This document shows positions 1-32,391 of a stretch of DNA of 32,391 bases, piece after piece (position 1 is the first letter of the stretch; every line of letters starts with the position of its first letter). A program made the position numbers and the translations under genes. The DNA lies in IMG/VR virus record IMGVR_UViG_3300037246_001109, positions 1 to 32,391 of that record; one strand, written 5' to 3'. This stretch comes from a virus. The notes below the pieces were generated by a model. The model was given only the letters and a program-made list of their open reading frames with translations. It was not told where the DNA came from and searched no databases.

Positions 1-2
1 TT

Positions 3-449
3 GGTATACGCCCCGGTAGACAATATTGTGTAACAGCTGAAAATTCCGGTTCAAAACAGAGCATGCTAGAAAGAAATAAATGGGAATACAATATTAGAAA
101 ATCGCGCAGTCAAGTGTATTCAGCAACAGTTCACGGGTTTAGAAATCAGACGGGTAATCTATGGGCAATCAACGAACTTGTAAATGTTGAAGATGAATTT
201 GCTGGAATCAATTCAAGAATGCTAGTTAATTCTGTTCAATTTAGTCTTAGCGACGGTGGCCGACAAACTGTTTTATCACTAATACACAAAGATGCTTATA
301 CGCTAACGCTTCCCACTCAAACGTCAATAGATAAATTGGGCGAAGGATTGGTTGAAGAAAGCGTTACCGAACCAATTGTGATAGACACTGAAGAACAAAT
401 CCCTGTATGGGTTCCTTGGACGCCGCAAGCAGAATTTGGAACTAATTAA
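3..449 (+). CDS. Baseplate hub protein, Mu gp44 / P2 gpD type (5' partial)
   Basis: The frame is open from the first bases of the window, so the N-terminus is missing; 148 residues remain. The segment with RPGRQYCVTAE, then WEYNIRKSRS, then a VHGFRNQTGNLW stretch, matches the C-terminal part of Mu gp44 (gpP) tail hub proteins. These form a trimeric hub at the end of the tail tube and carry the spike. The next four genes are gp45- to gp48-like in order, which supports the call. The stop overlaps the next start (TAATG). The exact upstream start lies outside the window. Confidence 0.8.
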   Translation, partial: GIRPGRQYCVTAENSGSKQSMLERNKWEYNIRKSRSQVYSATVHGFRNQTGNLWAINELVNVEDEFAGINSRMLVNSVQFSLSDGGRQTVLSLIHKDAYTLTLPTQTSIDKLGEGLVEESVTEPIVIDTEEQIPVWVPWTPQAEFGTN

Positions 450-1189
450 TGAGCGTTGTAAATATGATGAAGAATTTGTTGCGATGGGCTGTTGTTACCG
501 CTTTTTCTAGCGATAATCAAGATTTCCCTACGCATCAAGTAACTTATATGGGGAAGAACGCTGACGCATTGGCTTGGTATCCTTACGGGTATCACGCGAA
601 CCCCGGCGCGGGCGCGCTAGCTGTTATGTTGGCCATGAGCGCCGATCCAGAAAACCGCGTTATGTTTCCCGGTAGTCCGAAGGAAAGAGGTGGAACGCTT
701 TTACCAACTCCGCTTTATCCGGGTGAAGTTTTGATATACAACCCGACAACGCAATCTTTTATTCATATGAAGCTAGATGGTGGTATTGATATTGAAGCCA
801 CCACTAGCGATATAAATATCAAATCGTCACTTGGTAACGTAAACGTCGATGCTATCAATGCAGTATTAACTACAACTGGAATAACAAGAATTGTAGCAGT
901 TGGCGCAGTTGATATTGATGCGGGTGCTGCAGTAACTATTGATTCAGTCGGTCCAACTACAATTACAGGAACGGGGACAGTTACAGTTGACGGCAATGCA
1001 CTTGTTGATTTGCTTGGAACGTTAGTTGAAGGAAGCGACGGCGGCGCAACTGAATTTCTGTGCAATGAAGCATTTCTAGCGTTATTTAATCTTCATATAC
1101 ATTCGACCCCAAGCAGCGGAAATACTAATGCTCCAACCACTACCGCTGTAGTTGGAACCGATACAACCACAGTTTTGAAAGGTGAATAA
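449..1189 (+). CDS. Baseplate spike / assembly protein, Mu gp45 (P2 gpV) type
   Basis: This 246-aa protein should form the trimeric membrane-piercing spike. The N-terminal 110 residues fit the OB-fold part (HQVTYMGKNADALAWYPYG). Residues 113-195 are a low-complexity beta-helix with alternating D, I, V, T and G. The C-terminus carries H216-I-H218 followed by S, G, N and P-T-T; in P2 gpV and Mu gp45 spikes an HxH motif binds an iron ion at the tip. The start overlaps the hub gene stop by one base, so translation is probably coupled. Order and length agree with Mu-like baseplates. Confidence 0.85.
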   Translation: MSVVNMMKNLLRWAVVTAFSSDNQDFPTHQVTYMGKNADALAWYPYGYHANPGAGALAVMLAMSADPENRVMFPGSPKERGGTLLPTPLYPGEVLIYNPTTQSFIHMKLDGGIDIEATTSDINIKSSLGNVNVDAINAVLTTTGITRIVAVGAVDIDAGAAVTIDSVGPTTITGTGTVTVDGNALVDLLGTLVEGSDGGATEFLCNEAFLALFNLHIHSTPSSGNTNAPTTTAVVGTDTTTVLKGE

Positions 1190-2875
1190 ATGACTGTTGG
1201 AATTGACGCATATTTGAAAAAAATTCCCGGTGGTCTTTATGATTTGGATTTCGTAGGAGAATCTGAAAAAAGAATTTTATTTCTTTCTTGTTTTAATGAC
1301 TCTACAAATTGGACTCCAGACGTAAAAAATGATTTGTTTGATGAAGGCGTAATAGTTTCGCCTAACTCTAGTGGTTCACTAAAATTTGTAGCAACTTCTT
1401 CTGACAATTCTCTAAATGCAATTAGAACTTTTGATGCGGCAGATTTTACCGACACAACTTTAAGTTTCTGGATATACATAGGGGCAAATTTCTGGGAAAA
1501 TTTTAACACTGGTGGCAATGCTGTAACACTTAAAATTCATAGTGATGTAGGTGTTGATTGGCAAGTTTGGTTTTTTGATAGATCTGAATTTATAAAAGCG
1601 GAAAGCTGGCTTCAACTAAAAGTAAATTTTTCTACTGATGACCCTGATAGTAGTGCTGGAAATTTGGATTTTACAGCAATTACTGAAATTGAAATACATG
1701 CTTTTGCTGGGCCATTTACTCAAGTTGATGACATAATGTATATTGATCAAATTGAAATAATGAAACCAGCGGTTGTTTCTGGTGATATCAGATCTGAAGA
1801 TTTTTTTGACTCTGCAATTTTGGTTAGTTTATTTGCCGAAAGTCGGGCTAGTGAATCTGAAGTTTTTCAATCACATATGCGGCGCGGATGGATTGGAAAC
1901 GAATCGACTCCCGGTTTTGAAATCGGATCAAAGATTTGGCTCTATGAGCAAGCGCGCCTAACACGATCTGTGTTGAATGGAATTACAGCTGCTGCAAGGC
2001 AATCTTTACAATGGCTGATTGACGACGATTACGCTTTGGCAATTGATGTTGAAGCTATTTTAACTGCTAGTGGTGTAGATATAAACATAATAATTTATAG
2101 ACCAAACTCAAAAATTGATCATCGCTATTACACTTTATGGGATAATACAGGCGTTGAAGTCCCTAAACCTCAAACTTATTTTGAACTAACAGTTCCTTCT
2201 ACTGATTTAGGCCCGCTCGATGGAACTAGAATTGTTAGTTACAATATTTTTGATAAAGTTGGAAACCCAAGTTACGCGGTTGATGTTATTGTCTATTGCC
2301 GTTGGCCTTTCGCTGGTGTTGGTGCTCCGACAATGACAACAGGTAAGGGTTGGCACCCTGATAGCAAAATTACAATTTTTAACGATTTTAATAATCAAAT
2401 TCTTGGTGCAGGTGGTCGCGGTGGTCGCGGTGGTGAAGTATCCGGTAATGGAGGTGTCGGCGGTGGCGGGGGCGGTGCTAACTCGTTTGGCGCCGGAGGT
2501 TTACCGAATGGTGTAGATGGTGTCTATGTTGTAAATTGGCCTACGGGCGGTGCCGGTAGTCCAACCGGCGGTGTTGAGGATCGTGACGCCGAACCCGGAC
2601 AAAGCGGTTTCCCTTGTATTGAAATGTTCCACCCAATAACGTTTATGAATAATGGTTCTATATCTGGTGGTTGTGGTGGCGGCGGCGGCGGTAGTTCTGA
2701 GGGCGGCGATGGCGGTGAGGGTGAGACTCACGGATTCCAAGCTATTCCCAGGGAAGGTGAACCAGGGACGGGAGATAATCCAGGTGTCGGTGGCAATTGG
2801 GAATATGCAATTATCACAAATGGTTACGTTATAACTTACAATCCTGAAGGGCTTATTCGGGGTGGAGTACTCTAA
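1190..2875 (+). CDS. GP46-type baseplate protein with inserted beta domain and glycine-rich adhesin-like tail
   Basis: 561 aa, several times the usual ~130-150 aa of Mu gp46. Residues ~198-315 carry the GP46 core: SAILVSLFAESRA, then MRRGWIG, SKIWLYEQARLT and LQWLIDDDYA. Residues ~28-193 are a beta-rich block that resembles a jelly-roll carbohydrate-binding module (aromatic, Asp/Asn rich, YIDQIEI at its end), inserted between the N-terminal strand and the GP46 core. Residues ~405-545 are glycine-rich blocks (GGRGG, GGGGGG), as in gp38-type tail adhesin tips. I infer that one polypeptide joins the baseplate to a receptor-binding tip. The start abuts the previous stop with no gap. Confidence 0.75.
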   Translation: MTVGIDAYLKKIPGGLYDLDFVGESEKRILFLSCFNDSTNWTPDVKNDLFDEGVIVSPNSSGSLKFVATSSDNSLNAIRTFDAADFTDTTLSFWIYIGANFWENFNTGGNAVTLKIHSDVGVDWQVWFFDRSEFIKAESWLQLKVNFSTDDPDSSAGNLDFTAITEIEIHAFAGPFTQVDDIMYIDQIEIMKPAVVSGDIRSEDFFDSAILVSLFAESRASESEVFQSHMRRGWIGNESTPGFEIGSKIWLYEQARLTRSVLNGITAAARQSLQWLIDDDYALAIDVEAILTASGVDINIIIYRPNSKIDHRYYTLWDNTGVEVPKPQTYFELTVPSTDLGPLDGTRIVSYNIFDKVGNPSYAVDVIVYCRWPFAGVGAPTMTTGKGWHPDSKITIFNDFNNQILGAGGRGGRGGEVSGNGGVGGGGGGANSFGAGGLPNGVDGVYVVNWPTGGAGSPTGGVEDRDAEPGQSGFPCIEMFHPITFMNNGSISGGCGGGGGGSSEGGDGGEGETHGFQAIPREGEPGTGDNPGVGGNWEYAIITNGYVITYNPEGLIRGGVL

Positions 2876-4195
2876 ATGGCATTTGAACTACCGAAAACAG
2901 CAACAGAAGTTGATCAGCGAATGAAAGTTGATGTGATTAGGGAACTACCTAACGCTAATCCCTTTCTAAAAAATAGTTGGCTAGGCGCGTTGGTAACTGC
3001 TTGCGCGAATCGCGTGTTTGATTTTTACTATGCGTTGAGACAAGCAGAAAAAGAAGCAATCCCCGATACAGCTGTTATTAATCTCGAACAATGGGCGGCT
3101 ATTTGGAATATTCTTCGCATTTCCGCAACGCCCGCAATAGGTAATGTTGCTGTTACTGGCGCAGTTGGTGGGTCGATTGTAACTGGCGTCGATCCGTCAA
3201 TTTGGACCGATAGCGACGGCGTTAGATATGCCGCAACCTCTGCTGGTGTAATTGTTCTTCAGTCTTTGGCTGTTACTTCAATAACAGAATCTGGCGGAAT
3301 AGCGACACTAACAACGACTAATGATCATTTAATCGCATCAAATGTCTTGATTACTGTATCTGGTGCAAATGAATCTGAATACAATTTAACTGGGGTTGTT
3401 TGTACCGTTACCGGCGATAAAACTTTGACATATGCGGTTAGCGGTTCTCCTGCTGACGCGACGGGAACTGTTTTGCTCGGTTTCACTTCTGTATCAATTC
3501 CAGTTCAATCGACTGATTTTGGTGTTGATAAAAATCAAGTTTTCGACACTGTTTTGACCCTTACAAGTCCAATAACTGAAGTTGACGATAGCGCTAGCGT
3601 TGATTATGGCGCTCTTGGCGGCGGCGCAGATCAAGAAGTTGATTCTAGTTTGCGTACTAGATTGCTTGACGCGATTCAAAATCCAATTTCACATTTTAAT
3701 GTCGCTGAAATAACTGCTGTGGCAAAATCAATTGCTGGTGTTACAAGGGTTTTTGTAGAAGAAATTTTCCCTGAAATTGGGCAAGTAACTATTTATTTCA
3801 TGCGCGATAATGACGATAGCCCGATTCCCGATTCTTCGGAAGTTGCGGCAGTAAAAGCAGCAATTGTTGATCAAATCATGCCCGCAAACACTGTAGAAAC
3901 TGATGTAATTGTTGCCGCTCCAACAGAAGTATCGACGGACTTTACATTCTCTGCAATCTCGCCTAACACTGTTACGATGAAGACGGCGATTGAGAATAGT
4001 CTAAATCAATTCTTCGCAGAACGTACAGAAGTTGGCGTTACAGTTGTTGAAGAGGCATACAACGCAGCAATTTTTAACACTGTTGATCTAGTTACGGGCG
4101 TTGAATTGGATAGCTTTACATTGAGCGCACCGTCGGCAGATATTACAATTGATCCCGGTGAAATCGGCACGCTAGGGAATGTGACATTCTCATGA
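2876..4195 (+). CDS. Baseplate J-like wedge protein, Mu gp47 type, with Ig-like insert
   Basis: 439 aa, within the baseplate J family (Mu gp47, P2 gpJ, T4 gp6), which builds the wedges of the baseplate. The N-terminal helices, the VRYAATSAGVIV strand region, and the later block AEITAVAKSIAGVTRVFVEE with VTIYFMRDND follow the family pattern. Residues ~128-203 (VTSITESGGIATLTT ... TYAVSGSPADATG) form an extra Ig-like beta repeat found in many phage structural proteins, inserted in the central domain. The downstream gp48-like gene starts inside the stop codon (ATGA). Confidence 0.85.
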   Translation: MAFELPKTATEVDQRMKVDVIRELPNANPFLKNSWLGALVTACANRVFDFYYALRQAEKEAIPDTAVINLEQWAAIWNILRISATPAIGNVAVTGAVGGSIVTGVDPSIWTDSDGVRYAATSAGVIVLQSLAVTSITESGGIATLTTTNDHLIASNVLITVSGANESEYNLTGVVCTVTGDKTLTYAVSGSPADATGTVLLGFTSVSIPVQSTDFGVDKNQVFDTVLTLTSPITEVDDSASVDYGALGGGADQEVDSSLRTRLLDAIQNPISHFNVAEITAVAKSIAGVTRVFVEEIFPEIGQVTIYFMRDNDDSPIPDSSEVAAVKAAIVDQIMPANTVETDVIVAAPTEVSTDFTFSAISPNTVTMKTAIENSLNQFFAERTEVGVTVVEEAYNAAIFNTVDLVTGVELDSFTLSAPSADITIDPGEIGTLGNVTFS

Positions 4196-4800
4196 CAATA
4201 AAAATTCCGGTTGTATTGACTCAACAAAAGCAAGCGCAAACACTCGCAAATTATCTTCCTAGCGGGAAGATTTTTGCTGCTAAAAATATCATCGGAACTA
4301 ACATCAGAAAATTGTTGCTTGGATTTGCAACAGAAATGTCGAAAGTTGATTCGCTAATAGCGTTATTCAGAAGGGATACCGTTCCCGACACAACACAAAA
4401 TTATTTAGATGAATGGGAATCCGCGCTTGCAATTCCTGATAGCTGTTTGAAGGGTGACGGAACGGATGATCAGCGCCGAATAGGGGTTCTGATTAAGCTT
4501 GCTGGTTACGGTTTGCAAACACCGCAAGATTTTATTGACCTAGCCGCAAAGTTCAACATTATTATTAACGCAGAAGGCGGCGCGAATCGTGGAATTTATG
4601 GTAAGGCACCGACGATATCTTTTGGGAGCGATAAAGAAGCGCGATTCACTTTAATAATTGCTCCAATCGAAAATATCGGCGAAGCGTTCACATATACATT
4701 TCCAATAACTTTTGGTACACAGGATCTTGCAACACTAGAATGTTTATTTGAACGTTTTAAGCCCGCAAATGTAAATCTTAGATATGAAAATGTTGTTTAG
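4192..4800 (+). CDS. Mu gp48 / YmfQ-like baseplate protein (DUF2313)
   Basis: 202 aa. The sequence LANYLPSGKIFAAKN, the Leu-rich helix LRKLLLGFATEMSKVD-like segment, and DTTQNYLDEWESALAIPDSC match the YmfQ/DUF2313 family. That family always follows the baseplate J protein in Mu-like tail operons and is thought to close the baseplate periphery next to the fibre. The start overlaps the gp47-type stop as ATGA, implying coupled translation. The order gp47-gp48-fibre is preserved here. Confidence 0.8.
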   Translation: MTIKIPVVLTQQKQAQTLANYLPSGKIFAAKNIIGTNIRKLLLGFATEMSKVDSLIALFRRDTVPDTTQNYLDEWESALAIPDSCLKGDGTDDQRRIGVLIKLAGYGLQTPQDFIDLAAKFNIIINAEGGANRGIYGKAPTISFGSDKEARFTLIIAPIENIGEAFTYTFPITFGTQDLATLECLFERFKPANVNLRYENVV

Positions 4801-4810
4801 GAGATAATTC

Positions 4811-6067
4811 GTGGAAGATCTTACCGGCAAAATCACAGGGAACACACTTACTGCCGCTGAATGGAATCAACTACCGACTGAAGTTCAAAATGTTATTGAA
4901 GCGTTTGGGCAAGGTTTAAGTAACGGTGATTTAGACCAACTTGGTAAATCCATTGCTGGTTACGCTGCGACTGGCGATTGGTATACCGGCGGCGGTGCGG
5001 CTGATGTTTATACCGCAACCAAAATTGCTGGATTTCAAGCGCCACCCGATTATTTTGTTGGGATGACTGTACGTTTCCGCCCAACAGCTGCAAATACCGG
5101 CGCATCGACTATCAATGTCGCAACGCTTGGCGTTAAAGACATTAAGCGCGAAGACGGAAACGCGCTAAATGCTGATGATATCATAACGGCTCGTGACGCT
5201 TGGATACGTTATGACGGAACTGATTTTCTTCTAACAAATTTTTCGTCTGGCGATATTATAACACCATCTAGTTTGTCACCGGGTTTGGGAATTGGTCAAG
5301 TAATTTGGACCGACAACACTACAGTAACTGTTGCGCCGGGTGTTGGTGGTAACATCGAAATAAATATTGACGGAACTAAGCTTTCGCAAACTGGCGATCT
5401 AGTTTTCATTCTTGGCGATTTTGGTGTTGGTGGTTCGGTTCTTGATACGGGTTCGGAAACATCGTCAACACCCTATTATATGTATGTTGATAACGACGGC
5501 GGCGCAATGGCTCCCGTACTTTCTGCCGACGCTCCAACTTTACCCGGAACTGGAAACAAAGCTGGTTATCATCCTTCGAGAACCGACGAACGTTGCATTG
5601 GTTCTTTTTGGAATAATGCAGCCGAACACATTTCAAGGTTTACAGTTTCAAACGCTGGCGAGATGAGACTACACCAACATGATTCTGATCATGAGCATGA
5701 GCTTCTGACAACTTTACGAAATTGGACCGCAGTACCGCTTAATATTCCTAAGTGTTGTTATTCTGTTAAGGGTATGTCTTATGCGAATGGTGTTACGCCG
5801 ACATTTCACTTCGGCCCTGATGATGCTGCTGGAACCTTGAGCGGTTCTAATCCTCTTGAGTCTGGAAACCAGCAATCATTTATGGTTCTAACAACTGGTG
5901 ATGCTTCCAATAACAATACTGCAAGCGCGATTGATATTCCGATTGTGAATCCTGATACGCCTGAAATTATGTACGGTGTTACTGCTAATGCTGGTGGTGG
6001 TGGGCCGAAGAATAGTTTGGTTATAACATCATGGGTTGATATGTTTTTGATTGCACCGAGAAGTTAA
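4811..6067 (+). CDS. Tail fibre protein
   Basis: 418 aa, starting at a GTG preceded by TAGGAGATAATTC, a good AGGAG ribosome-binding site. The N-terminal ~40 residues probably attach to the baseplate. Residues ~65-145 (YTATKIAGFQAPPDYFVGM, RFRPTAANTGASTINV, YDGTDFLL) are a repeat module common to phage side-tail and fibre proteins. The remaining ~270 residues are beta-rich and not recognised; they probably include the receptor-binding tip. No chaperone-like tail assembly gene follows, as the next genes encode membrane proteins. Confidence 0.75.
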   Translation: MEDLTGKITGNTLTAAEWNQLPTEVQNVIEAFGQGLSNGDLDQLGKSIAGYAATGDWYTGGGAADVYTATKIAGFQAPPDYFVGMTVRFRPTAANTGASTINVATLGVKDIKREDGNALNADDIITARDAWIRYDGTDFLLTNFSSGDIITPSSLSPGLGIGQVIWTDNTTVTVAPGVGGNIEINIDGTKLSQTGDLVFILGDFGVGGSVLDTGSETSSTPYYMYVDNDGGAMAPVLSADAPTLPGTGNKAGYHPSRTDERCIGSFWNNAAEHISRFTVSNAGEMRLHQHDSDHEHELLTTLRNWTAVPLNIPKCCYSVKGMSYANGVTPTFHFGPDDAAGTLSGSNPLESGNQQSFMVLTTGDASNNNTASAIDIPIVNPDTPEIMYGVTANAGGGGPKNSLVITSWVDMFLIAPRS

Positions 6068-6071
6068 TTGT

Positions 6072-6356
6072 ATGTCCGATGATTTTAAAACGGCTTTGGA
6101 AATTGCGGCCCTAGTTATCGGGGGTATTGTGGCTATTTTTGTTAGCGGTCGATGGTTCGGATGGAAACACAAAGAAATACTTGATAAAATAGCAACGATT
6201 AAAAACATGCTTGAAATTCATATTATTGATGAAACTGAAGTTTTTAATAAAATTGAACAAGATATTTGCGAGCAAACTAAATCAATTAGAGATTTGCAAA
6301 TAATCTGTAATGGGTATGCTGAGCATGGGCATACGGAACATGGACGCCCACAATGA
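6072..6356 (+). CDS. Small membrane protein with helical cytoplasmic or periplasmic tail
   Basis: 94 aa from ATG 6072; an in-frame TTG at 6051 would overlap the fibre gene and lacks a good ribosome-binding site. Residues ~8-28 form one hydrophobic segment (ALVIGGIVAIFVSG). The rest is charged and probably coiled-coil (KIATIKNMLEIHIIDETEVFNKI), with a His-rich end. It opens the lysis-side gene cluster, so a role in holin function or as a membrane-anchored accessory is possible, but no family is recognised. The next start overlaps its stop (ATGA). Confidence 0.6.
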   Translation: MSDDFKTALEIAALVIGGIVAIFVSGRWFGWKHKEILDKIATIKNMLEIHIIDETEVFNKIEQDICEQTKSIRDLQIICNGYAEHGHTEHGRPQ

Positions 6357-6607
6357 AAATTGAAAAAATACATGGGGTGATTGCTTTCGTTCTAACTATT
6401 GGCGGTTTGCTTTGGTGGTGGTTCGGACATATTAGTGTCGCGCAAACGGATCATACAGAGCAAGTAACTATTGTGGAAGCAGTTGAAAAACTAACAGAAA
6501 TTCACATTCGACAAGATACAGTTGAGAAAGCAGAAGAAGAACTGTTGAAGAAATTGTGTGATGAAGGCAAACTTGTTGACTGTGCTAAGGATGATGAAAT
6601 TGAGTAA
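6353..6607 (+). CDS. Small membrane protein with coiled-coil tail
   Basis: 84 aa. After a short KIEKIHG start comes one membrane segment at ~10-27 (VIAFVLTIGGLLWWWFG), then an acidic helical tail (EAVEKLTEIHIRQDTVEKAEEEL) with two Cys. The N-in, single-span, charged-tail layout fits spanin-like or antiholin-like proteins, but nothing sequence-specific decides this. It overlaps the previous gene by ATGA, and its 3' end overlaps the endolysin start by about 14 bases. Confidence 0.55.
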   Translation: MKIEKIHGVIAFVLTIGGLLWWWFGHISVAQTDHTEQVTIVEAVEKLTEIHIRQDTVEKAEEELLKKLCDEGKLVDCAKDDEIE

Positions 6608-7025
6608 ATCAAAAAGCGATCTTCATACTGCAACTAGAATAAGATGCAATGCGACAATGGCGGCAATGCGCGCGTATGGGTATCCAATTTTCATTGTTCG
6701 GACTTATGACACTTTGACGAAGCAAGAAAAACTTTATGCACAGGGACGAACGACACCCGGAAAAATTGTCACCAAAATTAAAAAGGGTTGGCATAACATC
6801 CGGCAAGACGGGAAACCCTGTGCAAGAGCGATTGATTGGGCTTTTTGTGAGCAGGAACAATTTCCAAATCGTGATTCATGGTCGATGGATTGGCCTTGGG
6901 ACCGACTGAAGAAAATCGCGGAAGCTTGCGATTTGAAGAAAACACTTAAATGGGATTATGGACATTTTGTAGACAAGCAAGGCGAAAAATTCAAAGAAGC
7001 TTGGCGCAATTCTGATCAATGTTAA
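6594..7025 (+). CDS. Endolysin, M15-type peptidoglycan peptidase (VanY-like)
   Basis: 143 aa from ATG 6594; ATG 6591 and a GTG at 6558 are alternatives. Candidate zinc ligands of the M15/LAS peptidase family are H67 (KKGWHN), D81 (ARAIDWAF) and H124 (KWDYGHFVD), in the right order. Such enzymes cut the stem or cross-linking peptides of peptidoglycan at lysis. No signal peptide is visible, so release would depend on a holin. The ~14-residue spacing between the first H and the D is longer than the usual ~7, so the site should be checked by alignment. It sits between small membrane-protein genes, as in a lysis cassette. Confidence 0.75.
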   Translation: MKLSKSKSDLHTATRIRCNATMAAMRAYGYPIFIVRTYDTLTKQEKLYAQGRTTPGKIVTKIKKGWHNIRQDGKPCARAIDWAFCEQEQFPNRDSWSMDWPWDRLKKIAEACDLKKTLKWDYGHFVDKQGEKFKEAWRNSDQC

Positions 7026-7040
7026 CTGGGGGGTAAAAAA

Positions 7041-7226
7041 ATGGAATGGATTACAAATATAGGTAGCTGGGTTCTGAATAATGGTGCTTTAATTCTTGAA
7101 ATACTTGGTGCATTTGCTGTAGTTGCAAGATTCACACCTAACAAAACTGATGATAAGATTGTGCAACATATTCTTGATGGTATTAACTTTATGGGTATGA
7201 ATCATGGTAAGGCGAAGAACGCATGA
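7041..7226 (+). CDS. Small membrane protein, possible holin
   Basis: 61 aa with a strong GGGGGGTAAAAAA leader before the ATG. One hydrophobic segment spans ~10-28 (VLNNGALILEILGAFAVVA). After it comes TPNKTDDKIVQHILDGINFMGMN, a pattern I recognise from short phage proteins next to endolysins. One transmembrane span and location just after the endolysin fit a class III-like holin, but this is inference from position. The next gene starts inside its stop (ATGA). Confidence 0.55.
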   Translation: MEWITNIGSWVLNNGALILEILGAFAVVARFTPNKTDDKIVQHILDGINFMGMNHGKAKNA

Positions 7227-7438
7227 CGCCCGAACTAGCAATTGGTTTAGCTATTTTGCTAACTTTAGTTGGTGTGGCTGCTTGGATTTATAAATCTGGT
7301 GGTGACAATGCTAAGAAAAATGCCTTCAAAGAAAAAATCAAAGCAACAAAAGTTTTCAAAAAAGCTGGCGAAAAATGGGATAGTATGGGTGGGGTTGGTG
7401 GCGTTGTTCGTGACAAGCTGCGTAAGTCCAAGCGGTAA
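7223..7438 (+). CDS. Small membrane protein, possible inner-membrane spanin subunit
   Basis: 71 aa: an N-terminal membrane span (ELAIGLAILLTLVGVAAWIY) and a strongly basic helical tail (KKNAFKEKIKATKVFKKAGEKW). The topology fits an i-spanin or a holin-associated protein, though typical Rz proteins are about twice as long. Much of the gene is overlapped in another frame by a candidate lipoprotein gene, as in embedded Rz/Rz1 pairs. No sequence motif confirms the role. Confidence 0.5.
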   Translation: MTPELAIGLAILLTLVGVAAWIYKSGGDNAKKNAFKEKIKATKVFKKAGEKWDSMGGVGGVVRDKLRKSKR

Positions 7439-7610
7439 TTGCGAACGGGCGGAATTCTGGGAAGGCGAATTTGAGCCTCAACTTGATTATGCCATTGCGC
7501 TTAATTCAGTTTTTGAATATGACGAAAACGATAGAGCAACAGAAAATGAACTTGTGGCCCACAGGGTTCATTATCTTGAAAAATATTGCTTTCAAACAAG
7601 AGTGAAATAA
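7308..7610 (+). CDS. Candidate lipoprotein / outer-membrane spanin, overlapping frame
   Basis: Reading from ATG 7308 (or ATG 7320) gives ~100 aa: a basic n-region (KKKSKQQKFSKK), a hydrophobic stretch (VWVGLVALFV) and the lipobox FVTSC, with the Cys at about residue 38. The mature part would be 63 aa and acidic, with two further Cys. The first half overlaps the upstream 71-aa gene in a different frame, an arrangement typical of Rz/Rz1 spanins. Its stop (TAA 7608-7610) overlaps the next ATG, which supports it being translated. It lacks the proline-rich character of Rz1, so the spanin role is a hypothesis. Confidence 0.5.
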   Translation: MLRKMPSKKKSKQQKFSKKLAKNGIVWVGLVALFVTSCVSPSGNCERAEFWEGEFEPQLDYAIALNSVFEYDENDRATENELVAHRVHYLEKYCFQTRVK

Positions 7611-7879
7611 TGGGAATCGCACTTCATATTTTTGGTGGAATCGCGTTAGTGTTGGCGACTTCTTACAATGTCTTTTTGTCGGTTCCGGTTTTGGTCATTT
7701 ATGGGTTTTTCTGGGAAAAAACGCAACATAGATATGTATGGTCGATTCAGAATGAGAAATTGCACAGAGAGCAAGCAGGATGGTTCGGGTGGATAACCAA
7801 ACACCGCTTGATTGAAGCTGCAGGATGGCCTATAGGCGGTTTAATCGCTGCTTCTGTTTGGGAGTTCATCCTTACTTAA
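7610..7879 (+). CDS. Two-span membrane protein
   Basis: 89 aa from ATG 7610, one base overlapping the previous stop (TAATG). Hydrophobic segments lie at ~4-38 (HIFGGIALVLATSYNVFLSVPVL is the core) and ~70-88 (AAGWPIGGLIAASVWEFIL), with a charged Trp/Arg/His-containing loop between. It closes the late plus-strand operon. Function unknown; a lysis-control or superinfection-exclusion role is conceivable but unsupported by any motif. Confidence 0.55.
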   Translation: MGIALHIFGGIALVLATSYNVFLSVPVLVIYGFFWEKTQHRYVWSIQNEKLHREQAGWFGWITKHRLIEAAGWPIGGLIAASVWEFILT

Positions 7880-7904
7880 CGCGCGCCCATAACGCGCGAA
7901 CAAG

Positions 7905-7948
7905 CCGACCCAATCAAGACCCTAGCGGGTGGTTTTGGTTGGGTTCGG
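7905..7948. terminator. Bidirectional terminator hairpin between convergent operons
   Basis: The arms CCGACCCAATCAAGACC (7905-7921) and GGTTTTGGTTGGGTTCGG (7931-7948) pair over about 17 positions with G-U wobbles and one bulge; the loop is CTAGCGGGT. It lies 25 bases after the last late gene and just before the end of the minus-strand polymerase gene, so it probably stops transcription from both sides. A second short GC-rich inverted repeat, GCGCG around 7880-7898, precedes it. Confidence 0.65.
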
Positions 7949-7953
7949 TTTAT

Positions 7954-10821
7954 CTAGAAGGCGATATCATCGCTAATATTTTCCCCGGCGTCTGGCCCCA
8001 TTCCGTTTTCTTTGCCCCATTGATTCAAATTAAGAATTTGCGTTATGTTAATTCTTCGCCAGCTATCTTTGATTGTTCCTTTAATTAAAAACCAATCATG
8101 ATCGACTTTGGCAAGATCGTTTATTTCGCGTCCGAATTCTTCAAATTTGTAACGGTCAATAGAAGCGTCAATCGAATCAGTATCATCTTCAAAAATCATA
8201 TTCAGAAAAAATCTGTGGTCTGCAACGTATCTTCCGCCCCTGCGCGCGAGCAATCTTTCTTCATTCATGTCTCGCAAATTGCATTCAATTAATTTACCAA
8301 CAAACAAATATTCATCTGGTTTGCTGATATTTTCAATTTCCGTCGGTGGATTCGTCAATCCAAATCTTTCTGACTCGTCGAAAAATTCGCCCCACCAATG
8401 TTCGCAAGGAAACAAAATGGTGAAAGGCGTATCAGGATACATAATCGCGTTTACCATTGCTTGCGTATACAATTTTGGATTCTTTCTAGCTGCAATAATC
8501 GTTTTTGCTTTCTTAGGTCCGATTCCCTTCAGGCTAAGCAATCCGCCTAACAATTTACCGTCACTAACAGACCATTTTTCTAGTGACGTATCAGGATCAA
8601 AAGCGATATGCTCAAGTCCATCATGCCGAACCATATCCCTAAGAATTTTGACTGCTTCATTTTCACTTTTCGTATGATTAAGATTGGCAACAGCAAATTC
8701 TAGTGGATAGTGTGCTTTCGCCCAAGCAGACCAATACGAAATCAAACTGTAACTATAAGCATGGCTTTTGTTAAAACCGTATTTGCCAAACGTAACCATT
8801 GCTTCCCAAACTATAGTCGCTTCTATTTCCGATGCGCCTTTGCTAATCGCGCCTTTCATGAAATTAGTTTTGAACTTTTGAAGATATTCTTCGCCCAAAC
8901 TTTTACCAACAGACCGTCTAAATTCGCTGACTTCTTCCCACGATAAATCGCCGTATTCTCTTGCAATTATCATCAGTTGCTCTTGATAAATAATTACACC
9001 ATAAGTAGCTTTAGTGGCATTTATGACACTTTCATGTTTAGACAAAAAATCCGTCGGTGTTTTCCCAGTTCTGCGGTTAATGAAAATATTTGTTCCGCCG
9101 CTTTGCATAGGTCCGGGGCGAGCAATAGAAGTAATTGCACAGATATCGTCAAAGTTTTCAACGCCCATTTGTCTAGTTACAAATTGAAGCGCTTTGCCTT
9201 GGAATTGAAAAATCCCTGTTAGGCGTAAACTGTTGAATATCTCGAATGTCTTTTTATCATTTAACGGAAGTGTGTAATAGTCGCTATATCTCATTTTGAT
9301 TTGATCTGCTACAGATTCTAGAATAGATAACGTTCGCAAACCAAGACAATCTATTTTCAGTAAATTCAAGCTTTCCGCGTCTTTGTAATCCATCATAAAT
9401 GACGAATCGCGCCCGTTTATACCGCCGTATTTTGTTAGCGGGTCATTGCAAACAATTATTCCAGCGGCATGCACACCAGCATGCCGAGCGTGCCCCTCAA
9501 TATTTGTAGCGATTTGCATTTCTGGAAAGCGTTGAATAAATTCTATTCCAGCTTCCGTTAACGCAAATGTGTCTTCAATCCGTTTCAATGCGCGGGCGTC
9601 ACCCCTAGACCGCTCAATAATTGAATCTTTGACTGCTTCAGTTTCATATTCGGGAATGTATAAAGCTTTGGCAAATTCACCGATAGCAGATTTTGGTTTC
9701 ATTTTAGAAATTGTTGATAGTTTGCTAACATGATCTTCGCCATAAATATCGACTAAACTTTTAATCACATTTTTGCGTTTAATGTCTGGAAAATCAATAT
9801 CAATATCTGGCAAATCTGCCCGATTGATATCAATGAATCTTTCAAACAGAAGACCGAATTTGATAGGATCTAATTCTGTGATTTCTATTAAATAACAAAC
9901 TAGCGATCCGGCTGCAGACCCGCGCGACGGACCAACTAACATTTTATTCTTAGACGTTTTGACCATTTGAGCAACGATCAAAAAGTAATCCGCAAAATTT
10001 CTTTGATTAATTAGCTTGATTTCGCGTTCATATCTTTCTTTATATGGTGACGCATCAAGATCAATTCCGCGTTTTTTAGCGCCAGTAACGCATAGCTGTT
10101 TAAGCGTTCTGTTGCCTTTGTATTTTACCATCGGCGCAACTGGCAAATCGTAATCTTGACAAAGATCAGCGATTTTATAAGTGTTGGTTATCGCTTCGCT
10201 TCTACCGGGCCAAATATGAAGCCATTCTGAATCAGATAAAATGTGTTGCGGATAAGTTTGCTTTTCCATATTGCGCGCGCCCGCATGAAGCTGGTAAGTC
10301 AACCGATCATCCACCGTCGGATACCAATTCAAACACAAAGCAACTTTTGGGATACCAAACCAATTTGCGATTGCTGGCGGCGTAGTTTGATCAACGCCAA
10401 TAAAATCAATTCTGTTAGTTGTATTGAAATTGTTAGCAATCACAATTACATTATCGCTAACAGCTGAAAGATCGCATTGAAACAATCTTGGGTGATAATA
10501 ATATTGATCGTAAGCTAGGCGAATCAGATTGTATATTTCGCTTAGTCCATCTTGATTCTTCGCTATGAAAAGATAAATTGGTCCAAATGTTTTTTCTTTC
10601 TTGCCGTCAATCTCAATGTATTTATCACAGACCATCAAACGAACACCAAGAATCGGTTTCATTTGATTTTGTCTGCAAATTTGATGGTGTTTGATATGCC
10701 CGAAAGTGTTGTTGTTATCAGCAATGCCGATTACAGATTCATCGGTAACGTCAACCAAATCATCTAAAAATCCATAGCATTTTTTAAAACTATATTCTGT
10801 TCTCAAGCCCAGATGAATCAT
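7954..10821 (-). CDS. DNA polymerase III alpha subunit (DnaE-like replicative polymerase)
   Basis: 955 aa, shorter than the ~1160 aa of bacterial DnaE. The N-terminal PHP domain (HLGLRTEYSF, GIADNNNTFG) lacks several metal-binding His, so it is probably not catalytic. The polymerase core has GPSRGSAAGSLV (297-308), the catalytic motif PDIDIDFPD with D341 and D343, the third Asp in LLKIDCLGL (D491), ARHAGVHAAGII, and FNKSHAYSYSLISYW. A helix-hairpin-helix, LKGIGPKKAKTI, follows. The C-terminus ends in SDDIAF, resembling the acidic tip of SSB proteins. Proofreading would come from the separate DnaQ-like gene upstream. The start ATG at 10821 has no strong Shine-Dalgarno sequence. Confidence 0.93.
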   Translation of the reverse strand: MIHLGLRTEYSFKKCYGFLDDLVDVTDESVIGIADNNNTFGHIKHHQICRQNQMKPILGVRLMVCDKYIEIDGKKEKTFGPIYLFIAKNQDGLSEIYNLIRLAYDQYYYHPRLFQCDLSAVSDNVIVIANNFNTTNRIDFIGVDQTTPPAIANWFGIPKVALCLNWYPTVDDRLTYQLHAGARNMEKQTYPQHILSDSEWLHIWPGRSEAITNTYKIADLCQDYDLPVAPMVKYKGNRTLKQLCVTGAKKRGIDLDASPYKERYEREIKLINQRNFADYFLIVAQMVKTSKNKMLVGPSRGSAAGSLVCYLIEITELDPIKFGLLFERFIDINRADLPDIDIDFPDIKRKNVIKSLVDIYGEDHVSKLSTISKMKPKSAIGEFAKALYIPEYETEAVKDSIIERSRGDARALKRIEDTFALTEAGIEFIQRFPEMQIATNIEGHARHAGVHAAGIIVCNDPLTKYGGINGRDSSFMMDYKDAESLNLLKIDCLGLRTLSILESVADQIKMRYSDYYTLPLNDKKTFEIFNSLRLTGIFQFQGKALQFVTRQMGVENFDDICAITSIARPGPMQSGGTNIFINRRTGKTPTDFLSKHESVINATKATYGVIIYQEQLMIIAREYGDLSWEEVSEFRRSVGKSLGEEYLQKFKTNFMKGAISKGASEIEATIVWEAMVTFGKYGFNKSHAYSYSLISYWSAWAKAHYPLEFAVANLNHTKSENEAVKILRDMVRHDGLEHIAFDPDTSLEKWSVSDGKLLGGLLSLKGIGPKKAKTIIAARKNPKLYTQAMVNAIMYPDTPFTILFPCEHWWGEFFDESERFGLTNPPTEIENISKPDEYLFVGKLIECNLRDMNEERLLARRGGRYVADHRFFLNMIFEDDTDSIDASIDRYKFEEFGREINDLAKVDHDWFLIKGTIKDSWRRINITQILNLNQWGKENGMGPDAGENISDDIAF

Positions 10822-10949
10822 AATTTATCTGAGAGTAAAGAAACAAATTGGAACGTAATTTATCTGATGAAACGCGAGTATTCTTCGCAATCCTAACTCC
10901 GTATGCGAATAATAAATTGGATTCAAAAATACAAGGGGCAACAGGCGCA
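10822..10949 (-). promoter_or_regulatory. Leader region of the polymerase gene with direct repeats
   Basis: These 128 bases separate the DnaQ-like gene from the polymerase gene. TAATTTATCTGA occurs twice (10821-10832 and 10856-10867), and AAATTGGA also occurs twice (near 10844 and 10914). An inverted repeat TTCGCA/TGCGAA lies at 10884-10889 and 10904-10909. A GGGGC/GCCCC pair near 10934-10963 could form a hairpin at the end of the exonuclease gene. The first repeat touches the start codon, so a protein binding there could affect polymerase expression; this is inference. Confidence 0.35.
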
Positions 10950-11483
10950 TTATATCAGCCCCTGTTCGATTAACCAAGTATAACAGCGTATAGTAGCGTG
11001 TACGTCGGCTTTCGCCCTGTGAGCGCCATCGTGGGGCTTACCCGTCGCTTTTTCGTGTAATTGGCTAAGTCTTAATCTTTTGTTCTCGATAGGAAATGAT
11101 TTTTCGACGGTACAAATCCATTCTTGCGGCCAAGGAAAATGAAATTCTTTGCTAAGTCTCGTCAACTCGCAATAAAGCATTCCTAGATCGAAAGAAACGT
11201 TATGACCAATGGCGATTTTTTCTCCAAGAAACATGTCAACTAACTGTTGATAAATGTCGATGAATTTTGGAGCGTCAGCAACCATTTCATCTGTTATGCC
11301 GTTGAGTTTTGTAATATGATCTGGAATCGGTACTGTTGGATTAACAAACGTATCTATCTCAGAAATAAATTCTAAATCGTCTGTTAGTTTTACCGCATAT
11401 AATTCTGTAATAAACGGTTGAAGATTCATCGTAATAGAATCCGGTTTCAGCAAACCAGTCGTTTCAGTATCCAAAACAATCAT
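10950..11483 (-). CDS. DnaQ-like 3'-5' exonuclease (DEDD family, epsilon-like)
   Basis: 177 aa from ATG 11483, chosen because AGAAGG sits 7 bases upstream and the ATG overlaps the previous stop (ATGA); an in-frame ATG at 11501 is the alternative. ExoI is VLDTETTG (D5, E7), ExoII is NVSFDLGMLY, and ExoIII is GAHRAKADVHAT with the His and Asp of the DEDDh type. It would remove mismatched 3' ends and probably proofreads for the Pol III alpha subunit encoded next to it. It lacks a recognisable long C-terminal alpha-binding segment. Confidence 0.88.
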   Translation of the reverse strand: MIVLDTETTGLLKPDSITMNLQPFITELYAVKLTDDLEFISEIDTFVNPTVPIPDHITKLNGITDEMVADAPKFIDIYQQLVDMFLGEKIAIGHNVSFDLGMLYCELTRLSKEFHFPWPQEWICTVEKSFPIENKRLRLSQLHEKATGKPHDGAHRAKADVHATIRCYTWLIEQGLI

Positions 11484-11935
11484 TTGTGTACCTTCTTCCA
11501 TTCAAAGGTTAGATCTTCTAGCACAGATCGTGCATCGAGTAAAGCTTGCATTTCTGCCCATTGACTAGAATCCATACCAATTTGAACCATTGCGTCGATT
11601 GCAGATATTAACATTGAATCAGATTGATCGGCTAGCTCATTAGTTGAAATTAATTTGTGTATTGTTTCTGCTAGTTCAAACTTCGATTCTAACGCGGTTG
11701 TTCTGATTGCCGTCAATACGTTTATTGCTTGACTAGATGTTTTGCATTCGCAAATTAAAATCCTGCTTTCGCCTTTATCGTCTGGATTAAAATTTGTGTA
11801 AATTTTTCTCTCTTCAAACATGTTTCTTTCTGCTAGTTCTTGCATTGACATTTTTTTAGTTTCGTCAGTATTCATAACGTAACCGATTTTGTAATTGCCG
11901 TCGGTTTCGACTTCGATACCGTCGATTCTTATCAT
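11480..11935 (-). CDS. Protein of unknown function upstream of the DnaQ-like gene
   Basis: 151 aa from ATG 11935 (GGGGA a few bases upstream); an in-frame start at 11968 is less likely. The N-terminus has short beta strands (IRIDGIEVETDGNYKIGYVM). The middle contains RILICECKTSSQAINVLTAI, reminiscent of a small alpha/beta domain. The rest is helical. No family is recognised. It overlaps the exonuclease by ATGA and lies directly behind a strongly structured non-coding region, so it may be controlled through that RNA. It may serve the phage polymerase. Confidence 0.6.
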   Translation of the reverse strand: MIRIDGIEVETDGNYKIGYVMNTDETKKMSMQELAERNMFEERKIYTNFNPDDKGESRILICECKTSSQAINVLTAIRTTALESKFELAETIHKLISTNELADQSDSMLISAIDAMVQIGMDSSQWAEMQALLDARSVLEDLTFEWKKVHK

Positions 11936-11960
11936 GATTCCCCAATTAATATATGAAAAA

Positions 11961-12158
11961 TAAAACAAAGGTGGCGAGCAAACATGTCTCGCTTTCCACT
12001 CATAATGGCGGCAGATTTGTAGCGGGTTAGTTATGAGCTTCCCGCTTTTTGTCAGCCCTTAGCCAAGTCTGTTCGGCCACTAGCGCGGCGTCATCACAGT
12101 TTGACACGTTTAATTTCACCTTTGTTTTAGCCTAACAATTGGGTGAGCAATTGCTAGG
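11961..12158 (-). ncRNA. Candidate structured RNA or leader with closing stem, hairpins and a pseudoknot
   Basis: A perfect 13-bp stem pairs TAAAACAAAGGTG (11961-11973) with CACCTTTGTTTTA (12117-12129) and encloses ~143 bases. Inside, on the minus strand, are GUGUCA/UGACGC, a GCGAG/CUCGC hairpin, and an H-type pseudoknot arrangement of AGCGGG/CCCGCT (12041-12046 with 12021-12026) and CTCATAA/TTATGAG (11999-12005 with 12031-12037). Just upstream is an 11-bp hairpin (12131-12158, loop CUCACC). Two helices have G-U pairs on the minus strand that would be A-C mismatches on the plus strand, so the minus strand is favoured. It precedes the 151-aa gene; whether it is a leader or a free RNA is unknown. 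Confidence 0.45.
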
Positions 12159-12188
12159 ACTTTTATAATAAAAACATTGTTTATTCCT

Positions 12189-12368
12189 TCAAAAAGTTTC
12201 AACTAACCATACACCGATTTTCCAGCTTATAATTAAACCGATTAAGCAAATTATACCATGAATAAAATCTTCTGCGGTTATCGTTGGATTAACAATTCCG
12301 CATTTCGGACAATTGTTTTTCCATTCTGAAATTACATGGTCACATTTTCTGCAAGGTTTCTTCGCCAT
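12189..12368 (-). CDS. Zinc-ribbon membrane protein
   Basis: 59 aa starting at ATG 12368 behind AAAGGGGTTGGGA. Two CxxC pairs (CRKCDH and CPKCG, 14 residues apart) make a small zinc ribbon at the N-terminus. The C-terminal ~25 residues (FIHGIICLIGLIISWKIGVW) are a membrane span. The layout resembles small zinc-ribbon membrane proteins of bacteria and phages with no known biochemical role. Confidence 0.6.
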   Translation of the reverse strand: MAKKPCRKCDHVISEWKNNCPKCGIVNPTITAEDFIHGIICLIGLIISWKIGVWLVETF

Positions 12369-12379
12369 TCCCAACCCCT

Positions 12380-12886
12380 TTAAAACCTCTCAATTTCACC
12401 GTTACATTTTTTACAATAATAATCTTTATTTCTGGCCAAGCGTTTTCGGCCAGTAAAAACTTCGTCGCAAGCGTGACAAGCGGCAATCGGTATTTCTTGT
12501 CGCGGGCGTCTAGGCATTGCCTTGTAATTGTGGCAACGTTCGCCGCTACCGCCTAAAGAAATGCAAAGCCTACGCCAGTCGTAAGTATGCCCCCAAGTTC
12601 TGCTAAGCAAATGCGCGATTTCATGGACAAAAGTTTTTCGTACTGAATCCCAAGCGTTACCGGGTTCCATCCACAGAAGATAAGAAAGAACGATTTTTTT
12701 CGGTGTACCATCATTATTTCTAAAAGCTTTTCCCGCGCAAGTTCTGTAACGGGTTGATCTTGTAACAGGGATATTACCAATATCGCTTTCAGACGGACAA
12801 AGTTCTAACGCTCTTTTTACATCCAATCCGCGTCGATCTAATTCCAACAATAAATCGTGTATTTTCATGTTCTCGAAATCCAACAT
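12380..12886 (-). CDS. SprT-like zinc metalloprotease
   Basis: 168 aa from ATG 12886 (GGGTTGG upstream; ATG 12868 is an alternative). It carries the metalloprotease motif HEIAH at residues 88-92 with a third likely ligand, H100, in WGHTYDWRRL. A C-terminal zinc ribbon uses CHAC and CKKC. This is the SprT / Spartan-like layout. In eukaryotes such proteases cut DNA-protein crosslinks; phage versions are not characterised to my knowledge. It follows a strong hairpin at 12941-12962, so it is probably separated from the previous gene. Confidence 0.8.
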   Translation of the reverse strand: MLDFENMKIHDLLLELDRRGLDVKRALELCPSESDIGNIPVTRSTRYRTCAGKAFRNNDGTPKKIVLSYLLWMEPGNAWDSVRKTFVHEIAHLLSRTWGHTYDWRRLCISLGGSGERCHNYKAMPRRPRQEIPIAACHACDEVFTGRKRLARNKDYYCKKCNGEIERF

Positions 12887-12940
12887 TTCGATTCCAACCC
12901 TTTTTTGTGTTTGGACTTTGGACCAAACTTTGCGGTTTAA

Positions 12941-12962
12941 TTCCGGGGATAAATCCCCGGAA
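12941..12962 (-). terminator. Strong intergenic hairpin
   Basis: TTCCGGGGA and TCCCCGGAA form a perfect 9-bp GC-rich stem with a 4-base TAAA loop, 12 bases after the stop of the 203-aa gene. There is no clear U-tract, so it may be an RNA-stabilising 3' hairpin or a weak terminator rather than a classical one. Confidence 0.5.
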
Positions 12963-12974
12963 CCCATCACCATG

Positions 12975-13586
12975 TTAGGCGGCGGTCTTTGCTTCGGTCT
13001 GTGCTGCAATGATTGCCTTGGCCATTTCCTGACCCGTTTCAAAGCTTCGCGTGTAATAGTTGATTTGCGTTTGCGTTCTCTCTTCATCCTCAAGAAACTT
13101 AACGAAAACCTTAACGTCTTCGTTAGCATGCTCAACCATGAAGCGAAGCGCGCGAGAGCGGAAGCTTTTGCCGCTGCTGCGCGAACCCTTGGGGGCCTTC
13201 GGAAGTTCAATCTTGTTTTCCTTTGCAAACTTCTTAACAGCCTTCAACGCTTGCTTTTCGTCGGTGCATTCTAGCTCGGAAGTCAGAAAAGCAATGCAGT
13301 CTTTCAAATCGCTATATTCTTCTGGCGCAAAATCATTCTTCAAAAGAATTTCAGAAACTTGTGTATTGCGATCCTTTGTTGACAAAAGTTTGCCCAAGTC
13401 TTCCAGCGACATGCGAATAAGCTTGAACGATTTCTTTGCCAAAAATCCTTCGCGGATCATGGCGACTAGCATATCTTCTTCACTTTTGCCGTCGCGCGCC
13501 AAAGGCTCAATAATCGCGCGCGCCTTCTGAAACTCTAGTTCTGCTGCCGTCGGTTCTGCAGCTACAGCGGGCTCTGCTTCTGACAT
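12975..13586 (-). CDS. Hypothetical protein, mostly helical
   Basis: 203 aa, starting behind AAAAGGGGTAAAAA. The N-terminal ~25 residues are Ala/Glu/Pro rich and probably disordered. The body is helical and charged, with a basic Ser/Arg stretch (PKGSRSSGKSFRSR) near residues 132-145 that could touch nucleic acid. The end is Ala rich. I recognise no family. Long antisense frames over this gene reflect its Ala/Lys-rich codons and are not genes. It is one of the larger members of the accessory block. Confidence 0.65.
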   Translation of the reverse strand: MSEAEPAVAAEPTAAELEFQKARAIIEPLARDGKSEEDMLVAMIREGFLAKKSFKLIRMSLEDLGKLLSTKDRNTQVSEILLKNDFAPEEYSDLKDCIAFLTSELECTDEKQALKAVKKFAKENKIELPKAPKGSRSSGKSFRSRALRFMVEHANEDVKVFVKFLEDEERTQTQINYYTRSFETGQEMAKAIIAAQTEAKTAA

Positions 13587-13676
13587 TTTTTACCCCTTTT
13601 GTGTCTATACATCATTGCATAGATTGATACTGTTTAGCGTTTCTGTTTTTGTATGCAACCCCTTTCTTTTAAATTT

Positions 13677-14018
13677 TTAGCCCCTTCCGCCTCTGAGCAT
13701 TCTAACATAACCCTCTGAAGTCAACGCCGATCTTCCGTTGTCTTCGTCAAAGATATTGCCGCGCGGAGTCTTCTTCGCGGGCGCCGCCCATCCTGCAGCA
13801 TAGAAAACGCTTCCGTTTTCCATATCAACAAAACTGTGAACGCTTCGAGAAGTTCCGTGGATTTCATTTTGCACGATTTTCGCGTAACGCTTTCCCTTTG
13901 GATTGACTGTAAAAAACGGTTTGTCAATATTCGGGTAATGTCGCGCGAAATTCGCGTCGGTAATTTCCGTAACCAGCGCAACATATTTGTCTAGTTTATC
14001 GTAAAAATCTTCGCGCAT
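13677..14018 (-). CDS. Conserved phage protein with K-x-x-RGNIFDEDNG motif
   Basis: 113 aa behind AAAAAGGGGTTGGAAA. The segment FVDMENGSVFYAAGWAAPAKK followed by RGNIFDEDNG and a terminal YVRMLRGG resembles a small protein common in unrelated phages, whose function is unknown to me. The N-terminal half is helical with several Tyr. The composition suggests a small soluble alpha/beta fold. Part of the accessory block driven by the repeated promoters. Confidence 0.6.
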   Translation of the reverse strand: MREDFYDKLDKYVALVTEITDANFARHYPNIDKPFFTVNPKGKRYAKIVQNEIHGTSRSVHSFVDMENGSVFYAAGWAAPAKKTPRGNIFDEDNGRSALTSEGYVRMLRGGRG

Positions 14019-14039
14019 TTTCCAACCCCTTTTTACCGA

Positions 14040-14243
14040 TTAATAAACTTCAAACAACAATTCTTCAGCGCCGTAAACTTCCAATTTGCCACACTTGGAA
14101 CACTCATATTTTCTTGCATCGGGTTCAACACCATTCGCCTTCTTCCCGCATGCGCGACAAAAACCAATGTTATCTAGTCCAGTCATACATTTTCTAACAG
14201 CTGCTTCAATTTTCTTTACCGTAAGAGAACTATGAAGTTTCAT
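14040..14243 (-). CDS. Small zinc-ribbon protein (GAEELL type)
   Basis: 67 aa behind AGAAAGGGTTGAAAA. CRAC and CSKC pairs, with GVEPDARKYECSKCGKLEVYGAEE between and after, form a zinc ribbon seen in many phages. A short helical N-terminus precedes it. The ATG overlaps the stop of the upstream gene (ATGA), so the two are co-expressed. Function unknown; zinc-dependent nucleic-acid or protein binding is the usual guess. Confidence 0.65.
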   Translation of the reverse strand: MKLHSSLTVKKIEAAVRKCMTGLDNIGFCRACGKKANGVEPDARKYECSKCGKLEVYGAEELLFEVY

Positions 14244-14533
14244 TTTTCAACCCTTTCTGCTTTGATCCGCCCAACCATTACAACCGCTTTTGATTTGGTC
14301 ATTCGGAAAATATTTGCAACGACTGCTTCAACAATTTCAGCGAAATTTTCGTCATTTGCAAACCCAAATTTCTTGACGATTTCTTCCGCCAGAATAAATT
14401 GCGCTTCTTCAAACGCTTCCGCTTGCGTCGTTAGGGAATCGCCTTGCCGCCGAACTTCAAGCAAAACTTCCGCCAATGCGCCGCGCTGATTTCCCCATTC
14501 CGCGTCTTTTTCCCATTGGGTTTTATTTGCCAT
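14240..14533 (-). CDS. Hypothetical helical protein
   Basis: 97 aa from ATG 14533, which has AAAGGGGTTAAAA in front and lies ~30 bases after the predicted start of transcription from the promoter at 14567-14595. A longer in-frame start at 14710 would run through that promoter and is rejected. The protein is helical and acidic (ALAEVLLEVRRQ, EEAQFILAEEIVKKF) with no recognised family. Confidence 0.6.
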   Translation of the reverse strand: MANKTQWEKDAEWGNQRGALAEVLLEVRRQGDSLTTQAEAFEEAQFILAEEIVKKFGFANDENFAEIVEAVVANIFRMTKSKAVVMVGRIKAERVEK

Positions 14534-14566
14534 TTTTAACCCCTTTCTTTTTTGACCAACATTATT

Positions 14567-14595
14567 AGTATCGTCTATCCGATCAAAAAAGTCAA
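14567..14595 (-). promoter_or_regulatory. Repeated early promoter, copy 1
   Basis: On the minus strand: -35 TTGACT (14590-14595), 17-bp spacer TTTTTGATCGGATAGAC, -10 GATACT (14567-14572). The -10 is followed by AATAATGTTGG, shared with other copies. It drives the genes starting at 14533 and 14243. Confidence 0.75.
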
Positions 14596-14621
14596 GTTTT
14601 TTCTTGCTTTTTTCGCCTTTT

Positions 14622-14918
14622 TTAAAACGTGCAACAACCGCAACACGGGGCGTCTTCGCAAGTTCCGTTTTTGTTTCTGTAGAAAGTTCCGCCAGAAGTT
14701 GTAATTTCATAAACTTCGCTTCCGCCGTTGCCTACTCCTGATGCCGCTTCGGAATCCGAACCATAATAATTTTCAGCGGGCGCGGCGCAGTCAACATGCG
14801 TCGTTTTTCGGCCAACAGGCGCGGATTTTGTGTAAACAATCGAAGTTCCCACGGGGAATTTTTTGCCACACTCGCAACATTTTCCAGCATATTTCGCGGT
14901 CATTTTTCCCATTTTCAT
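14622..14918 (-). CDS. Cys-rich protein with zinc-finger-like N-terminus
   Basis: 98 aa from ATG 14918 (AAAGGGAAA ahead); ATGs at 14912 and 14903 also have GGGAAA-type sites. CCECGKKFPVGTSIVY followed by THVDCAAPA gives a CxxC...HxxC zinc-binding set. The last residues (YRNKNGTCEDAPCCGCC) form a second Cys cluster that I recall from small phage proteins. Function unknown. It follows promoter copy 2. Confidence 0.6.
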   Translation of the reverse strand: MKMGKMTAKYAGKCCECGKKFPVGTSIVYTKSAPVGRKTTHVDCAAPAENYYGSDSEAASGVGNGGSEVYEITTSGGTFYRNKNGTCEDAPCCGCCTF

Positions 14919-14944
14919 TTTCCCTTTTTTCGACCAACATTTAT

Positions 14945-14973
14945 AGTATCGTCTATTCGGTCAAAAAAGTAAA
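14945..14973 (-). promoter_or_regulatory. Repeated early promoter, copy 2
   Basis: Minus strand: -35 TTTACT (14968-14973), 17-bp spacer TTTTTGACCGAATAGAC, -10 GATACT (14945-14950), then ATAAATGTTGGTC. The spacer differs from copy 1 at only two positions. It precedes the 98-aa Cys-rich gene. Confidence 0.72.
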
Positions 14974-14982
14974 GTCTTTTTT

Positions 14983-15168
14983 TTAGAATTTCTCGAAATC
15001 TTCCGCAAACGGCCCTTCGGGGTAGAACTGGGGCGGTTTGTCTTTCTTCGCAATGATCGCTTTCAGAAGCATTGTCTTGTGGAATTCGTTCGTTTGTGCT
15101 TCGTACATTTCTTCAAGTTCCGCAATCGAAACATCTTTCAGATCGCGCATTTCGTTTTTATCAGCCAT
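14983..15168 (-). CDS. Small acidic helical protein
   Basis: 61 aa from ATG 15168, preceded by GAAAGGGAAAAA and located ~25 bases after the predicted transcription start of promoter copy 3. Helical N-terminal two thirds (DVSIAELEEMYEAQTNEFHKTMLLKA), then a Pro/Phe-rich end (PPQFYPEGPFAEDFEKF). No family recognised. Confidence 0.5.
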   Translation of the reverse strand: MADKNEMRDLKDVSIAELEEMYEAQTNEFHKTMLLKAIIAKKDKPPQFYPEGPFAEDFEKF

Positions 15169-15197
15169 TTTTTCCCTTTCAATCAACCAACATTATT

Positions 15198-15226
15198 AGT
15201 ATCGGCCATTTCATGAAAAAAGTCAA
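15198..15226 (-). promoter_or_regulatory. Repeated early promoter, copy 3
   Basis: Minus strand: -35 TTGACT (15221-15226), 17-bp spacer TTTTTCATGAAATGGCC, -10 GATACT (15198-15203), followed by AATAATGTTGG. The spacer holds the palindrome TTTCATGAAA, unlike copies 1 and 2. Confidence 0.75.
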
Positions 15227-15233
15227 GCTTTAT

Positions 15234-15524
15234 TTAACCCGCAATCCATTTTATTTCATTTCCGCTTTGAGCCTCTTTTTGCGTTCTCCCTGTAAAAGCG
15301 AATTTCCATCCAACCACCACTACAGAAGACCGCAGACCACCAGACCAAACCATTTCATCATCGTCAGTTAGTCCAGTCTTTTCAACTATTTGATCGCCAA
15401 ACTTGCGCATTGCATTCAGCAAACCGATTTTTGATCTTCGCGGAGAATAGCCAATCAGATAGCAATTTTCTGGATTGGCCAATTCAACAGCGGTTATTTC
15501 GTAGCGGGTTCGATAATGAGCCAT
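15234..15524 (-). CDS. Hypothetical protein
   Basis: 96 aa. Its ATG overlaps the stop of the upstream gene (TAATG), so it is translationally coupled. Mixed alpha/beta content: YRTRYEITAVELANPENCYLIGYSPRRS, then a helix, then a strongly hydrophobic strand, SSVVVVGWKFAFTG. I recognise no family. It ends upstream of promoter copy 3. Confidence 0.55.
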   Translation of the reverse strand: MAHYRTRYEITAVELANPENCYLIGYSPRRSKIGLLNAMRKFGDQIVEKTGLTDDDEMVWSGGLRSSVVVVGWKFAFTGRTQKEAQSGNEIKWIAG

Positions 15525-16063
15525 TAGAACTTAAATCCCTTTTTCGCTGCTTTCTTCGTCTGGTAAGAAGCAATCGGACCATCATTTGTATTAAGAATTG
15601 TCAAAAATAATTCACCTTCCGCGCAAGAGCAGACCGCTTCGGATACCTGAAACCCACTTTTGCAATACATCGGCGGCATAATGTATAGCGCTTCATCTTG
15701 TGTTTCTTCGCTGACTCGCGCCCAAACCGAGCGGTTTGCATTTGCAAGCTTCCAATAATGGTTTGGATTGTAGGTGTTGCCTTCTCGGGGTGTCCCGGCT
15801 GCGCGATCTGCAGCGACCCAAGCGCCTTCGTTTTTAACTGCTTCTAGAATCGTAATTTTCTCGGCCATTTCTTCACCTTCCTTTTCTACACATTCCCAAG
15901 TCGTTGAGCCACCAAATTCAGGATACTTTGCCCACGGTGGGCACTTCGGGCAAGTGTTAAAATGATCTAAAGAATACGTTTGGCCATAATGGTTAGTGGA
16001 TTGCTTTTCGATATGACCGCATCTTTGACACTTGTATTTTTTATCAGAAATTGTTGCTGCCAT
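15524..16063 (-). CDS. Zinc-ribbon protein with possible internal second start
   Basis: 179 aa from ATG 16063 (GGAG 9 bases upstream). The N-terminus has CQRCGH and CPKCPPW pairs, a zinc ribbon of ~35 residues. Around residue 66 an in-frame ATG at 15868 is preceded by an excellent AAGGAAGGTGAAGAA site, so a 113-aa C-terminal product (AEKITILEAVKNEGAW onward) may also be made. The C-terminal part has several Cys (MYCKSGF, AVCSCAEGE) and an Ala/Lys-rich end. Function unknown. Confidence 0.55.
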   Translation of the reverse strand: MAATISDKKYKCQRCGHIEKQSTNHYGQTYSLDHFNTCPKCPPWAKYPEFGGSTTWECVEKEGEEMAEKITILEAVKNEGAWVAADRAAGTPREGNTYNPNHYWKLANANRSVWARVSEETQDEALYIMPPMYCKSGFQVSEAVCSCAEGELFLTILNTNDGPIASYQTKKAAKKGFKF

Positions 16064-16064
16064 T

Positions 16065-16277
16065 TTAATAATCTCCGAACGGCCCAAAATAAGGCTCATA
16101 CATGAAAGGAACATCAAGCCAAATTGTTTTTGTAATTTCATTTGTAAAAGCAGACCAAGAAAGATTGTTATATTTCTTCAAAATTTCCCGCGCTTTCGGC
16201 GTATCTTCAACATACAAATCAGAACAATGATTATCTATTTTCAATCCAGCTTCTTTCATTTCTGTGTAAATACTCAT
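16065..16277 (-). CDS. Small conserved-looking phage protein
   Basis: 70 aa from ATG 16277 with GGGGATAAA in front. The sequence SIYTEMKEAGLKIDNHCSDL followed by YVEDTPKAREILKKY resembles short proteins found in other phages (MKEAGLKIDNHCSDLY-like core); role unknown. The second half has many aromatics (PFMYEPYFGPFGDY). It starts one base after the previous gene stops. Confidence 0.6.
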   Translation of the reverse strand: MSIYTEMKEAGLKIDNHCSDLYVEDTPKAREILKKYNNLSWSAFTNEITKTIWLDVPFMYEPYFGPFGDY

Positions 16278-16278
16278 T

Positions 16279-16515
16279 TTATCCCCGTCGCGCCATTTCG
16301 TTGTTATAAGCGTCGATTCCCTTTCGTTCAATCAGCATATCAATATATGTTTCCCATTGTGCAACAGCTGCTTTCTTTGTTTTAAACACTGTGGGAAAAT
16401 GATCGACATGCCAACCGCGACCAACTTTGTTAACCGGGTATCCATCCGAACCCCAGCGCGACCAATGTGTAAGCGTTTTTTCTTCTTCTTCTGTAATCGG
16501 AATGTGATTCGCCAT
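16279..16515 (-). CDS. Hypothetical protein
   Basis: 78 aa behind AAGGGGTTAAAA. Acidic N-terminus (PITEEEEKTLTHW), then WGSDGYPVNKVGRGWHVDHFP and FKTKKAAVAQWETYIDML. The GW...PTVFKTKKAA arrangement resembles short phage proteins of unknown function. It is the second gene of the unit starting at promoter copy 4. Confidence 0.55.
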   Translation of the reverse strand: MANHIPITEEEEKTLTHWSRWGSDGYPVNKVGRGWHVDHFPTVFKTKKAAVAQWETYIDMLIERKGIDAYNNEMARRG

Positions 16516-16525
16516 TTTTAACCCC

Positions 16526-16846
16526 TTACCCGAACACTATGTTCGGCATAACCAGCGCCAAACCAGTTCCGCTCGAAATCACTTCGCGCAACATGTCACA
16601 ATAAACGCCTTCAACCGTCTTCAGAGTTTTGGGGGCTTTGGTTCCCCAACATCGGATAAATTCAACATCGTAGGTATCAGCGGCATTCAGAGTAACTCGA
16701 ACATGCGTTACCTTTTCGCCATTTCTCATAACTTTGAAACACAAATTATCGTCGCCAGCGGTCAGCGTCTTTTTTGAACCCATCATGTAAAAGGCTTTTC
16801 CGCCGATTTGCCGCGCTATCTCATTTGCCACAGTCATGTCAGTCAT
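16526..16846 (-). CDS. Hypothetical protein
   Basis: 106 aa from ATG 16846, with AGAGGAAAAAA at ideal spacing; an in-frame TTG at 16867 would start almost at the predicted transcription start and is rejected. The protein begins with an amphipathic helix (MTVANEIARQIGGKAFYMMG), followed by beta strands (DNLCFKVMRNGEKVTHVRVTL and DTYDVEFIRCWG), a plausible small alpha/beta domain. No family recognised. Confidence 0.6.
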   Translation of the reverse strand: MTDMTVANEIARQIGGKAFYMMGSKKTLTAGDDNLCFKVMRNGEKVTHVRVTLNAADTYDVEFIRCWGTKAPKTLKTVEGVYCDMLREVISSGTGLALVMPNIVFG

Positions 16847-16878
16847 TTTTTTCCTCTTTTCACTCAAGCAACATTATT

Positions 16879-16907
16879 AGTATCGTCTACTTTTCATGAA
16901 AAGTAAA
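16879..16907 (-). promoter_or_regulatory. Repeated early promoter, copy 4
   Basis: Minus strand: -35 TTTACT (16902-16907), 17-bp spacer TTTCATGAAAAGTAGAC, -10 GATACT (16879-16884), then AATAATGTTGCTTGAGTG. A perfect 16-bp palindrome, ACTTTTCATGAAAAGT, covers the 3' end of the -35 and most of the spacer, the position of a repressor operator. Confidence 0.75.
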
Positions 16908-16983
16908 GCTTTATTTTGAAAATAATCACGTTTTTTTGCTTTTTATTTTTGCCGGTTCTCTAATGTGCAACTAAGGGGTCTAA

Positions 16984-17214
16984 CTATTTGATTTTAGAGC
17001 ATTTTGGGCAATACATATTAACACCATCCGCCCAATATTTCGTAAAAAATTTGATTGCCCATTCACTCGGTTCTTGCCCAATCGGATTTTTCTTCATCAT
17101 CCGGCCCCACCAAACATGATTACATTTCCCGCATTTAAATTTTGCTCTATTTTTATCGACTTTTGATTCTAGCAATTTACATCTTCTGGCAACCATATTT
17201 TTACGCGGAAGCAT
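16984..17214 (-). CDS. Small basic zinc-ribbon protein
   Basis: 76 aa with AGGA 9 bases before the ATG. The N-terminus is basic (PRKNMVARRCKLLESKVDKNR). CGKCNHVWW and a distant CPKC (~40 residues apart) form a long-loop zinc ribbon, and Trp residues flank the first pair. Nucleic-acid binding is plausible from charge and fold. No specific family recognised. Confidence 0.55.
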   Translation of the reverse strand: MLPRKNMVARRCKLLESKVDKNRAKFKCGKCNHVWWGRMMKKNPIGQEPSEWAIKFFTKYWADGVNMYCPKCSKIK

Positions 17215-17225
17215 TAGAATTTTTC

Positions 17226-17402
17226 CTAATGAATATAAGGTTTTCGTGAGTCAATAAAAAACGCGCTGTTTCTGAAACAAATATAAATCATTTTTTCGGA
17301 GAAATCGTAATCAATATAAAGCCAATGATTTTCTTTTGTTCCGATTCGGATCGCGGTACACCCCAAGTTATTTTTTGCTTTCAGAAATCTAAGATACTTC
17401 AT
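17226..17402 (-). CDS. Hypothetical 58-aa protein
   Basis: Reading from ATG 17402 (GAAAGGGTTATGAAAA ahead, the local ribosome-binding style) to TAG at 17226 gives MKYLRFLKAKNNLG..., with CTAIRIGTKENHWLYIDYDF, then FSEKMIYICFRNSAFFIDS. It looks like a small beta-rich fold. It fills an otherwise empty gap between two genes in the same orientation. No family recognised. Confidence 0.5.
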   Translation of the reverse strand: MKYLRFLKAKNNLGCTAIRIGTKENHWLYIDYDFSEKMIYICFRNSAFFIDSRKPYIH

Positions 17403-17442
17403 TTTTCATAACCCTTTCATTTTGGCGAATAGTTTTAACTTG

Positions 17443-17763
17443 CTAGATCTTTTCGCGCGCAGCCTCAATAGCCTCTTCTTCAGTATCATACGGTCCAACA
17501 GGGTCGGAATCCCAAAGGCAACCGGGGAAACCGAAAGCGTACCAGTATTTTACTCCATCAAGAAGTTTACTTAGTTTTGGGGATTTCAGCGGTACGCCGC
17601 ACTGTGGGCAAAATCCATTTTTAAATGCAATATCATCGGCGTAAGTATCAACTTCGTCACATTGCCAACAGAGCAAACTACCTACCTTATCCGCAAACAC
17701 TTCAAAATCCGGTAAAGCGTGCTGATCATTTTCTCTACTTGGATCGCTATAATAATAACTCAT
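17443..17763 (-). CDS. Zinc-ribbon protein of the phage restriction-alleviation-like type
   Basis: 106 aa from ATG 17763 behind AAAAAGGGGTTGGTA. CWQCDE and CPQCG pairs ~18 residues apart form a zinc ribbon in the middle. The C-terminus, YWYAFGFPGCLWDSDPVGPYD then TEEEAIEAAREK, matches a motif of many small phage proteins in which a zinc ribbon is joined to a GPYDTEEEAI helix. The similarity to Lar-like restriction alleviation proteins is loose, so function is open. Confidence 0.6.
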   Translation of the reverse strand: MSYYYSDPSRENDQHALPDFEVFADKVGSLLCWQCDEVDTYADDIAFKNGFCPQCGVPLKSPKLSKLLDGVKYWYAFGFPGCLWDSDPVGPYDTEEEAIEAAREKI

Positions 17764-17776
17764 TACCAACCCCTTT

Positions 17777-18106
17777 TTACTTGGGAACCGTATTTCGGAA
17801 AACTACCGAAAAAACTCGATCGCTTTTTCTGTAAAGCCGAACAAATTCTTGCCCCATGTAACTCATTACTCTTTCACCGATTTCGCCGCCACCAGCGCAA
17901 ACCGTAAAATCTGAAACGTGAACGTAGGGGCGAACAACTTCAACCTCTTCTTCGGTGACGCTAACAACAGTTCCCCAACCAAAAGGCGCGCCGGGTTGAT
18001 CGGCAAACAGATTGACTCTATCGCCAACCAGCAAAACATTTGCCGTTTCCCTAACTACCGTTTCGCAACTTTCCGCGCCACGAACTTCATATTCTTTCAA
18101 ACCCAT
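17777..18106 (-). CDS. Hypothetical beta-barrel-like protein
   Basis: 109 aa from ATG 18106 behind AAAAGGGGTTGGAA. The region VGDRVNLFADQPGAPFGWGTVVSV followed by EEVEVVRPYVHVSDF has the strand pattern of an SH3-like or KOW-like small barrel. The end is VMSYMGQEFVRLYRKSDRV. I recall similar VRPYVHVSDF proteins in other phages, without known function. First gene after promoter copy 6. Confidence 0.55.
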   Translation of the reverse strand: MGLKEYEVRGAESCETVVRETANVLLVGDRVNLFADQPGAPFGWGTVVSVTEEEVEVVRPYVHVSDFTVCAGGGEIGERVMSYMGQEFVRLYRKSDRVFSVVFRNTVPK

Positions 18107-18145
18107 TTCCAACCCCTTTTCCGTTTTTGCTGATGCCATATACCT

Positions 18146-18173
18146 ATTATCGTCATTTTTACGAAAAACACAA
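18146..18173 (-). promoter_or_regulatory. Early promoter, divergent copy 6 of the repeated type
   Basis: Minus strand: -35 TTGTGT (18168-18173), 16-bp spacer TTTTCGTAAAAATGAC, -10 GATAAT (18146-18151). The spacer contains TTTTTCGTAAAAA, nearly palindromic. The downstream leader lacks the AATGTTG element of other copies, so this is the weakest member. It precedes the gene starting at 18106. Confidence 0.6.
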
Positions 18174-18237
18174 TAGCAAAAGTGAAAAAAGACGAAAAAA
18201 GATGAAAATAGTCTAAAAACCCATATAAATCAGCTAG

Positions 18238-18420
18238 TTAGCTATTCTCTTTTTCTTTGGTTTTGCCCCAAGCAATTCTTGCTATTTCTTCTTTACTAAA
18301 ATCGGCTTCGGCGAGCATACAAGCGAATTCTTCCGCGCAAGAAAAACAATAACCAGAAGCTTCAAGAGTCAATTCTTCTTTAGGTGTGTTGCAATTATTT
18401 TTACCTTTACATTTTGCCAT
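18238..18420 (-). CDS. Small Cys-containing protein
   Basis: 60 aa from ATG 18420 behind AGGGGTTTGAAA. KCKGKNNCNTPKEELTLEAS then CFSCAEEFACML gives four to five Cys that could hold a metal, followed by a helix (SKEEIARIAWGKTKEKEN). No family recognised. Co-directional and close to the neighbouring genes. Confidence 0.55.
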   Translation of the reverse strand: MAKCKGKNNCNTPKEELTLEASGYCFSCAEEFACMLAEADFSKEEIARIAWGKTKEKENS

Positions 18421-18431
18421 TTTCAAACCCC

Positions 18432-18974
18432 TTAGTAATAAGTGTTTCCGTATTTCGCCTTTAGAGCGTCTTTGTAATCATCTTCGCTTGCTGCCGCTTG
18501 CATCAGTTCCCAATCAAACCGCATTGCGAATGCTCCGGGGAAACAATAATCCTTTACAGAAGCTATCGCGCAATGATGCTGCCAAGTCATATAACTTTCT
18601 TTGGCGTCGTCTTCTTCTTTGGTAATGATTGCGGGATTTGTAGCAATTAGTTCAAGCGCTTCTGTATCGTCTTCTTTAGGAGAAAACCAAACAGCCGCGC
18701 CAATGTGCCCCTTCTCGTAATAACTAACAGCGGCGCGGAAACATTCCGCAAACGAACCGCGCGCCAAAACAACTCTTTCCGCCCAAAAATATTCAGTAAT
18801 GTAATACCCTCTGCAGTCATTCCAAGAAAGCGTTACATGGTGCCCATTGAAATTAACGTTTGCGGTTTGCCTTGCATAACCCGGCGAACCCTTTGCGGCG
18901 GCGCATCTATTTAAAGAATCAATCGGCGTTCCGGGAATTGTAGGAAGAACAAATTGAACTTTGAATTTACTCAT
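18432..18974 (-). CDS. Hypothetical protein
   Basis: 180 aa from ATG 18974 behind TTGGGGTTGAAA. The N-terminal half looks beta-rich (FKVQFVLPTIPG, ARQTANVNFNGHHVTLSWND), and the middle has helices (FAECFRAAVSYYEKG). The C-terminal half has scattered Cys and His (WQHHCAIASVKDYCF). I recognise no family. The ATG lies 2 bases beyond the stop of the previous gene, so expression is coupled to the two genes from promoter copy 5. Confidence 0.55.
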   Translation of the reverse strand: MSKFKVQFVLPTIPGTPIDSLNRCAAAKGSPGYARQTANVNFNGHHVTLSWNDCRGYYITEYFWAERVVLARGSFAECFRAAVSYYEKGHIGAAVWFSPKEDDTEALELIATNPAIITKEEDDAKESYMTWQHHCAIASVKDYCFPGAFAMRFDWELMQAAASEDDYKDALKAKYGNTYY

Positions 18975-18976
18975 TT

Positions 18977-19189
18977 TCAACCCCAATCTTTGAAGCAACC
19001 CGAAGCTTCATTTTCAACGTATCCGGCTTCATAGGCTTCAAGATCGGCTTCAGTCATTTCTATTTTTTCGACTCTTTTGGAAGCGTCAGTAGCAGCAACA
19101 TAATAATGGGGATTTCTTCCGCGCATGTAATAGGAATCTGCGGCCCCACGATCAAAACAACCGCCATGCCGTTGATTATATTTGCTCAC
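18977..19189 (-). CDS. Conserved small phage protein (DRGAADSYY type)
   Basis: 70 aa starting at GTG 19189 behind AGAGGGTTGATAAA, overlapping the previous stop (GTGA). The motif GCFDRGAADSYYMRGRNPHYY, then MTEADLEAYEAGYVENEA and a terminal FKDWG, is shared by many small phage proteins. Their function is unknown to me. The recurring layout across phages supports it being a true gene. Confidence 0.7.
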   Translation of the reverse strand: MSKYNQRHGGCFDRGAADSYYMRGRNPHYYVAATDASKRVEKIEMTEADLEAYEAGYVENEASGCFKDWG

Positions 19190-19374
19190 TTTATCAACCC
19201 TCTGTTTTTCATTTCGTCAGCGGCGACTTCATTAATTTCATCCGCTCTTTCAGTATCGCCAACTTTCAAACAATTTTGAGTCATGATTCCGAGGTTATGA
19301 AGCGCAACCAATTCGCGGTCAGTCATACCGCGAAGTTCGGCGACTTCGTTTTCATTCAGGTTTGTTCCGATCAT
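19186..19374 (-). CDS. Small helical protein
   Basis: 62 aa from ATG 19374 behind AAAAGGGGTTGGAA, ~25 bases from the predicted transcription start of promoter copy 5; an in-frame upstream TTG at 19395 is rejected. Helical: LNENEVAELRGMTDRELVAL, then VGDTERADEINEVAADEM. No family recognised. First gene of a three-gene coupled unit. Confidence 0.6.
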   Translation of the reverse strand: MIGTNLNENEVAELRGMTDRELVALHNLGIMTQNCLKVGDTERADEINEVAADEMKNRGLIK

Positions 19375-19406
19375 TTCCAACCCCTTTTCACTCAAGCAAC
19401 ATTTAC

Positions 19407-19434
19407 AGTATCGGCCATTTTTGCAAAAAGTAAA
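19407..19434 (-). promoter_or_regulatory. Repeated early promoter, copy 5, with extra upstream palindromes
   Basis: Minus strand: -35 TTTACT (19429-19434), 16-bp spacer TTTTGCAAAAATGGCC, -10 GATACT (19407-19412), then GTAAATGTTGCTTGAGTG. The spacer region holds the palindrome TTTTTGCAAAAA. Upstream lie TTTTCATGAAAA (19438-19449) and TTTTCAC-6-GTGAAAA (19466-19485), so three candidate operators cluster here. Confidence 0.75.
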
Positions 19435-19437
19435 GCC

Positions 19438-19660
19438 TTTTCATGAAAATAATGAAAAAAACTTATTTTCACTTAAACGTGAAAAAAGCATCGTCGTAAG
19501 TCATTGATTTTAAAGGGTTTTTTCTTAAAATCGCTCTGAAGGGGTCTAAAGCGATTGCCTAGACGCCTAGCCCCTATCAGAAAGAATCGGTCAACTGGGG
19601 CGATCCTGAGCGGCCTATTTACAGAGGTTTTCGGGTCCATCATGCGAACTAAGCCAAAAT
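19438..19660 (-). other. Intergenic region with operators and terminator-like hairpins
   Basis: About 230 bases between the helicase stop and promoter copy 5. Beyond the two palindromes near 19438-19485 it holds two minus-strand hairpins: GATTTTAA/TTAAAATC (about 19506-19532) and AATCGCT/AGCGATT (about 19529-19556), the latter followed by TTTTAAG. GCCCC/GGGGC and AGGGG/CCCCU pairings are possible alternatives. It probably ends helicase transcription. A 56-codon open frame (19473-19643) has no ribosome-binding site and is not called. Confidence 0.4.
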
Positions 19661-19665
19661 TGATT

Positions 19666-21240
19666 TTACCAAAATTTAGCGTCTTTGATCTGCGGAAATT
19701 TTTCGTTGAAATTCACTAACACTTTTTTGGGTTTCTTTAGCCATGCTGACCATTCGTAAAGTTGAAAAACGTCTTCCGGTTCGGGCATTCCTTCAGGCGC
19801 ATGAAACCTAACCCAATTATCCGCTCTATATTTTGCATAGCCTTCATGATCAAAACAAATCCAAACATTAAAAGTTTGTAATCCGATTCTGTATGTGACT
19901 TTTAAACTTGTTGGTTTGTTACCTTTTACTGTGTTATGTAGTGAATAAGTTATTTGATCGACGTTATACCACTCTGTAACTGTGGCTCTCACAACTTCTG
20001 CTGTATCTGCTTTTGTTTTTAGGTTGGTCTTAAAAACAAATTTGTGCCCGCAGACATAACAAATTTTTACGGAAGGATGTTGAAGCGTTTGACACTTCGG
20101 ACATTCCTTTACAATCGGGTTTCCTGTACCTTTGCCTTTTTCCTTCTGCTTAATCACAACATCATTGATCGGCCCAAGTCTAGAAGTGTTACCAGCAAAA
20201 TCTAAAACCAAACAATGTGTTTTGTTAGGCGGCGCAACCCTCAAACCCCTTCCAATCGTTTGAACGTGGATTACAGGCGATTTTGTTGGGCGTAGCATTG
20301 CGATCAAATCTATATCAGGAACGTCAAGCCCTGTTGTTAGAATATCGACATTTATAACAGCGCGATATTTTCCCATCTTGAATCCGTTTACAACTGCAGT
20401 TCTATCGCCATCCATTTTTGAATGCACAACTGCAGCATTAATTCCTTTCTTACAGAGTGAATCTGTTATGTGTTCGGCATGCTCAATGTCAATTGCGAAG
20501 ATCAACCATTTTTTATAATTCTGGCCAAACTCGATTATTTCGTTAACAGCAACATCGGTAACAGCATTGCGGTCGAATTTTTTGCTTAGTTCGTCAAGAG
20601 CAAAATCTTTTGCGCGTATCTTGATATCGTCTGTATCCATTTTCATAATTGTCGCTTTGGTTATCAGTCTCGTTAAATAGCCTTCTTCAACCAAACGATT
20701 GAAAATGTTAGGCTCTGACATGTCATAAGCGATTTCATTAAAAAGCCTTCCGGGGCCTTTATGAATGTACCCATGACCCAAACGAAAATGTGTCGCTGTA
20801 TATCCGATGTATTGCGCGTTTAATTTAGATAAAAATTTTCGATACATTCCGCTTTGGCGGATTGTAACTGTATGACATTCATCTATGACAACGATTGAAA
20901 ACGCTTTGAATAATTCTGGGTGACGCCAAATTGATTGAATCCCAGCAACAGTTATTTTATTGACCGTTTTAGAATCTAACCCGGCGCTGTATAGTCCAAC
21001 GTCAAACCCTTCAAAGTATTCTGAAAGAGCGTCAAGATCTTGTGTTAGGATTTCTTTGATATGAGATAGGACTAGGATTTTTGCGGTAGGATTTTTTGTT
21101 ATGTACTGATCTATAAAATCACAGATCATAAAACTTTTGCCGGAGCCAGTAGGGGCGACGATAATCGGATGGCAATCATCCTTCTCTAATGATTGCATTA
21201 GAGCGTTAGTCGCTTCTATTTGATACCAGCGGGCTTTCAT
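19666..21240 (-). CDS. SF2 DEAD/DEAH-type helicase with zinc ribbon
   Basis: 524 aa. Walker A APTGSGKS (29-36), Walker B DECH (120-123), motif III YTAT (147-150), and motif VI QTIGRGLR (about 330) define a two-domain superfamily 2 helicase of the ResIII / UvsW-like type. A zinc ribbon (CPKC and CYVC, near 385-405) and a ~120-aa C-terminal extension follow. Such phage enzymes unwind DNA or branched intermediates during replication and recombination. The ATG overlaps the stop of a 56-aa gene (ATGA). It is the last gene of the recombination operon. Confidence 0.9.
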   Translation of the reverse strand: MKARWYQIEATNALMQSLEKDDCHPIIVAPTGSGKSFMICDFIDQYITKNPTAKILVLSHIKEILTQDLDALSEYFEGFDVGLYSAGLDSKTVNKITVAGIQSIWRHPELFKAFSIVVIDECHTVTIRQSGMYRKFLSKLNAQYIGYTATHFRLGHGYIHKGPGRLFNEIAYDMSEPNIFNRLVEEGYLTRLITKATIMKMDTDDIKIRAKDFALDELSKKFDRNAVTDVAVNEIIEFGQNYKKWLIFAIDIEHAEHITDSLCKKGINAAVVHSKMDGDRTAVVNGFKMGKYRAVINVDILTTGLDVPDIDLIAMLRPTKSPVIHVQTIGRGLRVAPPNKTHCLVLDFAGNTSRLGPINDVVIKQKEKGKGTGNPIVKECPKCQTLQHPSVKICYVCGHKFVFKTNLKTKADTAEVVRATVTEWYNVDQITYSLHNTVKGNKPTSLKVTYRIGLQTFNVWICFDHEGYAKYRADNWVRFHAPEGMPEPEDVFQLYEWSAWLKKPKKVLVNFNEKFPQIKDAKFW

Positions 21241-21407
21241 TTTAATGTGTAATAATCAGATTTTTCGGTCCAACCATAATTGAATCCAATTTTATTATTC
21301 TTTGTCAACACGTTTAAATGTCTTTTTGGAATTTCATCAACATAAACAATATTGTCTTTCTTTACTTTGTTTTTGAACCATCTAAGGGCTTGCTCTAGTC
21401 TAGTCAT
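21237..21407 (-). CDS. Small protein, tandem paralogue 3 (MTRLEQA type)
   Basis: 56 aa: MTRLEQALRWFKNK, then VDEIPKRHLNVLTKNNKIGF, ending SDYYTLK. It shares the start MTRL.[EA], the W.NK motif, the IP.RH...L.K.NK core and the Y.LK end with the next two upstream genes, so these are tandem duplicates. Its start overlaps the previous stop and its stop overlaps the helicase start (both ATGA). No family recognised. Confidence 0.65.
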   Translation of the reverse strand: MTRLEQALRWFKNKVKKDNIVYVDEIPKRHLNVLTKNNKIGFNYGWTEKSDYYTLK

Positions 21408-21586
21408 TTTTTGATATGAATAATATTCAACGTATAATAATCATATTCTGAATTCGGACACATATAAAGCTTGATTTTGTTATACTTCAACAAAACTGCT
21501 TTGTGTCGTTCTGGAATGTCAGAGGGTATAACTTTTTCAGCATTCTTGTTATTCCACCAATTCATTGCTTCAGTTAGTCTAGTCAT
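21404..21586 (-). CDS. Small protein, tandem paralogue 2 (MTRLTEA type)
   Basis: 60 aa: MTRLTEAMNWWNNKN, IPSDIPERHKAVLLKYNKIKLY, ending YDYYTLNIIHIKK. AAGGTGGAAA precedes the ATG, which overlaps the upstream stop region. It is clearly related to its neighbours at 21237-21407 and to the C-terminal part of 21579-21869. The IPERHKxxLxKxNKI core is the best signature. Function unknown. Confidence 0.65.
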   Translation of the reverse strand: MTRLTEAMNWWNNKNAEKVIPSDIPERHKAVLLKYNKIKLYMCPNSEYDYYTLNIIHIKK

Positions 21587-21869
21587 TTTCCACCTTTAGT
21601 TTGTAATGGTGTGGTGTAATCGGCGCCACTCCGGGGAAAAACGTTACTTTGTTATGTTTGCGTAAAATTTTCTTATGTCTTTCTGGCATTGTGCTAGCAG
21701 GAACTATTTCAAGTTTCTGATTGTGCCACCATTTCATTGCTTGTTCCAAGCGGGTCATTTCTTCTCCTTCTTCGATACAAAGACGGCACATACCGTCACA
21801 CTGATTTGTTTCATGTAAAATCAGTTCGTCAATTCCTTGTTCTATGAGAGCAATCGCTATATCGCCCAT
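21579..21869 (-). CDS. Paralogue 1 with an N-terminal Cys-containing extension, possible dual start
   Basis: 96 aa. The C-terminal 59 residues (MTRLEQAMKWWHNQ, TMPERHKKILRKHNKVTFF, HHYKLK) belong to the tandem family. The N-terminal 37 residues (MGDIAIALIEQGIDEL ... CDGMCRLCIEEGEE) are an extra module with three Cys. An internal in-frame ATG at 21758 has an excellent AAGGAGAAGAA site, so a short form matching its paralogues is probably made too. The outer ATG follows the nuclease stop directly. Confidence 0.6.
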   Translation of the reverse strand: MGDIAIALIEQGIDELILHETNQCDGMCRLCIEEGEEMTRLEQAMKWWHNQKLEIVPASTMPERHKKILRKHNKVTFFPGVAPITPHHYKLKVEND

Positions 21870-22688
21870 TTAAATTTCTATTGCCTTATGATGCTCGCAA
21901 CCCGTTTCTTGAATGCTATTGGGGATTTCATGGTTTTCTATTTTTAAAAAAGTACATACCCATTTGCCTTCAGTTGCTAGGTCGCTGTATTCGCAAGTTC
22001 TGCAATTTTTGTCTAGCGGTTCACCATCATGACAGACACCAATAAAATCACAAAATTTACATTCAAACCAAGAGCGCTCAAATTGTCTCGTCGGTGCTGT
22101 AGGGGCAGTAATAATATCCTGTTCTTTGCGGATCAAATCGCTTGCAAAGCCGGAATCATACCGAATGCGTTCAATGTAATATTCGCTTGTATTTTTGTTA
22201 TATCCAACATAAAGAGTACGTGTTAGGCCGGTTTCTTTCATGTATCGCTGGCATTGGGCGTAATGTTTGGGAAAAGCTTTCTTTACTCCATCTTTCCCTA
22301 GCTGCTTGAAGTATTTTTCATTATGCGTCTTTATTTCAAGAAGGTGTTCGGTTTTCGGTGCTTCCGGCACATTGCTACATCTTCCGTCGGTAAAACCGTG
22401 GGCATGATCCATAAATCCCCAAAGTTCTTCTTGACGATTCGTAACTTTAATGCCAATTCTTTCAAGATCTTTGACAATAAAATTTTCAGCGCGCGTTCCT
22501 GTGTTGAATAGGTTGTTAATCCTTAAAGCAATCGGTTCTGACTTTGCGGCCCAATGTAATCCGAACCATAAGCGTCTAGAGCAACCGTCGCCGATTGTAC
22601 TCATAGCAACAGTTCGGCCCCGTCTACGCGGAAATGTGATTTGATCCAACAAAATTTTTGTCGCATTCATTGTCGGAAGTTCGGCCAA
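21870..22688 (-). CDS. PD-(D/E)XK nuclease, RecB/Cas4-like
   Basis: 272 aa from a TTG at 22688 with GGAGAAAGAAA in front; ATG 22670 is an alternative. Likely active-site residues are E68 (TRAENF), D101 (GFTDGR), E118-x-K120 (LLEIKT) and Q147 (YAQCQRYM), the RecB-like nuclease pattern. C36 together with the C-terminal cluster (CKFCDFIGVC, CRTCEYS, WVC) could hold an iron-sulfur centre as in Cas4/AddB. It would resect or trim DNA ends and works with the Sak4-type ATPase and DUF669 gene in this operon. Confidence 0.82.
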   Translation of the reverse strand: MAELPTMNATKILLDQITFPRRRGRTVAMSTIGDGCSRRLWFGLHWAAKSEPIALRINNLFNTGTRAENFIVKDLERIGIKVTNRQEELWGFMDHAHGFTDGRCSNVPEAPKTEHLLEIKTHNEKYFKQLGKDGVKKAFPKHYAQCQRYMKETGLTRTLYVGYNKNTSEYYIERIRYDSGFASDLIRKEQDIITAPTAPTRQFERSWFECKFCDFIGVCHDGEPLDKNCRTCEYSDLATEGKWVCTFLKIENHEIPNSIQETGCEHHKAIEI

Positions 22689-22704
22689 TTTCTTTCTCCA
22701 TTAA

Positions 22705-22781
22705 AAACTAAGTGTAATGATGGGGCAGACTGAGCGCCGGAGCCCGTCTGGAGGATGCCCCACCATTACACCATTTAGTTT
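22705..22781 (-). terminator. Long hairpin, attenuator-like terminator between recombination genes
   Basis: On the minus strand the stop region of the DUF669 gene begins an outer stem AAACTAA/TTAGTTT, a 3-base bulge, then a continuous 15-bp stem (22757-22771 with 22712-22726), an asymmetric bulge ATCCTC and an inner CAGAC/GTCTG stem. A TTTTT run follows at 22703-22707. One pair is G-U on the minus strand but A-C on the plus strand, so the minus RNA is the likely functional form. The next start (22688) lies just ~15 bases beyond, so it should attenuate expression of nuclease and helicase. Confidence 0.6.
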
Positions 22782-23415
22782 ATTTCACCCACGGTGGTTT
22801 TGATGCTGTTGGTGTTTCTTCTGTTTTTGCAGGATCAGCAACCGGCGCGGGAGTAGGAACCGGCGCGGCTACAGGATCGGCTACGGGCGCTGTTGGTGTT
22901 GCTGCGGCGCCAGCCCACGCGGGCGCGGCGACGGGCGTAGTTGGCGGCGTAGGCGTAGGAACGCCAACCGCGCCAACTGCAGCACCAGCTACAGCTACAG
23001 CGCCGCCAATTGTTTCATATTTTTTAATGTCATTTCCTTCACTATAATTAGCACTTGCTTTTGTAATATAAACGCTAATTACAATTGGCTTGTTATGCAG
23101 CACAACAGAATCACCAATCGGGCCAGCAATCGCCATTGCATCGCAAATACTCTTCAAATGTTTTTGCGCGATTTCAACAGCGGAAGGATTTGAATTAACA
23201 AGATTCAATCTTTGAACCAAAATTTTACCAGCTGATTCGCCAGCAAGAATTTCCCAATCTAGCTTCAAAAAGAAGTGTTTGGGATTATCTTTGGTTGCTA
23301 CCATTTCTGAGTTTTTTACATGCGCCTGATAATCACCAACGGGTAAGGGCGTCCAATCGCCAACCCCTTTTTGATCCGGCGCGCTTGGATTAAATGATGC
23401 GGGCAGTTGTACCAT
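22780..23415 (-). CDS. DUF669 family protein, probable ssDNA-associated recombination factor
   Basis: 211 aa from ATG 23415 (AAGGATAAAAAA in front); an in-frame upstream start at 23469 overlaps the ATPase gene and is rejected. The pattern ASFNPSAPDQKGVGDWTPLPVG then YQAHVKNSEMVATKDN, LKLDWEILAGESAGKI and RLNLVNSNPSAVEIAQ fits DUF669. This family often sits beside Sak4-like ATPases and is suspected to be SSB-like. Residues ~145-200 are an Ala/Pro/Val-rich linker, and the end is PPWVK, a tip common to the family. Confidence 0.8.
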   Translation of the reverse strand: MVQLPASFNPSAPDQKGVGDWTPLPVGDYQAHVKNSEMVATKDNPKHFFLKLDWEILAGESAGKILVQRLNLVNSNPSAVEIAQKHLKSICDAMAIAGPIGDSVVLHNKPIVISVYITKASANYSEGNDIKKYETIGGAVAVAGAAVGAVGVPTPTPPTTPVAAPAWAGAAATPTAPVADPVAAPVPTPAPVADPAKTEETPTASKPPWVK

Positions 23416-23419
23416 TTTT

Positions 23420-24163
23420 TTATCCTTCTTCTTTTTCTTCGTTAGCGGGAGCAGCTGCAGGAATTGCAACTGGGATACCTTGAATTTTTCTTGTTATGTG
23501 CCCCAAACTAGCGGGCTCAAACATATCGAGCATTCCAGAACGATCTTTACAATCGTAAGAAATATCTCTTCCCGTCTGCAGAACCCTAACCAACTTGGTT
23601 GGGTCTGTTGGATCTTGCTCAACTCGCAAAGCAAAAACTTCATCAAACATATAAGGAATTTGATTAGTTAAAATTCTACCGGGGAACATCGGAACATAAT
23701 TCGTAATTCCGGTAAAATCATCTTTTAGTCGAGTCATTTTTGCAGTCATGACAACGTTATAATTTGGCAAATCACGAATTGAGCGAAAAAGTTGCATCAT
23801 TTCATCAGCCATATCGCCATAAGCTGCGCGTGGATCTTTATTTTCGCCTTTCTTGACGCTCAAAAGAACTTCTGCGATTTCAGAACCGGAATCAATACCA
23901 ACCCAATCAGCCATTTTTTTAGAAGCAAGCCAAGCATACGCTTCACCTAAATCAGTTAACGTTTTGATTTGGATAATTCGCATTCGTTCTTTTACTTCTG
24001 ATGGTGCATTTTTTAACGATAGCAAACCAGATTCAGCACTAAGAATAATTATTGTTCCGTCAATAGTTGACGTTAAAACAGTTTTCCCAGCGCCAGCTAA
24101 ACCATAAACGCAACATTTTACGCCTGTAATTTCAACCGCTTCATCGACGGTTTCGATTTTCAT
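23420..24163 (-). CDS. Sak4-like RecA-fold ATPase (AAA_24 type)
   Basis: 247 aa. Walker A is GLAGAGKT (21-28), a Walker B-like strand is WVGIDSGSEIAE (~87-98), and NYNVVMTAKMTRLKDD follows. This matches phage nucleotide-binding proteins of the Sak4 single-strand annealing group. It would promote annealing or strand exchange on phage DNA together with the downstream DUF669 protein. The C-terminal tail is Ala/Glu rich. Its ATG overlaps the upstream stop (ATGA). Confidence 0.82.
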   Translation of the reverse strand: MKIETVDEAVEITGVKCCVYGLAGAGKTVLTSTIDGTIIILSAESGLLSLKNAPSEVKERMRIIQIKTLTDLGEAYAWLASKKMADWVGIDSGSEIAEVLLSVKKGENKDPRAAYGDMADEMMQLFRSIRDLPNYNVVMTAKMTRLKDDFTGITNYVPMFPGRILTNQIPYMFDEVFALRVEQDPTDPTKLVRVLQTGRDISYDCKDRSGMLDMFEPASLGHITRKIQGIPVAIPAAAPANEEKEEG

Positions 24164-24591
24164 TCGTTAACCTTTCGGACTTCCAATGTAGGCATACCGG
24201 GTTTTTCAGTTATTGCGCGCCAAACAACTGAATCTTTGGGAAGTTTTCTTAGTGGTCCGTCTTTTACAGATAGTTTTCGTTCAAAGCAAGCTTCATCAGT
24301 TTCAGTTAGCAAACCTTGATCTTTCAAATTCTGCAATTCTTCTTCATCGACTTTAAAAGAAGTTGTGCTTTTTGCGATAATTTCTAGCTCTAGTGTTAAA
24401 CCGTGAGCCTTTTCCATATCCGTTAAATCCGGTGGAACACATTTAAACAATTTCTTTTGTGTAAATTTACCAGTTTTACCTTCAAAAAGTTCTTCGCAAA
24501 GTTCCCTTCTTTGCTTTGCTTCTGACGCTTTGTATTGTTTTAAATTTGCAGCTGTGTTGATCCAATCCGTTATTCGCGCGTATGTCAGCAT
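24160..24591 (-). CDS. Conserved phage protein next to Sak4-like gene
   Basis: 143 aa. Helical N-terminus with LKQYKASEAKQRRELCEELFEG (a K.SE...R.EL core), then beta strands (KLFKCVPPDLTDMEKAHG), and a helix FKVDEEELQNLKDQGLL. The layout resembles a phage family that commonly precedes Sak4-like ATPases in recombination operons; I know of no assigned function. Overlap with both neighbours (7 bases upstream, ATGA downstream) implies one transcript. Confidence 0.6.
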   Translation of the reverse strand: MLTYARITDWINTAANLKQYKASEAKQRRELCEELFEGKTGKFTQKKLFKCVPPDLTDMEKAHGLTLELEIIAKSTTSFKVDEEELQNLKDQGLLTETDEACFERKLSVKDGPLRKLPKDSVVWRAITEKPGMPTLEVRKVNE

Positions 24592-24785
24592 TTACACTTT
24601 TCCTTTCTTGATGCTTTTGACTTTAAATGTATAAGAATAGATAACTTAGTTTTGGCTAGGCATTCTTCTACAGTCTTCCCAGATTCGCAACAACTATCAA
24701 ATCCAGCGACTGTAGAAAAGAAAACGTCGTTTGAATCTAGCTGAATATAAATTATGAAATCATGAAATGTGCGGGTATAAACCAT
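24585..24785 (-). CDS. HicB-like small protein (orphan, degenerate)
   Basis: 66 aa behind AAGGGGTTGG. The pattern IYIQLDSNDVFFSTVAGFDS followed by ESGKTVEECLAKTKLSILIHL resembles the HicB fold (strand, D-x-x-G-like loop, P-x-[CF] region, then T-[LV]-EEAL-type helix), but the DNA-binding C-terminal part and any HicA partner are missing. It opens the recombination operon. It may be a HicB-like regulator, or simply share the fold. Basic Lys/Cys-rich end. Confidence 0.5.
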   Translation of the reverse strand: MVYTRTFHDFIIYIQLDSNDVFFSTVAGFDSCCESGKTVEECLAKTKLSILIHLKSKASRKEKCKC

Positions 24786-24831
24786 CCAACCCCTTACCCA
24801 AGCGTTCTAATTGGCTTGACGCCTGTTTGGG

Positions 24832-24860
24832 GGTATAGCATGCTGTGTATAGGGAAACAA
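24832..24860 (-). promoter_or_regulatory. Predicted promoter of the recombination operon
   Basis: Minus strand: -35 TTGTTT (24855-24860), 17-bp spacer, -10 TATACC (24832-24837). The leader of ~40 bases to the ATG at 24785 contains a GCGT/ACGC stem. It differs from the GATACT class and is the only candidate seen for the operon from 24785 to 19666. Sequence match only. Confidence 0.45.
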
Positions 24861-24962
24861 CCCCTACCGACGGAATCTTTGAATTTAACTGGCACCGTCT
24901 AACCCGCTCTGCTAAGCTCTCATGGTCGATTTTCGTCACAATTCTATGTAACGTAAAACGAT

Positions 24963-25037
24963 GTTATCGAGCGGTCGCCAACCCTTCTTCTCGATAACTA
25001 GGGTGTTCCGCTAGTCCCAAGCTGGCGGGACACCCTA
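24963..25037 (+). promoter_or_regulatory. Two abutting hairpins in the primase leader, candidate structured leader or origin
   Basis: The ~290 bases between the divergent operons (24786-25076) hold no gene. Hairpin A is GTTATCGAG/CTCGATAAC (24963-24971 with 24990-24998). Hairpin B follows directly: 24999-25015 pairs with 25021-25037 in a continuous 17-bp stem with a CCCAA loop. It has three T-G wobbles that would be A-C mismatches on the other strand, so a plus-strand RNA is favoured. Smaller stems (TAGGG/CCCTA near 24851, GACGG/CCGTC near 24878-24900) lie upstream. The location between replication modules is also typical for an origin. Confidence 0.45.
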
Positions 25038-25076
25038 CCCCCATACGGGTTGGATGATTCACTTCTAGGGGTTGGA

Positions 25077-27335
25077 GTGTCAATCGAAAAAAGCTTCTTG
25101 GGTTACTTTGCTGGTAAGCATGTATTTTGTGTTATCGACGATAAAAAGCAAAATTTAATTCCCAAACATTTTCATGAAGGCTACGATTTGACACAAGATC
25201 AAATCTTGGCACAACTACATAAGGAAAATGAAAACAGCAATGGAATCTTTTTTTGCGTTAATGAAATTGATAGAGAGCAAGATCCGCAACGACAACGCAC
25301 TTCAAAAATGCTTCAACGAATCAGAGCTGTATGGGCTGACGATGACTTGGGACGTTCCGAACCAAGAATTGACTTTCCAATTCAACCTAACATCGTCGTT
25401 GAAACAAGTAAAGGTAAATTCCATTATTATTGGTTGACTACTACAGCAGAAATATCAGAGTGGGGCCATGTCATGAATGGCATTGCAACCACTTATAACA
25501 CCGACGGCAATGCAAAAGATCTGGTTCGCGTTTTACGTGTTCCGGGTTTTTTACATAATAAGCATGAGCCATTTAAAAGCATCGCTTATTTTGGAAGCGA
25601 CGAAAAATATTCTTGGGACGAAATAACAACTGCATTCCCACCTAGCACAGAATCAAAACCTAGCGTTAGATCCGACACTACGCACGAAAACGCTAAATTC
25701 GCCAACTTCACCGACGCAAGACAAGCAATCATAAGCGGTTCCAATTTTCACGGTTCGATAATGTGGCTTTTGAATCATTGGGTCAATTGTGGAATCAAAT
25801 CGGAAGAAGAACTGAAACATTTAATGTCGGATATTCTAAATCAATCTGAAATCCAAGACGAGCGTTGGGAAGCGCGAATGAATGGCGACTATTTAGATTT
25901 AAATATTCGTGACGCCATTAACTTTGTCGCCGCAAATCCTATACACGAAGATGTTACTGTTCCTGAAGTTATCAACGAACAACACCAACTTGATATCGGG
26001 TATCCACCCGGATTAATGGGCAAACTCTGTGAAGAAATCTATCAGATGGCACCCCATCCAAATGAAGAAGTTGCGCTTATGGCTAGCTTTGCGCTCGTCG
26101 CTGGAATTGTGGGCCGTAGTTATAATGTGCTTGGTACTGGGCTTAACCTATATGTGGCTTTGCTAGCTGATTCCGGGGTTGGCAAAGCTAATCTAAAAAA
26201 TTCAATTAACACAGCGTTGATGTTGCATTGCGCGCTTGAAGGCGGATCGACTTTCAAAGGCGCGACTCGGTTTACCGGACCAAAGGCTTTATTTGAAATG
26301 CTTACATTGGGTTTATCTAGGGTTTGTGTTCTAGAAGAATCCGGTTTAATGAGCGAATCAACTGCGGGCGATCAAAAAGGCTTAACAAGGGTAATGCTAG
26401 ACATATTTTCATCGTCGGGAAAAGGCGAATATGCGGGCGGCGAGAATTACTCAAACGCAGAACAAAACGTTTCAGTAATTCCTTCGCCAGCGTTGACAAT
26501 CGCGCATGTATCGACGCCCCTTTCCTATCTAAAAGCATTGAAAGCAAAAGACGCGACTGTATCAGGCGACATAGCGCGCGTTTGGATGATGCGTTCTTTG
26601 CGAGACAAGAAACCACTAAACACAGAAAGACGTAATGAATTTAGTGGCTCTGTGATTATCAGGGTAAAAGAAATCGTTAAGAAATGTGTACCGCAACAGA
26701 GCGCAGCTGGTGTTAGTGTAATAAATATTGATCATTCGATGATAGACATTCAGCAAGCTTCGGACGCTTGGACCGATTTAGAAAATCGTTACAAACATGA
26801 AGGCGATCAACTACGCCGCGCATTAACTTCGCGCGCTTTCATCAAGATAATGAAAATCGCGTCAATCAGTTCAATTTTTAACGGCAAAAATGATATCGGA
26901 CTTGAAGAATATAAATGGGCAGACGAAGCAATTAACGGTGAAATAAAAACCATTGAAGAAGCTTTGTCAACAGGATCTTCCGACGATATGATGGTCATTG
27001 TTAAAGGGATTGTTATGGGCGCAATCTCTAGGATTTTGCGCGGTGATATGAAACTGAGGAAAAATAAACCGCCAAAGGCATTGCGCGGCAAAGGAATATT
27101 TACTGCAACAAACCTAACACAAGTTTTGCGTAACAATGAAGTTATCAAGCGTCTGAATGACGATCCTGAAAGACCCAACCCCCGATCTGGAGTTGAAAAA
27201 ATAGTCTATTACATGGTTAGAAATGATTTGCTGTTTAAAGTAAGTGAAGATAGTTTGAAAGCGATGGGTGTTAAAACAAAAATCGCTTACAAAGTCACCG
27301 ACGAGTTAAACCTTTTGATGGGAGATTTTTCATGA
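25077..27335 (+). CDS. PrimPol-like primase fused to DUF3987-type helicase
   Basis: 752 aa from GTG 25077, chosen because AGGGGTTGGA precedes it exactly as in other early genes; an in-frame TTG at 25050 lacks a site. The N-terminal 170 residues resemble RepB-type / archaeo-eukaryotic primases: WADDD (D88, D90), SKGKFHYYWL (H116) and DLVRVLRVPGFLHNK. From ~320 on comes a DUF3987-like ATPase domain: PPGLMGKLCEEIYQ, Walker A ADSGVGKA (~365), and the Walker B-like VLEESGLM (~417). It would make primers and unwind at the fork for the phage Pol III. It heads the plus-strand early operon. Confidence 0.85.
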   Translation: MSIEKSFLGYFAGKHVFCVIDDKKQNLIPKHFHEGYDLTQDQILAQLHKENENSNGIFFCVNEIDREQDPQRQRTSKMLQRIRAVWADDDLGRSEPRIDFPIQPNIVVETSKGKFHYYWLTTTAEISEWGHVMNGIATTYNTDGNAKDLVRVLRVPGFLHNKHEPFKSIAYFGSDEKYSWDEITTAFPPSTESKPSVRSDTTHENAKFANFTDARQAIISGSNFHGSIMWLLNHWVNCGIKSEEELKHLMSDILNQSEIQDERWEARMNGDYLDLNIRDAINFVAANPIHEDVTVPEVINEQHQLDIGYPPGLMGKLCEEIYQMAPHPNEEVALMASFALVAGIVGRSYNVLGTGLNLYVALLADSGVGKANLKNSINTALMLHCALEGGSTFKGATRFTGPKALFEMLTLGLSRVCVLEESGLMSESTAGDQKGLTRVMLDIFSSSGKGEYAGGENYSNAEQNVSVIPSPALTIAHVSTPLSYLKALKAKDATVSGDIARVWMMRSLRDKKPLNTERRNEFSGSVIIRVKEIVKKCVPQQSAAGVSVINIDHSMIDIQQASDAWTDLENRYKHEGDQLRRALTSRAFIKIMKIASISSIFNGKNDIGLEEYKWADEAINGEIKTIEEALSTGSSDDMMVIVKGIVMGAISRILRGDMKLRKNKPPKALRGKGIFTATNLTQVLRNNEVIKRLNDDPERPNPRSGVEKIVYYMVRNDLLFKVSEDSLKAMGVKTKIAYKVTDELNLLMGDFS

Positions 27336-27834
27336 AGTTTTCAACATTTATGTCTTTGTATATGAGTATTTGTTTGATGGTAGCGTTGCCTTTCGTAGTT
27401 TCAGCACAACAATCGCACCCCGACATTCCGCTTACGCCTACGTCTGGTGTTTATGGAGTAACGTGCGCTGGCCCTGATGACACTGATATGTTTGAGCTGT
27501 GTTTGGTACGTTCTGACTCGGTGCCGGTTATTGAACTGGCTTGTGAACCTGCCGGACCTAGCGCAGAAGTTCGCATTGAGTTTGAATTGGTTAGCACCCC
27601 GAATGACGACGCAGAAATTCGTTGTTATGCCAGAGACACTACGGGTTTGGTTTCTGACTATAGCGAAAATGCGGGCATCGTGGATTTTACTCCGCCGGGG
27701 ATACCGCATGTGATGTAGACGCTGTTTGTTCCGATTTAGACCGCAACGGAGTTGTTGGTATGTCTGACTTCGGAATATTCAGTCAAAATTTTATGAAGTG
27801 TAATGACGGAAAAAAGGAAGTGCCTTGCCCATAA
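27332..27834 (+). CDS. Secreted FN3-like protein with dockerin-like end reached by -1 frameshift
   Basis: The zero frame ends at 27718 (128 aa): signal peptide of ~25 residues ending in FVVSA, then a beta-rich domain with CEPAGPSAEVRIEF, ARDTTGLVSDYSE and TPPG. At the GGGG run 27697-27700 a -1 shift leads into a frame open to TAA 27832-27834. That frame encodes DVDAVCSDLDRNGVVGMSDF then FSQNF, a dockerin / EF-hand-like calcium motif. FN3-like domain plus dockerin is a natural pairing, so the two parts belong together, by programmed slippage, recent mutation or sequencing error. ATGA overlap with the primase; GGGAGA site. Confidence 0.6.
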
Positions 27835-27844
27835 AGGAAAAGTA

Positions 27845-27964
27845 ATGTGCGAACTATGTAACGGAACCGGGGCTTGCCCCGATTGTGAAAATGGCGACGA
27901 CGAATGCAGCACTTGCGGCGGTTTAAATGAGTGTCCCGAATGCGGCGGAACTGGCGAAGAATAA
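27845..27964 (+). CDS. 39-aa Cys-rich DnaJ-zinc-finger-like protein
   Basis: Reading ATG 27845 to TAA 27962-27964 gives four CxxC units: CELCNGTG, CPDC, CSTCGG and CPECGGTG, as in the DnaJ central zinc-finger repeat. AAGGA with a 6-base spacer precedes it. The next gene starts in its stop codon (TAATG). The other ~15 residues are acidic. It probably binds two zinc ions and may interact with unfolded proteins or host chaperone machinery; that is inference. Confidence 0.6.
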   Translation: MCELCNGTGACPDCENGDDECSTCGGLNECPECGGTGEE

Positions 27965-28155
27965 TGTTAGGCGAAAGCAAGTTAATAGAAGATGTTAGGT
28001 ACAAACATCGCAAATATGGTGTTCGTTGTCGGTATTGTGATACCCGCTGGCCTTGCGATGCAATAAAGCTTGCAAATGAAAATGATGAATTGAGAATTGA
28101 TTTGTATGCTAAGAGAATCGAAATTGAGAAAGTCAGATTAAGGAAAGCATCATGA
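27964..28155 (+). CDS. Small zinc-binding and coiled-coil protein
   Basis: 63 aa from ATG 27964, coupled to the previous stop. VRYKHRKYGVRCRYCDTRWPC gives three Cys and a His for metal binding, followed by a charged helix (ANENDELRIDLYAKRIEIEKVRL) likely to form a coiled coil. No family recognised. The following gene overlaps its stop (ATGA). Confidence 0.55.
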   Translation: MLGESKLIEDVRYKHRKYGVRCRYCDTRWPCDAIKLANENDELRIDLYAKRIEIEKVRLRKAS

Positions 28156-28388
28156 TTGTTACGTGTTTAATTTGTCAAAGAAGCATGTACCCGCTATCAA
28201 CACAAGCGCATGTAAAAAGAGGTAACGCGCACACTTCTTATCGTTGTGATGATTGCGAATGCTGCATTTTGATTATCGACGATATAGAAGAAACCAAACA
28301 GCGCGTAAGAGAATTGGAAATCGAAGCCAACACCATTACAGACGAAGAAGAAGAAATTCTATTCACGGAAGAAGAAGAAATTCTATGA
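28152..28388 (+). CDS. Small Cys-rich protein with duplicated acidic C-terminus
   Basis: 78 aa. CLICQRS and CDDCECC carry five or six metal-binding Cys, followed by an acidic helix. The last residues are EEEEILFTEEEEIL: a ~24-base unit (GAAGAAGAAGAAATTCTAT core) is repeated at 28342-28388, a recent in-frame tandem duplication. ATGA overlap with the upstream gene. Function unknown. Confidence 0.55.
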   Translation: MIVTCLICQRSMYPLSTQAHVKRGNAHTSYRCDDCECCILIIDDIEETKQRVRELEIEANTITDEEEEILFTEEEEIL

Positions 28389-28398
28389 AAGGTGTATA

Positions 28399-28614
28399 AT
28401 GCTTTTGGTATTCGACCAACACAATCCAGCTACAGAAGAAAAATTGCTTGTGTATATTAACCCTAGCTACATTGTTAGCGTTCACAAAGCAAATAACCCG
28501 GATGTAACTGTGATTGATACAGTCTGTGCTTTTGAAGGAACGTCGCACGAATGGTATGTGAAAGGCGATCTTCACCATAATTTTCTATACATAAGTGCAG
28601 GGATGGAAAAATGA
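28399..28614 (+). CDS. Small beta-rich protein
   Basis: 71 aa with AAGGTG 5 bases before the ATG. The pattern LLVYINPSYIVSVHKANN then VTVIDTVCAFEGTSHEWYVKG faintly resembles the FlbD-type short beta fold (INP..I..V). That similarity is weak and not used for naming. The next start overlaps its stop (ATGA). Confidence 0.5.
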   Translation: MLLVFDQHNPATEEKLLVYINPSYIVSVHKANNPDVTVIDTVCAFEGTSHEWYVKGDLHHNFLYISAGMEK

Positions 28615-28805
28615 AGAAGAAGTTCTTCGCTATCAAGAAAACAAACTTGTTAGGTTTGGACCCGTCATTCGTTGCTAAAAATGGTTACATGATTCCATAC
28701 ACACAATTGCCAGAAAACATTTTGTTGTTTGCGACTAGAGAAGAAGCAGAAAAAGAGTTGATGAATGACGAAGAAATGATTGTTGACATTCGGCATCAAA
28801 AATGA
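28611..28805 (+). CDS. Small basic/acidic protein, unknown
   Basis: 64 aa. Basic start (KKKFFAIKKTNLLGLDPSF), a short beta part (GYMIPYTQLPENILLFATRE) and an acidic helix (EEAEKELMNDEEMIVDI). The ending AxREEAEKEL helix looks like the common phage layout in which a small domain is followed by an EEAxxEL segment. ATGA overlap upstream. Confidence 0.5.
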   Translation: MKKKFFAIKKTNLLGLDPSFVAKNGYMIPYTQLPENILLFATREEAEKELMNDEEMIVDIRHQK

Positions 28806-28816
28806 TGTAAGAAAAT

Positions 28817-28832
28817 GCACTAAGTTTAGTGC
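28817..28832 (+). promoter_or_regulatory. Short perfect inverted repeat before the PRTase-like gene
   Basis: GCACTAA and TTAGTGC are separated by two bases (28817-28823, 28826-28832), a 6-bp hairpin with a four-base loop or a protein-binding palindrome. It lies just before the start at 28846, whose own ribosome-binding site is weak (GAAAG), so it could modulate translation. Confidence 0.35.
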
Positions 28833-28845
28833 GAAAGAAATCTAA

Positions 28846-29247
28846 ATGACACTTTTCCGTAAAGGCGAATTCCAACTATACAGCGGGCGAACAGCTGAAT
28901 GGAATATCGACTGCGGAACTTTTTCAAATGAAGATTGGGAATGTATACGCGATTTGATACTAGAGCGATATCCAAATTTTTCAAAGGTAGATTATGCTGT
29001 TAGGTCCGGTGAAAAACTACGTGATTTACTTACTCCGTTTGAAACGAGCGGCGATATACTGTTGGTTAATGATGTGCTTGATATTCAAGCTTTTCAAAAC
29101 CGGCGTCTATGGTATAGGACTAGAAAGAACTATCACAACAAAGAAGTAATCGGTTATGTTATATTTGCTACGTTACCTTGCCCAAATTGGGTGAGGGCTT
29201 TATGGCAGTTGGATGTTAGGCTAAATACCTGGGAAGCACCGTTATAA
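28846..29247 (+). CDS. Phosphoribosyltransferase-like phage protein with degenerate PRPP motif
   Basis: 133 aa. Elements in order: FRKGEFQLYSGRTAEWNIDC, FSNEDWECIRDLILERYPNF, AVRSGEKLRDLLTPFETSGD, ILLVNDVLDIQAF, VIGYVIFATLPCPNWVRALW. These match phage PRTase-like proteins in which a G.R.....L.P....G..L.VDDVLTTGAS core binds PRPP. Here the second Asp and the TTG of the PRPP loop are changed (NDVLDIQ), so catalysis by the usual mechanism is doubtful. Weak ribosome-binding site; hairpin just upstream. Confidence 0.6.
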   Translation: MTLFRKGEFQLYSGRTAEWNIDCGTFSNEDWECIRDLILERYPNFSKVDYAVRSGEKLRDLLTPFETSGDILLVNDVLDIQAFQNRRLWYRTRKNYHNKEVIGYVIFATLPCPNWVRALWQLDVRLNTWEAPL

Positions 29248-29260
29248 AAAGGGTTAAAAT

Positions 29261-29377
29261 ATGATTGTGTCTGGGGATATGAAAGGTAATAATTTTGTCA
29301 AAGGTAATTCTTGGTTTTGTTACAATGCTATCAACAATGATGGTTGTGTATGCTGTTTCATGGGAAAGATTGGATAG
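29261..29377 (+). CDS. Possible 38-aa microprotein
   Basis: ATG 29261 is preceded by AAAAGGGTTAAAAT, a good early-type site. It encodes MIVSGDMKGNNFVKG..., with a Cys-rich end (GCVCCFMGKIG). Most of it overlaps a second small frame (29295-29414) with better support, so either one may be the real gene, or both. Confidence 0.3.
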   Translation: MIVSGDMKGNNFVKGNSWFCYNAINNDGCVCCFMGKIG

Positions 29378-29414
29378 AAAACTTGGTAGAATCATAAAAG
29401 GAATTGAAAAGTGA
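29295..29414 (+). CDS. 39-aa membrane microprotein
   Basis: Starts at TTG 29295 with AAAGG 8 bases upstream: MSKVILGFVTMLSTMMVVYA then a basic helix (WERLDRKLGRIIKGIEK). A single membrane span and a basic tail. Its stop TGA overlaps the GTG start of the next gene (GTGA), the coupling style used across this operon, which is the main argument for translation. Confidence 0.5.
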   Translation: MSKVILGFVTMLSTMMVVYAVSWERLDRKLGRIIKGIEK

Positions 29415-29743
29415 GTGACACATATCTAACAGATTTAGAAAACCCGCGCGAACCTGATAGCGATATTGAGCCTGAAATGGGTCATATGGTAATTAAGGTT
29501 AGTTTGATCATGATCGAAGAATTTATTTGCGGTCGATTGAAACCATTCATAACAGATTTACCAAAAGACTTAAATATTGAGTCGATATACACCGTAACTG
29601 GCGAAGGGATTGCTTATGTAAAAGTTAAGCACCCGTCTTTCCCTGTAATTGAATTGGGTGAACTAATACCCGAATTGGATGTTGTAGTTACTACAAAGGA
29701 AAAGATAATTGAGGGAAGCACCCAAGAAAATCCAAATTCTTGA
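29411..29743 (+). CDS. Hypothetical protein
   Basis: 110 aa from GTG 29411. Acidic N-terminus (LENPREPDSDIEPEMG), then alternating strands and helices (HMVIKVSLIMIEEFICGRLK, YTVTGEGIAYVKVKHPSF, VIELGELIPELDVVVTT). Small alpha/beta fold, no family recognised. The next gene starts within it, overlapping by 35 bases in another frame. Confidence 0.55.
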   Translation: MSDTYLTDLENPREPDSDIEPEMGHMVIKVSLIMIEEFICGRLKPFITDLPKDLNIESIYTVTGEGIAYVKVKHPSFPVIELGELIPELDVVVTTKEKIIEGSTQENPNS

Positions 29744-29903
29744 GCCTCTTGACGTTGCTTGTTCTGAATGCAGAGTTTGCGCGGGCAAACTTTGCAAATC
29801 AGAACCCTATTTCCATTTTACAAGATGGCAAGACGCAGCAAACCTAACATTGATCAAGAAAGCTTGTTTTGATGGAATAGAGGAAATACAAAATGTCGTT
29901 TGA
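29709..29903 (+). CDS. Small phage zinc-finger protein
   Basis: 64 aa from TTG 29709 (AAAGGAAAAGATAA upstream). The motif CSECRVCAGKLC followed by EPYFHFTRWQDAANL is a short zinc-finger-like pattern (C..C....G..C......H..R) widespread in phage small proteins and suspected of nucleic-acid binding. The C-terminal half is helical. Overlaps both neighbours. Confidence 0.6.
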   Translation: MREAPKKIQILEPLDVACSECRVCAGKLCKSEPYFHFTRWQDAANLTLIKKACFDGIEEIQNVV

Positions 29904-30171
29904 TAGACAAACTGCTATTGACGAGATTTCTAACAAATACGAAGACCATACACCAACAGAAAACCAAGTAGCGCGTTACAACACTATCGCAATGAGCAGT
30001 TGCGTTAGCGGTTATCATAAAGAATGCGGTTGGTGCGATTGCATTTGTCATGATAGAGCAATCGACATAATCAGAAAGGAAAAACCTAAAATGCTCAAAT
30101 GGATTTTGTTAGGTGGTGGTACTTTGGTGTGGGTTGTTTTAATGGGCCTTTTCATAAAGGATTTTTTCTAA
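29893..30171 (+). CDS. Cys/His-cluster protein with C-terminal membrane anchor
   Basis: 92 aa with GAGGA 8 bases before the ATG. The middle has MSSCVSGYHKECGWCDCICHD, a Cys/His cluster seen in many phage proteins (H..C..C.C.CH). The last 26 residues (MLKWILLGGGTLVWVVLMGL core) form a membrane span that begins at an in-frame ATG (30091) with its own AAAGGA site. The span could thus also be made as a separate 26-residue peptide. The next gene starts in its stop (TAATG). Confidence 0.55.
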   Translation: MSFDRQTAIDEISNKYEDHTPTENQVARYNTIAMSSCVSGYHKECGWCDCICHDRAIDIIRKEKPKMLKWILLGGGTLVWVVLMGLFIKDFF

Positions 30172-30557
30172 TGTTTTGCATTTGGAAAACTGATTTAAAA
30201 AATGGTGAATATGAAACCAAATGCGGCGGTGTTGCAGACGTAAAAGTATTCAACCAAGCCAAAACGATACACAAAACTATATTTTGCCCCTTCTGTGGAA
30301 ACAGAATAAGTTTTGGTGAAGATCATCTAACCGATCAAGCGCCTGATAAAATTTGGCTGACGCTAGATTATGCGTATGGGGGCGAAAATTATTATGATTG
30401 GGCCGATAGCCCCAATGTGCCAGAAGATATCCCCTACATCAAAACAGAGGTTGTTGCAGAGGCACTAGCAGCTATCAACGAAGATGTTGGGAGCGACGAA
30501 TTGGCCCCACTCTCTAGGGGTTGCGAGATTTTGAAAAGGGCTATGGAAAATGCTTAG
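30171..30557 (+). CDS. Zinc-binding protein, unknown
   Basis: 128 aa from ATG 30171; the earlier in-frame start 30099 lies inside the previous gene and is not used. MFCIWKTDLKNGEYETKCGG ... IFCPFCGNRI gives a zinc-ribbon-like pair at ~20-45. The second half is acidic (YDWADSPNVPEDIPYIKTE) and then helical (AEALAAINEDVG). The CPFCGNRI element is common in small phage zinc ribbons. Overlaps the next gene by 8 bases. Confidence 0.55.
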   Translation: MFCIWKTDLKNGEYETKCGGVADVKVFNQAKTIHKTIFCPFCGNRISFGEDHLTDQAPDKIWLTLDYAYGGENYYDWADSPNVPEDIPYIKTEVVAEALAAINEDVGSDELAPLSRGCEILKRAMENA

Positions 30558-30879
30558 AGAATGGCGCAACCGCAACCGCCATAAAGGAACGCTAACCAAA
30601 GTGCTTGACGTTGTACTCAGACGGGCCAAAGCCGAAGCAAAGGTTAACCCGATCCTGTTTCCAGACATAACCAAAATCAACAGAATCGAAAACACCAAGC
30701 TTGGTAGCAGAACTGTATTTTGGTTCGGCGGTCTTCATAAAAACTCGACTTACCAAATTTCTATCGTTAGCGAATTTGACCCGCGACAAATTTACGAAGT
30801 TTATACCGGCGAAGATAGCGAAGTTATTTTGGGGAAAATTGTTCACTTAGTTAAAAAGCAGCAAAGGATTATAAAATGA
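30550..30879 (+). CDS. Hypothetical basic protein
   Basis: 109 aa. Strongly basic N-terminus (LREWRNRNRHKGTLTKVLDV then RRAKAEAKVN) that could bind nucleic acid, then short strands (SRTVFWFGGLHKNSTYQISI). No family recognised. Starts 8 bases before the end of the upstream gene and overlaps the next start (ATGA). Confidence 0.5.
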   Translation: MLREWRNRNRHKGTLTKVLDVVLRRAKAEAKVNPILFPDITKINRIENTKLGSRTVFWFGGLHKNSTYQISIVSEFDPRQIYEVYTGEDSEVILGKIVHLVKKQQRIIK

Positions 30880-31088
30880 CAATGGCCAATAGCCCCACGA
30901 ACAAAAACGCCACATACATTGGCGATGCTGTTTACGCAGCTATTGACGAATGCAATAATTTGGTGCTGACTACGGAAAACGGAATCAGCGTCAGCAACAT
31001 CATTATTATAGAACCTGAAATATACCCTATGCTAGAACGATTCATCAAAAAGATTCGTGAAGGCAAATACGAAAGATGGAATGATTGA
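30876..31088 (+). CDS. Conserved small phage protein (YIGDAVYA type)
   Basis: 70 aa with AAAGGATTATAAA before the ATG. The pattern TYIGDAVYAAIDECNNLVLTTE then NIIIIEPEIYPMLERFIKKI resembles a small protein of unknown function found in many phages (GDAVYA.fD...I.L.T......I.LEP.v...L). It is the last gene of the plus-strand early operon and faces a convergent pair. Confidence 0.6.
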   Translation: MTMANSPTNKNATYIGDAVYAAIDECNNLVLTTENGISVSNIIIIEPEIYPMLERFIKKIREGKYERWND

Positions 31089-31116
31089 GTACAACGCCCC
31101 CAATCAAGGCTTGATG

Positions 31117-31443
31117 CTAAAGGATCTTTTTCAATTCAGGATCTTTGCTTAGTTCTTTCGCAAGTTTCCCAAGTCGTTTATTTGCGACTGCAAATGGATC
31201 AGTCAAATTGTCTTCATCTCTTACCCATCTAGAAACAGACATTTTTCCATCGTTGGGGAAAAGCACCATCCACCTTTCAAATTGTCCTTCCTTTGCATTT
31301 TCATCAGTGTAAGAAGTGGCGAGTCTTTGAATCGTTTGGTTTTTGAAATCGGGATCGCGTCTACACAAACGCGCGGTTCCTTCTTCAAACAATTCGCCGC
31401 CCAACGTATGATTCCAGACTTTTACTTGATCTCCGGTTTTCAT
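31117..31443 (-). CDS. Hypothetical protein
   Basis: 108 aa with AGGAGATAAA before the ATG. The N-terminus (KTGDQVKVWNHTLGGELFEEG) looks like a small SH3-like barrel start, followed by a helical basic end (ANKRLGKLAKELSKDPEL). Second gene of a minus-strand pair. No family recognised. Confidence 0.55.
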   Translation of the reverse strand: MKTGDQVKVWNHTLGGELFEEGTARLCRRDPDFKNQTIQRLATSYTDENAKEGQFERWMVLFPNDGKMSVSRWVRDEDNLTDPFAVANKRLGKLAKELSKDPELKKIL

Positions 31444-31451
31444 TTTATCTC

Positions 31452-31694
31452 CTAGAAGTTGAAATAGATTGGCGAGTATTTATACGAATGTGCCTTTACA
31501 TACTTCCGAACAATTTTTATTTCAAACGGTTCCTTTCCTTTTTGTTTACATTTTTCGTTAACTACGTCAATCACCTTTTGAGCTTTCGCGCGGGATTCAT
31601 ATTCGTGTTTCGGGCGCTTCCATCCTTCGATGAAAAATGCGTAATGACCCGCAACTTTTCTAACCCGTTGTTTACCGATTTCGATTCCTTCCAT
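31452..31694 (-). CDS. Hypothetical basic protein
   Basis: 80 aa with the classical site AAAGGAGAATAA before the ATG, the strongest consensus Shine-Dalgarno of the small genes. Basic throughout (GKQRVRKVAGHYAF, VRKYVKAHSYKYS). A Lys-rich helix in the centre (AKAQKVIDVVNEKCKQKGKE). No family recognised. It leads the two-gene minus operon. Confidence 0.55.
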   Translation of the reverse strand: MEGIEIGKQRVRKVAGHYAFFIEGWKRPKHEYESRAKAQKVIDVVNEKCKQKGKEPFEIKIVRKYVKAHSYKYSPIYFNF

Positions 31695-31849
31695 TTATTC
31701 TCCTTTTTTGACTATGACCATTTTAGCAAAAACCGATTTCACCTTTTCGCGCCGCCCAATCAAGGCTACGCTATTCGACCTAACAACATCACCGAAGGCA
31801 CTTAAATTTATTTTAATTATTTACTTGACACGCTAGAGGATCTGTAACG
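31695..31849. promoter_or_regulatory. Divergent intergenic region
   Basis: 155 bases between divergent genes, so it should hold promoters in both directions. On the plus strand there is a perfect TTGACA (31826-31831), but it lies too close to the ATG at 31850 to be the -35 of a normal promoter for that gene. An AT-rich stretch (AAATTTATTTTAATTATTTA) lies just upstream of it. No promoter is called with confidence. Confidence 0.3.
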
Positions 31850-32047
31850 ATGGAATACGTTTCAGTCGATATGGAATATTTCTGTACTTACTGCTTGCAA
31901 CTGCGTTTGACGTATCTTCGCCACCCTACGCAATGTCAAAACTGTATGAGTGGGCATATCGTTGTTGGCGAAAGAGGCACATTAGATGCTGACGCATTGA
32001 GGAAAAAATATGACCGAACGCCAGAAGAAAATTCGAGCGGAAGCTAA
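31850..32047 (+). CDS. Small zinc-ribbon protein
   Basis: 65 aa with AGAGGA 9 bases before the ATG. CTYCLQLRLTYLRHPTQCQNC is a zinc ribbon with an HPTQC spacer, followed by GHIVVGERGTLDADAL and an acidic end. The layout suggests a phage zinc-ribbon regulator or structural mini-domain. The next gene begins within its 3' end. Confidence 0.55.
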   Translation: MEYVSVDMEYFCTYCLQLRLTYLRHPTQCQNCMSGHIVVGERGTLDADALRKKYDRTPEENSSGS

Positions 32048-32384
32048 GGCTAGGATCAAAAAGAAAAAGAACGAAGAAATGCAACTCGAAAAATTATATA
32101 ATCGTAATGGCGAGTTGGTTTATGGTTGGCAAATACGAGTAGAGAATCTAGAGTATTTGTCGGGTAATAAGTATAGAAATGAAAGACTGAAGTTGCAGCG
32201 ATTGGGATACATCATTCCAAAGAAAAAAGTCGGTCGATATTCAATACACAAATTAGATTTTGCGTATTATAATGATAATTCTTTGCCTGAAACAAAATGC
32301 GGTTTACATCATAGTGATGATTTAAAGTTTGATTTGATGTGGTTGAGCGTCACTTGTCCCGCTTGCCTCAAGCAGCGAATTTAG
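32010..32384 (+). CDS. Basic protein with Cys/His C-terminus
   Basis: 124 aa with GAGGAAAAAAT before the ATG, overlapping the previous gene by 38 bases. The N-terminal 24 residues are Lys/Arg rich (AEAKARIKKKKNEE). The centre (LEYLSGNKYRNERLKLQRLG then RYSIHKLDFAYY) resembles a small DNA-binding or recombination-accessory fold without a match I can name. The C-terminus has CGLHHSD and CPAC, a possible metal site. It ends only 7 bases before the window edge. Confidence 0.5.
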   Translation: MTERQKKIRAEAKARIKKKKNEEMQLEKLYNRNGELVYGWQIRVENLEYLSGNKYRNERLKLQRLGYIIPKKKVGRYSIHKLDFAYYNDNSLPETKCGLHHSDDLKFDLMWLSVTCPACLKQRI

Positions 32385-32391
32385 TCAGATC

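Follow-up and report, generated by a model that had tools for sequence, protein, structure and literature searches.

GOLLD and ROOL are structured RNAs of phages and prophages that have an unknown function, adopt complex folds and often lie near tRNA islands (PMC12286853). The RNA family described here likewise consists of orphan structured phage RNAs, some of them near tRNAs, but GOLLD and ROOL are far larger and form multimeric cages, whereas the new RNAs measure approximately 105–170 nt, have an unrelated fold and match no Rfam model. The stable RNAs C and D of phage T4 (species 1 and 2) are also small (139 and 119 nt) and sit inside the T4 tRNA cluster; their sequences, however, lack the GACAAA/ACAAA core of the new family, and we rejected them as homologues, given that our covariance model of the family (R2, see below) found nothing in the T4 tRNA region (L317) or in the whole T4 genome. 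By analogy, the new RNA probably works most like these orphan stable RNAs of phages (T4 RNA C/D, GOLLD and ROOL), though it is not one of them. In SAM-I-type riboswitches, a hinged arm folds back and thus brings its end loop into pairing with one strand of the junction; the likeness to the new family is one of design only, with no Rfam homology and no common downstream gene. The phi29 packaging RNA, of about 120 nt, has an end helix, a junction and a loop pairing, but the new family has no Rfam match and its hosts are diverse phage types instead of one lineage. Y RNA and YrlA resemble the new RNAs as small RNAs with an end-to-end closing helix in tRNA-rich phages, but no T-arm was seen in the new family. 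A Y RNA is also disfavoured by the distribution of the Ro/TROVE gene, which was present in 3 of the 27 member phages and absent from the record studied here and from 24 of the 27 (all of them fragments).

The RNA in question is encoded on the minus strand at positions 11961–12129 (169 nt from P1 to P1') of the window, i.e. the whole 32,391-nt stretch of DNA analysed here (IMG/VR record IMGVR_UViG_3300037246_001109), which is a 32-kb fragment of a tailed phage genome. Downstream of it, on the same strand, are the gene for a 151-aa protein of unknown family and those for a DnaQ-type exonuclease and a PolIII-alpha-type polymerase; genes for a zinc-ribbon protein and a SprT-like protein lie upstream. 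A preliminary description had proposed a perfect 13-bp stem that encloses several hairpins, with no gene across them. Indeed, the two strands of the stem are perfect inverted repeats, and no ORF covers the RNA except for a TTG-started extension of the next gene, which overlaps the last 8 nt of P1. The H-type pseudoknot order was likewise found on the minus strand, namely AGCGGG (12046–12041), AAG, CTCATAA (12037–12031), CTAA, CCCGCT (12026–12021), 15 nt and TTATGAG (12005–11999), and the strand-specific pairs were real, as GUGUCA/UGACGC and the 11-bp hairpin at 12131–12158 each contain one minus-strand G-U pair. The fold energy of the 216 nt from 11950 to 12165, whose comparison with shuffled sequences had been suggested in the same description, was -72.3 kcal/mol on the minus strand (z = -5.40) and -67.8 on the plus strand (z = -3.78), and none of 200 shuffles was as good on either strand. 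For the stretch from P1 to P1' alone z was -5.10, again with 0/200 shuffles as good.

The core consists, in this order, of the closing helix P1, UNNUAAGG, P4, a CAAA/ACAAA internal loop, P5, the pseudoknot strand, GGAAA and P6 (Table 1). The loop of P5, which comprises 6–7 nt across the family, pairs with the strand just after P4 and thereby forms the pseudoknot. The conserved core comprises P1, P4, P5, the pseudoknot and P6, while P2, P3 and the hairpin upstream are peculiarities of this phage.

Table 1. Elements of the RNA and its immediate flanks, in window coordinates.
Feature	Position	Strand	Evidence
Whole structured RNA	11961–12129	-	Fold z -5.1; model R2 (built without the window) matches 11963–12072(-), E 1.7e-10
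P1 closing helix, 5' strand	12117–12129	-	CACCTTTGTTTTA; 13 perfect pairs with 11961–11973; covariation among members (0/10000 permutations)
P1 closing helix, 3' strand	11961–11973	-	TAAAACAAAGGTG; as for the 5' strand
P2 hairpin GUGUCA/UGACGC, window-specific insertion	12088–12107	-	Pair probability 0.8–0.85; missing from L009/L108
P3 hairpin UGGCCGA/UUGGCUA, window-specific insertion	12060–12079	-	Predicted pairing; missing from nearest homologue
P4 5' strand GGCUGA	12052–12057	-	Pairs with 12010–12015, one U.U mismatch in the window; 95% of cells paired in 34-sequence alignment
P4 3' strand UCUGCC	12010–12015	-	34-sequence alignment (A6)
Conserved CAAA, internal loop 5' side	12048–12051	-	Invariant in A5/A6; GACAAA partly demanded by search pattern
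Conserved ACAAA, internal loop 3' side	12016–12020	-	Invariant in A5/A6; partly demanded by search pattern
P5 hairpin AGCGGG/CCCGCU, inner AG/CU beside 7-nt loop	12021–12046	-	Covaries between L009 and L108 and in A6
P5 loop CUCAUAA, pseudoknot 5' strand	12031–12037	-	Pairs with 11999–12005; permutation 0/10000 across family
Pseudoknot 3' strand UUAUGAG	11999–12005	-	Compensatory change in L009/L108; permutation 0/10000 across family
Conserved GGAAA, 3' of pseudoknot	11993–11997	-	A5/A6 alignments
P6 hairpin GCGAG/CUCGC	11974–11992	-	Pair probability 0.97–0.98
UUUUU tract directly 3' of P1, possible intrinsic terminator together with P1	11956–11960	-	Sequence
11-bp hairpin directly upstream, outside conserved family	12131–12158	-	Fold
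Weak sigma-70-like site TTGAAG-16-TATTAT	12165–12192	-	9/12 matches; not above chance as a class; start would be near 12158

Homologues were sought with a covariance model, R1, which was built from the window sequence alone and contained P1, P2, P3, P5 and P6 but not the pseudoknot. A scan of 86 sources (1.1 Mb, mostly relatives of the replicase) yielded one homologue, L009:5181–5303 (E = 3e-6), in the phage that carries the nearest polymerase (65% identity), and a further scan yielded L108 (E = 3e-5). Both lack P2 and P3, with about 48 nt gone, and keep the remainder. Compensatory changes, on which the preliminary description had made its proposal depend, were abundant. The pseudoknot, which is no part of R1, changes from CUCAUAA/UUAUGAG in the window to CUCACAA/UUGUGAG in L009 and L108; between the latter two, the P5 helix changes from GGA/UCC to GCU/AGC and from CUG/CAG to AUG/CAU; and the P1 change from AAAACAAAGGUG to GAAGCGGGAGUG is matched by changes on the opposite strand.

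The wider family was searched for in IMG/VR with a gapped IUPAC pattern of the letters common to the window, L009 and L108. Many matches showed the same layout with unrelated helices. An earlier IUPAC pattern had given 110 stretches, nearly all of them chance matches, with L108 and L009/L175 as the sole real ones; a search of viral contigs for the core as an exact 27-nt pattern gave no homologue. An alignment of 23 sequences (A5) without the window was used to build model R2, which covers the core only, with P1, P6 and the pseudoknot omitted, since the alignment was unreliable outside the core. R2 matched the window with 41.2 bits (E = 1.7e-10), as the sole match in 1.1 Mb, and it added members that had not passed the pairing filter, including L230, L213, L298, L276, L288 and L306. 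One stretch, L322, fits the strict version of the pattern but has no R2 match and was rejected. In total, the family comprises 37 matches, spread over 34 virus records of IMG/VR whose lengths range from 5.6 to 332 kb, with two copies in each of three records (one of these copies being weak, at 21 bits). The member phages are of diverse types and do not form one lineage. The sequence of P1 is unrelated between members, and its length reaches 25–28 bp. The paired copies lie approximately 0.5–1.2 kb apart (L272 record, 14983–15069 and 15838–15948; L273:1154–1270 and 2466–2576; L276 record, 5307–5414 and 5963–6069).

Covariation is strong in P4, P5, the pseudoknot and P1, and the members share one covarying fold. 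The covariation score over P4, P5, the pseudoknot and the pair that brackets it was 0.612 for 23 sequences and 0.617 for 34 sequences, compared to 0.209 and 0.206 with shuffled partners and at most 0.204 with slid partners, and none of 500 shuffles reached it. In the 34-sequence alignment, three pairs of P4 showed changes on both sides, and the bracketing pair was C-G, U-A or U-G in 34/34. When each strand was scored with its own rather than a swapped partner, the pseudoknot reached 440 vs 317 ± 11 and P1 613 vs 364 ± 16 (0/10000 permutations each). Part of these signals was selected: GACAAA, ACAAA, CGC and GAA were demanded by the search patterns, which affects the conservation of those letters, and the first filter demanded complementarity of P4 and of the loop, which affects the P4 and pseudoknot signal. 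Less exposed to this selection are the P1 tests, the window itself and the members recovered only by R2, and the AGG before P4 was not among the selected letters. Several of the R2-only members also pair the P5 loop, for example CAGCAA/UUGCUG in L213 and GCUGG/CCAGC in L276.

A strict pattern had 11 matches in IMG/VR, 10 of them confirmed by R2, whereas in the genomes of bacteria and archaea (84,980 genomes, 257 Gb) the same pattern had three matches, all of which lack the core. In 493 cellular genomes (299 Bacillota and 194 Cyanobacteria), R2 gave two matches, both without the CAAA/ACAAA hairpin. The cellular matches were all rejected because the core is missing from them: L319, L320 (which we read as coding sequence for a repeat protein), L321, L327 and L328. 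Of these, L321 scored 20.9 bits, yet neither its loop nor its pseudoknot fits. As far as the search pattern is sensitive, these counts support a restriction of the family to viruses. There was no R2 match in T4 or in the named phages related to the window's replicase module, and neither the window RNA nor approximately 18 concatenated members had a homologue among named phages by nucleotide BLAST (50,697 records for the members). The members known so far thus stem from virus contigs of environmental origin. Rfam 15 contains no family that matches the RNA of the window, whether gathering thresholds or a limit of E up to 10 were applied; the one match, to mir-1205 on the opposite strand, is due to chance. 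Nor was there a family for the RNA in 11 member loci, or in L324 at E up to 10. The proposal of a novel structured RNA with a pseudoknot was thereby borne out: the RNA is conserved, covarying, on the minus strand and unmatched in Rfam at permissive thresholds. It is a new RNA family, with novelty judged against Rfam 15 and the accessible literature; our literature search found nothing on this RNA, most subscription papers and published catalogues of predicted viral RNAs being outside its scope. 'New' refers to the family, as its role may prove to be of a known kind.

The genomic surroundings bear on what the RNA might do. tRNA genes were found within 1 kb of 8 of the 35 members compared to 4 of 199 control loci, the latter being chance matches to the search patterns (pooled p = 4e-5), and all 32 tRNAs near members are on the RNA's own strand. 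L232 is flanked by a tRNA on either side, only 5 nt separate the end of L307 from the next tRNA, and L256 follows closely after one. Of 26 member phages, 12 carry tRNA genes; the window's 32-kb fragment carries none. Some stand-alone members (the window, L108, L205, L289, L291 and L273) have a U-tract after P1, a feature that is not universal; a rough script found a run of at least four T beside the best P1 in 13/35 members. No downstream or neighbouring gene family was common to unrelated members; sharing was limited to related phages. The idea that the RNA controls the replicase, also part of the preliminary description, found no support, because some relatives have the replicase but not the RNA and others carry the RNA away from the replicase. 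Indeed, the two nearest relatives have it before a zinc-ribbon/DNA-ligase pair instead of exonuclease and polymerase; Cronobacter phage Ss1 and Vibrio phages VA-RY-3 and PVA7 keep the exonuclease–polymerase pair without the RNA; and other members lie in tRNA arrays or beside tail genes, with no downstream gene in common.

We slightly favour the explanation that the RNA is one of a family of small, structured non-coding RNAs that is restricted to viruses, with lengths of approximately 105–170 nt, and that these RNAs are probably stable and act in trans. The closing helix P1, variable in sequence, brings the ends of the RNA together. Because only about 4 nt join P4 to the pseudoknot strand, we infer either a hinge at the CAAA/ACAAA loop, which interrupts the P4–P5 arm and would let P5 fold back against P4, or pairing of the pseudoknot between two molecules. 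The context suggests that the RNA is a gene acting in trans, which in tRNA arrays might be excised along with the tRNAs and in stand-alone members might end at P1 and the U-tract. Its invariant unpaired letters could then be the surface to which a partner from the phage or the host binds, and the location in tRNA arrays makes a partner involved in translation or RNA processing plausible. This last step is the weakest, being suggested by location alone. The 27/35 members without a tRNA within 1 kb and the lack of tRNA genes in the window speak against the explanation, though weakly, as the records are fragments and missing neighbours count for little. We consider it an even call whether the family forms a virus-only class of compact pseudoknotted RNAs, in tailed phages from less than 40 kb to more than 300 kb, that is kept in tRNA arrays and acts in trans on the translation or RNA machinery of host or phage (or is catalytic) via its A-rich core. 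It is uncommon for a new class of small RNA to be restricted to viruses and to combine strong covariation with an unpaired core that is conserved, and such cores are often receptors or active sites. The repeated placement in tRNA arrays makes the role of orphan phage stable RNAs (T4 RNA C/D, GOLLD, ROOL) testable on an RNA of approximately 105–130 nt, and phage genome annotation gains a covariance model.

An architecture in which P1 closes the RNA, the unpaired core is conserved and a pseudoknot reaches the junction is also aptamer-like, and the RNA could accordingly be read as a cis-regulatory element or riboswitch-like aptamer, in which P1 and the U-tract would form a conditional terminator while the hinge–pseudoknot core would bind a ligand or protein and control the downstream genes, here the replicase. 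The T run after P1 in some members and the close start codon (shortly after the RNA in L108, about 25 nt after it in the window) fit such an element, which we nonetheless deem unlikely: a conserved downstream gene family was sought among the members and not found, members lie among or between same-strand tRNAs, and the replicase neighbourhood is not kept in relatives. The varied operons, the absence of a preferred gene and the strand shared with neighbouring tRNAs would instead suit a cis-acting transcript element that works anywhere in a phage operon, such as a put-like antitermination RNA, a processing site or an RNA-stability element. As several members seem to end at a U-tract, which is the opposite of antitermination, and as a P1 of up to 25–28 bp suggests a self-contained RNA, we regard this as quite improbable.

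We see just as little probability in a new ribozyme, for example a self-cleaving one, with the invariant A-rich loops and the pseudoknot as putative catalytic core. Small size, conserved unpaired letters, variable helices and a pseudoknot are indeed ribozyme-like traits of this phage RNA, and the window has a Twister-P5 ribozyme on the RNA's strand, about 0.8 kb upstream of it. Twister-P5 scores above gathering in three of the 27 member phages; in the other two, however, the twister is 20–30 kb from the RNA, no small ribozymes were found in 11 member loci, and there was no match to known ribozyme families. Finally, the perfect 13-bp terminal inverted repeats, readable as TA-flanked, together with the pseudoknot and with TnpB-like domains in 4/27 member phages, might recall a MITE-like element or the scaffold of a phage RNA-guided nuclease (TnpB/IscB/Cas-like). 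This would be very surprising, since the TnpB-like genes are not adjacent to the RNA in those four phages and were not found in the other 23 of 27 or in the window, since tRNAs a few bases away leave no space for a guide, and since P1 sequences are unrelated between members, unlike the terminal repeats of a single element.

Several other elements were observed around the members and their relatives. The Twister-P5 ribozyme of the window is at 12911–12971 (-) (46.7 bits), between the end of a 203-aa ORF (12975), which it follows directly, and the SprT domain encoded by the next gene, so that its cleavage would cut the transcript upstream of both the SprT gene and the pseudoknot RNA. The IMG/VR contig L004, whose exonuclease is identical to that of the window, stops 76 nt before that gene, and the RNA region is therefore missing from it. 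In L009, an HNH-like ORF (4583–5017) lies just upstream of the RNA, while its close relative L108 has none. Ro60-like TROVE domains occur near the tRNA clusters of three tRNA-rich phages (L256 record, 42707–42937; L269 record, 189835–190059; L325 record, 17982–18245). ARAGORN made a tmRNA-like call (marked *) at L248:1168–1477, in the tRNA cluster of a phage fragment with a family member, and a bacterial class A RNase P RNA lies at L303:11322–11705, inside the tRNA-rich region of a 102 kb phage contig.
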